Positions 1-64,000 of a DNA stretch of 64,000 nt are shown here, piece by piece (position 1 is the first letter of the stretch; every line of letters begins with the position of its first letter). The notes under the pieces were generated by a model, which was not told the origin of the DNA, did not search any database, and saw only the letters and a program-made list of their open reading frames with translations. Both the position numbers and the translations under genes were made by a program. Location: NCBI GenBank assembly GCA_003576905.1, contig QEVG01000014.1, positions 1 through 64,000 of the forward strand, read 5' to 3'. Source of the DNA: Planctomycetota bacterium (GTDB taxonomy: Bacteria > Planctomycetota > Phycisphaerae > UBA1845 > UTPLA1).

Positions 1-436
1 ATAAGAAACCTGAACGGGGGCATGCACAAATTATTTTTATCCTGAAAAACGGCGTTTCTTGCGCAGGAAGGCTGAATGGAACCTGAACAACCTGAATGCG
101 TTCAGGTTTGGGGCGGGGCGGGGCGCGAACGGTGAGTTGCGGATTTCGTGAGTGAAACATAGGGGCGTTCTCCGGGCGCGGAGCGGGCGGGGCGCGGGGC
201 GCGGGAGAATCCGCGCGATCGCGGGCCCGTTCTCGCGGGTTATGACCTTCCTCCTTGCTCGGTGTGCGCGCCTTCTTGAAACGTCGAGAAGTCGAAACGT
301 CGAAACGGGGGAACGGCAAAACGTCAGAATGCCAAAACGAAGGGGAAGAAAGTTACGAAGCGACAAAGGGAAGGGGGAGAAGCGAAGAACGGTGGAAGGC
401 TGGAAGGGAAAACCTTCAACCGCGGATTTCGCGGAT
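1..436. other. Gene-poor GC-skewed stretch with repeat relics
   Basis: No convincing gene. AACCTGAA occurs three times near the left edge, and the last copy forms a perfect 8-bp stem with TTCAGGTT (89-96/101-108, TGCG loop). From about 270 to 340 there is degenerate iteration of AACGTC/AAACG units. Around 410-455 lies a stretch reading 'CGCGGATTTCGCGGATTCAC', a type of dispersed repeat that I recall from planctomycete and verrucomicrobial genomes; this is from memory, not searched. Long open frames here are Arg-rich and lack plausible start signals. Confidence 0.4.
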
Positions 437-547
437 TCACGCAGATTTCGAGGCTGGGGGAGCAGGAATGAATTGAAGCTGGTTCTTGCCATGATGGCTT
501 GGCAGATTCTCCTTGATCCGCCGCAGGGCTCGCCTGATACTGGCCAT
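437..547 (-). CDS. Possible 36-aa ORF, maybe a 5' gene fragment
   Basis: A short frame encodes a basic 36-residue peptide beginning MASIRRALRRIKEN. It is preceded by a near-perfect Shine-Dalgarno (AAGGAGG, 6 nt from the ATG), much better than chance in this gene-poor stretch. The reading frame runs into the dispersed-repeat-like sequence and stops there, which suggests a gene whose 3' part was replaced by the repeat. No family recognised. It may equally be a fortuitous ORF. Confidence 0.3.
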   Translation of the reverse strand: MASIRRALRRIKENLPSHHGKNQLQFIPAPPASKSA

Positions 548-614
548 CCGTGGCCTCCTTGTGAAGACGTTGTAGAAACCAACCACATCATCTCAGGAGG
601 CCGCGCTTCGCGCC

Positions 615-632
615 GGCGCGCGTAAGCGCGCC
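615..632. repeat. Perfect GC hairpin with GTAA tetraloop
   Basis: GGCGCGC (615-621) pairs with GCGCGCC (626-632) around a GTAA loop, a GNRA-type tetraloop. There is no T-tract on either side, so it is not a classical terminator. It lies between the putative 36-aa ORF and the secreted protein at 757-1275. Confidence 0.6.
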
Positions 633-756
633 GTGTAAAGCAACTTACGACGATTCGAGTGCTAACTTAATGGCATTCTAGAATTTCTCCTTTTTGTCCC
701 CGGGGGTTGGGGGGGTTATTGAGCGAGTATGCTCTGGTTTTCACTCACGTTTCGGT

Positions 757-1275
757 CTATAAAGTTCCTTCAACGCATAACGTCTGGCACGTGGCGACGA
801 GTGAGTTGAGGTCGTTCGTGCCTTCGGATGGAATCCCCGTAGCATAGAGATCGTACACAAACCCGCCGTTTGCAACGAGCATCGTCTGTACGTAGATGCG
901 GCCGTCCGTGGTCTGGTGCGCGAGCAGCCATCCTATAGCGCCGTTTTTGAGGGTTGTCGCGGTGTCCGACAGTATGTTGCCACTAATCGCTTGCCGGGCG
1001 GCGGCGACCCGCGATTGCAGTGTGTTGGCGGCCCCGGCATAACCCCAGATAGATAGGCGGCAACTGCTCGCGCCCGCTGAGAGCCTGAAGCTGACGTCGC
1101 CATTGCCTGCGGAGTCGATGTTCTCGTAGTCGAGCGTGTAGTTGGCAGGGGGATCGAAGCCCGCCCTTAGCGATTCTGACCAGTAGGTCGTGTAGCAATC
1201 CGGAAGAGTGATATTACAATTCACACCTGTCACGGCAAGCAAGCCGAGAGCCAGAACCAGCGGTGCTCGTTTCAT
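757..1275 (-). CDS. Hypothetical secreted protein, 172 aa
   Basis: Unrecognised protein. The N-terminus is a signal peptide (MKRAPLVLALGLLAVTG) followed by Cys20, but the residues before that Cys (GVN) do not make a good lipobox, so it is probably an ordinary secretory signal. The mature part has five further cysteines (residues 27, 72, 163 and 167 among them, by reading), compatible with disulfides in an exported protein. No conserved domain or catalytic motif seen. It is isolated between two gene-poor stretches, so context gives no function. The ATG is preceded only by a weak ACGAG element. Confidence 0.6.
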   Translation of the reverse strand: MKRAPLVLALGLLAVTGVNCNITLPDCYTTYWSESLRAGFDPPANYTLDYENIDSAGNGDVSFRLSAGASSCRLSIWGYAGAANTLQSRVAAARQAISGNILSDTATTLKNGAIGWLLAHQTTDGRIYVQTMLVANGGFVYDLYATGIPSEGTNDLNSLVATCQTLCVEGTL

Positions 1276-2017
1276 GGCGTGAACTCGTCTTGGCCCGACA
1301 TATCTCGGACACCAGACTTCAAGCGGTCAGTCTATCCGAGCGGCTCGTTCGATTCAACGGGCGAGCTTCGGAATAGGGACGCAGCCAGCTTTCTGTACTG
1401 CTAGGAAGTTTGATTCCGCGAGGGGCGGTGGCGTAGCCTGGGGGGTGCCGAAACGGGCAGCGCAATCGACCGAACTGATTGGAAGGGTGGCAAGGCCCTG
1501 GGTGCTGCGCTGGGTGGCGGGTCGTGCCAGAGGCACGCTGGGGGGCGCACTCCAGTTCCATGTCGACCACGGGGCGCTGGCGCTACGGCTTCGATAAGCG
1601 CGATGATCTTCATGGTTCCGACGCATGTGGCGCGGAGCAGCGGGTCACCCGCACGTGCGTTATTTCGAGGGACAGTCACCAATAGATTGGCATGGCTTAC
1701 AGAGTTAAGTCGCCGACCGCGTCGCACGCGGCACGAGTACTTCGGGCTGCAACTCATTTAGGAATACGCCTGCGGCGGCGGGGGTATGTCTGTTGCGTGG
1801 CCGAAGATTCGGAACAGGTAATAAGTAAAATGACAAGTACGCGGAACGTCAGAGATCGGCGCCTGTGGGGCTGTTGTAACAGTAGGGATCCTTGACCGGA
1901 ACCCGCCGCAACGCAGTCAAAGATTGGCCTTTACGGAAGACCAACAACGTGTTTCAACAATCCCGGTTTGTCGCGTGGCCGTGCCCTGGCCGGCTTCGCG
2001 GCCCGGCCAGTACCGGG
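1276..2017. other. 742-bp stretch without an intact gene
   Basis: No intact gene. It holds a probable transposase relic (1587-1646) and a perfect short palindrome CGTGCC-AGA-GGCACG (1523-1537). Open frames on both strands are short, low-complexity and lack ribosome-binding sites. Confidence 0.5.
1587..1646 (-). pseudogene. Probable transposase C-terminal relic
   Basis: The minus strand encodes DPLLRATCVGTMKIIALIEA. This resembles the C-terminal zinc-finger tail (pattern DPLxCPxCGGxMRIIAFIE) that I know from a widespread family of IS transposases. One of the two cysteines is lost, and the sequence upstream and downstream no longer resembles a transposase, so this is at most a short decayed remnant. 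The identification rests on about 20 residues. Confidence 0.35.
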
Positions 2018-4522
2018 TTACCAGCCCATCAGCAATTGGATGAACTCGGCGCTGTCAATGCCCGTGGCCGCGCCGTCGCCGTCGAAATCGCAGCGCGCAA
2101 GGCGGCCGGAATCGAGATCGACGCCGAGCAAGACATCCACGAACATGGGCACATCAAGCGTATCGACCACACCGTCACTGTTGAGATCGCCGGGCATTGG
2201 CAGTACACCGATGCGCGTGAGTCCCACGCGGTATGAATCGAGCGGCGGGGTCGTCTCAATCCTCGTCGTCGCCACAAGGGTGATTCCGTCATCTCGCGAG
2301 AGCAGCGAGGGCGAGGCGACCGCATCGGGATCCGCGCAAATCGCAAAACCACCTGGATCGAGCACAACGCCGTCCTTGCTGACTCTCGCCCCATAGACAT
2401 GTGTACGTGCGTCGAAGAAGGACTGCTGGTTCCGCTGGTCGTCCCAGGCAACCAGGAATGACGAGCCGTCCCAGGTCACGGTCGGCCGGAGCTGGCGTCC
2501 AGCCGCCTCGGCAATGGTGAAATAGCCCGACGGGAATGTCCCGTCCGCGTTCATGATTCGCCCGGCGATGTAGTTGTTGGCGTTCGACAGCGAGTTCATT
2601 CGCCATACGAGCAGGTACTTGCTGCCCGACCAGGCGATATCAAGGTCGCCCGAGCCGCCGCTGAAAGGCGTGGGATTAAACGCGGGGTTCGGCGTGCCGG
2701 TCGGGGGGACCCTTGCGAGGATTGCGTCGCCCTGGCTCGAGTCGTGGGTCCACATGGAATGCGCCGCCACCCACCATTGCGTGCCATCGGTTCGGACGCG
2801 CGGCATGCCGTTGGCGTAATAGCCGCCAAGGTAGATGCCCGAGTTTCCATCGAGCAACGTCCCGGTGGGGCCATCGATGCGGTTTCCAAAGAGGTAGATG
2901 TACTGGGGATAGGTGCCGTATCGATCGCCGGCAACCAGGAAATCCTCGCCGAGGGCGCCGATCGCCGCGTTGAAACCGGGCATGACGCTGATCGGGGACG
3001 CGTCGATAAACGAGCCGTCCGCATTCAGACGGCGCGCCTTGATCTGGGTCGAGTTCTGGCCGCTCGCACCCTGGTCCCATGCGACCATGAAGATCGATCC
3101 GTTCCACGCGATTCCCGTTCGTCCCACGGACGGACCCCGGAAGATCTCGATCGGCTCGGCCGTTGTCTGGCTGCCGTTTGCATCGAGCAGGTGCAGCAGG
3201 ACGGCGTCATCGTCGGCGGCCTCACTCACGAAGACAATCGCACTGGTATTGCCGGGTCCGCTTGAGAGCTCCGGATTGCGCTGGTTCTTCGACCCGGTCG
3301 AGATGCAGCGCTCGACGCCCGGCACGTTGGCTGCACTGACCGGGAGCGTGAAGACGTTGGTGTCATAGCCCAGGGCGACGCGCAGGTCATACCAGAACAC
3401 ATTCACTCCGCCGTTGCGCGGTGCGAGTTGCACGCTGTACGCCGTGTTGACGTTTCCGCCAATTGTGATGGGGAGGAGGACGCCGCCGCCTGGGTCGAGC
3501 ACCGATCCCGCGGCGTCGATGCGGACCGTACGGAGCTGATCTGATACGCCCCACTCGAGCCACCAGTTCGTGCCGTCATGGGCGAGCGTCGAATGAGTGT
3601 ACTGCGCGAAGTCGGGGACGATCAGGGTGCCGGCGGGCGTGAGCAGGGTCCCGGTGTTGGTAACCCGCGAACCGACGATGTTGACGTAGTCGGCGATCCA
3701 CACGACGTAGTACTCGCTGCCATTCGTCGCGAGCGAGACGCTCGGCACACTGAAAGGGTTGCCGATCGGCTGGGCATTCAGGCCGATCCGTCGGGCCTTT
3801 GCAGACTCGGACGTGTAGAAGTCCTGGCCGGCGGCAAGGTATTCGCCATTAGCGGCCAGCAAGGTCGTCTGTCCGTAGACCCAGTCGATCAGCATGATCG
3901 GGGTCTGATCGATGAGCTGGCCGTTGCCGTCGATCCGCTGGCCGGCGAGGAAAGTGCCATAGCCGTCATCGTGGTAAATGCAGCGCGCGATAAGCCACTG
4001 CCCGGACTGACCGGCGACCTGCAACCCGATCGTGCTCGGCGTGAACTCCGTCGGCGGGAAAAGGATGGGCGCCGGGTCGAGCACTTCGCCCCCCGGCGAA
4101 ACGCGAACCGCGCGCAGCTGATAGTCGAAGTAGCCGCCGACCGGGTCCTGGGAGATGTAAATCACCAGCCAGTTCTGGCCGTTCCAGGCAATGAGCGGGC
4201 GGTGTTGGAGTCCCATGCCGCCGGCGATCAGGAACGGCGACGCGTCGATGGGCTGTCCGTTCAGGTCCACGCGTATGCCGAAGATGTCGCCGTCGCTCTG
4301 GATGCTCTGGCTGCCTGAGCTGCGGCCGCGGTAGTCGCTCCACGCCACGAGGTACTGATCACCGCCCCGGGCCGCGGAATGTTCCTGCTGACTGTTGACG
4401 GCCGGTGCGATGGCCGCGTCCCCTGGCAGCAGGCCCAACTCGGATACCGGGGGCGTCTGGGCCTCGGCCACCGCGGCGATGAGCAAACCGGCCGACAACT
4501 TGAGAATCGAGGAGGTGTTCAT
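2018..4522 (-). CDS. Secreted repeat protein with dockerin-like C-terminus
   Basis: 834-aa exported protein. A signal peptide (about residues 1-22, ending AEA|QTPP) is followed by a long array of degenerate beta-strand repeats of the form 'aWNGxxwLVaW.D.R..diyg.RvdxxGxxlD', typical of a beta-propeller or extracellular repeat fold, with no catalytic residues visible. The last 60 residues are two dockerin-type Ca-binding repeats (GDLNSDGVVDTLDVPMF and CDFDGDGAATGIDSAEF), and the protein ends just after the second. ATG start with GGAG about 7 nt upstream. Stand-alone gene. Likely a cell-surface or secreted structural/binding protein; its ligand cannot be read from the sequence. Confidence 0.8.
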   Translation of the reverse strand: MNTSSILKLSAGLLIAAVAEAQTPPVSELGLLPGDAAIAPAVNSQQEHSAARGGDQYLVAWSDYRGRSSGSQSIQSDGDIFGIRVDLNGQPIDASPFLIAGGMGLQHRPLIAWNGQNWLVIYISQDPVGGYFDYQLRAVRVSPGGEVLDPAPILFPPTEFTPSTIGLQVAGQSGQWLIARCIYHDDGYGTFLAGQRIDGNGQLIDQTPIMLIDWVYGQTTLLAANGEYLAAGQDFYTSESAKARRIGLNAQPIGNPFSVPSVSLATNGSEYYVVWIADYVNIVGSRVTNTGTLLTPAGTLIVPDFAQYTHSTLAHDGTNWWLEWGVSDQLRTVRIDAAGSVLDPGGGVLLPITIGGNVNTAYSVQLAPRNGGVNVFWYDLRVALGYDTNVFTLPVSAANVPGVERCISTGSKNQRNPELSSGPGNTSAIVFVSEAADDDAVLLHLLDANGSQTTAEPIEIFRGPSVGRTGIAWNGSIFMVAWDQGASGQNSTQIKARRLNADGSFIDASPISVMPGFNAAIGALGEDFLVAGDRYGTYPQYIYLFGNRIDGPTGTLLDGNSGIYLGGYYANGMPRVRTDGTQWWVAAHSMWTHDSSQGDAILARVPPTGTPNPAFNPTPFSGGSGDLDIAWSGSKYLLVWRMNSLSNANNYIAGRIMNADGTFPSGYFTIAEAAGRQLRPTVTWDGSSFLVAWDDQRNQQSFFDARTHVYGARVSKDGVVLDPGGFAICADPDAVASPSLLSRDDGITLVATTRIETTPPLDSYRVGLTRIGVLPMPGDLNSDGVVDTLDVPMFVDVLLGVDLDSGRLARCDFDGDGAATGIDSAEFIQLLMGW

Positions 4523-5152
4523 GGGACGCTCCAGAGTAATGAACGTGACGGGTCAATGGTGACCGCGCTTCCACGCGCGGGCGTGGGAGATATGGCAAGC
4601 CATGTGCCATTTGCCGGCCCTGAGAAAGTACGGGGGCGGACGCGCTGAATCCGTGAATCTGACGTGGAATCAAGGGGTGCGGGTGCGCTGCCGGAAGCGG
4701 GCCGTGTGTGGGATCGCACGGCGTTGTGCAGGCTGGCACGAGAGGCGTGTGCGATGGGGGCGGATGTGAGAAATCCGTGGAAGCAAGCAGATGCGAAAAA
4801 ATACGCATCGGCCGTGGACAAATTGGCGGCCATGAGCCGAACCGGCGGGCAGGCGCCGGTCGCGCGAGCGAACGAATGGTGAATACCGAGGGACCGGGCG
4901 TGCAGGAACAGGCCCATGATGTCGCGGGTCGTCGCTACTGAAGCGGATAAGGAAAGGCAACGCGGACGATTCTCGTTCTTGATTGGCTCGCGAAGGATGC
5001 GGAGCCGAGGTCGGGAGTGTCCTAGCGCCGGCATTCTGACGGGTCACTATTCAGGAAATGTCTTGTGGCGGGGGCTGATTGCCAAGTCTCCGTTCGGACT
5101 GTTCAATGACGCGTACCGGGTTGCCGGAATCGCCCGGGGGAGGAGATTGTCC
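4523..5152. other. 630-bp intergenic region between divergent genes
   Basis: Separates the leftward dockerin protein from the rightward RidA gene. I see no coding region with plausible start signals. A small inverted repeat (ATGGCA...TGCCAT) lies near 4591-4609. Presumably contains promoters for both flanking genes, but I found no clear -35/-10 pair. Confidence 0.4.
5136..5145 (+). promoter_or_regulatory. Ribosome-binding site of the RidA gene
   Basis: GGGGGAGGAG placed 7 nt before ATG 5153 decides the start and leaves the Tat signal at the N-terminus. Confidence 0.75.
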
Positions 5153-5644
5153 ATGTCCGATACCGACCGACGCACGTTCATGACCGGAACCGCACAGGCC
5201 GCCCTTGCCGCCGGCGTGGCGACACTCCTGGCGCCCACCGCGCAGGCCCACGACGAAGCCCCGTCCGCCGCGCAGCGCGAGGTTGTGCCCGGAAGTCCGA
5301 GTCCGGCGTACTCCCGCGCGACAAGGGTCGGCAATCTCGTGTACGTCGCCGGCTGCGTTGGAAACGAGACGCGCGACGGCAAGTCGCACATTGATCCTGA
5401 CTTCAAAGTCCAGGCGCGGCAGACGATCATGAATCTCAAGGCTTCGGTTGAGGCGGCCGGCTCCTCGCTGGACAAGGTCCTGAAGTGCACCTGCTTTCTC
5501 AAGGAGTACGCCGACTTCAAGGCATTCAACGAGATCTACATGAGCATCTTCCCGGAGCCTCGGCCTGCACGCTCCACCGTCGTCGTCAAGGACTTCGTTG
5601 TGCCCGGCGCGCTGCTGGAGGTCGACTGCGTGTGTGTCGTCTGA
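5153..5644 (+). CDS. Tat-exported RidA/YjgF-family protein
   Basis: 163-aa protein. The N-terminus carries a twin-arginine signal (DRRTFMTG, then a hydrophobic stretch and APTAQA cleavage region). The remainder is a complete RidA (YjgF/YER057c/UK114) domain of about 125 residues, including the SPAYSRA...GNLVYVAG start and the PARSTVVV...GALLEVD end that holds the family's conserved arginine. RidA enzymes deaminate reactive enamines/imines released by PLP enzymes, normally in the cytoplasm. Here a periplasmic location is indicated. The ATG at 5153 is chosen because GGGGGAGGAG lies 7 nt upstream; an in-frame upstream extension lacks such a signal. Monocistronic. Confidence 0.85.
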   Translation: MSDTDRRTFMTGTAQAALAAGVATLLAPTAQAHDEAPSAAQREVVPGSPSPAYSRATRVGNLVYVAGCVGNETRDGKSHIDPDFKVQARQTIMNLKASVEAAGSSLDKVLKCTCFLKEYADFKAFNEIYMSIFPEPRPARSTVVVKDFVVPGALLEVDCVCVV

Positions 5645-6026
5645 CCGCGGCCCGTCGGCAGGTCGGGGAACCCGCCCATCGGACGGCGGGGAGTATGGGA
5701 CAGCCGAGACGACAAGGGCTGTGCCGGGGTGAAACTCCCTCCCTCAACTTCGAGAAAAACCACCCTGCCTGTCGCAATAACTTCGCCCCTCGCGCCGTTT
5801 CGCTCTCGGTGCGGGTCGAACCGTTTCAAACGCCTGGTCCGACCCCCCCCGCCGTGTACACGCGGGCGTAAGATCCGTGGTGAAGCCGAGAGTTGCAGCG
5901 GGTTTCCGGACCCGTCATTGAGGCGATTCTGTGCCGAACAACGGCTCTCACGTGAGCCGGTGCCGGCGCAACTAAAGCCAGCCGACGTGTGGAAGCCCGG
6001 TCGCGCTTGTGGGAGGAGTGGAGTCC

Positions 6027-7844
6027 ATGTCCCGAGCAGTTCGCGCCCATTGTGCGCTTGTCGCGCTCCTTTTGATCACCGTTTCCGCCGTCGTCGCACA
6101 GCCGCCGCCTCCGCCGCCGTTTCCACCGGTTCCCGTGCCGCCCGAGAACCCGATCAGTGAGCCCAAGCGGGTGCTTGGAAAACTGCTGTTCTGGGATGAA
6201 CAGCTCTCGAGCGACAACACGATCGCCTGCGGCACGTGTCACCGGCCGGCAAACGGCGGGGCCGACCCGCGCCTGGCCCGGCACCCGAGCGATGACAACC
6301 TGCTCAACACGCCCGACGACGTGATCGGCTCGCCGGGCACGATCCGCTCGGACGCGACGAACAAGTACTTCCGCGATGCGACATTCGGCTTTGCCCCGCA
6401 GATCACCGGGCGGGCGGCCAACCCGGCAATTCTTGCGATGTTTGCCCCGGACATTTTCTGGGATGGCCGCGCGCGGACGACCTTTATCAACCCGCAGACC
6501 GGCGCGGTGAGCGTGGCAAACGGAGGCGGGCTTGAAAGCCAGGCGGTCGGACCGATCCTGAACAGCGTGGAAATGGGCCACGACGGGCGCACTTGGGCGG
6601 AGGTGCTCAACAAGCTACAGGTCGTTCGGCCGATGGTGCTGGCATCCAACCTGCCGCCGGACATGGCCGCGGCGATCGCGGGCGACGCAGGCTACCCCGA
6701 TCTGTTTGCGGCGGCCTTCGGCGACCCGGCGATCACGGCCGAGCGCATCGCCTTTGCCATCGCCACGTATGAGCGGACGCTCGTGCCGAATCAGACGCCG
6801 TGGGACGCGTTTGTCGCGGGCAATCCCAACGCGATGACGCCCAACCAGGTCCAGGGCTGGAACGCGCTTCAGGCGTCGCCCTGTCTCGTGTGTCATACGC
6901 CGCCGTTGTTCACGAACAACTCGTTTCAGAATCTGGGACTGCGGCCCGTGCCGGAAGACCGCGGGCGGCAGGATGTCACGGGCCTGCCGGGCGACCGGGG
7001 GCGCTTCAAGGTGCCGACGCTGCGCAATGTCGGCCTCAAGCCCACGTTCATGCACACCGGGGTTTTTACGACGCTGGCGCAGGTGCTGAATTTCTATGCC
7101 AACGGCGCGGCACAATTCCCGGACAACAAGTCGCCCATACTCCCGGTGGCGATTCCCCCGGCGGTGCGCCCGGCGGTAATCGACTTCCTGGCAAACGGCC
7201 TGACCGATCCGCGCGTCGCGGCGCAGCAGTTTCCGTTTGATCGGCCGGCGCTGCACACCGAACGGCCCTTCCCGAATCCGTCGTTGGTGGGCGGCGGCGT
7301 CACGGGCAGCGCGGGGATCGCGCCCGCGATGATCGCGGTGAGCCCGCCCAACATCGAGAACACCGACTTCAAGATCGGCGTGTCGCTCGCCCTCGGCGGC
7401 GCGCAGGCCTGGGTGGCCTTTTCCACCCAGCCACCGGTCGGCGGGCAGCTTGTCAGTCCGTTGCTGCATGGTCCGATCGTCCTCGATGGTGTGGGACCCG
7501 GCGGCGGATCGGGCACGTGGCAATGGCCGATTGACGAAGCGGCCATCGCCGACTGCGATGTATACGTGCAATGGCACATCAGCGACCCGGCGGCGGCGGG
7601 TGGCGTTGCCATGACACCAATCGCGCATCTGCGCATGATTCCCTATCTGTGCGGCGGCGACATGAACTGCGACGGCGAAGCCAACGGCCTCGACATCCAG
7701 GCCATGATCAGCGCCCTGACGGATCCCGCGGGCTACGCCGTCGTTTATCCCGGCTGCAACATCGCCCACGGCGATTTCAACGGGGACAACCTCGTGAATC
7801 TCGCCGACCTCGCTCCGTTCGCCGGCGCACTGATGCCGCAGTAG
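6027..7844 (+). CDS. Dihaem cytochrome c peroxidase/MauG-like protein with dockerin tail
   Basis: 605-aa exported protein. After a signal peptide comes a Pro-rich linker (PPPPPPFPPVPVPPENP), then a dihaem peroxidase core with two c-type haem sites, CGTCH and CLVCH, and family landmarks LFWDEQLSSD, IFWDGR, KVPTLRNVGL and FMHTGVF. The family reduces H2O2 or oxidises protein/small substrates at two haems in the periplasm or outside the cell. About 130 residues of beta-rich sequence follow. The C-terminus is a dockerin-like pair (GGDMNCDGEANGLDIQ and GDFNGDNLVNLADL), ending at residue 605. Start chosen at ATG 6027, behind GGGAGGAG. Whether it is peroxidase or MauG-like oxidase cannot be settled by reading. 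Confidence 0.85.
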   Translation: MSRAVRAHCALVALLLITVSAVVAQPPPPPPFPPVPVPPENPISEPKRVLGKLLFWDEQLSSDNTIACGTCHRPANGGADPRLARHPSDDNLLNTPDDVIGSPGTIRSDATNKYFRDATFGFAPQITGRAANPAILAMFAPDIFWDGRARTTFINPQTGAVSVANGGGLESQAVGPILNSVEMGHDGRTWAEVLNKLQVVRPMVLASNLPPDMAAAIAGDAGYPDLFAAAFGDPAITAERIAFAIATYERTLVPNQTPWDAFVAGNPNAMTPNQVQGWNALQASPCLVCHTPPLFTNNSFQNLGLRPVPEDRGRQDVTGLPGDRGRFKVPTLRNVGLKPTFMHTGVFTTLAQVLNFYANGAAQFPDNKSPILPVAIPPAVRPAVIDFLANGLTDPRVAAQQFPFDRPALHTERPFPNPSLVGGGVTGSAGIAPAMIAVSPPNIENTDFKIGVSLALGGAQAWVAFSTQPPVGGQLVSPLLHGPIVLDGVGPGGGSGTWQWPIDEAAIADCDVYVQWHISDPAAAGGVAMTPIAHLRMIPYLCGGDMNCDGEANGLDIQAMISALTDPAGYAVVYPGCNIAHGDFNGDNLVNLADLAPFAGALMPQ

Positions 7845-7882
7845 CGGTGCTGCCTCCGCTCTGTTGAGCCGAGGGACCGATT

Positions 7883-7925
7883 CCGGATCGACGCAGCGCC
7901 CGCACCCGGCGCGGCGTCGATCCGG
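7883..7925. terminator. 17-bp hairpin after the dihaem peroxidase gene
   Basis: CCGGATCGACGC (7883-7894) pairs perfectly with GCGTCGATCCGG (7914-7925). The stem continues, after one A.G mismatch, with GCGCC/GGCGC around a 7-nt loop. No T-run follows, so it is either a U-less terminator, an mRNA 3'-end stabiliser or another structured element. It sits 38 nt after the stop codon at 7844. Confidence 0.6.
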
Positions 7926-8069
7926 CTGTTCGGGCGCCGGACGCCCGTACGGTGTCTGGTCGGGCCCTTCGAATGGCGAAACCCGCCGCGCCCCGTTTAA
8001 ATGTCGCGCTCCGCCGCTGCCGTGGCCGGCGAGACGCCGTCGCACAGCCGGAGGGATGGAGCGAGGGAC

Positions 8070-9773
8070 ATGCCCGACGCAACCCGTAAGCCGCTGCGCC
8101 GATTCGTGGCCGAGGACGCCCCTCTCGGCGAATGGCCGGTGGTTGAGGCCTATTACCGCGATCTGGAATCGCGCCCGCTGACCGGGCGCGACACGCTGGA
8201 GACGTGGCTTCTGGACTGGTCGGACCTTGATGCCTGGCTTGAGGAAGAGGGGGCGATTCGGTACGTCGAAATGACCTGCCAGACCGACGACCCGGTCCGT
8301 GAGAAGCGGTACCTCGACTTCATCGAGAACGTGCAGCCGGAGGCCAAGGTCTGGGCCAATCGACTTGAAAGGAAGTTTCTCGCGTGTGAACACCGGTCGG
8401 CCCTGCCGCTCGACCGGTACGAAGTGTTTATCCGCCAGATCGAGAACAGCGCCCGGCTTTTCCGCGAGGAGAATGTCCCCTTGCAGACCGAGGACGACAA
8501 GCTCCGCCAGCAGTATCAGAAGATCACGGGCGGATTGACGTGCATGCACGACGGGCGCGAGCAGACCATGCAGCAGATGGCCCGGTATCTCGAAAGCCCG
8601 GACCGCGTCGTGCGGCGGGATGCGTGGGAAAAGATGGCCGCGAAGTGGGCAGGCGTCTGCGAGGAGATCGAGGGTCTTTACGACCAGATGGTGGCCGTTC
8701 GCCACAAGATCGGGGTCAACGCGGGATTCCCAGGATACCGCGACTACGCATTTCGAGAGTTGGAACGATTCGATTACACGCCGGGAGACTGCGCGGCATT
8801 CGCGGATGCGATAGAGCAGATCGTCGTTCCGGCGTCGATGCGGCTTGCCATGCAGCGGAAGGCACAACTTGGCGTCGAGACGCTGCGTCCGTGGGACATG
8901 GCGGTCGATCCGCAGGGCCGCGAACCGCTCCGGCCCTTCGAGGGCGCGGCCCGGCTGATCGAAGGCTGCGCGGGTATCTTCGCGCGCGTACACGCCGATT
9001 TCGCGGGACAGTTCCAGCGGATGCGTGACGGCGGCCTGCTGGACCTGGAAAGCCGCAAGGGCAAAGCCCCCGGCGGATACATGATGGAATACAAGGGCCG
9101 CCGCGTGCCGTACATTTTCATGAATGCCGTCGGCACGCATGACGACGTGCAGACCATGCTCCATGAGGGCGGCCACGCCTTTCACGTCTTCGCCGCCGCC
9201 GATGAGCCGATCGCCGCCCTGCGCGACCCGCCGATTGAGTTTGCGGAAGTGGCGTCGATGGGCATGGAGCTTCTCGCCGGACCGCACCTCGATGCTTTTT
9301 ACAGCGCGGCCGACGCGCGGCGTGCATGGGTCGATCACCTTGACGGCATCGTCCGGTTCTTTCCGTACATGGCGACGATCGACCAGCTTCAGCATTGGGT
9401 CTATACCCATCCCGGGCATACGCGGGAGGAGCGCAGGTCGGCCTGGCTGGCACTCAATCGGCGCTTTGCCCACTGGGTTGACTACACCGGGCACGAGGAG
9501 GCGCTGGCATTCGGCTGGCATCGCAAGGGCCATCCTTTCACGGTGCCTTTCTATTATGTCGAGTACGGCATCGCCCAACTCGGCGCATTGGGGGTGTGGC
9601 TCAATTCGCTTCGGGATTATGGCGGGGCCGTGGCGCGATACCGCCAGGGGCTGGGTCTTGGCGGCCGGAGGCCCCTGCCCGAACTGTTTCGCGCGGCCGG
9701 CGTCACGTTTGACTTCTCGGCGCGGGCGATCGAACCGATGATCCAGGCACTCGGTCGGGAAATTGCCGTGTGA
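8070..9773 (+). CDS. M3-family oligoendopeptidase
   Basis: 567-aa zinc metallopeptidase of the M3/M3B (oligoendopeptidase F) type. The HExxH motif is HEGGH at residues 365-369, and the usual third-ligand Glu region follows (IEFAEVASMGMELLAGP). No signal peptide, so cytoplasmic. The family cleaves short peptides of roughly 5-20 residues, usually for peptide recycling. Start ATG 8070 follows GCGAGGG; a longer in-frame N-terminus (from 8001) has no good ribosome site. Monocistronic. A second, exported M3 peptidase lies at 36630-38546. Confidence 0.88.
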   Translation: MPDATRKPLRRFVAEDAPLGEWPVVEAYYRDLESRPLTGRDTLETWLLDWSDLDAWLEEEGAIRYVEMTCQTDDPVREKRYLDFIENVQPEAKVWANRLERKFLACEHRSALPLDRYEVFIRQIENSARLFREENVPLQTEDDKLRQQYQKITGGLTCMHDGREQTMQQMARYLESPDRVVRRDAWEKMAAKWAGVCEEIEGLYDQMVAVRHKIGVNAGFPGYRDYAFRELERFDYTPGDCAAFADAIEQIVVPASMRLAMQRKAQLGVETLRPWDMAVDPQGREPLRPFEGAARLIEGCAGIFARVHADFAGQFQRMRDGGLLDLESRKGKAPGGYMMEYKGRRVPYIFMNAVGTHDDVQTMLHEGGHAFHVFAAADEPIAALRDPPIEFAEVASMGMELLAGPHLDAFYSAADARRAWVDHLDGIVRFFPYMATIDQLQHWVYTHPGHTREERRSAWLALNRRFAHWVDYTGHEEALAFGWHRKGHPFTVPFYYVEYGIAQLGALGVWLNSLRDYGGAVARYRQGLGLGGRRPLPELFRAAGVTFDFSARAIEPMIQALGREIAV

Positions 9774-10058
9774 GGTCGGGCGACCGCTCGGTGTCCTCGT
9801 CGGCTGTCGGGGGTTGAGCCGTAGGGTATTGCGATATCGCGGCCCAATGGCCGCCGACGCGCTCCGCAATCGCGCCTTCCCTGAGCCGGTCGGCCTCCGT
9901 ACCCGCGGATTACGTGCCATGAAGCCCCCGCAATGCGGATCGCTCGCGGGAAGCGTTGTCCCAGGGCGACTGCCGGTGTGCGCTTCGCACCACTCCAAAG
10001 GGACGAAGCGGGAAACTTGCGGTATCATGGAGGTTCACACTGGCCTGGAGAACTGATT

Positions 10059-11582
10059 ATGTCCGTTACCGCGTCCGTCGTGCCCACTGGCCGTACATCG
10101 GTTCGCATGTTCGTGGGCGGGGAGTTTGTGGAGTCCACGTCCGCGCGGCGCGGACAGGTCTATAACCCGTCGATCGGGGAGCCGATCGCCGAGGTACCAT
10201 TTTGCACGGCCGCCGAGGTTGACGGGGTCGTCAAGGCGGCGCACGCGGCGTTTCCGGCCTGGCGGGATACGCCGGTCGTCGAACGCGCCCGTGTCATGTT
10301 CCGCCTGGTCGCCCTGCTGGAAAAGAACGCGGAGTCGATCGCCCGGCTGATTTCGCTGGAGCATGGCAAGACGCACGAGGAGTCGGTCGGCTCGGTGCGG
10401 CGCGGCATCGAGATGGTGGAGTTCGCGTGCGGGATTCCCACGCTGACGATGGGCGACACCCTGCACAACATCGCGGTGGACGTAGACTGCGAGACGTACT
10501 TTCATCCGCTTGGCGTGTGCGTCGGAATCACGCCGTTCAACTTCCCCTTCATGGTTCCGCTGTGGATGGCGCCGATCGCCATGACCTGCGGCAATCCCTT
10601 CGTGCTCAAGCCGAGCGAGAAAGTTCCGCTGTCCGCGATGCGCCTTGCGGAGCTGTTCGCCGAGGCCGGACTGCCGGCGGGGGTATTCAACGTCGTGCAC
10701 GGCGACAAGGAAGCGGTGGACGCGCTGCTCACGCATCCGCTGGTCCAGGCGGTGAGCTTTGTCGGCTCGACGCCCATTGCGAGGTACATCTACGAAACAT
10801 CCGTCCAACATGGCAAGCGGTGTCAGGCGAACGGCGGCGCGAAGAACCATATTCTCGTCATGCCCGACGCCGACATGGACAAGGCGGTCGGCGCGCTCCA
10901 GGCGTCGGCGTTCGGATGCAGCGGCCAGCGGTGCATGGCGGGCAGCCTGGCCGTGGCCATCGGCGCTGCGGCCGACCCGCTCGTGGAAAAACTTTCGGCG
11001 TCGGCTGCCCGATTGAAGGTAGGCCGTACCGACGTGAAGAGCGACGCCCAGATGGGACCGGTGGTGACACGCCAGCACCTGGAGGGGCTGCTGTCAAACA
11101 TTGACCGGGGCGTAAAAGAGGGGGCGAAACTGGCCCGCGACGGTCGGGCGGTGAAAGTGTCGGACGCACCGGGGGGCTTCTACCTCGGTCCGACCATATT
11201 CGACCATGTAGCGCCGGAGATGCACGTCTCGCAGGCGGAGCTTTTCGGTCCCGTGCTGAGTGTCAGCCGGGTGTCGACGCTGGAGGAGGCGATCGAACTG
11301 ACGAACCGAAGCCCCTTCGGCAACGGCGCGGTGATTTACACGCGCGACGGCCACGCGGCGCGGGAGTTCAAGCACCGGGCCGGGGCGGGGATGATCGGGA
11401 TCAACGTGGGCGTGCCGGCGCCGATGGCCATGTTCCCCTTCACGGGCGTCAAGGGCAGCTTCTTCGGCGACCTGCACATCCAGGGCAAGGAGGGCATCGC
11501 GTTTTACACGCAGCAGCGGATGATCCTGTCGCGTTGGCACCCGGACAGTCATGCGGGTGAATTCGTGACGACGCGCGGGTAG
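10059..11582 (+). CDS. mmsA: Methylmalonate-semialdehyde dehydrogenase (CoA-acylating)
   Basis: 507-aa aldehyde dehydrogenase of the MmsA type, converting methylmalonate semialdehyde (valine/myo-inositol catabolism) to propionyl-CoA with CoA and NAD. Landmarks: GITPFNFPFMVPLWM, the NAD-binding VGSTPIARYIYE, and the catalytic-cysteine segment FGCSGQRCMAGS characteristic of MmsA. Length is normal for the family. Start chosen at ATG 10059 with CTGGAG 8 nt upstream; frames extending upstream to 9933 run through non-coding-looking sequence. Stand-alone; no other valine-catabolic gene is adjacent. Confidence 0.9.
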   Translation: MSVTASVVPTGRTSVRMFVGGEFVESTSARRGQVYNPSIGEPIAEVPFCTAAEVDGVVKAAHAAFPAWRDTPVVERARVMFRLVALLEKNAESIARLISLEHGKTHEESVGSVRRGIEMVEFACGIPTLTMGDTLHNIAVDVDCETYFHPLGVCVGITPFNFPFMVPLWMAPIAMTCGNPFVLKPSEKVPLSAMRLAELFAEAGLPAGVFNVVHGDKEAVDALLTHPLVQAVSFVGSTPIARYIYETSVQHGKRCQANGGAKNHILVMPDADMDKAVGALQASAFGCSGQRCMAGSLAVAIGAAADPLVEKLSASAARLKVGRTDVKSDAQMGPVVTRQHLEGLLSNIDRGVKEGAKLARDGRAVKVSDAPGGFYLGPTIFDHVAPEMHVSQAELFGPVLSVSRVSTLEEAIELTNRSPFGNGAVIYTRDGHAAREFKHRAGAGMIGINVGVPAPMAMFPFTGVKGSFFGDLHIQGKEGIAFYTQQRMILSRWHPDSHAGEFVTTRG

Positions 11583-11682
11583 GGAGTGGACCGCGCGCCG
11601 CGCGTCCGGCCGGCTCGTGCCGGTGATTGCGCGTGGGTGCCGCGCCCCGCTGGCGATAGAATGAGTTCGTGAAGGGGCCGAC

Positions 11683-12258
11683 ATGGAAACCACGCGGGTC
11701 AGCCTGCTGCTTCGGATCAAGGACAAGCGCGACAACGTCGCATGGGCGGAGTTTGACCACATCTACCGCCCGCTCCTCTATCGCTTCGCGACTGCGCGCG
11801 GGCTGGACCATGCCGCGGCGGAGGACGTCGTGCAGGTCTGCATGGCGGCCATTCACGAGCACATCGCCGGCTTTGAATACGACCCGCGAAAGGGGCGTTT
11901 CAAGGGCTGGCTGCGGACCATGGTGAACAACCGCATTCGCAATTACCACCGGGACCGACACGAACGGCCGGCCGAAAGCCAGGTTTTCAAGGCGGCCGAA
12001 TCAAAGGATGCCACTCCCGAGGAACTCTTCGACCAGATCTGGATGGACGAGCACCTCAAGCATGCCCTCCGGCTGGTCCAGCAGGAGGTGGAGGAACACA
12101 CCTTCCGGGCATTTGTGATGTACGTTATGGAAGAACGGCCGGTCGAGGAAATCTGCGGGACGCTGGGCGTCGATCCGAATCTCGTTCACAAGTCGAAGTA
12201 CCGCATCACCAAGCGGCTCGCCGAGAAGATGGCGATGCTCACCGAGGCCGAGGAGTGA
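11683..12258 (+). CDS. ECF-type RNA polymerase sigma factor
   Basis: 191-aa sigma-70 family factor with region 2 (about residues 15-85, including AAAEDVVQVCMAAIHEH and the RFKGWLRTMVNNRI segment) and region 4 (about 125-185, RPVEEICGTLGVDPNLVHKS helix-turn-helix). No regions 1 or 3, as usual for ECF factors. Its stop codon overlaps the GTG of the following kinase by 4 nt (GTGA), so the two are translationally coupled. The partner carries an anti-sigma-like zinc finger, so this sigma factor is probably controlled by it. Planctomycetes are known for ECF groups linked to Ser/Thr kinases. Confidence 0.9.
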   Translation: METTRVSLLLRIKDKRDNVAWAEFDHIYRPLLYRFATARGLDHAAAEDVVQVCMAAIHEHIAGFEYDPRKGRFKGWLRTMVNNRIRNYHRDRHERPAESQVFKAAESKDATPEELFDQIWMDEHLKHALRLVQQEVEEHTFRAFVMYVMEERPVEEICGTLGVDPNLVHKSKYRITKRLAEKMAMLTEAEE

Positions 12259-15200
12259 GTCCGACCACCGATTGCCCCAGCGACAGCGTGCTCGATCGTT
12301 ACCTCGACGGAGCCCTGGAGCTCTCGCAGGAGGCGCTGCTCGAAGCGCACCTCGTGGGTTGTGCGACCTGCTCCGGGCGCGTTGACGCGCTGCGCGGCCG
12401 ATTCGAGAACATCGCCGACCGCGTGCGTGGAATGAAGCTGACACCGGCCGACCTGACGTCGCACCGGGATTCGCAGGGCGCGCCGGATGGACGAAGCGGG
12501 CATCGCCTGCCCCCGGCCGGCTCGATACCGGGCTACGACGTCCTTCGCGAGATTCATGCCGGCGGGCAGGGGATCGTCTATCAGGCGGTTCAGCTTTCCA
12601 CGAAACGGCGCGTCGCGATCAAGGTGCTCCTGGAGGGGCCTTATGCCTCCGCGGCCACCCGGCGGCGATTCGAGCGCGAGATCGAGCTGATCGCCAGCCT
12701 GAAGCATCCGAACATCGTCGCGATTTTCGATTCCGGCCAGACGGCCGACGGCCGCCAGTTTTATGTCATGGACTATGTGTCGGGGGTGCGGCTCGAGGAA
12801 TACGTTCGAGATCGCCGGCCATCGCTGCGGCCCGCGCTGGAGCTATTCATAAAGATCGCCGAGGCCGTGAATCATGCCCATCAGAAGGGCGTTATTCACC
12901 GCGACCTGAAACCGTGGAACATTGTGGTGGACCCGGAGGGAAATCCGAAGATCCTCGACTTCGGCCTGGCCAAGGCGATCGTCGAACAGGTCGATCCCCT
13001 GTTGTCGGTGACGGGGCAGGTCGTCGGAACGATGCCCTACATGTCTCCGGAGCAGGCCCGCGGAAAGACCGAGGAAGTCGATACGCGCACCGACATCTAC
13101 GCCCTCGGCGTGATCCTGTACGAGATGCTGACCGGTCAATTTCCCTATCGCGTGAAGGGGGAGCCGGCGGAAGTTCTGCACAGCATCACGCATGTCGATC
13201 CCACGCCCCCGGCCCGGGCCTGGTCGGCCGAAAAGGGAATCCTTTCGGCAGGTCCGCACGACGCGAAGTGCCCGATCAACGACGAGCTGGAGACGATCAT
13301 CCTCAAGTCGCTGGCCAAGGAGCGGGAGCGGCGGTACCAGAGTGCCGGCGAGCTGGCCCGCGACATCCAGCACTTTCTTGCGGGCGAGCCGATCGATGCC
13401 AAGCGGGACAGCGGCTGGTACCTCGTTCGGAAGGCGATGAATCGCTATCGGCTCCCGATCGGGGTCGGGGGGGCGTTTGTCCTGCTGGTGACGGCCTCCA
13501 CGGTGGCGCTCCTGTTCCTGTACGGCGACGTGAAGCGGCTTTGGGAGCATTCCCAGGAGCAGGCGCGGGAGGCCGCCACCGAGCGGGATCGGGCCGTTGC
13601 CGCGGAAAAGTCGGCCGCGGCGCGGTTCAACCAGGTTCGAAGTCTTGCCAATACGTTTATTCACGAGATTCACGATGCCATTGTCGATCTCCCCGGTTCG
13701 ACGAAGGCGCGGGAACTGCTTGTCAAGACCGCGCTGGAATATCTGGACCGGCTTGCTGCGGATGCGGGCGGTGATGACGCACTCCAATTGGAGCTGGCGA
13801 CGGCCTATGTGCGGATCGGCGACGTGCAGGGCTCGGTGCGGCAGGCGAACCTCGGCGATACCAACGGGGCCATGAAGAGCCATCAGAAAGCAAAGGAGAT
13901 CCTGAGTGTCCTTCGTACGAAGCGACCGGACGACGATCGCGTCGTCTCGACCCTTTCCACGGTGGAGAGTCGCATTGGCGACATGTACTGGTCCATGGGC
14001 AGGTATGCCGACGCGGAGTCGCAGTATCTAAGAGAGCGTGAACTGATTCAGCAACTCCTGGAGAAACGACCTGACAGCGCGACCTTGCAGTCGCGCCTTT
14101 GCCTGAACTACCAGGACGTCGGCGACGTCGAGCTGTGGACCGGGCGATCCGACGCCGCGATGAAGAGCTACGAACAGGCGCTCGCGATCGCCGAGAGGCA
14201 GGTGGCGCACCCGAAGGCCGGAGGGGACGAGCAGGTTACTCTGGCGTTTGCCTATGACAAGGTCGCGGACGCGATGCGGCAGATCGGGCGAACGGGCGAG
14301 GCCCTGGCGTACTTCGAAAAGGCGCTGGCCATGCGCGAGAAGCTCCTTGCGCAGTCGCCCGACAACGTGAGTTTTCAGAGAACGCTGGCGAACAGCCGGG
14401 AGCAGGTGGCGACGACGCTGGAGAAAATGGGGCGGCGCGATGAGGCGATCAAGCTGCATCAAAGTGCGCTCGCGACGCGGCGGCGGCTGGCAGAACTGGA
14501 CCCCAGCAATGCGAGGGCGCAGCATGACCTTGCGCGGGCGCAGGGGCAGCTCGGCGCGATCCTGCTGGACGGGGGCGACCTGAAGGGGGCGGAGGTGGCG
14601 CTTCGGGAATCTGCGGACATACACGAGAAACTGGCGGCAAACGATCCCACGAATTCCAACACGCAGGAGAGCCTGGCATCGGCCTACGACTGGCTCGCCG
14701 TCGTATTCGAGCGATCCGACCGGAAACCGGAGGCGGGCCGCCTGTACGAGAAGTCCATTGCGATCCGCGAAAAGATCGTGCAGGCGGAGCCGGGCAATCT
14801 GTGGGCGCGCACGGGGATCGCGGGGACGAAGACGTCGCTGGGCATCCTTCTATCCGATATCGGGGAGGCCGGCGCCGACGAAGCGGCACTCGGCGGGGCG
14901 ATACGCATTTACGAAGAGATCATTGAGATCGACCCGAAGGACGTCGATACGCGGCGCAAGCTCGCGATGTCCCTTCAGCGCATGGGCGATGTGCATGCCA
15001 AGTCGGCCGCGGGCGAGGAAAAGGCCCGTGCCAACTACCTGGCAGCTATAAAGATCTGCGAAGAGCTGGTCGCGGCGGACTCCAACAATGCCGCGGCGCA
15101 GCGGACATACGGACTGTGCTGCCATCAGATCGCTCAATTGTGCGACACGGTCGCCCGCCGGGCGGACGTTTCATCGGAGGAAGCCGTGCGCCGCATGAAT

Positions 15201-15398
15201 GAGGCGATTTCCTGGGGGCAGAAGTCCGTGGATGTGTTCAATCGCATGATTGCCGAAGGGCGCCTGCGCGCGGCTGATCATGGCGTGGTCGACGAGATCG
15301 AAGCGTTTCTCGCACAGTGCCGGAAAGACGCCGAGAGGCTGAAGGCCGGTGAAAGGCTGGAGGCCAAGCCGGTGAATGAAGCGGCAGGCGGCTCGTGA
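12255..15398 (+). CDS. Zinc-finger/Ser-Thr kinase/TPR membrane protein
   Basis: 1047 aa. Residues 1-55 form an anti-sigma-type zinc finger with HxxxCxxC (His32, Cys36, Cys39). Residues 94-375 are a complete Hanks-type kinase: Gly-rich loop, Lys123, HRDLKP (215-220), DFGLAK (235-240) and a SPEQARG segment. A single membrane span follows (about 400-423), then a coiled coil and a long TPR array (about 480-1000, units such as 'eaLayfeKALamREkLla.sP'). GTG start overlaps the ECF sigma stop. The topology would put zinc finger and kinase inside and TPRs outside. Substrate unknown; the coupled sigma factor is the obvious candidate. Confidence 0.9.
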   Translation: MSPTTDCPSDSVLDRYLDGALELSQEALLEAHLVGCATCSGRVDALRGRFENIADRVRGMKLTPADLTSHRDSQGAPDGRSGHRLPPAGSIPGYDVLREIHAGGQGIVYQAVQLSTKRRVAIKVLLEGPYASAATRRRFEREIELIASLKHPNIVAIFDSGQTADGRQFYVMDYVSGVRLEEYVRDRRPSLRPALELFIKIAEAVNHAHQKGVIHRDLKPWNIVVDPEGNPKILDFGLAKAIVEQVDPLLSVTGQVVGTMPYMSPEQARGKTEEVDTRTDIYALGVILYEMLTGQFPYRVKGEPAEVLHSITHVDPTPPARAWSAEKGILSAGPHDAKCPINDELETIILKSLAKERERRYQSAGELARDIQHFLAGEPIDAKRDSGWYLVRKAMNRYRLPIGVGGAFVLLVTASTVALLFLYGDVKRLWEHSQEQAREAATERDRAVAAEKSAAARFNQVRSLANTFIHEIHDAIVDLPGSTKARELLVKTALEYLDRLAADAGGDDALQLELATAYVRIGDVQGSVRQANLGDTNGAMKSHQKAKEILSVLRTKRPDDDRVVSTLSTVESRIGDMYWSMGRYADAESQYLRERELIQQLLEKRPDSATLQSRLCLNYQDVGDVELWTGRSDAAMKSYEQALAIAERQVAHPKAGGDEQVTLAFAYDKVADAMRQIGRTGEALAYFEKALAMREKLLAQSPDNVSFQRTLANSREQVATTLEKMGRRDEAIKLHQSALATRRRLAELDPSNARAQHDLARAQGQLGAILLDGGDLKGAEVALRESADIHEKLAANDPTNSNTQESLASAYDWLAVVFERSDRKPEAGRLYEKSIAIREKIVQAEPGNLWARTGIAGTKTSLGILLSDIGEAGADEAALGGAIRIYEEIIEIDPKDVDTRRKLAMSLQRMGDVHAKSAAGEEKARANYLAAIKICEELVAADSNNAAAQRTYGLCCHQIAQLCDTVARRADVSSEEAVRRMNEAISWGQKSVDVFNRMIAEGRLRAADHGVVDEIEAFLAQCRKDAERLKAGERLEAKPVNEAAGGS

Positions 15399-15501
15399 GG
15401 CATTCGCGGAATGTTCGCTTCGTTGAGGGTTCTCTCAGCAACGTGCACGGCCACCGCAACGACCCGATTGGAATCCGCGTCTTTTCGGGTGGCGGCGGCG
15501 T

Positions 15502-16263
15502 TCAGCGTCGCCTGGAGGGCTTGCCGTAGCGCAAGCCTTCGCTGGTGATCCGATCCTCGACGGGCATCTTGGCCTCTTCCTCGTTGGTGGGGTGTCGGAG
15601 TTCGGGCAGGTAGGAATCGACGCATGCCCGCAGATAGTCCACGGCCTCATCGACGTCATCGGTGATCTTGAATAGCTCCATGTCTTCCGGCGAGATGGTC
15701 TTGTAGGCATCGAGCATGGTTTCGCGGAAGTGCCGGGCGAAGGGTGTCCAGAAGGCGGAGTCGAACAGCACGACGGGGTAGGCCGGGCTTTTGCCGGTTT
15801 GAATGAGCGTCATGGCCTCGAAGAATTCGTCCATGGTCCCGAAACCGCCGGGAAAGCAGACCATGCCGAGGCAGTACTTGACGAACATCACTTTTCGCAC
15901 GAAGAAGTAGTGAAACTCCATGCTGATGTTCTGGTAGGCGTTCGCCTCCTGTTCGTGAGGCAGGGTGATGTTCAGGCCCACGCTGGTGCCCTCGGCCTCG
16001 AATGCGCCCTTGTTGGCGGCCTCCATGATGCCGGGCCCACCGCCGGTGATGACCGCGAAGCCGCGCTCGACGAGTCGCCGTCCCAGGCGCTCGGCCTGCT
16101 GATAGTTCGGATCGGTCGGCCGCAAACGTGCCGAACCGAAGACACTGACCGCCTGGCCGACCGCGCTCATGGTTTCGAATCCGTCCACGAATTCGGCCAT
16201 GATTCGGAACAGCCGCCAGGTCTCCTGGGCCGGATCGCGAAAAAGGGGTAGCTCGGCGTTCAT
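15502..16263 (-). CDS. LOG-family protein (TIGR00730 type)
   Basis: 253-aa Rossmann-like protein with both family signatures: GGGPGIMEAANKGAFE and the PGGxGTxxE motif PGGFGTMDEF. Members, once called lysine decarboxylases, are phosphoribohydrolases that cleave nucleoside 5'-monophosphates such as cytokinin ribotides; many bacterial roles are uncertain. No signal peptide. It lies 91 bp downstream of the histidine kinase gene on the same strand and may be cotranscribed. Converges with the kinase/TPR gene, 103 bp away. Confidence 0.85.
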   Translation of the reverse strand: MNAELPLFRDPAQETWRLFRIMAEFVDGFETMSAVGQAVSVFGSARLRPTDPNYQQAERLGRRLVERGFAVITGGGPGIMEAANKGAFEAEGTSVGLNITLPHEQEANAYQNISMEFHYFFVRKVMFVKYCLGMVCFPGGFGTMDEFFEAMTLIQTGKSPAYPVVLFDSAFWTPFARHFRETMLDAYKTISPEDMELFKITDDVDEAVDYLRACVDSYLPELRHPTNEEEAKMPVEDRITSEGLRYGKPSRRR

Positions 16264-16354
16264 GCCATGCTCCTAAGAATGAACGGGATGATGATACCCG
16301 GCAGCAGGTCCGGCGGGGAGGCGAGGCGACCCGCTGCGCACGCGGGCGACAATG

Positions 16355-17095
16355 TCAACTCAGCACAGGCAGCAGGATGCTGAAACAGGCGCCTTTCCCC
16401 GGCGAGGATGTCAGTCGAATCTCCCCGCCGTGTTCGCGGACGATTCTTCGGGCGGTCGCCAGCCCAAGGCCCGTGCCCCCCTTCTTGGTGGAGTAGTATG
16501 CCTGAAAGACCTGTTCCCGTTGATCGGGAGGAATGCCCGGGCCGGTGTCGATGACGTCGATACGCGCCGTGCCGCCGGGTTCGGCGCACACCCGGAGGGT
16601 AAGCGCGCCGCCGTCGGGCATGGCCTGCTGCCCGTTGATTAGGAGGTTCAGCAGGGTCTGCTTGATTCCGTTGACGTCGACCATGGCCATCACCGGGCCG
16701 GGTGCGGGCTCCACGCGCATTTCGATGGCGCCGGCCTGGGCCTGGGGGCGATAGAAGTCGGCCAGTTCGCCGACGACGGCGTTTAGGTCGTGGGGCGCCG
16801 GGGAGTGGTCGCGGCGTCCGATGTACTGGAGGAAGTCCTGGAGAATCTGCTCGAGGCGGCCCGCCTCCTTGAGAAGCGTTTCGATGCGCTTTCGGCTGCG
16901 TCGGGCGATTTCCTGGGGGTCGATGGAAGCATTTGCTTCGGGAGACTCGACGCGCCGCCAGTCCTCGTCAAGCAGTTGAAGGTTGACCTTGAGCGTCGAG
17001 AGGGGGTTGCGAATCTCGTGCGCCAGTCCGCCTGTGAGGGCGGCAAGCTCGGCGAGCTGTTCGGCCAGCTGCGGATGGTCCCTTTCGCGGCTCAT
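16355..17095 (-). CDS. Cytoplasmic histidine kinase without sensor domain
   Basis: 246 aa. H-box LAHEIRNPLSTLKVN with phosphoacceptor His26, then DHp helices and a complete ATP-binding domain: N-box NLLINGQQAM, G1 DTGPGIPP, F-box/G2 YSTKKGGTGLGLAT. There is no transmembrane or recognisable input domain, so signal input must come from a partner or through the N-terminal 20 residues. The start lies only 15 nt after a 12-bp hairpin and has no evident ribosome-binding site. The CheY-like regulator at 20080-20496 is the nearest possible partner, on the other side of rpsO-pnp. Confidence 0.85.
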   Translation of the reverse strand: MSRERDHPQLAEQLAELAALTGGLAHEIRNPLSTLKVNLQLLDEDWRRVESPEANASIDPQEIARRSRKRIETLLKEAGRLEQILQDFLQYIGRRDHSPAPHDLNAVVGELADFYRPQAQAGAIEMRVEPAPGPVMAMVDVNGIKQTLLNLLINGQQAMPDGGALTLRVCAEPGGTARIDVIDTGPGIPPDQREQVFQAYYSTKKGGTGLGLATARRIVREHGGEIRLTSSPGKGACFSILLPVLS

Positions 17096-17110
17096 GGGTG
17101 CGGCAATGAG

Positions 17111-17142
17111 AAGACCCGGAGCGGGTCGATGCTCCGGGTCTT
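17111..17142 (-). terminator. 12-bp hairpin between pnp and the histidine kinase
   Basis: AAGACCCGGAGC (17111-17122) and GCTCCGGGTCTT (17131-17142) form a perfect stem with an 8-nt loop, 35 nt after the pnp stop and 15 nt before the next ATG. On the minus strand it is followed by CTCATT, only weakly T-rich. Likely an rpsO-pnp terminator or attenuator. Confidence 0.65.
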
Positions 17143-17177
17143 CGGGTGGTTCAAGACATCCGACATGGCGTTCGGGT

Positions 17178-19289
17178 CTAGTTGGACCCGCCCTGCTTTT
17201 CCTCGATGAGGGCCTGTTTCCGCGAGAGCTTGATGCGGCCGGTATCGTCGATCAGGATCACCTTGACGCGCATCATGTCGCCGACGTTGCACACGTCGGT
17301 GACGCGCTGGACATATTCGTCCGAAAGCTCGCTGATGTGGCACAGGCCGTCGGTGCCGGGCGCCACTTCGACGAACGCGCCGAAGTCCTTGATCGACGTG
17401 ACGCGGCCGTTGTAGATCTTGCCGAGGCGGACGCCCTCTGCGATCTGCTCGACCATCTCGAAGGCGGCCTGGGCGCCCTTGGCGTTGCTGCTCGAGATGT
17501 AGACAGTTCCGTCGTCCTCGATGTCGATCTTCGCGCCGGTGTTGGCCTCGATGGCTTTGATTCCCTTTCCGCCGGGGCCGATGATCTTGCCGATCTTGTC
17601 GGGCACGACCTTGATCGTGAGGAGACGCGGGGCGTACTTGCTGATGTCGGCGCGCGGCCGGGAAAGCACGGAGAGCATGTCCTTGAGGATCTTCATCCGG
17701 GCGCCGCGTGCTTTTTCAAGCACCTCGTGAACCTGCTTCTGGGTGATGCTTCGCGTCTTGAGATCGAGCTGAATGGCGGTGATTCCCACCTGGGTGCCGG
17801 CCACCTTGAAGTCCATGTCGCCGAAGTGGTCTTCCTCGCCGAGGATGTCGGTCAGGAGCAGGTAGCGGTCGCCGTCGTGCACCATGCCGATGCTGATACC
17901 GGCGACCGGGTGCTTGATGGGGACGCCGGCGTCCATCAGGGCGAGGGTTCCGCCGCAGACGGAGGCCATTGAGCTGGAGCCGTTGGACTCCATGACGTCG
18001 CTGACCAGCCGAATGGTATAGGGAAACTTGTCAGGGCTGGGCAGCACGGCCTGAAGCGATCGTTCGGCCAGATTGCCGTGGCCGATTTCGCGGCGGCTGA
18101 CGGCGCCGATGCGCTTCACCTCGCCCGTGCAGAAGGGCGGGAAGTTGTAGTGGAGCATGAACTTCTTGCTGTATTCCTCGACGAGGTCATCAACGACCTG
18201 TTCGTCGCGGACCGTTCCCAGCGTGGTGACCACGAGGGTCTGGGTCTCGCCGCGCGTGAAGAGGGCGGAGCCGTGCGTTCGCGGAAGGACGCTGACTTCG
18301 CTGATGATCTGGCGGATGTCGTCGGGACCGCGGCCGTCCGGGCGCTTGCCGTCTTCGAGGACCATCTGGTGAAAGAGGCGCTCCTCGATTTTCTGAATCT
18401 CGTTCTTCACGTCGGCCGGGGTGTAGGCGAGGTCTTCGGCCCCCTCCGGGCACAACTCGGCGACGATCTTCTTGTAGATTTCGTCGACGGCCGCGTAGCG
18501 CTCCTGCTTGCCGGGCGTGCGCTTGGCGGCGCGAAGATCGTACTTGTCCACCAGCGCCTTTACCTTCGCCGGCATTCCGGGGTCTTTCTCCGGCGGGGTC
18601 CAGGTCTTGGGCGTGTTGACCTTGCGGCTCAGTTCCTTGACGAGTGCGCAGATCTTTCGGCATTCCCGGAAGCCCAGTTCAATCGCGTCGGCCACGACGG
18701 CTTCTGGAAGCTCCATCGCCGCCACTTCGATCATGTTGACCGCCTCGTCGTGCGCGGCGAGGACGACTTCGAGGTCGCTGACCGCCCGCTGCTCCATGGT
18801 CGGGTTGATGACCAGTTCGCCGTTGACGCGACCGACGCGGATTCCGGCGACGGGGCCTTCAAACGGCGCGGGGCTGACCATCAGGGCCGCCGAGGCGCCG
18901 CACATGGCCAGCACGTCAGCGTCGTTTTCCTGGTCCGACGAGAGCACCATGCACTGAATCTGGACTTCGTCGAGATAGCCTTCCGGGAAGAGGGGGCGGA
19001 TCGGCCGATCGGTCAGCCGCATGGTGAGGATTTCCTTCTGGGTGGGCCGGGCCTCACGCTTGAAGAAGCCGCCGGGGAATTTGCCGGCTGCGTACATTTT
19101 TTCCCGGTAGTCCACGGTCAGCGGGAAGAAATCAACGCCCTCGCGGGGAGGCCCCGTCACGACCGTGCAGAGCACGACGGTTTCGCCGTAGGTCACGAGG
19201 ACGGCGCCCGCCGCCTGCTTTGCCAATTTGCCAGTTTCAAACCTGAGAATTCGCCCGCCGATTTCGCCTTCAACACTGTGAATCGTCAT
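17178..19289 (-). CDS. pnp: Polynucleotide phosphorylase
   Basis: 703-aa PNPase, the 3'-5' phosphorolytic exoribonuclease of RNA decay. Two RNase PH-like core domains are present (first with DFFPLTVDYREKMYAAGK and RPIRPLFPEGY; second with HGSALFTRGETQ, VMESNGSSSMASVCGG and GISIGMV), then a KH domain (PDKIGKIIGPGGKGIKAI) and an S1 domain near the C-terminus (GRVTSIKDFGAFVEV). Length is normal. It lies downstream of rpsO, the conserved bacterial order, with a 325-bp gap. Confidence 0.97.
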   Translation of the reverse strand: MTIHSVEGEIGGRILRFETGKLAKQAAGAVLVTYGETVVLCTVVTGPPREGVDFFPLTVDYREKMYAAGKFPGGFFKREARPTQKEILTMRLTDRPIRPLFPEGYLDEVQIQCMVLSSDQENDADVLAMCGASAALMVSPAPFEGPVAGIRVGRVNGELVINPTMEQRAVSDLEVVLAAHDEAVNMIEVAAMELPEAVVADAIELGFRECRKICALVKELSRKVNTPKTWTPPEKDPGMPAKVKALVDKYDLRAAKRTPGKQERYAAVDEIYKKIVAELCPEGAEDLAYTPADVKNEIQKIEERLFHQMVLEDGKRPDGRGPDDIRQIISEVSVLPRTHGSALFTRGETQTLVVTTLGTVRDEQVVDDLVEEYSKKFMLHYNFPPFCTGEVKRIGAVSRREIGHGNLAERSLQAVLPSPDKFPYTIRLVSDVMESNGSSSMASVCGGTLALMDAGVPIKHPVAGISIGMVHDGDRYLLLTDILGEEDHFGDMDFKVAGTQVGITAIQLDLKTRSITQKQVHEVLEKARGARMKILKDMLSVLSRPRADISKYAPRLLTIKVVPDKIGKIIGPGGKGIKAIEANTGAKIDIEDDGTVYISSSNAKGAQAAFEMVEQIAEGVRLGKIYNGRVTSIKDFGAFVEVAPGTDGLCHISELSDEYVQRVTDVCNVGDMMRVKVILIDDTGRIKLSRKQALIEEKQGGSN

Positions 19290-19614
19290 CTTCCAACCTA
19301 CATCCTTCCGACTAGAACTACATCACGTCCATTTTTTGCCGTCTGACAGCGCGGACTTCGCTTTTGAGCATGGGGAGGGGGCACACGTACATGGTGACAT
19401 TCCTGGGACACTCGCAGAAGCCGTCGCGCGTGGGTGGGCCGGCGCTTTAGGCGGACCACCGGCCGGTGCCGGATCGGGTGCACCGGATCGCCGCCCCCTG
19501 GCCGGATCGTCGCGCAGCGTCACTGGCCTGCACCGTCCTCGTTGAGCAACGCCCGCGGGAATGCGGATCCATTCAAACGATGTGTGCGAGAGTGGCCCAT
19601 TGGGCCGCCGACAA
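19290..19614. other. rpsO-pnp intergenic region
   Basis: 325 bp with no ORF that looks coding. In other bacteria the pnp leader is the site of RNase III/PNPase autoregulation, so a structured leader is plausible here. A short palindrome GGCCCATTGGGCC at about 19594-19606 lies just after rpsO. I see no strong promoter. Confidence 0.4.
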
Positions 19615-19884
19615 CTACTTTCGCAGACCCAGGCTGTCAATGATGCTCTGATACCGTTCGCGGTCCGTTCGCGTCAAATACTTCAACAGGCTGGATCGGG
19701 CGCCGACCATCTTGAGCAGACCGCGTCGCGAGGAGTGATCCTTCTTGTGCGACTTGAGATGCTCGGTCAACTGCGTGATGCGCTCCGTCAGAATGGCGAT
19801 CTGGACCTCCGCCGAGCCCGTATCTTTGCCGTGGCGGCGGTAGGTACTGACCACATGCTGCTTACGCTCTTCCGTCAAGGCCAT
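19615..19884 (-). CDS. rpsO: 30S ribosomal protein S15
   Basis: 89-aa uS15, the exact usual length, with conserved [15 protein letters not shown] and [15 protein letters not shown] segments that bind the 16S three-way junction. Start is ATG 19884, 10 nt after AAGGAG; a longer reading from 19929 would add 15 residues foreign to the family and overlap the structured leader. First gene of the rpsO-pnp pair. Confidence 0.97.
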
Positions 19885-19905
19885 CTTGAACTCGACTCCT
19901 TCTGG

Positions 19906-19985
19906 GTCCGCCGTCGGGATGACAAGCACATGCCCGACCTGACGCAGACGGCGGACGCTAGATCCGACCTGTTACGACTTAGTCC
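19906..19985 (-). promoter_or_regulatory. Structured rpsO leader, candidate S15 control element
   Basis: Immediately upstream of the rpsO ribosome site, GACGGCGGAC (19947-19956) and GTCCGCCGTC (19906-19915) form a perfect 10-bp inverted repeat. Nested within is CCCGAC/GTCGGG (19933-19938/19913-19918), sharing three bases with it. Just 5' in the mRNA, 19967-19985 reads GGACTAAGTCGTAACAGGT, like the 16S rRNA 3' minor domain with one base missing. S15 represses its own mRNA through varied leader structures in other bacteria; this one is inferred only. Confidence 0.5.
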
Positions 19986-20079
19986 AGCCAGCGTACCGGA
20001 ATCCTGGCGGCTCGGCAAGGAACTTTTAACTTTAAATATGTGCTGGGGTTATGCGCGAACTTGGGGGCAGCCCTGCCCG

Positions 20080-20496
20080 TCAAGGGATTTTCACGTCGGG
20101 CTCAATGAACTCGCCCCCGAGAAGCTGGCAGGCCTTTTCCATCAGGCGGTCTATGCTGAAGGGCTTATTGAGGTATTCGTCAACCCCGAGATGCCGGGCG
20201 TAAAGTTCGTGACGCTTGCCCTCGTTGGCCGTAATCATGATGACGAAGGGGCGCTTGCCTGCATCCTTGTTGGGCTTGATCGTTTCCATCACCAGGAAGC
20301 CGCTGCGGCGCGGCATCATCATGTCGAGAACGATCAGGTCGGGATCTACGCGGCGGAACATCTCCAGGGCCTTGTTTCCGTCGTTGGCGGTGGTCACCTT
20401 CGCTCCGGCGGCGTCGAAGGCCATCCGAACGGTGTTGAGTACATCGGGGTCGTCATCGACGATCAGAATCGAACGGCCATCCAGTTTTGCCGGCAT
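20080..20496 (-). CDS. Single-domain response regulator (CheY-like)
   Basis: 138 aa consisting of one receiver domain with a short tail. Acidic pocket Asp14-Asp16 (ILIVDDDPDVL), phosphoacceptor Asp58 (LIVLDMMMP), Thr89 (MITANEG) and Lys111 (NKPFS) are all present, so it should be phosphorylatable. No output domain: it works by protein contact or as a phosphorelay step. Stand-alone promoter upstream. The sensorless histidine kinase at 16355-17095 is a candidate partner, but pairing is inference. Confidence 0.9.
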   Translation of the reverse strand: MPAKLDGRSILIVDDDPDVLNTVRMAFDAAGAKVTTANDGNKALEMFRRVDPDLIVLDMMMPRRSGFLVMETIKPNKDAGKRPFVIMITANEGKRHELYARHLGVDEYLNKPFSIDRLMEKACQLLGGEFIEPDVKIP

Positions 20497-20564
20497 GGGA
20501 GTCTCCTGGCTTGTCGCCCCCGCCTTGGGACGGTGTCGCGTTTTGAATGATTACTCTAATCTGG

Positions 20565-20593
20565 AGTATAGGAACTGCCCTGGTCGGGGGCAA
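20565..20593 (-). promoter_or_regulatory. Sigma-70-like promoter of the response regulator
   Basis: On the minus strand, TTGCCC (20588-20593) and TATACT (20565-20570) are separated by 17 bp, about 70 bp before the regulator's ATG. A weaker rightward element (TTGAAT...TATAGG) overlaps it and could serve the divergent esterase gene. Confidence 0.55.
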
Positions 20594-20636
20594 GCCGCCG
20601 GGGCCGTCCCGGGCATTGACCGGAGGATATGAGACC

Positions 20637-21644
20637 ATGCCTTTTCAACGTCGGATCCGCGTGCTTCAGGCTGCAACGCTCCTGATGATTCCGGCCTGCG
20701 TGGGATGCCCTTCGCTTGATCGTCTGCCTTCGCAGGCGCCGGTTCAAGAGCTCAAGAGCGCGAACGAGAACCAGCCTTACCTGCTCTATGTGCCGAGTAC
20801 CTACAGCGACGAACGCCCGATGCCCCTTGTGGTCCTTTGTCACGGCACGTGGCCCTATGATACGGCGCCGCTGCAAATGCGCGAGTGGGCTGCGTTTGCC
20901 GAGGCCCGCGGGATCATCGTGGCCGCGCCGACGCTGCGCGGGGTTCAGAGCGACCTGCCGCCTCCGCCCGACCGACAGATTGCCCTTCAGCGCGAGGACG
21001 AGGCCCACATACTCGACATCGTCAGTGAACTGAAGCGGCGGTACCGCATCGCCGAGCACATGGTGTTCATGACCGGCTGGTCCGGCGGGGCGTATGCGGT
21101 GCTGCACACGGGCCTCAAGCACCCCGAGGTTTTCCGCGCGCTCTTCGTCCAGCAGGGCGCGTTCGACGCGAGGTTCATGGCCGACGTTTCGCCGGAACGC
21201 CTCGACACGTGGCAGTCGATTCGCGTGGAGTTCGGCCAGGCGGATCTCATTCGCGACCAGAGCAAGGCGTGTCTGAAGTGGCTCAGGGACGCCGGACTCT
21301 ATGTCGAAGAGTTGGAGTCTCCAGGTTCGCACAAGCGCGTCGATGCGAGCGTGCCGTGGAAGTATTTCGCCCAGGTTGCCAAGGAACGGCTGTGGGTGCG
21401 CGTGCATGCGCGAAATCCGGACCCGGATGATCTGCTTGCGGTGCGCTATTCGCTCGACGCCGTTCCCGCCGTTGTGCGCCAGAAGTGGTTCTTTGGCGAC
21501 GGCGACGAATCGACGGAACCGTCGCCCACGCATCGATATGCCCGGCCCGGCACTTACGAAGTGAACGTCAACGTCGCCCTGGCCAATGGCAAGAAATACA
21601 ACCGCAAGCGGAAGGTCGAGGTGGGTCGTCCGCTAGTCGAGTAG
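20637..21644 (+). CDS. Alpha/beta-hydrolase lipoprotein with PKD-like domain
   Basis: 335 aa. The signal peptide ends at a plausible lipobox (ACVGC, Cys24). Residues about 40-250 form an alpha/beta-hydrolase of the polyhydroxybutyrate-depolymerase/esterase type: PLVVLCHGTWP oxyanion region and nucleophile elbow GWSGG. Residues about 255-330 look like a PKD domain (FFGDGDESTEPSPTHRYARP, GTYEVNVNV). Probably an envelope-anchored esterase; substrate unknown. Start ATG 20637 with GGAGG 10 nt upstream. Its 3' end overlaps the convergent GH57 gene by 12 bp. Confidence 0.8.
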   Translation: MPFQRRIRVLQAATLLMIPACVGCPSLDRLPSQAPVQELKSANENQPYLLYVPSTYSDERPMPLVVLCHGTWPYDTAPLQMREWAAFAEARGIIVAAPTLRGVQSDLPPPPDRQIALQREDEAHILDIVSELKRRYRIAEHMVFMTGWSGGAYAVLHTGLKHPEVFRALFVQQGAFDARFMADVSPERLDTWQSIRVEFGQADLIRDQSKACLKWLRDAGLYVEELESPGSHKRVDASVPWKYFAQVAKERLWVRVHARNPDPDDLLAVRYSLDAVPAVVRQKWFFGDGDESTEPSPTHRYARPGTYEVNVNVALANGKKYNRKRKVEVGRPLVE

Positions 21645-24563
21645 GGCGGCGATGAATCCCGAAATGTCGTCGGCGTTGGGGCCGCCGGCCGCGTTCATAT
21701 CCGCCGCACGCATTTCGAACGCTCCCGTTTCGTTGCCGAGTAGGACATCGACGAAGCCGGGTATGTCCGACACGTCCACGCGCCAGTTGGCATCGACATC
21801 GCCGCGGAGAAACGTCTGAAACGGCGCGTATTCGGTCGCATCGATCGTCCCGTTGCCGTTGACGCTTGCCGCGATCTGAAGCGCCGGCACGAGCGCGCCG
21901 GCGTCGGCCGTCGCGTAAGCTCCGAATGCCAGGTAGATCGTCTCGGGCAGGGAGCCCAGTTGCGTCGTGACGTCGATCGTTCCCTCAAGCCATCCGCCGT
22001 TCGGGCCGGTCGCGGCCTGCGCGGCGACGCCGGGGCCCAGATCAAACCAGCCTTCGTAGTCGTTGTTGTTCTCATCGGCCAGGAACGCGCTCCAGTCGGC
22101 CACCTGCCCGGCCTTGGCCCAGGGGGAGCCCCTCAGGCTGCCGGGCGTCGCCGCGACGAAAATGAAGTGATCATTGCCTTCCCCCGCGTCGGGGGCGGCG
22201 ACGTATAGCAGGCCGTTGCGAATGCCCGCGTACAGCGCCATGGACCCGTTCTGTGCAACCAGAGTGGCATCGGCGTCGCGCTGGCCGTCCAACGTCCATT
22301 CCAGTTGCGGCTGGCCACCGCTCACCGCGAAGTGCCAGTCCTGGCCGTTGTTGTTGTCCCAGGTACCCGCGCCGTTGTTGAAGACCATGTCAAGCTGAGT
22401 CGCCGACGGAGAAACGGGGACCGTGATCTCCCACACCGACGCGCCCGCGTTCCATGTCATGGCAGGATCGGGCGAGATCACCGGGTTCCAGTTGTTGAAC
22501 CCGTAGTGCAGTTTCACTGTGGCCGCCCCGGCGAGCGGGCGCCCGGCGGGGTCGTATTGAATGAGAACGTTCTGGCCGGCCTGCGGCGGGTCCGGGGTCA
22601 CTTCGACAACGTTGCCTCCTCCTCCTGTCGAGCCTGTACCCACGTACACATGCTGGATGTCGGATTTGAAGATGTTTCCCTGCGAATCAGCGGCTTCGAC
22701 GTAATAGTCGATGAGAACGTCCTGCTGCCCGGCGATCATCGCGGCGTACCGCGCGGCGCGATGGGTGGGGGCCAGGATGTTTGGCGGACGCGGGGCCTCG
22801 GGCGCAGCGGTCATGGGTACGGAATCCCACGGGCCGACCTCCGGCCCGCCGGCGTAGGTCTCGTTCTGAATAGATGACAGCGGATTGACACCATCCACGT
22901 CGAGCCGCCACCTGAGCGTTACGCTTGCCAGTCCGGAGGCGTCGTACGCGTAGGTCCAGACTTCGAAGTCGGAGGACTCCGGCGAGGCGCCCCATTCGAA
23001 CCCGCCGGGGTTGTAGGGCTCGCGCTGCGGGAGAAAGACCGTGGGTGGAGTGATATCAGGCTGTCCCGCGATGACCGGGTCGGCAAAGCTCACGGCCTGG
23101 TTGCAGGCACGCGTTACGTTGCTGTCCCACGGCTCGGGGCTGCCGTCCCAGTACCAATGGTCGCTGGCTTCGCCGGCGAGGAGAAAGTGCCAGGCTTTTT
23201 CGGTGTTCGTGCCGGCACCCGTCCAGACGTTCTGCATGCTGGCGGCGGGGACGATCGCCTCTGCGGCGAAGACGCGGTTCTTTGCGGCGGTGAGGACGGC
23301 CCAACTGTTTCGATCGGGACTCCATCCGCTCGCGTTCGGGTCACCCAGCCATTTCTTGAACTCGGGATCTCCGCAGTCAGCGCCGGCCCACGAGCCGCTC
23401 TCGACGTGAATCAGGTCGAACGGATCGACCGGATAGCGGTCAAGGTAGTCCTGAATGGTGGTCACGTCGTAGTCGGGATCGCCGACGGCCCAGTTGACCA
23501 TGTTCTGGAAATTGTGGTGGTAATAGGCCTCGCTGCCGCCGCCGAAATTGTCGCCGTCGTGGTGCAGCACCACGAGCATCGGATGGTCCGCATCGGTGTT
23601 GTACGGAAGATAAGCGTCCATGACGGCGTCGTAGAGGAACGCGCCGTAACCGCCGCGGCCGTCCTCGTTTCCTTCGTACCGCGCGGCGGGTACCGCGGTC
23701 ATTTGCGTAGCCGTCCCCGTAGCCGGATCAATGTACTGGACCTTGTGGGGCTGGTATCCAAACGGCACGCTGACGCGGCTGGGCGCCCAGAGATTGTTGA
23801 GTTGAACCCAGGCGCCGCCGTTTGCCGCGGGGTCGGGATTGATCTGGTCGGCGCGGTTGGGCGAATAGATGCAGGATGCGTTGGTGTGCGGATATCCGAC
23901 GCAGGCCCGGTCAAAATGGATGTTATCGACAAGCGCCCATTCGATGCCTTCGGCGACGAGTGCCGGGATGATGCGCGTCGAAAAGGCGGTCTCGGGCGGG
24001 AAAACGCCCTTCGAGTACGCCGGATGCGCCGTCCACGTCTCCGCGTAGACATGCTTGTGCAGTCGAATCTGCATGCGAATGTCCTGTGTGTCGAGCAGGG
24101 GCATGAGGGGGTGGTGGTAGCCAAAGGCGACGAGATCTAGCCGCCGGTTGCCGAGGGAAGTCGTGGCGGCAAGGGCGGAGTTGTAGGCGTTGTGCCAGTT
24201 CGACCATATTCCGCCGTTGACGCCGGCGGCGGCGAGGTTGTTGAGGTTTTCGATCAGCGAACCGGTGAAGCTGACGGACGCGCCGAGGTGCGGCATCGCC
24301 GAGCCGGCTGCAATCGCATCGCCCGGCCAGGAGGTGTACGGACCGAAGCGCTGGTTGTGGACGTCGACGACGCTGAAGGTGTAACGGTTGTTCGCGTCGG
24401 TCTGGATGATCGACTCGTAGGGGTAGTAGATCGGCTGGTGCATGTGCCAGAGGAAGCCGACGTGGATCGGCTCGACCGCCAATGACCGACCGCCTGCAAC
24501 CAGGCAGAGCGCCAACGCGCCAAGGGCGAGAGCCGGGGCGAAACGACGGCAAGAACGGGGCAT
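21633..24563 (-). CDS. Secreted GH57-family glycosidase with CBM25-like and dockerin-like modules
   Basis: 976 aa. Signal peptide about 1-30. The N-terminal half carries GH57-like landmarks: HMHQP (40-44) and GVFPPETAF, the region expected to hold the catalytic Glu, plus HHDGDNFGG. GH57 enzymes are retaining alpha-glucan hydrolases or transferases. Residues about 640-750 look like a CBM25-type starch-binding domain (KLHYGFNNWNPV, VFNNGAGTWDNNNG). The C-terminus is a dockerin-like pair (RGDVDANWRVDVSDIPGF and a degenerate second repeat). ATG start with GGAGG. Suggests extracellular alpha-glucan breakdown; exact activity not readable. Confidence 0.8.
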   Translation of the reverse strand: MPRSCRRFAPALALGALALCLVAGGRSLAVEPIHVGFLWHMHQPIYYPYESIIQTDANNRYTFSVVDVHNQRFGPYTSWPGDAIAAGSAMPHLGASVSFTGSLIENLNNLAAAGVNGGIWSNWHNAYNSALAATTSLGNRRLDLVAFGYHHPLMPLLDTQDIRMQIRLHKHVYAETWTAHPAYSKGVFPPETAFSTRIIPALVAEGIEWALVDNIHFDRACVGYPHTNASCIYSPNRADQINPDPAANGGAWVQLNNLWAPSRVSVPFGYQPHKVQYIDPATGTATQMTAVPAARYEGNEDGRGGYGAFLYDAVMDAYLPYNTDADHPMLVVLHHDGDNFGGGSEAYYHHNFQNMVNWAVGDPDYDVTTIQDYLDRYPVDPFDLIHVESGSWAGADCGDPEFKKWLGDPNASGWSPDRNSWAVLTAAKNRVFAAEAIVPAASMQNVWTGAGTNTEKAWHFLLAGEASDHWYWDGSPEPWDSNVTRACNQAVSFADPVIAGQPDITPPTVFLPQREPYNPGGFEWGASPESSDFEVWTYAYDASGLASVTLRWRLDVDGVNPLSSIQNETYAGGPEVGPWDSVPMTAAPEAPRPPNILAPTHRAARYAAMIAGQQDVLIDYYVEAADSQGNIFKSDIQHVYVGTGSTGGGGNVVEVTPDPPQAGQNVLIQYDPAGRPLAGAATVKLHYGFNNWNPVISPDPAMTWNAGASVWEITVPVSPSATQLDMVFNNGAGTWDNNNGQDWHFAVSGGQPQLEWTLDGQRDADATLVAQNGSMALYAGIRNGLLYVAAPDAGEGNDHFIFVAATPGSLRGSPWAKAGQVADWSAFLADENNNDYEGWFDLGPGVAAQAATGPNGGWLEGTIDVTTQLGSLPETIYLAFGAYATADAGALVPALQIAASVNGNGTIDATEYAPFQTFLRGDVDANWRVDVSDIPGFVDVLLGNETGAFEMRAADMNAAGGPNADDISGFIAALLD

Positions 24564-24714
24564 GAGTTCCTCCGGGCACGGATGCCGCTCAAGTGTGTAC
24601 GGCTGCTAAAACATTTTACCTTTTGAACGGGCCGGAGGGAAGGTTTTTGGGGGGGGTCTCTTATGCAAATGGGAAGTACGCTTTCGGGCGGCAGATCCGC
24701 GCGAATGGGTGCGC

Positions 24715-24754
24715 AAAAAAAACAAGGGTGGCACCCGGTAAGAGTGCCACCCTT
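24715..24754 (-). terminator. Rho-independent terminator of the zinc-ribbon gene
   Basis: AAGGGTGGCAC (24724-24734) and GTGCCACCCTT (24744-24754) form a perfect 11-bp stem with 9-nt loop. On the minus strand it is followed by a run of eight T (24715-24722). Classical terminator downstream of the gene ending at 24785. Confidence 0.92.
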
Positions 24755-24784
24755 GGATTGGAGTCGAGCTTTGCGTCGGGCGGG

Positions 24785-25156
24785 CTATTGATTGATCTTC
24801 TTGGCGCCGCCGCTCGCGCGTGGCTTGGGATCCTCTTCCTGAAGGGGCTGTTCTTCGGTTTCTCCCTCGCTGTCCTTCTTGAAGCCGCTGCCGCTCACCT
24901 GGACCTGAACGCCCTCTTTCTGTGCGGCGGCCTGGTTGCAGCTTGGGCAATAAATGTCGCCGCGGTTGCGTCGCATGTTGGTGGCTTCCTCGACGGTCAG
25001 CGAGAACTGGTGCGAACAGTTGGCACAGGTGTAGCTCATGGTCTTGGCCATCACCGAGGTGTCTTCGCTCTCACCGCCGGCCACGCTCCACAGGTAGGCG
25101 CTCACGCCGATGCCCACGACGAGGATGATGGGAACCGCGATTTTCTTGCCTTTCAT
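24785..25156 (-). CDS. Small membrane-anchored zinc-ribbon protein
   Basis: 123 aa. One N-terminal membrane span (about 6-24), then a zinc ribbon with two CxxC knuckles (Cys44/Cys47 in YTCANCSHQF; Cys70/Cys73 in YCPSCNQ), then an acidic, charged, low-complexity tail. Function unknown. It lies 90 bp downstream of the pseudopilin gene on the same strand and ends at a strong terminator, so the two probably share an mRNA, hinting at a link with pseudopilin export. Confidence 0.75.
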   Translation of the reverse strand: MKGKKIAVPIILVVGIGVSAYLWSVAGGESEDTSVMAKTMSYTCANCSHQFSLTVEEATNMRRNRGDIYCPSCNQAAAQKEGVQVQVSGSGFKKDSEGETEEQPLQEEDPKPRASGGAKKINQ

Positions 25157-25246
25157 GTGATGTCTCTTTCAAAGAATGGATGTCCTGAAAGTCCGTCGCC
25201 CGGGCACGATACCCGGGCGACGTGATTTCGAGTATTCAAGCCGGAA

Positions 25247-26140
25247 TCATATCGGAACCGGCGGCTCTGGGTAGCAGTCAAACCGGCCCCAGCTACCGCG
25301 GGCATCGAGTTCGTTCCACTCGATGAGGTGCTGGTAGTAGGTGTCGTCGCCGAAGTCGGCGAAGTTGCCGTGGCCGTCCACATAGAGCACGTTGAAGAAG
25401 CCCAGTTTCTTGTGGTTGCTGGTCAGCTCGCCCGGCTCAATGAAGCCCCAGACATTGTTGGTGAACAGGGTCTGGAAGACGCGGGTCTCGAAGAAGTACA
25501 TAACCTGCGACGTATCCGGTACGCGATTGACCGACCGGCCGTAAACGCCGACCGGAGCAATGCTGCTCGGCGGGCCGGCCTGGCCTCCGCCCTGCGGCGA
25601 GTTGTCCCAGGTCAGGTTGTTCATGCGGAAGGCAACGCCGTTGCCCTTGAAATAGGGGCGCTCGGTCTCGCGCGGGTCGCTCCCGAAGCCCGGCCACTCC
25701 TGCCAGCCAAAGTCCTCGCCGGCACACTGGAATTCCTGGAACACACCGCGGTTGCCCGGCTCGGTGTTTGCGACAATGCCGCGGGGGCCGTAGATCAGCT
25801 TGTTAAGCGGGCGGGTCCGCGGGTCAAACTCCTCGCCCCAGTTGACGTAGTTCATGTCGCCAGGGCCGCCGCCGTAATCGGCGTAGCCTTCATAAATGAA
25901 GTTCACGGCTTCAGGATGCACCGGGCCGACGATGCCCTCGGGATCATCGCTGGCGTATGCCTGACCGGCCTGGCCAATGGCTCGCATGCTGCCCTGGCAG
26001 CGGACCTTTCGCGCCTGCTGCACCGCCGACGAGAGTGCCGGCAGGAGAATGCTGATGAGAACTGCGATGATCGAGATGACCACGAGCAGTTCAATTAATG
26101 TGAAACCGCGCGTGCGACGATTGGAAACGGACATATCCAT
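25247..26140 (-). CDS. Prepilin-like protein with N-terminal methylation motif
   Basis: 297 aa. A class III signal, [16 protein letters not shown], has the processing site Gly12|Phe13 and Glu at mature position 5, followed by the hydrophobic alpha-1 helix. The globular part resembles the large planctomycete pseudopilin family (often annotated as DUF1559 or H-X9-DG proteins), with [14 protein letters not shown] near the C-terminus. Such proteins are processed by prepilin peptidase and assembled or anchored by type II secretion/type IV pilus machinery; individual roles are unknown. A long structured leader lies upstream. Confidence 0.88.
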
Positions 26141-26657
26141 CGACTCCTTCCTGAAGCGGGGCCTCTCACGGTCCCATGGTACTCATGTAGCCAGCGTTTG
26201 CGGATGGTGGCAGGTATGGCTTACTAGTCCGGCGGGCTAGCTCAAAACACTGCGGAGGGTGCGACGAGCACAGCCGCAACGGCAATCCCTCGCCCCCATC
26301 CACCAGCGCGATCACACTTTGCCGCACCAATCCGTCTAAACACGGTGCGGCGGACAAATATTCCGCGATGATCCTGAACTCACCCGCCTAAATTATATCG
26401 CCCCCCCACGGCGAGTGGAAGCATTTTTATAAAATTGCGCTAATCCCGGGCGTTGGCCTGTGGATTGTTTCGGCGAGGGCACAGAGGAAAACTGGCGATA
26501 CCTGACCACCCTGCGACATGTACATATTCGCCAGCCGTAAGCTGTTGTTTTTTAACAATTTATAATCACTCCGGCGGGCGGCCCCATTAAGAGCCGCGGA
26601 CTGGACCACCGCCATTTTGTATACGGCGTTCGCTGTTTCCCCCAGCAATGGGGGTCG
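26141..26657. other. Leader of the pseudopilin gene and adjoining intergenic region
   Basis: 517 bp between two leftward genes. A minus-strand TATAAT (26392-26397) would start an mRNA with a leader of about 240 nt before the pseudopilin ATG. The leader contains GCCGCACC (26344-26351) able to pair with GGTGCGGC (26321-26328), and CGCACC (26258-26263) able to pair with the same GGTGCG. An open frame at 26427-26648 has no ribosome site and I do not call it a gene. The AT-rich patches near 26425 and 26550 stand out from the GC-rich background. Confidence 0.5.
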
Positions 26658-27677
26658 TTATTTGGCGGCGCGGCCAACCGCAGCCGCAATCAGGGCGAGC
26701 TGCGCCATTGTCTCCGCGAACACCTGAGGAGTGATCGATTGGGCGCCGTCCGTCATGGCATGCTCGGGGTCTGAATGGACCTCGATGATCAACCCGTCCG
26801 CCCCGGCCGCGATGGCCGCACGGCTCATGGACGGCACCATGTAGGCGTGGCCGGTGCCCTGGGAGGGATCAATGATGATCGGGAGATGGGACTCCCGTTT
26901 GATCGCCGGAATGATTCCGAGCGCAAGGGTGTTGCGCACGTAGGTCTCATGGGTGCGGATACCGCGCTCGCAGAGGATCACGTTCGGGTTCCCCTCGTTC
27001 ATGATGTACTCGGCCGCGAGGAGGAATTCGGCGAGGGTCGCGCTCCAGCCCCGCTTCAAGAGCACCGGCTTGCCGGTCCGTCCGGCCGCGACCAGCAGAT
27101 TGAAGTTGTGCATGTTCCGTGTGCCGATCTGAAGCACGTCGGCGTAGTCAGCGACGAGGGGGACCTGGTCGATGCTCATCACCTCGGTGATCACTGGAAG
27201 GCCGGTCTCGGCGCGAGCCTTGGCGAGCAGTTTCAGTCCATCTTCGCCCAGTCCCTTGAATTCGTATGGGTTTGTCCGCGGCTTAAAGGCGCCGCCGCGG
27301 AGGGCGTGCGCGCCGGCATTCTTGACCGCATGGGCGATTGTCAGGATCTGCTTTTCGTTCTCAACGCTGCACGGGCCCGCGATCACGCACAGCTTCCGCC
27401 CCCCGACCTCGACGCCCGCGCCGATCGGTATGACCGAGGGGGTCGGCTTAACTTCCCGGCTCGCCGCCTTGTACGGTGCGAGGATGGGGACGAGTTTGTC
27501 CACCATCGGGGCGCTTTCGATGGCCGTCATGTCGCACAGCCGCTCGTCGCCGATCGCCGCGACGACCGTTCGATCGGTGCCGACGATCACCATGTCCTTG
27601 AGCCCGCGCTCGCGCACCAGGTGGGCGACGTGACTGACGTCTTCCTGCGAACAACCGGGCTTCATGACGATGATCAT
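26658..27677 (-). CDS. aroF: 3-deoxy-7-phosphoheptulonate synthase (DAHP synthase)
   Basis: 339 aa. Condenses phosphoenolpyruvate and erythrose-4-phosphate, the first step of the shikimate pathway. The N-terminal 70 residues are the ferredoxin/ACT-like regulatory domain ([17 protein letters not shown]) typical of the Thermotoga/Geobacillus type, usually a feedback site. The catalytic barrel follows, with [45 protein letters not shown] and [12 protein letters not shown]. Complete and of normal length. Stand-alone and divergent from the DUF4139 gene. Confidence 0.93.
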
Positions 27678-27911
27678 TTTTCAGGTATCTCCATCGCTGC
27701 TCCGTGCGGGAATCCGCCGCCGGACTCGCCTTTCCCGCCCGGTCGGCCATTATCGGTCAGAACGAATCTCCGGTTAAGGACTTCATTCCGGCGATTCCGA
27801 CGCGGTTTTTCGGTTTGAAGGGGGAAGGGAACCGGAACGGCGCGGGGTGCGTCCAATGGATCGCGGAGATATGATTCGCGCGTACATCAAACCAGCAAAG
27901 GAGTGAGCCCC

Positions 27912-29510
27912 ATGAACCGTTGCGGATTCTCGTTCTTGTTCCCGTGGAGTTTCCGTCGCCGCTCTTGCACGTCGCGCCAACCGGGCCGCGCGTGGCGGAT
28001 TGCGACCGTCATCGCCATGCTGATTCCGGTCCCGCCGGCGAGAGCGGATGAAGGGGCCGGCCCCGCCGTCACGGTGTATTCCTCCGCCGATCCGGCCGGG
28101 TTCGATCCGCAGCAGTTCATTGCCCAGCAGCGGCAGGGCGGCAACCCGGCATTTGCGTGGCAGGTGCCCGGCTTCGGCGTTGTAAAGGAACTGCGCAAGG
28201 TCAGCCTGAAGGACGGCCTCAACGAACTCCGGTTTACCGATGTCGCGGAATTCATCGACCCGACCACGGTGAGCTTCATGGACCTCACCAACCCAACGGG
28301 CACGGCAGTCCTGGAGCAGAACTTCCAGTTTGATCTCGTCAGCCCCGACAAGCTCATGGAGAAGTATCTTGACCGCGAGATCTCCGTGGAACTGGCCCAC
28401 GGTGATGCCATAGAGACTGTCACCGGAAACCTGCTGTCCTCGACGGGCGGCCGGCTCGTACTCCAGACTTCGGAGGGCGTGCGGGTCCTGAGCGGGGCGG
28501 CGCACCAGGTCAAACTGGGCGAGCTGCCGGGCGGGCTTATTACGCGGCCGACACTCGTGTGGAAGGTGAACTCGAACAAGGCGGGCGAGCACGAAGTCCG
28601 CACGACCTACCAGACGAGCGGGATTACCTGGAGGTCTGACTATAACGTCATTCTGAACGCGGATGACAGCCGGGCGGATGTCAGCGCGTGGGTTACGCTG
28701 ATGAACCTGAGCGGGGCGGGCTTCAAGAACGCGACGCTCAAGCTGATCGCCGGCGACGTACAACGCATCGCCCCGCGCGAGCCGATGTACCCGCGGGCGA
28801 TGGCCAAGATGGATATGGGGGTTGCCGCCGAGGCGGGTTTTCAGGAGAAGTCCTTTTTTGAGTATCACCTCTATACGCTGCCGCGCCAGACGGACATCCT
28901 GATGAACACGACACAGCAGATCACGCTGTTTCCCACGGCGACGGACGTACCGGTGGAGAAGCTGCTGGTGTATTACGGTCTTCCGGAAGCGGCACACTGG
29001 GGCGCATTCGGTCAGCCGATGCAGGACCGAAACCTCGGCGCGCAGTCCAATCCGAAGGTCGACGTGTACGTGCGGTTCCGAAACGACGAAGCCAGCCGAA
29101 TGGGCATGCCGCTGCCCAAGGGCAAGGTGCGGGTGTACAAGCGCGACGACGCCGACGGGACGCTTGAGTTCATCGGCGAGGATCTCATCGACCACACGCC
29201 CAAGGATGAGAAGGTCCTGATCAAACTGGGTCAGGCGTTCGACGTGGTCGGGGAGCGAAAACAGACGGATTTCAGCGTCGACACGAGCCGCAAGACCATC
29301 GTCGAGACGTATTCGATTCAGCTTCGAAACCACAAGGAGGCGGCGCAGAAGGTTATCATCCGCGAGAACCTTTTCCGGTGGACGAACTGGGAAATCACGC
29401 GGAAGACGGACGACTTTGAGAAGATTGACGCCCGGACGATTCACTTTGAAGTGACCGTTCCCGCCAACGGCGAGAAGACGGTGGAGTACACGGTGAGATA
29501 CACGTGGTAA
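27912..29510 (+). CDS. Secreted DUF4139-family protein
   Basis: 532 aa. Arg-rich N-terminus followed by a hydrophobic signal segment (ATVIAMLIPVPPARA). The mature protein resembles the DUF4139 family: GITWRSDYNVILN, LMNLSGAGFKNATLKLIAGDVQ and a C-terminal GEKTVEYTVRY beta region, with periodic beta-strand patterns. No catalytic motif is known to me; some relatives are described as mucoidy-inhibitor-like. Start ATG 27912, 8 nt after AAGGAG. Convergent with maf, 27 bp away. Confidence 0.75.
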   Translation: MNRCGFSFLFPWSFRRRSCTSRQPGRAWRIATVIAMLIPVPPARADEGAGPAVTVYSSADPAGFDPQQFIAQQRQGGNPAFAWQVPGFGVVKELRKVSLKDGLNELRFTDVAEFIDPTTVSFMDLTNPTGTAVLEQNFQFDLVSPDKLMEKYLDREISVELAHGDAIETVTGNLLSSTGGRLVLQTSEGVRVLSGAAHQVKLGELPGGLITRPTLVWKVNSNKAGEHEVRTTYQTSGITWRSDYNVILNADDSRADVSAWVTLMNLSGAGFKNATLKLIAGDVQRIAPREPMYPRAMAKMDMGVAAEAGFQEKSFFEYHLYTLPRQTDILMNTTQQITLFPTATDVPVEKLLVYYGLPEAAHWGAFGQPMQDRNLGAQSNPKVDVYVRFRNDEASRMGMPLPKGKVRVYKRDDADGTLEFIGEDLIDHTPKDEKVLIKLGQAFDVVGERKQTDFSVDTSRKTIVETYSIQLRNHKEAAQKVIIRENLFRWTNWEITRKTDDFEKIDARTIHFEVTVPANGEKTVEYTVRYTW

Positions 29511-29537
29511 CTGGCCGGGAGCGGCGACGGGGACGGA

Positions 29538-30125
29538 TCAGCTCCAGCGACAGAACAGGTCGCGCACGAGTTCCATTGGCAGGCCGACGATATTGCTGAA
29601 GCTGCCGTCGTAACTCTCGACGAAGGCGTCGCCGTGGTCCTGAATGCCGTAGGCGCCCGCCTTGTCCTCCCACTGGCCCGTGTCGAGATAGGACTCAAGC
29701 ATTTCGTCGGAGAGCGGGCGCATGTGGATGACGCTGACCGAGTGACCCATCAGCCGCAGGTCGGTCTCAGGATGAAGGACCGCGACGCCGGTGATCACGC
29801 GATGGCAGGTTCCGGCGAGCCGGCGCAGAATGCGCCGCGCGTCGTTCCTGTCGACGGGCTTGCCGAAGATTTCGCCGTCAATCACGGTGATGGTATCGGC
29901 GGCAAGGATCGTGTCCTCCGGGTTCGAATCCTCGATGCTGCGGGCCTTGTAGTACGCCAGCGATTCGCAGTATGCGGTGGGGTCGACATGGGGCGGCGGC
30001 ACCTCTGGCTCCGCGAAGGGCGGGTGCACGATGCGAAATCGGTATCCCGCTTCGCGCAGCAGTTCGGCCCGCCTCGGACTCGATGACGCAAGAACGAGAG
30101 ACTTCGGCTGCGAGGGGGCGTTCAT
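29538..30125 (-). CDS. maf: Maf-family nucleoside triphosphate pyrophosphatase
   Basis: 195 aa. Conserved SSSPRRAELL near the N-terminus, AADTITVIDGEIFGKP in the centre, GKAGAYGIQ-like DKAGAYGIQ and the terminal GSFSNIVGLP. Maf proteins hydrolyse non-canonical or canonical NTPs (dTTP, UTP, CTP and modified forms) to NMP and pyrophosphate and are linked to septum arrest in Bacillus. Normal length. Divergent from the glycosyltransferase, about 120 bp apart. Confidence 0.93.
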   Translation of the reverse strand: MNAPSQPKSLVLASSSPRRAELLREAGYRFRIVHPPFAEPEVPPPHVDPTAYCESLAYYKARSIEDSNPEDTILAADTITVIDGEIFGKPVDRNDARRILRRLAGTCHRVITGVAVLHPETDLRLMGHSVSVIHMRPLSDEMLESYLDTGQWEDKAGAYGIQDHGDAFVESYDGSFSNIVGLPMELVRDLFCRWS

Positions 30126-30246
30126 GAAGACCGGACGCTCGCTTTCCCTTCAAGAAAGTGGATAGTATGTATCCTCGGTTCCCGGCGTTGTAAAGGCGAG
30201 CCGGCCGGCCACGACCGGCAGATGCCCTTCGGATGAGAATGCCTGC

Positions 30247-31737
30247 GTGAACAGCGATCCCGCGACCGATACCGCCCTGGAGGAGTCCCGCACCGCGGGG
30301 TGTTCTGGCGAGGCGGCACGCCGCGCGGGCGTCCGCGGGCGCAGTGTCATGTTTCTGGCTCTCCTGCTCGCGGCATATGGCGTGGGGCTCGTTCGCCAGC
30401 TGGACGAGCCGTGGATCGGGCTGCATGACTGGAACGGCGCTTTTTACTCTCAACTGGCGCGCAACCTTATCCGGTATCCCTTCCGGGACCATCACGCCAT
30501 GCCCCTCGTGGCGGTAGGGGACGATGCGCCGCCGGAGGAACGCTCGATCTATGCGACACATCCTGCCGGGCTCGTCTGGGTCATGGCCGCCGCGTTTCGC
30601 GTCTTCGGCGAAGGGGAGTCCGCGGCGCGGCTCGCGGCGGTCCTCGGGTCTCTGGTTGCGCTCGCGGCGTGGGTGGCGCTGGTGGCGGAAAGCCGGGGCC
30701 GGGAGCCGGCGCTGCTATCGGGGCTCCTTTACGCCGCGATGCCGATGGCCGTGTACTTCGGGCGCATGTCGAACCACGAGGCATTCTGCCTGTGCGGAAT
30801 GGTCGTCGCGCTTTACATGGTCCGGCGCGCGAATTCCGCAGCCGATCCGCGGCGGGTCCGGCCGGGGTTTCTCGCGGCCGGCCTGGCGGCGATGGCGTGC
30901 ACTATTCTGATTGACTGGGTAGGGGTGCTCTTTGCCGGGCTCCTGTGTGTGCATGTATTCCGCGCGTATCGCACCGGGCGCGCCGCTGGGATCGGGGTCA
31001 TCGCGGTCGCGGCGGCAGCCTTCGCGGCGACCGGGGCGGTGATTCTGCACATTGTCTATGGCGGACTGGACGGTGAGTGGGCTGATCTTGTGGCGATCTT
31101 TACGTCGCGGAGCGGCGCGATCGAGCGGCAGGCGACGGAGCTGTTCTGGCTCAACACGGTCGACAACCTGACTCTGCCGGGAATCGCGCTGAGTGCCATC
31201 GGATTGGCGTGCATGCTCTGGCGGCGTGCGTCCGGTCGCGGCCGGCCATCGGCTGCATACGCGACTGCGGCGCTGCCCGGCGGAAGCGGCGTGTGGGTTC
31301 TGGTGGCGACGGGGCTGATCTGGCTGCTGCTGTTTCGCCGCCAGTACCAGATTCATCAATACTGGCTTTTCTACCTGGGTCCGCCGATCGCGCTGTGCGC
31401 GTCGACCGCGATCCTTTTCTTCCGCGATCTGGCTCGGCGATTCGGAGAGCGGGTCGCAACGGGAGCGGTCGCGATCACGGTCCTGACCCTTCTGCTCGCG
31501 GGCCAGCGCACCGTGGATTCGCTTTTTTCCCAGCGGTCGTGGAAGCTGGATTTTGTGCGGTATTGCGAGGAACTTCGTGCGGCAACCCCCCGCGGCGAAC
31601 GCGTCGTACTCGAACGGGATCCCATTTCCAGGGAGACATTCGGCGGCTACGTGTTTCGCAACATTGTTCCGCCCCAGCTTGCGTATTATCTGGACCGGCC
31701 GTTTGTGGTTCGGACCGCGCCCGAGGGCGCACCCTGA
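30247..31737 (+). CDS. GT39/ArnT-like membrane glycosyltransferase
   Basis: 496-aa polytopic protein with roughly 10-11 hydrophobic spans. The first periplasmic loop contains DEPWIGLHDWNGAFYSQLARN and THPAGLVWVMAAAFRVFGEG, the pattern of GT39/ArnT-type (GT-C) glycosyltransferases that use lipid-linked sugars and attach them to protein or lipid A. The catalytic Asp is probably in the first loop, as in the family. GTG start at 30247 with no strong ribosome site. Acceptor unknown. Confidence 0.75.
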   Translation: MNSDPATDTALEESRTAGCSGEAARRAGVRGRSVMFLALLLAAYGVGLVRQLDEPWIGLHDWNGAFYSQLARNLIRYPFRDHHAMPLVAVGDDAPPEERSIYATHPAGLVWVMAAAFRVFGEGESAARLAAVLGSLVALAAWVALVAESRGREPALLSGLLYAAMPMAVYFGRMSNHEAFCLCGMVVALYMVRRANSAADPRRVRPGFLAAGLAAMACTILIDWVGVLFAGLLCVHVFRAYRTGRAAGIGVIAVAAAAFAATGAVILHIVYGGLDGEWADLVAIFTSRSGAIERQATELFWLNTVDNLTLPGIALSAIGLACMLWRRASGRGRPSAAYATAALPGGSGVWVLVATGLIWLLLFRRQYQIHQYWLFYLGPPIALCASTAILFFRDLARRFGERVATGAVAITVLTLLLAGQRTVDSLFSQRSWKLDFVRYCEELRAATPRGERVVLERDPISRETFGGYVFRNIVPPQLAYYLDRPFVVRTAPEGAP

Positions 31738-31890
31738 GGGCGTCGGTGGCGACCGGCTCGGTTCGCATCGGTTCTTTCCGGGGGTATATCGCGTAAGGCC
31801 TTATTTTGCATGTTGTTACAGCTGAGCAGGGTGTTTAGATGGGTCCTCCGGACGAAAGCCGATCTATTGTTGTCGGCTGTCGTGTCGGCA

Positions 31891-31918
31891 TTGACTCGCC
31901 TTGGGAGACCTTTATACT
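31891..31918 (+). promoter_or_regulatory. Sigma-70-like promoter of the tRNA-Thr/tuf operon
   Basis: TTGACT (31891-31896) and TATACT (31913-31918) with a 16-bp spacer, about 90 bp upstream of tRNA-Thr. Both hexamers match the consensus at five of six positions. Confidence 0.75.
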
Positions 31919-32014
31919 GACGGGTCTTACTCGCAGGCTGGCGCGCGACCCAGGACGTGGAATCGGCCGCTGTGCTGAGCCTTGGCGGCGAACCGGGCGC
32001 GCTTTGCCGCATTC

Positions 32015-32087
<73 letters not shown>

Positions 32088-32380
32088 TTTCGAGTGGCGC
32101 ATGTCTGTTGCGGCGGACGTGCGGGCCTCTTGTCGGCATCGAGCCCGCATCGGAGGCCGGGCCGATCGAGACGTGAGGATCGCGCGGCCCAGAAAGAGCC
32201 GTGGGCTCCTGCCACGGATGCCGCTTACATAGCTGTTTGAACGGACGACCGAACTGGAAGACGCCGTCGGAAGCAACGTCGGCGAAGTATGGGTTTGTCC
32301 GCTGAACGTGTCGTACGCTTGGACGAGAGCAACGGAGACTAGAGAACCAAAGTTGGACAGTACGCGGAGGAATCGCTGGC

Positions 32381-33589
<1,209 letters not shown>

Positions 33590-33605
33590 CGAATTCGGGT
33601 CTTTT

Positions 33606-33677
33606 CCCGAGCGGCATCCGGCCGGACGGCTGTCAGACGGTTCAGAATCGTCCGGCCTCCGGCCGCGTGCTCTCGGG
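33606..33677 (+). promoter_or_regulatory. Nested hairpin between tuf and rpmG
   Basis: Outer stem CCCGAG/CTCGGG (33606-33611/33672-33677) encloses a perfect 9-bp stem GGCCGGACG/CGTCCGGCC (33620-33628/33649-33657). No T-run follows. It fills most of the 108-nt spacer between the two genes, suggesting an RNA-processing or translational-control element. Confidence 0.5.
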
Positions 33678-33697
33678 ACGGTTCGACAGAGTGATTT

Positions 33698-33874
33698 ATG
33701 GCGAAAGCAAGCAAGCGAGAATGGGTTTGGCTGGAATGCTCCGAGACCGGCGACCTGAACTACCGCACGACGATAAACGTGTTGCAGGGCGTTCCTGAAA
33801 AGCTCAAGGCCGGTATGCAGAAATACTGCCCCCGGCTTCGCCGACATACGCTCCATAAGATCAAAAGGAAGTAG
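33698..33874 (+). CDS. rpmG: 50S ribosomal protein L33
   Basis: 58-aa bL33, recognised from MAKASKREWVWLECSETGD at the start and KYCPRLRRHTLHK near the end. In zinc-binding L33 the equivalents are two CxxC pairs; here only one cysteine of each remains (Cys14, Cys44), so the zinc site is degenerate. Lies between tuf and tRNA-Trp, the conserved place upstream of secE-nusG. ATG is preceded by no strong ribosome site, so translation may depend on the structured spacer. Confidence 0.93.
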   Translation: MAKASKREWVWLECSETGDLNYRTTINVLQGVPEKLKAGMQKYCPRLRRHTLHKIKRK

Positions 33875-33990
33875 GAGCCGTGCGTCGCCGGCGCGGGGCC
33901 TGGTTCCGGCTCGCGTCTGTCGGCCGGTCGATTCAGGTCGCCCTTGAAGCGGCCGCGGCCCGAAAAGGCGAATGCGTGCGGATGGACGAC

Positions 33991-34063
33991 AGGAGCGTAG
34001 CTCAATTGGTAGAGCACCGGTTTCCAAAACCGGCGGTTGGGGGTTCGAGTCCCTCCGCTCCTG
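33991..34063 (+). tRNA. tRNA-Trp (anticodon CCA)
   Basis: Complete cloverleaf. Acceptor AGGAGCG (33991-33997) pairs with CGCTCCT (34056-34062), discriminator G. D-stem GCTC/GAGC, anticodon stem CCGGT/ACCGG with loop TTCCAAA (anticodon CCA at 34024-34026), T-stem and TTCGAGT loop. CCA tail not encoded. Between rpmG and secE, as in many bacteria. Confidence 0.97.
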
Positions 34064-34120
34064 ATCCCGCGGATGCGACCCGCGTCGCATCCCGGACCGG
34101 TGGCGGAACTGGAAGCCAAC

Positions 34121-34741
34121 ATGGCCAAGCATGACGACAAGATGAGCAAGCGATCCGGCGGCACGGATCGCGGGACGGCCCTGGCCGACCGGCACGACGA
34201 GGAGTCTTCCATGGCAGACGCTGCGGCACACGACGCAAACGGCGATCGATCCTATGAGCGTCGCTCCACGATGGAGAGTCATTCGCCGGGCGGCGCCGAG
34301 GGCGGCGGTTTCTTTGACATTTACAAGCCCTCGCAGGGATATCACACCCGCGTATGGACGGGGGTGGCGGCCGGTTCGCTGATCGTGTGGTTCGCCTATT
34401 TCCTTTACGAAAAGCTCGAGCTGGTCGGAACCGGGGCGACGACGCGCTACGTTCAGGTGGGAGCGGCGGTCGCGACGATCCTCAGTCTTGGACTTGTCAC
34501 CTACTGGCTCCTGGCCCTCAATCGCAAGGTGTGCGACTTCCTGATCGCCACCGAGGGCGAAATGAAGAAGGTCAACTGGACGAGCCGGAAGGAGATCATC
34601 GGCTCGACCAAGGTGGTGATCTTCGTCGTCGTCTTCATGAGCATCCTGCTCTTCGTCGTGGACGTCTTCTTCATGGTGTTCTTCAATGCGATCGGCGTGC
34701 TGAAGGCGGGCGGCGGGACCCTCCAGGAGCTGTTCAAGTGA
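34121..34741 (+). CDS. secE: Protein translocase subunit SecE
   Basis: 206 aa from ATG 34121. The C-terminal 65 residues are the classical SecE core: amphipathic EGEMKKVNWTSRKEIIGSTK and the final membrane span. An extra pair of hydrophobic segments precedes it, and a charged 70-residue N-terminus is unusually long for bacteria but has parallels in planctomycetes and E. coli-type three-span SecE. A stronger ribosome site (ACGAGGAG, 6 nt) precedes an in-frame ATG at 34211, so the true protein may be 176 aa. Followed at once by nusG. Confidence 0.9.
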   Translation: MAKHDDKMSKRSGGTDRGTALADRHDEESSMADAAAHDANGDRSYERRSTMESHSPGGAEGGGFFDIYKPSQGYHTRVWTGVAAGSLIVWFAYFLYEKLELVGTGATTRYVQVGAAVATILSLGLVTYWLLALNRKVCDFLIATEGEMKKVNWTSRKEIIGSTKVVIFVVVFMSILLFVVDVFFMVFFNAIGVLKAGGGTLQELFK

Positions 34742-34767
34742 GTGCCGTCGGCCACGGAGTCGAAGCG

Positions 34768-35433
34768 ATGAGCGACGATACGCCGCAGATGTCCCCCATG
34801 GAGTCCTCGGAGGGTTCCGCTCCCGATGCGCCCGCTTCGGCTCCGAAGACCGCGGCCAAGTCCGCGCCGGCCGGCGGCCGCTCCATGCACTGGTATGTCC
34901 TCCGTGTGGCGAGCAATTGCGAAGACCGGGTGTGCGAGGCCCTGACGCGAAAGGTGAAGATTGAACACCTCGAGGATCGCATCGGCCGCATCCTCGTCCC
35001 GACGCAGCGCGAGAAGCGCATGCGCGCGGGCGTTGCCCGGGTCTTTGATCGCAAGCTCTACCCCGGCTATGTCTTCGTCGAGATGGCCACGGAGGAGGAC
35101 GGCAGCATCCCCGAGGATGTGTGGTTCCTCGTCCGCGAGACGATGAGCGTCGGCGATTTCATCGGCTCCGACGGGAAGCCGACGCCGATGAAGCCGCACG
35201 ACGTCGAGAAGATGCTCGCCGTCGTCGAGAAGTCCGCCGAGCAGCCCACTCTGGCGGGCATGGCGGGCATGAAGAAGGGCGATGCCATCAAGGTCAAGGA
35301 AGGCCCGTTTGAGAATTTCGAGGGCGAGATCGACGAGGTCTTCCCCGACAAGGGACAGGTCCGCGTGATCGTCAGCATTTTCGGCCGGGCGACCCCGATC
35401 GAACTGGAATACTGGCAGATCGAACCCGCCTGA
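34768..35433 (+). CDS. nusG: Transcription termination/antitermination factor NusG
   Basis: 221 aa. The NGN domain begins at about residue 40 (MHWYVLRVASNCEDRVCEAL) and includes KLYPGYVFVEM; the C-terminal KOW domain (KKGDAIKVKEGPFENFEG) binds Rho or S10. The first 38 residues are an Ala/Ser/Pro-rich low-complexity extension not found in most NusG. Start ATG 34768, 26 nt after the secE stop. The secE-nusG-rplK order is conserved. Confidence 0.95.
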   Translation: MSDDTPQMSPMESSEGSAPDAPASAPKTAAKSAPAGGRSMHWYVLRVASNCEDRVCEALTRKVKIEHLEDRIGRILVPTQREKRMRAGVARVFDRKLYPGYVFVEMATEEDGSIPEDVWFLVRETMSVGDFIGSDGKPTPMKPHDVEKMLAVVEKSAEQPTLAGMAGMKKGDAIKVKEGPFENFEGEIDEVFPDKGQVRVIVSIFGRATPIELEYWQIEPA

Positions 35434-35478
35434 TCGGCCGGGTGAGAGTCAAGCGAGAAAGCAGCGAGGCAAGGCACC

Positions 35479-35913
35479 GTGGCGAAGAAGAAGAAAACCC
35501 CGACGGCGACGTTCAAGGTTCAAGGCCCTGGCGGGCAGGCTACGCCTGCGCCCCCGATCGGCCCGGCCTGTGGTCAGTACGGCGTGAACCCCGGTCAGTT
35601 CGTGCAGCAGTTCAACGAGCGCACGAAGCAGCTCAACGGGATGCCCGTGACGGCCGTGGTGAACGTGTACGCCGACCGGACGTTCGATTTCGTCATCAAG
35701 AGCCCGCCGGCGTCAGTCCTTCTCAAGGACGCGGCCAAAGTGGCCAAGGGCAGCGGCGTGCCGAACAAGGAGAAGGTCGGCAAGGTCACGATGGCCCAGG
35801 TCGAGGCGATCGCCAAGCAGAAGCTGGCCGATCTCAACTGTTTCACGATCGATGCCGCCAAGAAGATCGTCATGGGCACGGCGCGGAACATGGGGATTGA
35901 AGTCGACGGCTGA
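35479..35913 (+). CDS. rplK: 50S ribosomal protein L11
   Basis: 144-aa uL11 with PGGQATPAPPIGPACGQYGVNP and the RNA-binding C-terminal half ending GTARNMGIEVDG. Normal length. GTG start at 35479 preceded by GCGAGG; no ATG alternative preserves the conserved N-terminus. Last gene of the operon; rplA, which usually follows, is absent and a terminator begins 37 nt after the stop. Confidence 0.96.
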   Translation: MAKKKKTPTATFKVQGPGGQATPAPPIGPACGQYGVNPGQFVQQFNERTKQLNGMPVTAVVNVYADRTFDFVIKSPPASVLLKDAAKVAKGSGVPNKEKVGKVTMAQVEAIAKQKLADLNCFTIDAAKKIVMGTARNMGIEVDG

Positions 35914-35950
35914 GCGGCTCTGACCGGGAATCCAATCTGAAACATCGAGA

Positions 35951-35982
35951 GGCCGGGTTCGCCGCAGCGTGCCCGGCCTTTA
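35951..35982 (+). terminator. Terminator after rplK
   Basis: GGCCGGG (35951-35957) and CCCGGCC (35972-35978) form a stem with a 14-nt loop followed by TTTACT. It closes the operon before the convergent MOSC gene. Confidence 0.75.
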
Positions 35983-36621
35983 CTCTGCGCCCGCGGCGAG
36001 CCGTTCGAAGTATTCCCGCCAGCTTATCGAAAGCTCCGGCAGCCGGGCCAGCCTCCCCGCAGACGGCACCGCGGCGTTTCGATCATTTCGGAGCGACAGC
36101 AGGAGGTGAACAGTCAGGTCGGGATGCGGATGGGCGATACGCTCAATGGGGTCGGCTCCCTTCACAGCGCCGGTTGTCAGCACGCGGAGATAGAACCCGC
36201 TGAACCCGTTTTCGTGGATTCGCACGATGGCCCTCGGGTCGGCGAGGTTGTTCGCCAGCTTAAAGCAGGGCATGCGCGGCTGCGTAACCTGCACTTCGGC
36301 GGTCCCGATGCGGAAAACGTCGCCGATGCAGACCTGCGTTTCGAGCATGTCGACGGTCGTGAGGTTCTCGCCGAACGACGGCACGGCCAATGTGCGGCCC
36401 AGCGTGTCCCGCCACCACGCGTAATGTTCGAAGGGGTAACAGCAGACCGCCTTGTCCGGCCCACCGTGAACGTTTTCGTCGGAAACGCGATCACCGGCGA
36501 AACCGAGCGGAGTCAATTCGGCGGCGCCCTCCACCGGACGACGGCGAATCGCCGAGCTATACTGCCGCCCGGCGACCAGGATGATCTGCGGACGGCCGAT
36601 GTTGACCAAGTGCACGTGCAT
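35980..36621 (-). CDS. MOSC-domain protein (YiiM-like)
   Basis: 213 aa. MOSC core with GDRVSDENVHGGPDKAVCCYP, SFGENLTTVDM and QVTQPRMPCFKLA, whose Cys is the expected sulfur/molybdenum ligand. YiiM-type proteins reduce N-hydroxylated compounds or handle sulfur on molybdopterin-type cofactors. The C-terminal helical extension (DPIERIAHPHPDL...) is as in YiiM. The gene overlaps the terminator of rplK by a few bases. Probably cotranscribed with the upstream peptidase, whose stop at 36630 is 8 nt away. Confidence 0.85.
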   Translation of the reverse strand: MHVHLVNIGRPQIILVAGRQYSSAIRRRPVEGAAELTPLGFAGDRVSDENVHGGPDKAVCCYPFEHYAWWRDTLGRTLAVPSFGENLTTVDMLETQVCIGDVFRIGTAEVQVTQPRMPCFKLANNLADPRAIVRIHENGFSGFYLRVLTTGAVKGADPIERIAHPHPDLTVHLLLSLRNDRNAAVPSAGRLARLPELSISWREYFERLAAGAE

Positions 36622-36629
36622 GAACAGGT

Positions 36630-38546
36630 TCAGCGAGCGGCCTTTGCGGACTGCTTCTGATAGAGCGTTTCAAACTCAGTGAGCAGATCGTCGAAAAGCG
36701 CCAGGGTGTCCTCGATGGGCTTCGGCGTGGTCATGTCGACGCCGGCCAGCTTGAGGATATCCAGAGGGTACTTGCTGCTGCCCGCCGAGAGAAACTTCAT
36801 CAGTCCTTCGACCGCGCCCGGTTCCCGGGCGATGATGCGCCGCCCGATGTTGGTCGCCGCGCAATGGCTCGTCGCATAGGTATAGACGTAGAAGTTGCGA
36901 TAGAAATGCGGGATGCGCAGGCCTTCGGCCGCGGCACACGGGTCGTTCACGCAATCCGGGCCGTAATACTTCGTGACGATATCGAGGTACCTGCCGGTCA
37001 GAACCTCGGGCGTCAGCGGCGTTCCGCCCTCGGCAAGCTCGTGAATGAGCTGTTCGTACTCGGCGAACATCGTCTGCCGGAAGACCGTCGTGCGTATGCC
37101 TTCGATCTGCTGCTGGAGGATCAGCAGACGCTGGGTGTCGTCCTTGGCTTCCTGGAGCAGATGGTGCGCCAGGAGGACCTCGTTGACCGTGCTGGCGACT
37201 TCGGCGCAGAAGGTGGCGTAGTCGCCGTAGATCATCGGCTGATTCTTGACCGTGTACCATGAGTGCATCGCATGGCCCATCTCATGGGCGACGGTCGAGC
37301 GGTCGTTCATCGTCCCTGTGTAGTTCAGCAGCAGGTAGGGGTGGGTCAGGTAGCTGCCCCAGCAGTACGCCCCGCTGCGCTTGTTGGGTGTTTCGTACAC
37401 GTCGATCCATCGCGACTCAAACGCCTTTTTAAGCGTGCCAGTGTAGTCCGGGCCGAGCGGGGTAAGGCCTTTCAGGATCGTCGCGACCGCGTCGTCGTAG
37501 GGGATCTGGTCCTCCTTGACCTCGATCATCGGGACGTACAGGTCGTACTGGCGGACGTCGTCAAGGCCCATCAGCTTCTTGCGAATCGCCACGTACCGAT
37601 GCAGCCTGGGCAGATGCTTGTTGACCGTGGCGACCAGGTTGTCGTACACGGCGACGGGAATATTCGGGCCGAACAGGGCCGCCTCGCGGCAGCTTTTGAA
37701 GCCGCGGGCTTTCGCGAAGAACATATGTTGCTTAACGTGCGCCGAGAGCAGCGCCGCAAGGGTATTGGCCTTCGCCGCATAGGTCTCGTGCAGTCCGATG
37801 AACGCCTCGCGCCGGACGCGCCGGTCCTTGGAATAGATGAAGTTGTAATACTTCGCCGAGCTGAGCTGAACCTCCTGCCCCTTTTCGTCCTTGATCTTCG
37901 GGAAGTCGAGGTTGGTGTTGGTCAGCAGGCCGTACACGTTCTCCGGCGCCGACGTGACGTCGCCCGCCATGGCCAGCAGCTCTTCCTCGCGGGGCGAAAG
38001 GAAGTGATCGCGCTGGCGGTGGATGTCGTCGATGAAGTGCCGATAGACCGCCAGTTTCTCGTTCTTCTCCATCCACGAATGGACGGTCTCCGGCGGGAGC
38101 GTCAGGATCTCGGGAACGAGCCAGCTCGCCGCCTCCGCGGCGCGGGTGCTGAGCGACTGAGCCCGATCCCAACGGCCCTGGGCCGCGGAAACGCTCATGT
38201 CCTCGTGATAGGAAAGGCCGGAATATACGACGACGCGGTCGAGTTCGGCGGCCATATCGTCGCGCAGTTTCAGTCCGGCCAGAAGCGCGTCGCCGGATTT
38301 TCCGAGTGTGCCCTTCAGGGCCTTGAATCGATTGATCAACTCCTCGGTGCGCTGGAAGGCCGTCTCATAGGCGGGATCGTTGACGAAAATCTCCGTGAGA
38401 TTCCATCGATACTTTTCGGGGATGTCGCTGCGCTGCTTGATAGCGGCGGGTGACGCTGCCTGTGCCACGGCCATGTGCGCTCCAGAATGATTACAGAAAA
38501 TGAAAGCCAGTCCGCATATCGCAATCGATCGACGCTTTGGGGTCAT
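36630..38546 (-). CDS. pepF: Exported oligoendopeptidase F (M3B peptidase)
   Basis: 638 aa. Matches PepF along its length: N-terminal RWNLTEIFVNDPAYETAFQ, zinc motif HEMGH at 421-425, downstream EVASTVNEVLL with the third ligand. Unlike typical cytoplasmic PepF it begins with a signal-like peptide (MTPKRRSIAICGLAFIF...AVAQAA). Start ATG 38546 chosen because GGAGG lies about 10 nt upstream; a longer frame from 38741 is Arg-rich and overlaps the sdhA end. Downstream of sdhCA with a 134-bp gap. Likely trims peptides in the periplasm. Confidence 0.88.
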   Translation of the reverse strand: MTPKRRSIAICGLAFIFCNHSGAHMAVAQAASPAAIKQRSDIPEKYRWNLTEIFVNDPAYETAFQRTEELINRFKALKGTLGKSGDALLAGLKLRDDMAAELDRVVVYSGLSYHEDMSVSAAQGRWDRAQSLSTRAAEAASWLVPEILTLPPETVHSWMEKNEKLAVYRHFIDDIHRQRDHFLSPREEELLAMAGDVTSAPENVYGLLTNTNLDFPKIKDEKGQEVQLSSAKYYNFIYSKDRRVRREAFIGLHETYAAKANTLAALLSAHVKQHMFFAKARGFKSCREAALFGPNIPVAVYDNLVATVNKHLPRLHRYVAIRKKLMGLDDVRQYDLYVPMIEVKEDQIPYDDAVATILKGLTPLGPDYTGTLKKAFESRWIDVYETPNKRSGAYCWGSYLTHPYLLLNYTGTMNDRSTVAHEMGHAMHSWYTVKNQPMIYGDYATFCAEVASTVNEVLLAHHLLQEAKDDTQRLLILQQQIEGIRTTVFRQTMFAEYEQLIHELAEGGTPLTPEVLTGRYLDIVTKYYGPDCVNDPCAAAEGLRIPHFYRNFYVYTYATSHCAATNIGRRIIAREPGAVEGLMKFLSAGSSKYPLDILKLAGVDMTTPKPIEDTLALFDDLLTEFETLYQKQSAKAAR

Positions 38547-38680
38547 GGATGGAGCCCTCCAGAAATTGTTCCTGCGCCTCGTCTCTGACGAAGCGCCTGC
38601 GAACCGACCGGCCACGCGGCTAATACGCATGTCGCTGCGATCGGGCGCCGTGGAAGGGGAGGGATACCAGGGGGATCTCG

Positions 38681-40654
38681 TCAGGCCGTCGCCGCGGCCA
38701 ACTCCCGGGCCTTCGTCCCACCCTGAAACTCGCCCTTCCAAACGCGTTCGATTTCCTCCGCCCCCTTGAGTCCGTAGGTGCGGGGGCGCGGCGGAATGGA
38801 TTCGACATCGACCGGCTCATACGACATCCGCGGTCCGCTGGGTGTGTGCTCAGCGATCGTGGTCTTAAGCCATTTTTCGTTTCGCGCCTTGAACTGCTCG
38901 CACCACTTTCGGGCCTGGGCGGTGATGTCGCCCGCATCGGGATTGAGGCCGGCAATTTCGAAGTCGGGCTTGTAGTGCGCGCCGCGGCATTCATCGCGTT
39001 GCAGCGCCCCCAGCGCGATCACTCTCGCCAGGATGAGCATGTCGCCCAGGGCCCTCGTGAAGGAGAGATTCTGATTGGTCCAGTGCCCGGTGTCGGCGAG
39101 AGGGGCTCGCTGATATCGCTCCGCGAGGTCGTCGATCTTCGCCAGCGTCTCCTTGATTCTATCGTTGTAGCGCACGACCGTGCAGTTCGCGGTCATGGTC
39201 TGGCCGAGTTCCTCGTGTATTCTGTAGGCGTTCTCATTTCCGGTCCGGGCCACGAGCCGCTCGTAGTTGTCCTTGTGCCGCCGGACCGCGGCATCGAAGA
39301 TCGAACCCGGCAAGTCGGCGGCGCTCGTCTTGAGCGCCTTCATGTAGTTCTGAATCGACGGCCCGACGATCAGGCCGGCGAAGATGCACGAAAGCAGCGA
39401 GTTCGCGCCAAGCCGGTTCGCTCCGTGGTACTGGTAATCGGCTTCGCCGATCGCGTAGATGCCGGGCACGTTCGTCTGCTGGTTGCGGGGGCTGCCGTCG
39501 ATCAGGCCGCCGGTCCGGGCGTCCTTCGCGTAATCGCACCACAGCCCGCCCATCGAATAATGCACGGCGGGGAAGATCTTCATCGGCGTAACGCGCGGGT
39601 CGAAGCCTTGGAACTTTTCGTAGATTTCCAGAATGCCTTCAAGCTTGTGGTGCGCCGACGGCGGCAGGTGCGTGAGATCGAGGTAGACGCAGAACTGCCC
39701 TTTTTCGACAGACAGCCCGCCGTTGGCGCAGACGTCGAAAATCTCCCGCGTGGCGATGTCGCGCGGCACGAGATTGCCATAGGTGGGGTAGCGCTCTTCG
39801 AGGAAGTAGTACCGCTCGGATTCCGGAATGTCGCGCGGGTCGCGCGGGTCCTGCGGCGTGCGCGGAACCCAGACGCGTCCGCCCTCGCCGCGGGCGCTTT
39901 CGCTCATGAGCCGGAGCTTGTCCTGGCCGGGTATTGCCGTCGGATGCACCTGGATGAACTCGCCGTTGGCGTACTTGACGCCTTCCTGGTACACGCGGCT
40001 GTTCGCACCCCCCGTGCAGATCATTGACATCGTGCTTCGGCCGAAGATGAGGCCGCAGCCGCCCGTCGCCATGACGACCGCGTCAGCGGGCAGGGCGCGT
40101 ATCTCCATCGAGAACATATCCTGAATGACGCAGCCGCGGCAGATGCCCTGGTCGTCGACGATGGCACCAAGAAACTCCCAGAATTCGTATTTGCGGATGA
40201 GACCCTCGGCCTCCCATCGCCGGGCCTGCTCGTCGAGGGCATACAGAAGCTGCTGGCCGGTGGTCGCGCCGGCGAAGGCCGTACGCTTGTAAAGCGTGCC
40301 GCCGAACCGGCGCCGATCCAGGTGTCCCTCCGGCGTCCGATTAAACGGGACGCCGAGCCGGTCGAGCAGGTCGATAATCTTCGGGCCCCAGTCGCACATC
40401 TCCTTGACCGGAGGCTGGTGCTGGAGGAAGTCGCCTCCGTACACGCTGTCGTCAAAGTGTTTCCATTCGTTGTCGCCTTGAGCGCGGGTGACTTCGTTCA
40501 CGCTGTTGATTCCGCCCTGGGCGCAGACGCTGTGCGAGCGCTTGACGGGGACCATGCTGATGAGGTCCACCTGGATGCCGAGTTCCGCGAGTTTCATCGC
40601 GCCGGCGAGCCCCGCGAGACCGCCGCCGATCATTGCGACACGTTGTTTTGCCAT
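38681..40654 (-). CDS. sdhA: Succinate dehydrogenase flavoprotein subunit
   Basis: 657-aa SdhA/FrdA. FAD-binding GGGLAGLAGAM at the N-terminus, HSVCAQGGIN with His41 the expected covalent FAD attachment site, catalytic-domain segments and LGANSLLSCIFAG. Length and pattern match the type B enzymes that pair with a single large cytochrome b subunit. Oxidises succinate to fumarate in the TCA cycle at the membrane. sdhC lies 49 bp upstream; the iron-sulfur gene sdhB, which usually follows, is missing here. Confidence 0.95.
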   Translation of the reverse strand: MAKQRVAMIGGGLAGLAGAMKLAELGIQVDLISMVPVKRSHSVCAQGGINSVNEVTRAQGDNEWKHFDDSVYGGDFLQHQPPVKEMCDWGPKIIDLLDRLGVPFNRTPEGHLDRRRFGGTLYKRTAFAGATTGQQLLYALDEQARRWEAEGLIRKYEFWEFLGAIVDDQGICRGCVIQDMFSMEIRALPADAVVMATGGCGLIFGRSTMSMICTGGANSRVYQEGVKYANGEFIQVHPTAIPGQDKLRLMSESARGEGGRVWVPRTPQDPRDPRDIPESERYYFLEERYPTYGNLVPRDIATREIFDVCANGGLSVEKGQFCVYLDLTHLPPSAHHKLEGILEIYEKFQGFDPRVTPMKIFPAVHYSMGGLWCDYAKDARTGGLIDGSPRNQQTNVPGIYAIGEADYQYHGANRLGANSLLSCIFAGLIVGPSIQNYMKALKTSAADLPGSIFDAAVRRHKDNYERLVARTGNENAYRIHEELGQTMTANCTVVRYNDRIKETLAKIDDLAERYQRAPLADTGHWTNQNLSFTRALGDMLILARVIALGALQRDECRGAHYKPDFEIAGLNPDAGDITAQARKWCEQFKARNEKWLKTTIAEHTPSGPRMSYEPVDVESIPPRPRTYGLKGAEEIERVWKGEFQGGTKARELAAATA

Positions 40655-40703
40655 GATTCCGAAAAACCTTGTTGTCTGTAGTCCATGCCCCTGAAGGCTC
40701 CCC

Positions 40704-41501
40704 TCAGGGGACTGCGATCGGTTCCGCGTTGACGGCCGCCGCCTTTTGCTCGTGGGCGTGCTCGGCGGCCGCGGCGGACGGCTTCGCCGTGCCGAACGCG
40801 TACAGGCTTCCGCAGCCCCAGATGAATAGAACAGCGGCCACGCCGAGACCGGCCATGCGCACCCGATCCTGGGCTTTCTGCCCGATCGTGATTCCCCAGC
40901 TGATGCAGAAGCTCCAGATGCCGTTTCCGAAGTGGAAGCAGGCGGCGGCGAGTCCGATGACGTACCCGGTCATCGTCATCCAGGCGGGTACCGTGAACCC
41001 CCAGGGCGACCAGGCCGTCAATCCGACGCGGGTGACTTCAAAGGGGTCGGCGTGGCCGATGAACTCGGGGCCCCAACCGACGAGATGCGCGAATCGGAAT
41101 TTGAGCAGATGTACGATCAAAAAAAGGACGGCGATGTAGCCCGTGATCCTCTGCAGGGCGAAGCGGCGGTTGTCCATGTAGGGATACAGTCGCGTGTTGT
41201 TATGAGCGCTCATCGCGATCTTGATGCCGTAGAGGGCATGAAAGGCGAGCGGCAGGAAGATGAAGAAGATCTCCAGCAGCAACAGGAAGGGCAGGTTATG
41301 AATCCAGTGCACCTTCTCGTTGAAGACGTCGCGGCCGCCCTTGAACAGGCCGAACCAGTCGAACGCCGCGGAGTTCGTCAGCAGATGCTCAACAAGGAAA
41401 GCCCCGATCGGGATGATGCCGGTAAGGGAATGCAGTTTTCGGAGCAGAAAATGGTGTTTTTCTTCGAAGGTCAGGGTCGTCTGGGTCGTCGGTGTGGCCA
41501 A
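40704..41501 (-). CDS. sdhC: Succinate dehydrogenase cytochrome b subunit
   Basis: 265 aa with five membrane spans, the length of the fused type B cytochrome b that carries two haems. Candidate haem histidines lie in LHSLTGIIPIGAFLVEHLL, PLAFHALYGIK, LLIVHLLKFRFAH and FHFGNGIWSF. It anchors SdhAB and passes electrons to the quinone pool. The C-terminus is Ala-rich. First gene of the leftward sdhCA cluster. Confidence 0.92.
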   Translation of the reverse strand: MATPTTQTTLTFEEKHHFLLRKLHSLTGIIPIGAFLVEHLLTNSAAFDWFGLFKGGRDVFNEKVHWIHNLPFLLLLEIFFIFLPLAFHALYGIKIAMSAHNNTRLYPYMDNRRFALQRITGYIAVLFLIVHLLKFRFAHLVGWGPEFIGHADPFEVTRVGLTAWSPWGFTVPAWMTMTGYVIGLAAACFHFGNGIWSFCISWGITIGQKAQDRVRMAGLGVAAVLFIWGCGSLYAFGTAKPSAAAAEHAHEQKAAAVNAEPIAVP

Positions 41502-41639
41502 GGCAGGATGTCCTCAGAGAACCAAGTGTATCGCTGTTTTCGGCACGTTTCGGCAGCGTAAGACCGGTCCGACAGGGCGTCAACCCCGGGCGGTTTTGCG
41601 CCTGACGCGCGGCGCGGTATCATAGGGGTTCCGACCGCG

Positions 41640-43991
41640 ATGAGCCGACCTGTTATAGGGGTGGAGAAGCCAGTGCAGATCATCCGATTCCCTGTCGCGA
41701 TTTTCTCATGTTTCATCCTATTCGCGCAGCTCGCCCGTGCGGCGGACTTGTCCATCAAGCCGGGCGATCGGGTAGTTCGCGTCCAGGTGACATCCGAGCT
41801 TCAGCTCAAGCAGCTGGAGGGGCTCGATCTCGACGTGTGGTCGCACGACCTCCATGTCGGGCCGATCGACGTGCACGTTTCCGAATCGGAACTGGCCGAG
41901 GTAACGCGCCTCGGCATGCCGTTTGAGGTGCTCATTCCGGATCTGAAGGCGCTCTATGATGCCGAACGACAACGGCGGCTTCTTCGGGGCGCCGGTCCGT
42001 TCGACGATTACCTGCCCCTGGCCGACATGGTCTCCTTCATCAACGGCCTCGCGGCCGCGCGCCCCGACCTGTGCGAAGTGATCGACATTGGAAACTCGGT
42101 GCAGGGGCGCGATATCTGGGTCCTGCACATCACGGGCCCCAATGGGCCCGGCGTTCCGCCGTCAGGCGAGCGTGCCGGCGTCTTCTACCACGGGCTCCAG
42201 CACTGTCGCGAGTGGATCACCGGTCCGGTCGTTCTGTACCTGGCCAATTACCTCGTCAATAACTACGACAGCGATCCCTGCGTGAAGGAACTGGTGGACC
42301 GCACAGACTTCTACCTCGCGCCGTGCGTGAATCCGGACGGCTACGAATACACGTGGACGACCCAGCGGCTCTGGCGAAAGAACCGCCGGCTCAACGGAGA
42401 CGGCAGTTTCGGGGTCGACCTGAATCGCAACTGGGGCTACCAGTGGGGATTCGATAATTCGGGTTCAAGCCCGACGCCGAGTTCCGACCTGTATCGCGGT
42501 CCGTTTGCCTTCAGCGAGCCCGAGACGCAGGCGCTGCGCGATTTCGTCCTCGCGCATCCGAACATCCGCGCATACATGGACTATCACAGCTACTCGCAGC
42601 TGATCCTCTGGCCGTGGGGATACACATCCGCCGTGACGCCGCACCAGGCCGTGTTCGACAGCGTGGGTCAGCGTATGCGCGAGTTGATTCTCGCCGTTCA
42701 TGGCCAGAACTATGTCGCCGGCCCCATCAACACGACGATCTATCCCGCGAACGGCGGCTCGGCCGACTGGGTCTATGGGGGAAACGCAAATCTGATCCTT
42801 GCGTACTCAATCGAGCTGCGCGACACGGGCACCTACGGGTTTGTTCTGCCCGCGGAGCAGATCATCCCCACCTGCCAGGAAAACCTGCCCGCCATTCTGC
42901 ACCTGTCGCGCTGGGCGTCCGCGGGCCTGCTGCTCGAGCCGGATGGCGAAGTGCCGGGCTCCGTCCAGGCGGGGCAGCCCGTCGAATTGCTCGTCACGAT
43001 CTCCCCGCTTCAGGAGGCCTACGTGCCCGGTTCGGGACTGTGTTATTACAGGTTTGGTGCGTCGGGCGCCTTCGGCAGCATTCCTCTCGCGCCGGTGTCC
43101 GGCAATCTTTACTCAGCGACGCTCCCTGCGCCGCCCTGCGGCTCACCGGTTGAGTATTACTTTTCGGCGGCGGGCGACGGAGGGCACGTCGTTCAGAGCC
43201 CATGCGACGCCCCGGCTCATGTCTATGAAACGCTGGCGATTGAATCCAGCGTGGCCTATGAGACGACGTTTGAACCCTCCATCGGCTGGACGGTGGGAGA
43301 CGTCGGCGACAACGCCACCACCGGTATCTGGGGCGCAATGGATCCACAGGCCACGGCCGCACAGCCGGGCGACGATCACACGCCGGGTGGCGGACTGATC
43401 TGTTTCGTCACCGACGGCCGCGCGGGCAGCAGCGTCGGTACCTACGACGTTGACGGTGGAAAGACCACGCTGAAGAGCCCGCTCCTCGATTTGTCGGACA
43501 TGGACGATCCGGTCATCGGCTACTGGCGCTGGTACTCCAACAACCAGGGCGCCGCCCCCGGCGCGGACGTATTCGTCGTGGACATCAGTTCAAACGGCGG
43601 CGCGAACTGGGTGAACGCCGAAACCGTCGGCCCGTCGGGCACGGGCACGACCGGGGGCTGGCTCTACCACGAGTTCCGCGTGCTCGACTATGTTTCGCTG
43701 TCAAGCCAGGTGCAGGTGCGCTTCGTCGCTTCGGACCTGGGAGAAGGCTCCATCGTGGAAGCGGCACTCGACGATTTCTCTGTGCGCGACATGGGATGTA
43801 CCTGTCCGACCGTGCCGGGCGACCTGGACGGCGACGGGTTCGTCACCGGGCTGGACATCGGGGGATTCGTCTCGGTGCTAATGACTGCCCCGTACTACCA
43901 CCCGTGCGCGGACATCGTCGGCCCGCGCAATCTCCTGATCGTGGACCTGGACGACCTGGCCGCGCTGGTGGATGTGCTGCTCGCCGGGTGA
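41640..43991 (+). CDS. Secreted M14 zinc carboxypeptidase with dockerin-like tail
   Basis: 783 aa from ATG 41640. A signal peptide is followed by a propeptide-like segment (about 30-115) and an M14 catalytic domain: zinc ligands His188 and Glu191 in QHCREW, His316 in DYHSYSQ, the substrate-site NPDGYEYTWTTQRLWRKNRR and catalytic Glu392 in YSIELRDTG. A beta-sandwich domain follows (about 545-720), then a dockerin-like pair (GDLDGDGFVTGLDIGGF, second repeat degenerate). A GTG at 41673 has a better ribosome site (GGTGGAG, 8 nt) and leaves an intact signal peptide, so it may be the true start. Removes C-terminal residues from external peptides. Confidence 0.88.
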   Translation: MSRPVIGVEKPVQIIRFPVAIFSCFILFAQLARAADLSIKPGDRVVRVQVTSELQLKQLEGLDLDVWSHDLHVGPIDVHVSESELAEVTRLGMPFEVLIPDLKALYDAERQRRLLRGAGPFDDYLPLADMVSFINGLAAARPDLCEVIDIGNSVQGRDIWVLHITGPNGPGVPPSGERAGVFYHGLQHCREWITGPVVLYLANYLVNNYDSDPCVKELVDRTDFYLAPCVNPDGYEYTWTTQRLWRKNRRLNGDGSFGVDLNRNWGYQWGFDNSGSSPTPSSDLYRGPFAFSEPETQALRDFVLAHPNIRAYMDYHSYSQLILWPWGYTSAVTPHQAVFDSVGQRMRELILAVHGQNYVAGPINTTIYPANGGSADWVYGGNANLILAYSIELRDTGTYGFVLPAEQIIPTCQENLPAILHLSRWASAGLLLEPDGEVPGSVQAGQPVELLVTISPLQEAYVPGSGLCYYRFGASGAFGSIPLAPVSGNLYSATLPAPPCGSPVEYYFSAAGDGGHVVQSPCDAPAHVYETLAIESSVAYETTFEPSIGWTVGDVGDNATTGIWGAMDPQATAAQPGDDHTPGGGLICFVTDGRAGSSVGTYDVDGGKTTLKSPLLDLSDMDDPVIGYWRWYSNNQGAAPGADVFVVDISSNGGANWVNAETVGPSGTGTTGGWLYHEFRVLDYVSLSSQVQVRFVASDLGEGSIVEAALDDFSVRDMGCTCPTVPGDLDGDGFVTGLDIGGFVSVLMTAPYYHPCADIVGPRNLLIVDLDDLAALVDVLLAG

Positions 43992-44086
43992 CGTGTATGT
44001 GGCACTGGCGTAGCCGTTGGCGTCCCTCAAGCGCGCCGTGCCTCGGAAGGGCGTACGTGCACATCCAGCCGCGCCGGCGGGTTTGC

Positions 44087-45103
44087 TTACCATTTTCCGG
44101 AAACGAACATTGCGGTGACCACCGGCACCGTGTATGCCAGCAGCGAAGCCGCCAGAACCGTGAGCGCGCTGACTATCCAGGCGCGCGGCAGGTGCAGATA
44201 ATCGCGCAGGGCGATGGCCAGGCAGGCCGTCGCGATCGCCGGCAGCCCTCCGCAGGCCGCGACAAGAACGGCGTATTGCCAGGCCGAAAGCTGATTCCAA
44301 CCGAGAGCCTCCGGAAGCATCGGTTGCCAATCCACGTACAGTGAGCGGGGTACGGCGACCGCAATCGCCAGCAGGAGTACGATCATCGCGCCCAGCACGG
44401 GCGGCGCGCAATAAACCACCACTCGTAGAATGTGAAGCTTTCGAACCCGGCACCGCTCGAGCGTCTGGTGCAGCGTGAACAGCACGGCTGCGGCCCCCAT
44501 GAAACCCAGAAGGATCGTCGCGGGCAGACAGAGATAGCGCGGATCAAGCGACCTGGGCCACTCCGCGAGAAGCGACAGTTGTTCAAGGATCGGGTCGTGA
44601 GGATGCAGTCTTGTGAAGCGGGGGCTTCGCCAGGCCCTCGCTCCGAAAAAAGTGACCGCGATCCATACGATCAGCCAGGCCAGAAGGTGGAGGCCGGCGA
44701 GGGCAAGTGTTGTCGTAAGCGCAAGCTGGGTGAGGAGCGGACCGACGTGTATCGGATCGTACAGCGTCACACGCTTCCAGAACCGCCGGGGAAAGAGAGC
44801 GGCTGCCGTGGTTCGCATCCACGCGCGAAAAGGTCCGCGGCGCCACGCATGTTCGAAGAGAAAGTCCCCTCCCCGGATGCGTGATTCCAGCAGCCGCCGC
44901 CAGTCGACCGGCAGGCCGCACTCCGGGCAGCGGGCGATCGTCAACCCTCTCAGGTTGTAATCACACCGGGGGCAATAGACTTCAAAGGAAACTTCGGCCC
45001 ACCGAGGGGCCTCGTCGGAAAGCAGCGCCTCCGCGCGAACAGACGCGTCAGCCTCGGGCCGCGCAGCCACGGATGAGACGGAACGGCGTTCCTCAGTCGT
45101 CAC
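44087..45103 (-). CDS. Zinc-ribbon membrane protein, unknown function
   Basis: 338 aa from GTG 45103, chosen because GGGAG lies 7 nt upstream; a longer frame to 45235 has no ribosome site. A zinc ribbon near the N-terminus (VYCPRCDYNLRGL...RCPECG, two CxxC pairs) is followed by about five or six membrane spans. Similar ribbon-plus-membrane proteins are frequent in Phycisphaerae, from memory. Function unknown; possibly folding or assembly in the membrane. Confidence 0.7.
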   Translation of the reverse strand: MTTEERRSVSSVAARPEADASVRAEALLSDEAPRWAEVSFEVYCPRCDYNLRGLTIARCPECGLPVDWRRLLESRIRGGDFLFEHAWRRGPFRAWMRTTAAALFPRRFWKRVTLYDPIHVGPLLTQLALTTTLALAGLHLLAWLIVWIAVTFFGARAWRSPRFTRLHPHDPILEQLSLLAEWPRSLDPRYLCLPATILLGFMGAAAVLFTLHQTLERCRVRKLHILRVVVYCAPPVLGAMIVLLLAIAVAVPRSLYVDWQPMLPEALGWNQLSAWQYAVLVAACGGLPAIATACLAIALRDYLHLPRAWIVSALTVLAASLLAYTVPVVTAMFVSGKW

Positions 45104-45209
45104 GTCGCATCTCCCGTCTTCGCGCGGCGCCGGGCAGGCAGCGGTCGCCGGCGCAGCATCGCGCGGGCACAGCGACTGACTCGGGCCGACGCGCCGGCAC
45201 CCTCCAGCG

Positions 45210-45278
45210 CTATACGAAGAAGAAGATAAGGTCAATGATCGCGAAGATCAGGTTGATAATCACGGCGAAAAGGTCCAT
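45210..45278 (-). CDS. Predicted 22-aa hydrophobic peptide
   Basis: Encodes a 22-residue, almost wholly hydrophobic peptide starting MDLFAVIINLIF and ending LIFFFV. Its only polar residues are Asp2, Asn9 and Asp16, spaced by seven. It would form one membrane helix with a polar stripe. ATG 45278 has GGAGGA 5 nt upstream, and the leader contains a perfect 7-bp hairpin. Size and composition recall type I toxin peptides or small membrane modulators. It lies 106 bp upstream of the zinc-ribbon membrane protein on the same strand. Real expression is unproven. Confidence 0.5.
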   Translation of the reverse strand: MDLFAVIINLIFAIIDLIFFFV

Positions 45279-45302
45279 GGCAATCCTCCGATCGGCGAGG
45301 AA

Positions 45303-45322
45303 GGGGAGCAAGATCGCTCCCC
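45303..45322 (-). promoter_or_regulatory. Hairpin in the leader of the 22-aa peptide
   Basis: GGGGAGC (45303-45309) and GCTCCCC (45316-45322) form a perfect 7-bp stem with a 6-nt loop, 14 nt upstream of the ribosome site. A TAGAAT element about 5 nt further upstream could be a -10 box, placing the hairpin at the 5' end of the mRNA. Confidence 0.5.
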
Positions 45323-45433
45323 CCATATTCTATCCGACCAGACACCGCAGCGACCGGAAAGTTGGGACGGCGTCGGCGCCGTACCGTCCACGGGCGGTTA
45401 ACCGGGAGATTGCCTCGGCGCGGATTGGTCCGG

Positions 45434-45778
45434 TTATCCGTGGTAGAAATCCTCGCGCACGATCTTCCCGTTTTTCCATGTCTGGACGGCCACCTGACGC
45501 TGGGTCACGCGGCTTCCGCCCCTGGGGGTGAGATCAAAGGTCCACTCCACGGCGGAATGATCGCCGTCGACGAGCACCCGGCCGACGGTCGCTCCGTGGA
45601 ACTGCACGTTGTTTACGAATTGTTCCTCGTAGGTGCGGTTCGTCGCCTTGCCGACCCGGGGGTTGACGCCGTTCTCGGACATGACGACCTCGTCGGCGTA
45701 GTACCGGTCGAACGTTTCCAGGATCTTGCCTGCCATGATCCCGTCGATGACCGCCTTAGTCAGTTCACGCGTGTTCAT
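45434..45778 (-). CDS. SnoaL-like/NTF2-fold protein
   Basis: 114 aa of the SnoaL-like polyketide-cyclase/ketosteroid-isomerase fold: an N-terminal helix ending FDRYYADEVVMSENG, then beta-strands HSAVEWTFDL, SRVTQRQVAVQTW and GKIVREDFYHG. Small cavity proteins of this fold bind or isomerise hydrophobic molecules; most are uncharacterised. Start ATG 45778 has AAAGGAG 8 nt upstream. It follows the MarR regulator by 71 bp on the same strand, so it is a likely regulated target. Confidence 0.8.
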   Translation of the reverse strand: MNTRELTKAVIDGIMAGKILETFDRYYADEVVMSENGVNPRVGKATNRTYEEQFVNNVQFHGATVGRVLVDGDHSAVEWTFDLTPRGGSRVTQRQVAVQTWKNGKIVREDFYHG

Positions 45779-45849
45779 TGCAAATTCTCCTTTCGAGTAG
45801 ATTCGTTGTTGTCCCTTCTGCGACGCGAGGCCGCATGGCGCGCCCGCGC

Positions 45850-46320
45850 TTATTCGCGGCGCCGTGCCTTGACCAGCAGGCGATTGAGCTCGGTCAGTTC
45901 CGCCCGCGTCAGGTGGCCCAGCTGCCGGCGATGAAGATCGAGTACCGGCTGATCGAGACTCTTCAGGAGCGTAAGGCCCGCCGGAGTGATCTTCACGAGC
46001 ACGACGCGGCGGTCGTCTGGCGTCCTGCGCCGCGCGACGAGCCCGGCGCGCTCCAGTCGATCCACAAGGCGAGTCACGTCCGGATCGAAGGTTACCATTT
46101 CGGCCGCGATCCGCCGGCAGGGGAGTCCCTCGCCGCCGTGGCCTCGGAGGATTCGGAGGACGTTGTATTGCGGGCTGGAGATCCGGTGCCGCTGGAAGAG
46201 TTGGTCGAACTCGCGTGAAAGCAGATCCTGCGTGCGCTCGAGATTGAGCGCCGCCTCCTGCTCGGGCGCCTCGAACGGCTTTCGCTTGCCGATTTCCTTT
46301 TGCAGGTTTGACGTCGCCAT
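45850..46320 (-). CDS. MarR-family transcriptional regulator
   Basis: 156 aa. Winged helix-turn-helix of the MarR type: SPQYNVLRILRGHGGEGL, recognition helix RRIAAEMVTFDPDVTRLVDRLE, wing VARRRTPDDRRVVLVKIT, and C-terminal dimerisation helix. MarR dimers bind palindromes overlapping promoters and release on ligand binding. It heads a two-gene unit with the SnoaL-like protein. Its own promoter holds a short inverted repeat that could be an autoregulatory operator. Confidence 0.9.
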   Translation of the reverse strand: MATSNLQKEIGKRKPFEAPEQEAALNLERTQDLLSREFDQLFQRHRISSPQYNVLRILRGHGGEGLPCRRIAAEMVTFDPDVTRLVDRLERAGLVARRRTPDDRRVVLVKITPAGLTLLKSLDQPVLDLHRRQLGHLTRAELTELNRLLVKARRRE

Positions 46321-46335
46321 TTGAATACCTACCCA

Positions 46336-46364
46336 AATATACGTTTCAACGACTATCGTGTCAA
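46336..46364 (-). promoter_or_regulatory. Consensus promoter and putative operator of marR
   Basis: Minus-strand TTGACA (46359-46364) and TATATT (46336-46341) with a 17-bp spacer, the best promoter in the window. The spacer contains the inverted repeat ACGA-TAG-TCGT (46349-46359), which overlaps the -35 edge and could bind the MarR product. Confidence 0.8.
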
Positions 46365-46842
46365 CATAAAAATGCGTGTCGCCCCGAAATTCTTTCGGCC
46401 CCGCCCTTTGTGGCAAGTGGCGGATGCCGGGCGGAAAAGGGGGGACGCGGGGAACCCGGGTTCGCGCCTCGGCCGCACCCGATCGGAGGCACCGAAGCAT
46501 CTCGGGAGATTCGTGCCGCCGGCGGTTCCGGCGGCGCGGCATGTCACCGGCAGATGTGGTGTCCCAGCACTGAAATCGCGGTTGGGTGGAGGGCCGCGTC
46601 GCTTGCGCGTGTCCCGTTCCCGCGCAACGCGGTTGAGCGATTCGCACACGGTCCGGAGCGCGAGCCGGGAGCCCGGTTGAAACTATAGGACTGCCCGTTT
46701 TTGCCGGGGCCGAGCGCAATCTCTCGTTCATTGCACGTTGCGTTTTTCTTTGACAGCGCGATCGGCCGACGTAAACTGACGCGGGCGCGGCCAGGGATGG
46801 CCCGCGGTGCTTCAATCCTGCTTTCGCCAGAGCGAGGGCGCC
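46365..46842. other. Intergenic region between marR and the PAP2 gene
   Basis: 478 bp between divergent genes. Apart from the rightward promoter at 46750-46777 nothing recognisable is present. Several long open frames on both strands are Arg/Pro-rich and lack ribosome sites, so I treat them as non-coding. Confidence 0.45.
46750..46777 (+). promoter_or_regulatory. Sigma-70-like promoter of the PAP2 gene
   Basis: TTGACA (46750-46755) and TAAACT (46772-46777), 16-bp spacer, 66 bp upstream of ATG 46843. Confidence 0.65.
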
Positions 46843-47964
46843 ATGACCATTCGAACCGCAATCGTCTGCTTCCTGCTGTTCGTCGGCTCCGGTTGTCACT
46901 CCATGTTGCTCGATGTGCCGACATTCGGCCCGTCGGACTCCCTTTCCGATCGCCTCGCCATGATTGAGGCCCAGCGTCTTGGTTACGGCCATGCCGCGCC
47001 GCGCTTGTCGGAGGGAACAGGTGCTTCGGCGTCCGCGGAGACGCTTTCGGTGGCCCTGCCCAATCGACCTTCGTTAATCGGCGACGGTAACCGGGCGAAT
47101 CTTGGATACGAAACCTCGATGCCCCCCGGTCCCATGACCATGGGCGACACCGGCGATGAGATGCCGGCCGAAACATCGGAAGCGCACGTGGATTTGTCCA
47201 ACTCGGTCCGTCCGGCGTCGAGTTCGGGTCGATCGCCGCCGCTCAATTCGTTCTGGGACACGGTCAAGCGCGACGTAAGGGAGATGCCCGGCGACCTGTG
47301 GCGGGACACCAAGCTCGTTTATGCCAACCCGGTGAACCTGGTGATTCTCGGGTCGACGTTCGGCGGCGCAATCGCGTTGCGCGAGACGGGTGTCGACAGT
47401 ACGATCGAGCACCATTTCAACGTCGACAACGACCTTCAGCCACCACACCACACGTTTAAGGAGGATTGGCGCGACGCCTTTGGCGCGGCGGGAAATCCCG
47501 GAACGCATTTCGCGCTCGCGGGGCTCTGGTATCTCGTCGGCCAGCAGGCGATGGACGACAAGACCTATGAAGTAGGTAAGACGCTCTTTTCCGCGCTCGC
47601 GATCAACGGCGTCACCGTAATGATCGGCCAGGCGGCGACATACGATCGCTCCCCGAACGGCGAATACGGCACGATGCCGTCGGGCCACACGTCGAGCAGC
47701 TTCGTCTTTGCAAGCGTGATGCATCGGGCATACGGACATCTTGTGGGTGCGCCCCTTTACGGCCTCGCGACCCTCGTCGCCTACGAGCGGGTTGAAGACG
47801 GCGAGCATTATTTTTCCGACGTGGTCATGGGCGGCGTGCTCGGCCTCGTTGTCGGTCACAGCGTGGCCGGCGGGCGCGATCCGGAAATCTTCGGCTGGAA
47901 GCTCGTCCCCTGGGCCAGTCCGCAGGGCGGGGTGGGCGTGGCGTTCACAAAGCCGCTGGAATGA
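46843..47964 (+). CDS. PAP2-superfamily phosphatase, probable lipoprotein
   Basis: 373 aa. The N-terminal signal ends at FVGSGC (Cys18), a plausible but atypical lipobox. After a low-complexity linker, residues about 190-350 form a PAP2/haloperoxidase-like domain with PSGHTSSSF (motif 2) and YERVEDGEHYFSDVVMGG (motif 3). The first motif is weaker (ATYDRSPNGEYG region). PAP2 enzymes dephosphorylate phospholipids or undecaprenyl pyrophosphate at the membrane. Start ATG 46843 follows GAGGG. Confidence 0.8.
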   Translation: MTIRTAIVCFLLFVGSGCHSMLLDVPTFGPSDSLSDRLAMIEAQRLGYGHAAPRLSEGTGASASAETLSVALPNRPSLIGDGNRANLGYETSMPPGPMTMGDTGDEMPAETSEAHVDLSNSVRPASSSGRSPPLNSFWDTVKRDVREMPGDLWRDTKLVYANPVNLVILGSTFGGAIALRETGVDSTIEHHFNVDNDLQPPHHTFKEDWRDAFGAAGNPGTHFALAGLWYLVGQQAMDDKTYEVGKTLFSALAINGVTVMIGQAATYDRSPNGEYGTMPSGHTSSSFVFASVMHRAYGHLVGAPLYGLATLVAYERVEDGEHYFSDVVMGGVLGLVVGHSVAGGRDPEIFGWKLVPWASPQGGVGVAFTKPLE

Positions 47965-48070
47965 TTCGCTTTCGTGATTCTCCCTGTCCGTTCATGGCGT
48001 GAGGCCCGCGCGGCTCCTACGATTTCCACCGATTGGGACAGGTCGATCTTCCCTCCTTCGGAGTTCCGCC

Positions 48071-49264
48071 ATGAAGAATACGTCGCTTTTACTGATCCTT
48101 GTCGCCCTCGGTTCGGGATTGTCCGATGCGAGCGCGGGTGACTGGCCGAACTTCCGCGGCCCGAACCACGACGGGGTCTGCACCGAGACGGGCATCCGCA
48201 CCGAATTCAAAGATTCGCCCAAGGTTCTCTGGCAGCGCGAAGTCGGCTCGGCGTTCAGTTCGTTCGCGGTGGTCGGCGGACGGGTCTTCACCTGCGGCAC
48301 CGAGGACAAACAGCAGGTTCTATTGTGCCTTCGCGCTGACACAGGCGACGCGATCTGGAAAGCCCCGATCGAGAAGGAATACCGCGACAGCTTCGGCGAC
48401 GGCTGCCGCGCGACGCCGACGGTCAGCGACGGCCTCGTCTACATCGCCGGCGCTCACGGCCGCGTGCTCTGCTGCGACGCCGAGACCGGCTCGGTTGTCT
48501 GGAGCGAGGAGTTCGACCATAAGCCGCAGTGGGGATACAGCGGGTCAGTCCTGGTCGACGGCGAGCTGGCGATCTTCCAGGCCGGAAAGGGCGACGGGGC
48601 CCTTCGCGCGGTGAACAAGAAGACCGGCAAGCCCGTCTGGAAGTGCGACACGGACGAGCCGGGCTACGCCACTCCGCTGCCATTTGACTTCAACGGCACG
48701 CGGTACGTGTGCGGCTTCAACGCACACCGCGCTATCATTGCGGAAGTATCCACTGGAAAGAAAGCGGCGGCGATCCCGTGGGAGACGGATTGGAACGTCA
48801 ACGCCGCGGCGCCCATCTATCACGAGAAGCACTTGTTTCTGAACTCGGGATACAAGACGGGCTGCGGGCTGTTCGCGCTGTCAAAAGGCGCGGGCGCGAT
48901 GGAATCCGAGGAGGTCTGGCGAAGCAAGGTGCTGCTCAACAAGTTCCAGTCCGCCATTCTCACGGGTGGAAAGCTCTATGCCAGCGATGAGAAGGCATTC
49001 AAGTGCGTGGACTTCATGACCGGCCGTGAAGAGTGGAAGGTCCCGCGCATTGCGAACGGAACGATGATTCTCGCCGAGGGCCACCTCTTTCTGCTGACCG
49101 AGCGGGGCGAACTCCAGGTCGGCAGTCCCAGCCCTGAGGGCTGGCAGCCGCATTCAAAGGTTGAGATTCTCGATGACAAGTGCTGGACCGTCCCGGTGAT
49201 CAGCGGCGGCCGCCTTTTCGCCCGAAATCTCGAGCGCGTTGTCTGCCTCGACATTCGCGAGTGA
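48071..49264 (+). CDS. Secreted PQQ-like beta-propeller protein
   Basis: 397 aa. Signal peptide to about residue 22 (ASA|GDWPNFRGPNHDGVC). The mature protein is a propeller of PQQ/quinoprotein-type blades (LRADTGDAIWKAPI, CDAETGSVVWSEEF, VNKKTGKPVWKCD, DFMTGREEWKV). Planctomycetes encode many such WPNFRGP-starting proteins, none with a defined activity known to me. No PQQ-binding Glu/Asn triad is evident, so it is more likely a binding scaffold than a dehydrogenase. Start ATG 48071 follows GGAG. Confidence 0.82.
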   Translation: MKNTSLLLILVALGSGLSDASAGDWPNFRGPNHDGVCTETGIRTEFKDSPKVLWQREVGSAFSSFAVVGGRVFTCGTEDKQQVLLCLRADTGDAIWKAPIEKEYRDSFGDGCRATPTVSDGLVYIAGAHGRVLCCDAETGSVVWSEEFDHKPQWGYSGSVLVDGELAIFQAGKGDGALRAVNKKTGKPVWKCDTDEPGYATPLPFDFNGTRYVCGFNAHRAIIAEVSTGKKAAAIPWETDWNVNAAAPIYHEKHLFLNSGYKTGCGLFALSKGAGAMESEEVWRSKVLLNKFQSAILTGGKLYASDEKAFKCVDFMTGREEWKVPRIANGTMILAEGHLFLLTERGELQVGSPSPEGWQPHSKVEILDDKCWTVPVISGGRLFARNLERVVCLDIRE

Positions 49265-49460
49265 CCGCCGCCGCCGGTTGTGAAGGGCGATACCGCCCGG
49301 TTCGTGGTGCGGGGATTCGGCAAGGACTGGCGAGCCGACGCCTGCGGGGCCGAAATACCATGTAGCGGTCGTTTTCCGCTGCGCCGCCGCGGGCGCGGGT
49401 GTTTGATCACCGTGCCGTGGCCGGCGCGATCACGGTGTTGCGTTCAGGAGGCCGTTGACG

Positions 49461-49607
49461 ATGGATGTCCTTTGCGAACTCATCAGTCCGTTTGTTGCCA
49501 TTACACAGCAGATCATCAATATTGCGTTCTTTCCGCTTTCGTTTCTCGGAATCAATCCGCCGTCGGTCGTAACGGCCGTCGGCAGCGCCTTGAACTGCAC
49601 TTTCTAG
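49461..49607 (+). CDS. Predicted 48-aa small hydrophobic protein
   Basis: 48 residues beginning MDVLCELISPFVAITQQ, with one hydrophobic segment (about 8-30), two cysteines (5 and 46) and a short tail ending NCTF. CAGGAGG lies 9 nt before the ATG. It stands alone between the propeller gene and the convergent ABC permease, with no recognised family. Well-placed ribosome site and balanced codon use favour a real gene. Confidence 0.5.
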   Translation: MDVLCELISPFVAITQQIINIAFFPLSFLGINPPSVVTAVGSALNCTF

Positions 49608-49657
49608 ATCGGCTCGGCGGGAAGGTCAGCGCCGGGTCGGTGGCCGAAGGTCGTGCG

Positions 49658-50983
<1,326 letters not shown>

Positions 50984-51071
50984 GGTCTCCTGTCTCGCCG
51001 CCCGGTGTCATTTCGTCCGTCGGCGTTTTTCTGCGATTCGTCCCGTTTGTCGCGCTGCGGGCGATTCAATC

Positions 51072-52340
51072 CTATTCGTGACGCAACGCGTCGATGGGGT
51101 GCAGAATCGCCGCCTTGAAGGCCGGGATAACCCCGAAAATCACGCCCGCCCCGGCGGAAAAACCCAGAGCCAGTGCCACCGACCACAGCGGCACGTTGAT
51201 ATCCACCATCTGGGGATGCATGCCGGCCATGTGGGTAAGCACGTATCCAATCGCCACGCCGATCGCGCCGCCGGTCGTGCTGAGCACGACCGCCTCGGTA
51301 AGGAACTGAAGCATGATGTCGCGGCGTCGCCCGCCGACGCTCTTGCGCAGGCCGATTTCGCGGGTGCGCTCGCTGACCGAGACGAACATGACGTTCATGA
51401 TGCCGATGCCGCCGACGAGCAGGCTGATGCTTACGATGCCCGCCAGGACGCTTGCGGCGATGGTGCGGACCTTTCCGAACTCCCGCAGCATCTGGTCCTG
51501 GCGGGAGATGCCGAAGTCATCGGGCTGTCCGATGGTGAGCCCGTGGCGCTGGCGGAGCACGCGGCGAATCTGGGCCTCGGCCTGGTCAATGACTTCCTCG
51601 CTTCGGGCCTCGGCGAGAAAGCGCATGGTCGTGCGCATCTGCGGAAACATCTGGAGCATCGTGGTGTAGGGGATCATGACGGTTTCGTCCTGATCGTCGC
51701 CCATGAAGCTGCCCTTGGGTTCGAGGATTCCGATGACACGAAAGCGGCGGTCGGCGATCTGGACGAAGTCGCCGAGTATCGACTCGTCGCATTGAAGGAG
51801 CTTCAGGACGCTGCGCCCGACAACCACGACGTCCGCCGCCTTCTCCACGTCCATCGGGCCGAAGAAGCGTCCCTTGTCGACGTAGTAATTGCGGATTACC
51901 TGGTATGCCTCGGTCACGCCGCGCGTGGGAACCTGCTTCGCGCTCGACTTGCGATAGGCCACCTGCGTTTCGGTGAAAAGGAAGGGCGTAATCCGCTGAA
52001 TATCCGGGCACTCCGTCCGGACGGCCTCCACGTCGCGTTCGTCCATTATGATCCGGCCGATCCCAGTGATTTCCTGCTCCCAGGAGATGTCGGGCCAGAC
52101 GATCATGTACTGCGTGCCGTACCCGCGAAGCATGTTGGTCATGTACCGGCCGAATCCCTCAACGAACGAGACGACGGTGATGATCGCGGTGACGGCAATG
52201 ATTACTCCGAGCGTGGTGAGAAAAGAACGGCCGCGGTTCGCCCAGATCTGCGCGAAGGCGGTCAGGATGTTCTGTCCGCTTCGCGCCGCCGCGCCGGCGA
52301 CGGCATGCCCGGCCCGCGAAAGCCGCCCCGCGGTATTCAT
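51072..52340 (-). CDS. ABC transporter permease, FtsX/MacB type (copy 2)
   Basis: 422 aa from ATG 52340. Same architecture as copy 1: first span RSFLTTLGVIIAVTAIITVV, periplasmic domain, three C-terminal spans with SERTREIGLRKSVGGRRRD. The ATG overlaps the stop of the ATPase gene by 4 nt (ATGA), so the two are coupled; a longer frame to 52463 is just the ATPase gene in another frame. With copy 1 it could form a heterodimeric permease. Confidence 0.9.
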   Translation of the reverse strand: MNTAGRLSRAGHAVAGAAARSGQNILTAFAQIWANRGRSFLTTLGVIIAVTAIITVVSFVEGFGRYMTNMLRGYGTQYMIVWPDISWEQEITGIGRIIMDERDVEAVRTECPDIQRITPFLFTETQVAYRKSSAKQVPTRGVTEAYQVIRNYYVDKGRFFGPMDVEKAADVVVVGRSVLKLLQCDESILGDFVQIADRRFRVIGILEPKGSFMGDDQDETVMIPYTTMLQMFPQMRTTMRFLAEARSEEVIDQAEAQIRRVLRQRHGLTIGQPDDFGISRQDQMLREFGKVRTIAASVLAGIVSISLLVGGIGIMNVMFVSVSERTREIGLRKSVGGRRRDIMLQFLTEAVVLSTTGGAIGVAIGYVLTHMAGMHPQMVDINVPLWSVALALGFSAGAGVIFGVIPAFKAAILHPIDALRHE

Positions 52341-53095
52341 GCGCCGGCTCCCACGGCCGGGGCGAACTCGGGACGGCCTTCCGGAGCCGCCTCGGCGCGC
52401 CCGCGTTCGGAGAGGATGTCGGAGGCGATCATGCCGTCGCGAAGCGTGACGATTCGATGGCACCTCTGCGCGATGTCCGGCTCGTGGGTGACGATGATAA
52501 TCGTCTGCCCCGAGGCGTACAGCTCGTCGAAAATGGACATGATCTCGTTGCCCGTGGCCGAGTCGAGGTTGCCCGTGGGCTCGTCTGCGAGAATGATGTC
52601 AGGCTCCTGGGCGAGAGCCCGGGCAATGGCGACGCGCTGCTTCTGCCCGCCGGAAAGCTGGTTCGGCCGGTGCTTCGCGCGATCGGCGAGGCCCACGCGC
52701 TCCAGGGCGGCCAGCGCCCGCTGCCGGCGGCGCGGCAGCATCGCGTACATGAGCGGAAGCTGTACGTTTTTCAGCGCGGTCGTGCGGGGGAGCAGCTCGA
52801 AGTTCTGAAAGACGAAGCCGATCTGCCGGCCGCGAATGCGGGCCAGGGCCGATTGAGACAGGTGAGAGACCTCGGTTCCGTTGAGCAGATAGCTCCCGCT
52901 GGTCGGGATGTCGAGGCACCCCAGGATGTTCATGAGTGTGCTCTTGCCCGAACCCGACGGACCCATGATCGCGACGTACTCATTTTGATGAATCGTCAGC
53001 GAGACCCCGCGCAGGGCGTGGACCAGTTCGGTGCCGACGCGGTAGATCTTCTGAAGATCGCGAAATTCAATCAGCTTTTCGCGTGTGTCCTGCAT
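52337..53095 (-). CDS. ABC transporter ATP-binding protein (MacB/LolD type)
   Basis: 252 aa. Walker A GPSGSGKST (45-53), Q-loop in FVFQNFELLP, signature QLSGGQKQRVAIARAL, Walker B IILADEPTGNLDS and switch His in IIVTHEPD. Sequence type is that of MacB/LolD ATPases. Start ATG 53095 matches the family N-terminus; the longer upstream frame is Arg-rich. Lies 70 bp after the membrane-fusion protein gene and overlaps the next permease. Confidence 0.93.
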   Translation of the reverse strand: MQDTREKLIEFRDLQKIYRVGTELVHALRGVSLTIHQNEYVAIMGPSGSGKSTLMNILGCLDIPTSGSYLLNGTEVSHLSQSALARIRGRQIGFVFQNFELLPRTTALKNVQLPLMYAMLPRRRQRALAALERVGLADRAKHRPNQLSGGQKQRVAIARALAQEPDIILADEPTGNLDSATGNEIMSIFDELYASGQTIIIVTHEPDIAQRCHRIVTLRDGMIASDILSERGRAEAAPEGRPEFAPAVGAGA

Positions 53096-53165
53096 GGCGC
53101 TTTGCCCATCGTGCCAGAAAGTGCGTCGTTGCAAAAAGGTCGCCGTCCGTCGCTGTTCCCGGCGG

Positions 53166-54533
53166 CTAGCTTGCCTCTTTCGGGTTCTCCGCATCGCCGC
53201 CCTCGGCGAGGTGCGGGCCTTCGGACGTCTGCTGCCCGCGCTTCTTCGCCTCGGCGAGCTTCTTCTTTTCATCGTCGGGGAGCGAGACCTTTCGGCCCTC
53301 CTTGAGCTGGTCGAGGCTGCGGTACGGACCGATGATGACCACGTCGTCCATCGCCACGCCGTCCTCCAGTTCCACCAGCCGCGTGTCCGCGATGCCCGGC
53401 TCGATAAGACGCACCTGGGCCTTGTCGTCGTTGAGGACGTAAACGACCTTGATGTATTGTGCCGCGCGGGCGCGCTCTGACAGGTCCTTGGTCGACTGCT
53501 TCGCCTCGAACTTGTTGACGATTTCCTCGGGCAGCTCCTTGCGCATGCGGTGTACGATGGCCTCGACCGGGATCGTGATGGCGTCCTTCTTTCGCGCCAC
53601 CTCGATCTCGACGTTGGCGGTCATGCCCGGCCGAATGCGCGGATCGTCCGCCATGACTTCCAGCAACGTCTCAAACGTGACGACGTCGCGGCCAACCTCC
53701 TTGGTGCTCTTCGAGGCAACGCGTATGACTTTCGCAGGAATGGCGACCTGCTGATCGGCCTGGAGATAGATGCGCGCCGGCTGGTCCGGCTTTACCAGCG
53801 GAACGTCCACCTCGTCGACGCGTGCACGCACCTGCATCTTGGACAGGTCGCTGATGGTCATGACGACGGTGCCGGGGTTGTTCATGGTCCCGGTGACGAC
53901 GACTTCGCCCAGCTTCGCCATGAGCTTTGAGACGATGCCGTCAATCGGGGATTCGATGACGGTCTTCTTCAGATCTTCCTTGAGGCGCTTGACGTAACAC
54001 TCGGCCTCGATCAGCTCCTGCTTGCGCATGTCGAGCATGGCCGTGGCCTTTTTGAGCACCGTGACGTAGTCCATCCGCTCCTTGTCGCTCGTCGCGTCCA
54101 CCTCGGTGAGCCGAAGCTGACGTTGATGGTCCCTCCGTGCCTGTTCCAGATCGGCCTCCGCATCCGCGATGGACGCCTGAAGCCGGCGCACCCGGGCCTC
54201 GCCCGATTCCACCTCGGCCAGGAGATTGTCGTTGTTCAGGCGGCAGAGCAGGTCGCCGGCCTTGACCCGGTCGCCCTCTTCGACGGGCATTTCGTCGATG
54301 CGGGCCATGATCTCCGAGCGGATTTCGACTTCGAGCGTCGCTTCCACCTCGCCCGGCGCCTGGACGAGCTGCACGATCTCCTGCCGCTCCGGAACGGCCA
54401 CGATTACGGTGAGGGGGACTTCCTCCGCGACATTAAGAATCGGTTTGCCGTCGGAGTCCTTGCGAAACCGGGCGAGCGCGAAGATACCGCCCGAGAGGGC
54501 GACCAGGAGGAGGAGTCCGAGTAGTTTTCTCAT
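53166..54533 (-). CDS. Membrane-fusion/efflux adaptor protein (HlyD/MacA-like)
   Basis: 455 aa. One N-terminal span (about 4-20), then a biotinyl-lipoyl-like barrel (EIMARIDEMPVEEGDRVKAGD), a long coiled-coil hairpin (about 105-195), the second lipoyl half (SPIDGIVSKLMAKLGEVVV) and beta-barrel/MP domains (to about 345). The C-terminal 110 residues are charged and low-complexity. Adaptors of this type link a MacB-like ABC pump to an outer-membrane duct; no duct gene is seen here. Confidence 0.9.
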   Translation of the reverse strand: MRKLLGLLLLVALSGGIFALARFRKDSDGKPILNVAEEVPLTVIVAVPERQEIVQLVQAPGEVEATLEVEIRSEIMARIDEMPVEEGDRVKAGDLLCRLNNDNLLAEVESGEARVRRLQASIADAEADLEQARRDHQRQLRLTEVDATSDKERMDYVTVLKKATAMLDMRKQELIEAECYVKRLKEDLKKTVIESPIDGIVSKLMAKLGEVVVTGTMNNPGTVVMTISDLSKMQVRARVDEVDVPLVKPDQPARIYLQADQQVAIPAKVIRVASKSTKEVGRDVVTFETLLEVMADDPRIRPGMTANVEIEVARKKDAITIPVEAIVHRMRKELPEEIVNKFEAKQSTKDLSERARAAQYIKVVYVLNDDKAQVRLIEPGIADTRLVELEDGVAMDDVVIIGPYRSLDQLKEGRKVSLPDDEKKKLAEAKKRGQQTSEGPHLAEGGDAENPKEAS

Positions 54534-54566
54534 GGCGTCGCTGCCTTTCGGATTCTTACAGGTTCG

Positions 54567-55328
54567 TCAGAGGGCCGTCCGGGCATACTCGCTGCCGACG
54601 TGCGCCGCGGAAGAGACAAGATACATCAGGATGCAGGTCGCGATGGCGACGCGGCGGCTCAACTGTTGTGTCACAATGACCCCGATGGCGATCAGCACCC
54701 AGAACCAGATACGGAACGGGTCGATCGCCGCAAGATAGTAGAGCTTTCCGGGCTCGCCGATCATCGCAAGGGATGTATCCACGTGCACGGTTCGATAGAC
54801 GACCATCATTAGAAAGCGCAGCGCAATGGCCAGCAGGTCAACGAAGCCGGCATACACGCAGATGCTCATCAGGGTGTGGTATTCCGGTTTTCGGCCGGTC
54901 AGGGCGACGGCGGCGTAGAGCAGGGATGAAATCAGCAGAAAGGAGACGAGGGTCTGGATCGGCGTCAGTACGACCGCCCCGAGCCGCCGCAGCATCTTCA
55001 GGAACTCGCCCTGTTTGCGAACCGCGTCCATCGTTTCGCGCAGCTGTACGCGGTCGACCAGGTTGGACTGCTCCTTCTCAATGTGCGCGAGCATGGACTC
55101 GGTCTGCTGATCCACCAGCCGATCGATCAATCCCGTCTGCACCTGGCAATACCCGATGAGTGTAATCAGCGCGAGCAGAACAACGAGGGTCATGCCGTAC
55201 GAGCCGGTATCCTCGACGCGCGCGTACAGCCGGCCGGGCGTGAGATAGACCCACAGGGCATGCCGAACGCCCAGGCTGCCGTTTTCGATATTGTGCGCGC
55301 CGCTCGCCAACGCAAACTCACCCGCCAC
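54567..55328 (-). CDS. Yip1-like membrane protein
   Basis: 253 aa with about five membrane spans, a soluble coiled-coil segment between spans 1 and 2 (LIDRLVDQQTESMLAHIEKE) and a pattern typical of Yip1-domain proteins (VVLTPIQTLVSFLLISSLLY). GTG start at 55328. First gene of the leftward transporter cluster (33 bp before the adaptor). Its role is unknown; the position suggests help in exporter assembly or localisation. Confidence 0.75.
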   Translation of the reverse strand: MAGEFALASGAHNIENGSLGVRHALWVYLTPGRLYARVEDTGSYGMTLVVLLALITLIGYCQVQTGLIDRLVDQQTESMLAHIEKEQSNLVDRVQLRETMDAVRKQGEFLKMLRRLGAVVLTPIQTLVSFLLISSLLYAAVALTGRKPEYHTLMSICVYAGFVDLLAIALRFLMMVVYRTVHVDTSLAMIGEPGKLYYLAAIDPFRIWFWVLIAIGVIVTQQLSRRVAIATCILMYLVSSAAHVGSEYARTAL

Positions 55329-55469
55329 TCAGAGGTGTCGTACCCTAAGCCTATGCAACGGAATCCGTCATGATTCAATTCGCCCCTGTTGACATAATAT
55401 TTGGCCGGAACGGTCTGTGCGACGTGCCTTTGCCTCCGGGAAGGGGCCGGCGATCCCCGCGGCGGCGTT

Positions 55470-57995
55470 CTAATCGCCTTGATTAAGCCGGAGGGCCGCC
55501 TGTATCAGGCCAAGATGAGAATAGGCCTGCGGAAAATTCCCGAGGGCCAGACCGTATCGTGGATCGTATTCCTCGGAAAGCAGACCCGTCGGGCCGGCCA
55601 GCGCGATGAACTCCTCGAAGAGCCCCCGGGCATCGTCGTTCCGTCCGGTCAGGGCGTAGGCTTCGATGAGCCAGGTCGTGCACAGGTGAAATCCGCCCTC
55701 CGGCCCCGGCAATCCGTCGTCGTACCGGTATCTGTAGACCGTAGGGCCGACACGGAGTTCACGTTCGACGAGTTGCACCGTCCCCATGAATCGCGGATCG
55801 TCCGGGGGCACCATGCCGACCAGCCCGACCGACAACGCCGATGCGTCGGAATAGTCCTCGTCGTAGGTCGCAGTAAAGGCGTTGCGGTGCGGTTTCCAGC
55901 CCCGTTCCAGCACATCCCGCGCGATGGAATCCCGCAGCTCAGGCCAGTGCGGGCGTTTGCGACCCATGTATCGGGCAATGGAGATGGCGCGGTGCACCGA
56001 CAGCCAGCACATGACCTTGGAGTGAACATGATGCTGCCTCGGCCGGCGAACCTCCCAAATGCCGTGATCCGGCTCCTGCCACCGGCTTTCCACGGCAGTT
56101 ACCAGCATCTCAGTCAGCCGCCAGTGTTCTGTGGAAAGTGCCGCGCCGCTTTCACCCAGCAGGGCCACCAGGTCGAGGATCGGCCCGAACACGTCCAGTT
56201 GAACCTGCTGCGCGGCGAGATTTCCGACGCGGACCGGCCGGCTCTCCCGGTAGCCCCTCAGGCAGCCGATCTCCGCTTCCGGCATCAGGTGCCCCCCGGC
56301 GACGGTATACACGGGGGAGAGACACTCCGGAGACGGGCAGTTGTCCAGAACGCCCAGCAGCCAGTCGAGGAACTTCATCGCCTGGCCCGTCGTGCCAAGC
56401 CGGACGAGCGCGGCGGCCGCAAGCGCCGCGTCGCGCGGCCAGCAGTATCGATAGTCCCAGTTGCGGACGCCGCCCGGATGTTCCGGCAGACTCGTCGTGG
56501 CGGCGGCGGCAATGGCCCCGGTCGGACCGTGAAAGAGCCCGCGCAGGACCAAGGCACTGCGCCGAACCATGTCCGGTGCGATGTCGGGCAGCTTGAGCGT
56601 CTGTGCCCAGAAGTGCCAGAACCGCGCCGTCAGTTCGCGCCGGTCAGTTTCGGACGCGTTCGCGGGGTCCATGTTTGCCGTGCCATAGCGAAGTTCGAGA
56701 ACAACGGGCTCGTCGCCAAGCGCAAGTTCCGCCGTGGCGATCTGGTGGGGGCCTTCGTCGACCAGGTTCCAGGGGATGCCGGGGCTTCGGAGCACGATCG
56801 GATCCAGCGATCCGTCCACTTCCAGGCCGTCGTCCAGTTGAATCAGCCGCGTACCCATTCGCCCGAAGTCGAGCCGGGGGGCAAACGTGATTCGGATGTT
56901 TCCCTTCCCCTCGATTACCCGCAAGAGATCGGTGCGACCCGCTCGGCGAAACGGACGCCCGCTCGTGCAGTCCATGTAGTCCGTTACGGAGAACCCCGGC
57001 CAGCGTGTCTGAAGGACAAAAGAGTCGCCCACGTACGCCTGTTCGACCGGCGGAGTTCCGTCCGCGGCTTCCACGCTGAAATGTCCGGCATACGGTCCAT
57101 CAAGCAGCTCGGAAAAGAGCGCAGAACCGTCGATGCGCGGAAGGCACATCCAGACGATGCGTCCTTCCGGGCTTACCAGCGCGGCGGAACGCTGGTCGGA
57201 CAGGAGCGAGTGCCGTTCGATGGGGGCGGCGCGTGACTGCGCCAGAAACCGCTCGCGCGTTACGGCCAATGCTGCGAGTGCATCCCTTACGCCCGACACG
57301 TCATGCACCGAGTACGGCGCGAGGGTTTCTCCATCTCCTACCTTGACTCCCACATCGGGTGATGAAAGCGTCGCAAAGGCCTCCTCGTCCGTCAGGTCGT
57401 CACCGATGAAGACGACGGCGGCCGCGGCAAGTCGATAGCGAAGCGTCTGAAGCGCTCGACCCTTGCTCGCCTCGATCACCGCAAGCTCGATGACCATTTT
57501 CCCCCGGCGGATGAAGACGCCTTCGCGCCGCGCCGGACCCTCGAGGATCGCGTCCTGTATCTGCGCGATGACGGCCGGGTCCGCGTTTCGATAATGGATG
57601 GCCACCGATGCAGGCTTGTACTCGCACCGCACGCCCGCGAAACGCCCGGCGATCGAGTCGGCATCGGTGCGAAGAACCTCAAGCAGAGGTCGCGCCTCGT
57701 CGGGAAGTGCATCGGGAAGATCAGCGTCGATTTCGCCCCCGTGGCTGCCGACCAGCAGGATGCCGTCGGCCGGTCCCAGCAGTTTGCGAAGGTCCGCCCG
57801 GGCGCGGCCCGAGATGACGGCGACCTCCGTCTGCGGCATCTTCGCCAGGGCGCGAAGGCTCTCCAGCGCTTGCGGATCAGCGCGGGCCAGATCGGGGTCG
57901 CTCACGATCGGGGCCAGGGTGCCGTCGAAATCGCAGGCCACGAACAGCACGGGTGCGGTGGCCGCTTCCTGGATTCGCTGAATCACGGGGTTCAT
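55470..57995 (-). CDS. otsB: Trehalose-phosphatase fused to a GH15 glycosidase
   Basis: 841 aa. Residues 1-250 are a HAD-type trehalose-6-phosphate phosphatase: DFDGTLAP (Asp22, Asp24), ISGRARADLRKLLG, GSHGGEID and GDDLTDEEAF. Residues about 260-840 are a complete GH15-like (alpha/alpha)6 domain: RSAALVSPEGRIVWMCLP, RNWDYRYCWPRDAALAA, CLSPVYTV and the final GNFPQAYSHLGLI. GH15 enzymes include glucoamylases and actinobacterial trehalases. ATG overlaps the otsA stop by 4 nt, so the two are translationally coupled. Which GH15 substrate is used cannot be read. Confidence 0.92.
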   Translation of the reverse strand: MNPVIQRIQEAATAPVLFVACDFDGTLAPIVSDPDLARADPQALESLRALAKMPQTEVAVISGRARADLRKLLGPADGILLVGSHGGEIDADLPDALPDEARPLLEVLRTDADSIAGRFAGVRCEYKPASVAIHYRNADPAVIAQIQDAILEGPARREGVFIRRGKMVIELAVIEASKGRALQTLRYRLAAAAVVFIGDDLTDEEAFATLSSPDVGVKVGDGETLAPYSVHDVSGVRDALAALAVTRERFLAQSRAAPIERHSLLSDQRSAALVSPEGRIVWMCLPRIDGSALFSELLDGPYAGHFSVEAADGTPPVEQAYVGDSFVLQTRWPGFSVTDYMDCTSGRPFRRAGRTDLLRVIEGKGNIRITFAPRLDFGRMGTRLIQLDDGLEVDGSLDPIVLRSPGIPWNLVDEGPHQIATAELALGDEPVVLELRYGTANMDPANASETDRRELTARFWHFWAQTLKLPDIAPDMVRRSALVLRGLFHGPTGAIAAAATTSLPEHPGGVRNWDYRYCWPRDAALAAAALVRLGTTGQAMKFLDWLLGVLDNCPSPECLSPVYTVAGGHLMPEAEIGCLRGYRESRPVRVGNLAAQQVQLDVFGPILDLVALLGESGAALSTEHWRLTEMLVTAVESRWQEPDHGIWEVRRPRQHHVHSKVMCWLSVHRAISIARYMGRKRPHWPELRDSIARDVLERGWKPHRNAFTATYDEDYSDASALSVGLVGMVPPDDPRFMGTVQLVERELRVGPTVYRYRYDDGLPGPEGGFHLCTTWLIEAYALTGRNDDARGLFEEFIALAGPTGLLSEEYDPRYGLALGNFPQAYSHLGLIQAALRLNQGD

Positions 57996-59374
57996 TGCAT
58001 GAGAGCCTCGATAAAGCTGTTCGCCCAGTGAAAGACGTCGTGCTGGCGGACCTGGCTGCGAAGCCGCGAAATGCGCTTTCGGGTTTCGACCAGGGGCAGG
58101 TGCAGGGCCGTATCGAATGCGCGTACCATTCCGTCGGTGTCGCGCGGATTCACGAGCAGGGCCTGCGTCAACTCGTGGGCCGCCCCGGCGAACTCGCTCA
58201 GGACCAGGACGCCTGAATTCGTCGTGCGCGTCGCGATGTATTCCTTGGCGACGAGATTCATGCCGTCGCGCAGCGGCGTCACGAGCATCACATCGGCCGC
58301 CAGGTAGTGCGCGACCAGCTCCTCGCGGTTCAGGTTTCGGCGGAAATAATGCACCGCGATCCGGCCGGGCACGCTGTACTCGCCGTTGATTCGGCCGACC
58401 GTCCGTTCGATGTGCCCCCGGATTTCTGCGTACTCGTCGACCGATTCACGGCTCGGCACCGCCACCTGCATGAGCAGGCAGTCGTCCACCGTCGCGAGCC
58501 GGCGCGACAGGAGTTGCTCGAAGGCGATCATCCGCGCGTCGAGTCCCTTGGTGTAATCGAGGCGGTCCACGCTGAGCAGTATCCGCCGCGTGGACCCTAC
58601 GCGCCGCCGGATGTCCAGTGCCCGGTGGATTACGCGGCCGCGCTTCGCGATGGATTCAAATTCGTCGAAATCGATCGAGATCGGAAAGGCGCCCACACGG
58701 ATCCTGCGCCCACGATAGCGAAGAAGCGTGTCGCCGCCCGCGGCGCTCGTGAACATGCGCGCCGCCCTCGAAAAGTCACGGACGTCGGCGGTCGTCTGAA
58801 ATCCGATGACATCCGCGCCCAGCATGCCCTGGAGAAGCTCTCGCCGCCACGGGAGCCACGCGAAGAGTTCCTCCGGCGGAAAGGGAATATGCAGAAAAAA
58901 GCCGATCCGAATGTCCGGCCGCAACTCGCGCAGCATCCGGGGTACGAGCTGAAGATGGTAATCATGAACCCATACGAGCTGTCCCGGCCGGGCCTGTTTG
59001 GCGGCCGCCCGCGCGAAGCGCCAGTTTACGTCGGTGTAGGGCTGCCACCATTCGCTGACGAACTTGGGGGGGCGAATCGCATCGTGGAAGAGCGGCCAGA
59101 TCGTTTCGTTTGAGAACCCCTCGTAGTACGAGCGGACCTCTTTTTGCGTGAGGCGGATGGGGATGATTCCGATCCGGTCGAACGTGAACGGGCGAAGATG
59201 CGTTCCGGCCGTGCCGGGCCAGCCGATCCAGGCCCCCCCGTGCTCCTTGAGGATCGGTGACAGGGCGGTAACCAGCCCCCCGGGACTGATTTCCCAGCCG
59301 CCTTGCGAGGAATGGCCGGCGCGATTGATCGGCAGGCGATTGGCGATGATCAGGAGTTTTCGGGATTGCGCCAT
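57992..59374 (-). CDS. otsA: Trehalose-6-phosphate synthase
   Basis: 460-aa GT20 enzyme that joins UDP-glucose and glucose-6-phosphate. Landmarks: ANRLPINRAG and SPGGLVTALSP at the N-terminus, WVHDYHLQLVPRML, DRLDYTKGLDARM, and NSGVLVLSEFAGAAHEL. Normal length. Heads a two-gene trehalose operon with the otsB-GH15 fusion. The divergent YkgJ-like gene starts 225 bp away. Confidence 0.95.
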   Translation of the reverse strand: MAQSRKLLIIANRLPINRAGHSSQGGWEISPGGLVTALSPILKEHGGAWIGWPGTAGTHLRPFTFDRIGIIPIRLTQKEVRSYYEGFSNETIWPLFHDAIRPPKFVSEWWQPYTDVNWRFARAAAKQARPGQLVWVHDYHLQLVPRMLRELRPDIRIGFFLHIPFPPEELFAWLPWRRELLQGMLGADVIGFQTTADVRDFSRAARMFTSAAGGDTLLRYRGRRIRVGAFPISIDFDEFESIAKRGRVIHRALDIRRRVGSTRRILLSVDRLDYTKGLDARMIAFEQLLSRRLATVDDCLLMQVAVPSRESVDEYAEIRGHIERTVGRINGEYSVPGRIAVHYFRRNLNREELVAHYLAADVMLVTPLRDGMNLVAKEYIATRTTNSGVLVLSEFAGAAHELTQALLVNPRDTDGMVRAFDTALHLPLVETRKRISRLRSQVRQHDVFHWANSFIEALMQ

Positions 59375-59459
59375 TCAACAAAAAGCAGTTCCGGCTGTCG
59401 GCCGCCTCGGATGCGTGCGTGACAGCATGATGACAATCGATTTTGTACGCGGTTCCGAG

Positions 59460-59488
59460 AATATAAGCGATCTTCACAACGCTGACCA
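59460..59488 (-). promoter_or_regulatory. Possible otsA promoter
   Basis: Minus-strand TGGTCA (59483-59488) and TATATT (59460-59465) with a 17-bp spacer, about 86 bp before the otsA ATG. The -35 matches only four of six positions. Confidence 0.45.
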
Positions 59489-59599
59489 CCCGGCGGACGG
59501 GCCGATTCTGCGGCGTTTTCAATTCCGGCGTGACGGAATCCGCGAGCGGCAGTTCAAGGGCCGCGCGGCCATAACCGACGCAAGAGACGAGGTGTGAAC

Positions 59600-60841
59600 A
59601 TGCAACTGCCGCTCCTTGAGGACAACGCCCGATTCTCGTGCGGAAGCTGCACGGCATGCTGCAACCAGCCCTGGCGGACCATGATCGAGGCCGATCGCGC
59701 CGCGGCATTGGACCGCCACGACTGGAGCAGGCACCCGGCGCTGATGGGGCGGCGGTTTTACCAGCCCGCGGCGGACGGCCGGGAGGGGTACTTTGACCTG
59801 GCCAAGGGCGAAGGCACGAAGTGCCTGTTTCTCGACACTGACGGCCTGTGCATCATCCACAAGGAACTGGGGCCCGATGCGAAGCCGAAGATGTGCCGGC
59901 AGTTCCCGTACCTTCCGTCGCGGACGTGGACTGATGATCGTATTTCGCTGAACTTCGGCTGCCCGTCGGTACAGAAGGCGAAGGGCGACATTCTTGCCGC
60001 CCAGCGCGAGGACATCCTCGCGGTTACGCCCCTCTCAACCCGTCCGCACAAGGGTATCGGCGTGCGCGTGCCGCTGACCGGGACGTCCACGATCTCGCAC
60101 GAACAATACGAAAGTGCACTTAACGAAGTCCTGCGCATTTTCGGCGACGACCGCCCCGGTGACGTCTGGTCGCGGTTTGAAACGCTGCTCTGCCGCATCC
60201 TCGAACTCTTCCCCGCGATAGCGGGGCAGGCCGCGCCCGACATCCCGTCGGTTACCGGGCAGCCCCCGCAGAAGTCTCCCATGCCTGCGCGGCTGCTCTT
60301 CGCCGCTACCCTGTATCCAGACACGATTTCCGCCGACAAGACCGGCCGCGTCGGCTTTTTCAAGCGGTTTACGCTCCTGCCCAGGCTGATGTCCCTGGCC
60401 CAGCTCCGCGGTGTCTATGCGTCGCGCCTTCTGGCGCGGAACATCGCCATCGACCGCGTCGTCGCCCACCCGGTCGCGGGGGAACTTGAACCCGCGGCGA
60501 CTCGGCTGCTGCTTCGGTATTTCCGCTCTCGATTCTGGCTGAGAAACCTGGTCGGTACGCGACTGCCGGTCATCGCCGGAATCCACCAGCACATTCATGA
60601 TTTCAACGCGATTCTGTTTCTGGCACGAGCGGAAGCGGAGCACCAGGGCGCGGACGTGCTGAGCGAGGGCATCGTTCGAAAAGCGCTGACCTGCGTCGAG
60701 TTTCACCTCGCCAACCAGTCGCGTCTGTACGAACAGACGCTGAAGGGGTATCTGCGCGGCCATCTCTGCGACGCGCGACTGGCATTTCAGAGCCTGCGGC
60801 TCATGGCGCCTCAGCCGGCTGAAGCGAACCTGAGCGCATGA
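59600..60841 (+). CDS. YkgJ-like cysteine-cluster protein
   Basis: 413 aa. Opens with a CxxCxxCC cluster (Cys14, Cys17, Cys20, Cys21: CGSCTACC), then CLFLDTDGLCIIH and KPKMCRQFPY, the YkgJ/Fe-S or Zn cluster fold of about 110 residues. The remaining 300 residues are helical and unrecognised (about 175-413). Start ATG 59600 follows GAGG. Possible metal-cluster protein; role unknown. Ends just before the SOD terminator. Confidence 0.8.
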   Translation: MQLPLLEDNARFSCGSCTACCNQPWRTMIEADRAAALDRHDWSRHPALMGRRFYQPAADGREGYFDLAKGEGTKCLFLDTDGLCIIHKELGPDAKPKMCRQFPYLPSRTWTDDRISLNFGCPSVQKAKGDILAAQREDILAVTPLSTRPHKGIGVRVPLTGTSTISHEQYESALNEVLRIFGDDRPGDVWSRFETLLCRILELFPAIAGQAAPDIPSVTGQPPQKSPMPARLLFAATLYPDTISADKTGRVGFFKRFTLLPRLMSLAQLRGVYASRLLARNIAIDRVVAHPVAGELEPAATRLLLRYFRSRFWLRNLVGTRLPVIAGIHQHIHDFNAILFLARAEAEHQGADVLSEGIVRKALTCVEFHLANQSRLYEQTLKGYLRGHLCDARLAFQSLRLMAPQPAEANLSA

Positions 60842-60868
60842 AAAAGCCCTCGGCGGCCAACCAAGGGC
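60842..60868 (-). terminator. Terminator of the SOD gene
   Basis: Minus strand: GCCCTTGG (60861-60868) and CCGAGGGC (60846-60853) form a stem with one mismatch and a 7-nt loop, followed by TTTTT. Lies 34 nt after the SOD stop and may also act on the convergent gene. Confidence 0.8.
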
Positions 60869-60902
60869 GGAATCATTACGTGTCCGATGCCAAGCGGTTG
60901 CG

Positions 60903-61514
60903 TTACTTCTTCGCCGCCGTGTACAGTTCGTCCACCTTGCGCCAGTTCACCACGCCCCACCAAGCCGCGATGTAGTCGGGCCGGCGGTTCTGGTATTTGA
61001 GATAGTACGCGTGCTCCCAGACATCCAGCCCGAGCAGCGGCGTATGGCCGGTCATGATCGGGGAGTCCTGATTCGCGGTGCTGAAGATCTCGAGCTTTCC
61101 ATCCTTCCAGGCGAGCCACGCCCAGCCGCTGCCAAAGCGCGTCGTGCCGGCCGCGGTGAACTTCTCCTTGAATGGCTCGAAGCCGCCAAATGTCTTGGTG
61201 ATCGCCTCGCCGATCGCGCCGGAAGGCGTCCCGCCGCAGCCCTTGCCCATGAGCTGCCAGAAGAACGAGTGATTCGCGTGGCCGCCGCCGTTGTTGATGA
61301 CGGCCTGCCGGATGTTCTCGGGAACCTGGCTGATTTCGCGGAGCAACTGGTCAATCGGCTTTGAGGCCAGCGCTGCCTGCCCCTCCAGGGCCTTGTTCAA
61401 ATTCGTGACGTAGGCGTTGTGGTGTTTCCCGTGATGAATCTCCATCGTCATCTTGTCGATGGAGGGCTCCAGGGCGTCGTGGGGGTAGGGCAATGCAGGA
61501 AGCTCGTGGGCCAT
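60903..61514 (-). CDS. sodA: Superoxide dismutase, Mn-type
   Basis: 203-aa Fe/Mn SOD that converts superoxide to oxygen and peroxide. Metal ligands: His of KHHNAY, His of GHANHSFFW, and Asp/His of DVWEHAYYL. The signatures GGGHANHS and STANQDSP are those of manganese rather than iron enzymes. No signal peptide. Start ATG 61514 has GAGGAG upstream; the longer frame (61568) adds 18 non-conserved residues. Confidence 0.93.
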
Positions 61515-61808
61515 GGCTATTTCTCCTCGATTGAACTGCGCCGGCATGCGCCGGAAGTCTGTCGGCATGCATGACGGGCGTAGCGCGCCCGCCGATCCGG
61601 TCCGCGTGGACTGTAGTAGCGTCTCCGACGGCGGTCAAGCAAGACGCAGATGATCCCGCGGGCGGCGTCGCCGTGCCCCCGTGAATTCGGTACAATCATC
61701 GCATTGGACATCCGACACGGATGCGGGCAGCCGGTCTTTCGCTCGAAAAAGTCGAACGACGGGGTTGCGACGCGACGTCGCGGGACTTTGAAAGGCTCTT
61801 TGCAAACC

Positions 61809-62837
61809 ATGCGGATCACTGCATCAATTCACGGCCGCGCAGCGTGGCTCTGCGCGCTCCTGGCAACGTCGGTCCTGCCGTCGACGGCCCGGGCCTGGGA
61901 CGAGGAGGGACACGTCATCGTCACTCGACTCGCCTGGGAGAAGCTGCCCGACGACATGCCCGCCTGGCTCAAGACGCCCGAAGTCAGATACCGGCTCGAA
62001 TATCTTTCCAACGAGCCCGATCGGTGGCGCGGGCAAAAGAGCGTCGATCTGGACCATGCCAACAGCCCGAATCACTATCTCGACATCGACGATCTGGAGC
62101 CGTTCGGGCTGACCGTCATGACGCTGCCTCCTCTGCGCCGCGAGTTTCTCGATCTGATGGCGGCCCGACGCGCCCTGAATCCGGACAAGTTCCCGTCCCG
62201 CGATCCGGGTCGGGATCGGAATTACACGTTTCTCGTGCCGGGAATGCTGCCCTATGAGATCGCCGAGCTTCACTGGAAGATCGCGGCGAGCTGGACCACG
62301 TTGAAGACGTACGAGAAGTACCGCGAGTACGTGACGGACGAGATGATCGAAAACGCGCGCGAAAACGTCGTCTACCACATGGGTATCCTGAGCCATTTCA
62401 TCGGGGACGGCGCGCAGCCGCTGCATACGACGCGGCACCACAACGGGTGGGTCGGACCCAATCCAGACAAATACACGACGAAAAAGTCATTCCATTCCTA
62501 CATTGACGGCGGGGTGATCCGCCATCATCGCCTCCGCTCGGAGGACATGGTTTCACTGGCGAAGCCGGCACGCCGGGTGACGAAAACGCGGTACTGGCGT
62601 GACATCTGCCGATACCTTGACGAGTCATTCGCGCAGGTCGAGCCGCTCTACATTCTAGAGAAAAGCGGCGAGCTGAACGGCGAAAAGGGCAAGGAGTTCA
62701 TTCAGACGCGGCTGGCCGAAGGGGGCTCCATGCTCGCGGGGGCCTGGGCCGCCGCGTACCGATCGGCGACGATCGACGAGTTCCGCGTCAAGCGCCTTCT
62801 GGAAAAAGGCAAGGTATCCCAGCCGGCGTCACCCTGA
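61809..62837 (+). CDS. Secreted S1/P1-type nuclease
   Basis: 342 aa. Signal peptide ending ARA, so that the mature protein begins with Trp (WDEEGHVI), as in S1/P1 nucleases where the N-terminal Trp binds zinc. Further expected ligands: HYLDID, the HFIGDGAQPLH motif and nearby His/Asp. The family makes trinuclear-zinc enzymes that cleave single-stranded DNA/RNA or phospholipids. Start ATG 61809 has only a distant AAAGG; in-frame upstream sequence is not conserved. Divergent from the SOD gene. Confidence 0.85.
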   Translation: MRITASIHGRAAWLCALLATSVLPSTARAWDEEGHVIVTRLAWEKLPDDMPAWLKTPEVRYRLEYLSNEPDRWRGQKSVDLDHANSPNHYLDIDDLEPFGLTVMTLPPLRREFLDLMAARRALNPDKFPSRDPGRDRNYTFLVPGMLPYEIAELHWKIAASWTTLKTYEKYREYVTDEMIENARENVVYHMGILSHFIGDGAQPLHTTRHHNGWVGPNPDKYTTKKSFHSYIDGGVIRHHRLRSEDMVSLAKPARRVTKTRYWRDICRYLDESFAQVEPLYILEKSGELNGEKGKEFIQTRLAEGGSMLAGAWAAAYRSATIDEFRVKRLLEKGKVSQPASP

Positions 62838-62863
62838 CATCCGTGCGATGAAGGGTGCGGCCC

Positions 62864-63871
62864 CTATTCGTCCTCGTGCGGAGCGGCATCACTTGGCTCC
62901 GTTGATTCACGGCGTATCAAGATGCCCGGCACGGCTTCGTCGAGCGTGAGCCAGCGATCGGTCGCAACGGGGACTTCCTCGGAATCGAGAATCAGCTTCC
63001 GTTCTTCCAGTGCCTGCTCGGCGCGCTCCTTCTCGCCGGAGTCCTGCAGGCGCGCGGCCCATCGCTCCAGAAGGTCGGCCTTGAGCCAGCGAAGGGAGTC
63101 CGTCGCCGCCTTTCGCGTCGCTGTGTCTTCGTCCTCAAACCACGCATCCACCCGCGGACCGAGCCGCGCCGCGAGTGCCAGCGCGGCGGCATACCGGCCC
63201 TGGTCGGCCAGCGACCGGCAGCGCTCGATCCGCGCCCAGAAACCGATCCGGCGGGCGGCCGGTGCGCTCAGCACGGGACGCAGGACCTGCAACGCCCGAT
63301 CCGGCTTGGCGGCCAGCCGGTAGGCCACGCCCTGCCACAACCGGGCCGCTTCGACGACTTCCTTGCGGGTGTCATCGAGATAGAGAGCCAATCCGATCGT
63401 CGCCTCGGTGAGCTGTTTGCGCGCTTCGTCCGTCGCGGGATCCCGCGCGATCGCGGCGAACGCCTCCGCGAACGCGCGGTGCATTGCCAACTCGGATTCA
63501 AGCGTGGCGATCTTTTCCGGCTCCAGTCCCGAGCCGGGCAGGGATTCCTGGGCCACCCGAATCTGGGCGAGTACCGCCGATGTCTCGCGGGCTAGCTGGT
63601 CTCGCGCGGCGGCGTGGTCCGCGAGGACGAGCGACAGCGGACGCGCGCAGTCTAAAACGAGCTGGCAACGCGCGACCAGGAACTCGGCAATGGCCTTGTC
63701 GCGGGGGTTGTTTGCGGCGTCGAGGGTCGCCAGTTCATCTTCGCACGTTGGGGCGGAAGGGGCGGTTGTCGCGGATTCCGCGATTTTGGGGGCCGGCTGG
63801 CCCGGAGTCGGTCCCGCAAGGCCGATCCACGCCATTAGACAGCCCGCGAGAATCGAATGTGTACCAGGCAC
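62864..63871 (-). CDS. Secreted alpha-helical protein, unknown function
   Basis: 335 aa. GTG start with GGGGAG about 8 nt upstream. Signal peptide to about residue 23. The mature protein is almost all helix, Ala/Arg-rich, with TPR-like spacing (YRLAAKPDRALQVLRPVL, RCRSLADQGRYAAALALA). No catalytic motif. Convergent with the S1/P1 nuclease gene, 26 bp apart. Possible scaffold protein of the envelope. Confidence 0.7.
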   Translation of the reverse strand: MPGTHSILAGCLMAWIGLAGPTPGQPAPKIAESATTAPSAPTCEDELATLDAANNPRDKAIAEFLVARCQLVLDCARPLSLVLADHAAARDQLARETSAVLAQIRVAQESLPGSGLEPEKIATLESELAMHRAFAEAFAAIARDPATDEARKQLTEATIGLALYLDDTRKEVVEAARLWQGVAYRLAAKPDRALQVLRPVLSAPAARRIGFWARIERCRSLADQGRYAAALALAARLGPRVDAWFEDEDTATRKAATDSLRWLKADLLERWAARLQDSGEKERAEQALEERKLILDSEEVPVATDRWLTLDEAVPGILIRRESTEPSDAAPHEDE

Positions 63872-63949
63872 GGAACACTCCCCGAACGGAATCGACCCAC
63901 TTGCGGGATGATCGCAGGATGGACCCGCCCTAAGTCGAACTGGCTGGCG

Positions 63950-63977
63950 ATTATAAGTGCGTTTTGGACCGGGTCAA
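63950..63977 (-). promoter_or_regulatory. Sigma-70-like promoter of the helical secreted protein
   Basis: Minus-strand TTGACC (63972-63977) and TATAAT (63950-63955), 16-bp spacer, 79 bp before the GTG start. One of the closest consensus matches in the window. Confidence 0.75.
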
Positions 63978-64000
63978 AGTGACGGCGATTCGTCCGTCTG

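Follow-up and report, generated by a model that had tools for sequence, protein, structure and literature searches.

A conserved 22-codon gene family encoding predicted single-helix membrane peptides in planctomycetes

Among described small membrane proteins, TisB comes closest to the peptide reported here. TisB (29 aa, Enterobacteriaceae, tisB/istR-1) is a tiny single-helix membrane peptide with one polar face, for which a pore dissipating the proton motive force has been proposed. Two of its residues, K12 and Q19, are essential, and salt-bridge partners have been proposed (PMC11449926). The toxins IbsC and ShoB are short and hydrophobic, and are exceptions in lacking positively charged C-terminal residues; in section 4 of the same 2021 review, only Proteobacteria and Firmicutes are named for membrane type I toxins (PMC8309996). 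YohP of E. coli (27 aa) is a monocistronic small membrane protein consisting essentially of one transmembrane domain (PMC7549839).

The peptide analysed here has 22 residues and is encoded in a window of 64,000 nt (the whole stretch of DNA that was analysed), which belongs to contig 11 of a planctomycete draft genome of 4.71 Mb in 65 contigs (G000), where one copy of the gene was found. It shares with TisB the tiny size, a predicted single membrane helix and one polar face. However, it comes from another phylum, and its polar residues are acidic or amide with almost no Lys or Arg, whereas TisB has its essential K12 and Q19. No antitoxin RNA was found, either in a scan for TANAAT boxes or in Rfam, which gave no match at gathering score at the peptide locus. 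Likened by description only, the peptide resembles IbsC and ShoB, except that no antisense partner was found for it; by description it also resembles YohP.

The peptide gene and its surroundings

The features of the locus are the following, by position in the window.

45210..45278, minus strand: 22-codon ORF and TAG stop, encoding MDLFAVIINLIFAIIDLIFFFV; read directly, with 18 homologous genes of 21-22 codons
45285..45289, minus strand: Shine-Dalgarno sequence GGAGG, 6 nt 5' of the ATG; read directly
45303..45322, minus strand: 7-bp leader hairpin GGGGAGC-GATCTT-GCTCCCC; present here, not conserved
45327..45332, minus strand: -10 box TAGAAT, its first base 54 nt 5' of the ATG; recurs as TANAAT in relatives
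44087..45103, minus strand: zinc-ribbon multi-span membrane protein with a probable GTG start, downstream of the peptide; Pfam (E up to 0.001) gave no match

The ORF runs from an ATG at 45278 to a TAG stop at 45212-45210, and its product carries D2, N9 and D16 at 7-residue spacing. An alternative in-frame ORF of 38 aa would start from the ATG at 45326. Because this ATG abuts the -10 box, and because just 4-7 in-frame codons precede the conserved start at the loci of three relatives (G008, G035 and G025, with open frames of 26, 29 and 26), the conserved form is, as judged from these frames, the one of 22 aa and not that of 38 aa.

Conservation of the gene and of its residues

The 22-aa query matched 12 of 200 related genomes, the window's own included (E up to 10). 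In all 11 non-self matches the ORF begins at residue 1, with ATG in ten cases and GTG in one, and stops directly after residue 22. Under the same settings, a composition-matched control peptide (M followed by the reversed remainder) gave a single match in the 200 genomes, at E 1.68 and inside a 430-residue frame. Chance matches to a hydrophobic stretch would rarely end right after residue 22, and the recurrence of the ORF with its start and length goes beyond chance. Iterated profiles run over the order (114 genomes) brought the family to 19 peptide genes in 18 genomes, 18 of them 22 aa long and one 21 aa. The additions were four 22-aa genes, the 21-aa gene in G007, and the genes of G086 and of G080 (GTG start). 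Recurrence of the ORF in relatives had been set beforehand as the test that could refute the original prediction of a small membrane peptide gene; ORF, length and start do recur, in 11 of 199 other genomes at the first search and finally in 17 of the order's 113 other genomes. Members are found in 10 of the 17 genomes of the window's family (f1), in five genomes of f4 and in three of f8.

One genome (G025) carries two copies of the gene, 2.2 kb apart. These tandem copies (8859-8927 and 11052-11120 of L088) have similar leaders and flank an ORF of ~630 codons; this is the sole duplication seen.

A profile built from four f4 sequences recovered 6 of the 14 other then-known genes at their correct places (G000, G002, G014, G034, G035 and G104), at E 0.02-4.1 and among unrelated rows of similar E. 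This recovery is weak but independent support for a single family. Searched over the order, the same profile returned 36 rows; 25 of these were examined and held 11 members, one of them new (G080), and 14 non-members. A degenerate 69-base pattern, derived from known members and missing divergent ones such as those of G025 and G070, was then compared with the genome contigs of 84,980 species and gave 35 matches, 9 of which resemble the family while 26 do not by eye. The 9 family-like matches are all Phycisphaerae or planctomycete records, those named being MAGs. GGAG, AGGA or GAGG precedes the start in 8 of these 9, as opposed to 1 of the 26 others, and 14 of the latter have an in-frame stop or end in TGG. 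A Treponema match (L041) has Asn at positions 2, 9 and 16, but was rejected as a member, being a 7-residue repeat without a ribosome-site motif. Viral contigs gave 10 pattern matches, none of them family-like by eye.

No member outside the order was seen among the rows examined from wider samples. In the class sample (397 genomes, E up to 1), 34 rows lay beyond the known members, and the 18 examined contained one member, that of G007; in the phylum sample (392 genomes, E up to 0.3), the 14 additional rows were all examined and held none. The range of the family may nevertheless be wider than the order, because the profile used nearly misses true members: it gave G086 only at E 1.23 and left G080 unlisted. 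A 24-aa ORF of similar polar spacing in G044 (L136), MGWVNEIWNILLGIIEWVLLAAEG, is a possible distant member, and as an uncertain case it was left out of the family count. PDB, Pfam, PHROGs and PADLOC gave no confident match to the family, and no family model passes its cut-off. A literature search limited to open-licence papers found no paper on the 22-aa peptide.

Codon-level purifying selection, which had been named as a check on the prediction, was assessed by dN/dS in nine pairs over the 20-21 codons after the start. The ratio was 0.02-0.18 in seven between-genome pairs, with saturated dS in one further pair, and 0.36 between the G025 tandem copies; with sequences so short the values are rough, though their direction is consistent. 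Each pair shows 0-2 changes at second codon positions, and the pairs between genomes show 8-12 at third positions; of the 10 codons that differ between G003 and G014 beyond the start, 9 differ synonymously. This concentration of changes at third codon positions makes a non-coding cause of the conservation unlikely. The codons of the peptide are under purifying selection, and the 22-aa ORF is real and maintained by natural selection in these little-studied planctomycetes.

The conserved residues form a pattern. Residue statistics were taken over 17 aligned rows, G086 and G080 having been added later to give 19 members. All 19 have one of Asp, Asn, Glu and Gln at position 16, N16 being found in both G086 and G080. 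Polar residues or Gly occupy position 9 in 16 of 17 rows and position 2 in all 16 rows with a letter there, position 5 is polar in 14/17, and position 13 is Ala, Ser or Gly in 13/17. These positions make a polar/small stripe, 2-5-9-(13)-16, helically spaced on a surface otherwise made of Phe, Ile, Leu and Val. The polar heptad Asp2/Asn9/Asp16 of the original prediction is thus meaningful. None of 20000 shuffles attained the hydrophobic moment at 100 degrees. Every one of the 17 aligned rows has Phe at position 21, where G086 has Tyr. The 17 rows have GRAVY values of 1.3-2.6 and net charges of -1 to -4, with a positive residue in only one of them (Arg6 in one G025 copy); G086 has Arg12. The peptide is small and hydrophobic and is predicted from these properties to form one transmembrane helix, and the family falls within the definition of a small single-helix membrane protein (a conserved coding sequence of <50 aa with one hydrophobic span).

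Expression signals and neighbouring genes

The original prediction pointed to a strong ribosome site and a -10-like TAGAAT ahead of the peptide, and both have counterparts in relatives. GGAG or GAGG is present in 15 of 17 loci and AAAGG in the other two. TANAAT occurs 22-65 nt 5' of the start in 8 of 17 loci (35-54 nt upstream in these eight), against a control mean of 0.09 and maximum of 2 (179 windows). The box is missing from the expected place in the other nine loci: G034, G037 and both G025 copies have weaker -10 hexamers at that distance, the sole -10 candidates of G007, G008, G015 and G016 lie ~130-142 nt upstream, and G070 has no -10 candidate. Where an f1 locus has a TANAAT box (six loci), the match to a -35 element is poor (2-3 of 6). 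Twelve loci have a -10 candidate at -35 to -54, and their predicted leaders measure 23-42 nt.

The 7-bp leader hairpin, also part of the prediction, does exist at 45322-45303, but it is not conserved. Across the 17 loci, folding of the 5' leaders is not better than that of dinucleotide shuffles (z -1.2 for the window's leader and -1.2 to +1.5 overall, the leader start being guessed in five loci without a good -10 box). The hairpin was rejected as a conserved element, and a functional role for it is not supported. The short leaders and good ribosome site suggest that translation of the peptide is steady rather than repressed.

On the 3' side, G015 and G007 have in common an intrinsic terminator (stem-loop and T run) soon after the ORF, clear in these two only. 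Its position right after the ORF supports a one-gene transcript in both genomes. A constant 3' hairpin was not found in the 17 loci (mean z -0.6, lowest -2.5 in L084). A consensus scan of the window region gave no terminator and one promoter-like site; as this lies across the ribosome site and the beginning of the ORF, it is probably spurious. Two loci (L080 and L084) share a promoter-like site, TTGGCG-18-TACATT, ~24-56 nt after the peptide stop; it probably serves the downstream membrane gene.

The position of the peptide gene upstream of a zinc-ribbon membrane protein was correctly noted: the two genes lie ~105 nt apart on the same strand, and the order is the same in G002, where the adjoining zinc-ribbon homolog is 42% identical to that of the window. 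A partnership is not supported. The zinc-ribbon gene is adjacent only in G000 and G002, and the best homolog of G001 lies ~101 kb from the peptide gene. It was rejected as a general partner, and this neighbour is probably not functionally linked to the peptide. The zinc-ribbon proteins of the window and G002 share CPRCxYNLRGL...RCPEC, and most searched relatives have several homologs per genome. Upstream of the peptide, on the same strand, the window encodes a MarR-family regulator (45853-46323) followed by a SnoaL-like protein (45437-45781).

Comparison of 15 loci with surroundings of up to 20 kb (two shorter) revealed no constantly adjacent gene; the peptide is therefore not part of a fixed operon, nor an operon subunit. 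A gene of ~600 aa, convergent with the peptide gene (10070-11908 in L076), is shared by G001, G003 and G014 and has no Pfam match. It was rejected as a partner: it has no match in G000, G002, G008 and G015, and is on another contig than the peptide in G007, G009, G016 and G035. A single family of neighbouring genes reappears weakly, in 6 of the 15 loci, at scattered distances that reach 9 kb to either side. Both examples that were scanned proved to be sigma-70/ECF-like sigma factors, and these were taken as background.

Possible modes of action

The explanation we prefer, and to which we give about an even chance, is that of a micropeptide from a free-standing gene, with a single membrane helix that would act by packing against a partner protein or against further copies of itself, a function read from the anatomy described above. 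The gene would be transcribed alone, and the peptide would insert as one membrane helix that packs against another through the polar/small stripe, burying the always acidic or amide residue 16 at the packing interface. The preferred partner would be a membrane protein encoded elsewhere, stabilised or tuned by the peptide, with self-assembly as a close alternative. For a modulator of a core complex it would be odd that no more than 18 of the order's 114 genomes, and 10 of the 17 in the window's family, have the peptide; this patchy distribution may reflect either true losses or missed divergent copies. Further points against the preferred explanation are that a clear terminator is confined to G007 and G015 and that nine of 17 loci have no TANAAT box where one is expected.

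It is possible, though less likely, that the peptide is a type I toxin forming pores as proposed for TisB. Several copies would turn their stripes towards one another and so dissipate the proton motive force, under the control of an unseen antisense RNA. The gene is free-standing and, as far as searched, lineage-restricted, and the tandem copies of G025 and the differing genomic locations would also suit a toxin. The helix has a polar face like that of TisB, which is the only NCBIfam match and the best Pfam match to the family (E 0.011); this resemblance, though weak, points away from the partner or packing reading. However, the NCBIfam model matched just 2 of 17 members at E up to 1 (best E 0.0062), with 16.3 and 14.2 bits against a cut-off of 38, and 16 of 17 rows have no Lys or Arg, whereas TisB needs K12 and Q19. 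The predicted leaders are short, and their folding is unremarkable. On the antisense strand, TANAAT occurred in 0-1 of 17 loci in each 43-nt window between -237 and +321; since this was the one antisense promoter type scanned, the result is only a mild argument against a toxin. Judged by its sequence, the peptide is no TisB, although its mode of action may be similar. A planctomycete micropeptide that depolarises the membrane using only acidic and uncharged polar residues, without the lysine required by TisB, is a rather speculative proposal. If true, it would extend type I toxin-like systems beyond Proteobacteria and Firmicutes.

Self-assembly into a non-toxic membrane oligomer, either a small ion or proton pathway or a membrane organiser lined by acidic and amide residues, appears improbable. 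It would be in keeping with a peptide length of exactly one membrane span, with acidic, amide or small polar residues at positions 2, 5, 9 and 16, and with Ala, Ser or Gly at position 13 in 13/17 rows.

The same-strand zinc-ribbon gene downstream, in the order also kept in G002, could suggest a leader or attenuator peptide for that gene, which we consider very unlikely. Outside G000 and G002, the genes listed downstream of the peptide are different ones or convergent, neighbours differ between genera, the G001 homolog is distant, and conservation bears on amino acids rather than on codons. The changing neighbours largely refute this reading. A chance ORF or a remnant of a longer gene, as the very short length and the lack of a family model above cut-off might suggest, is hardly credible against identical limits that recur, purifying selection and a control search with one poor match.

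The peptide gene family is conserved, and the observation stands more strongly than a reading of the sequence alone could tell. Twenty-two codons lie below the usual annotation limits; a gene of this size can nevertheless be found and validated through conservation alone in largely uncultured bacteria. The family is a nearly minimal membrane protein, with one span, one polar stripe and natural variants in 18 genomes, and through it the capabilities of a lone helix that buries one acidic residue become directly testable.
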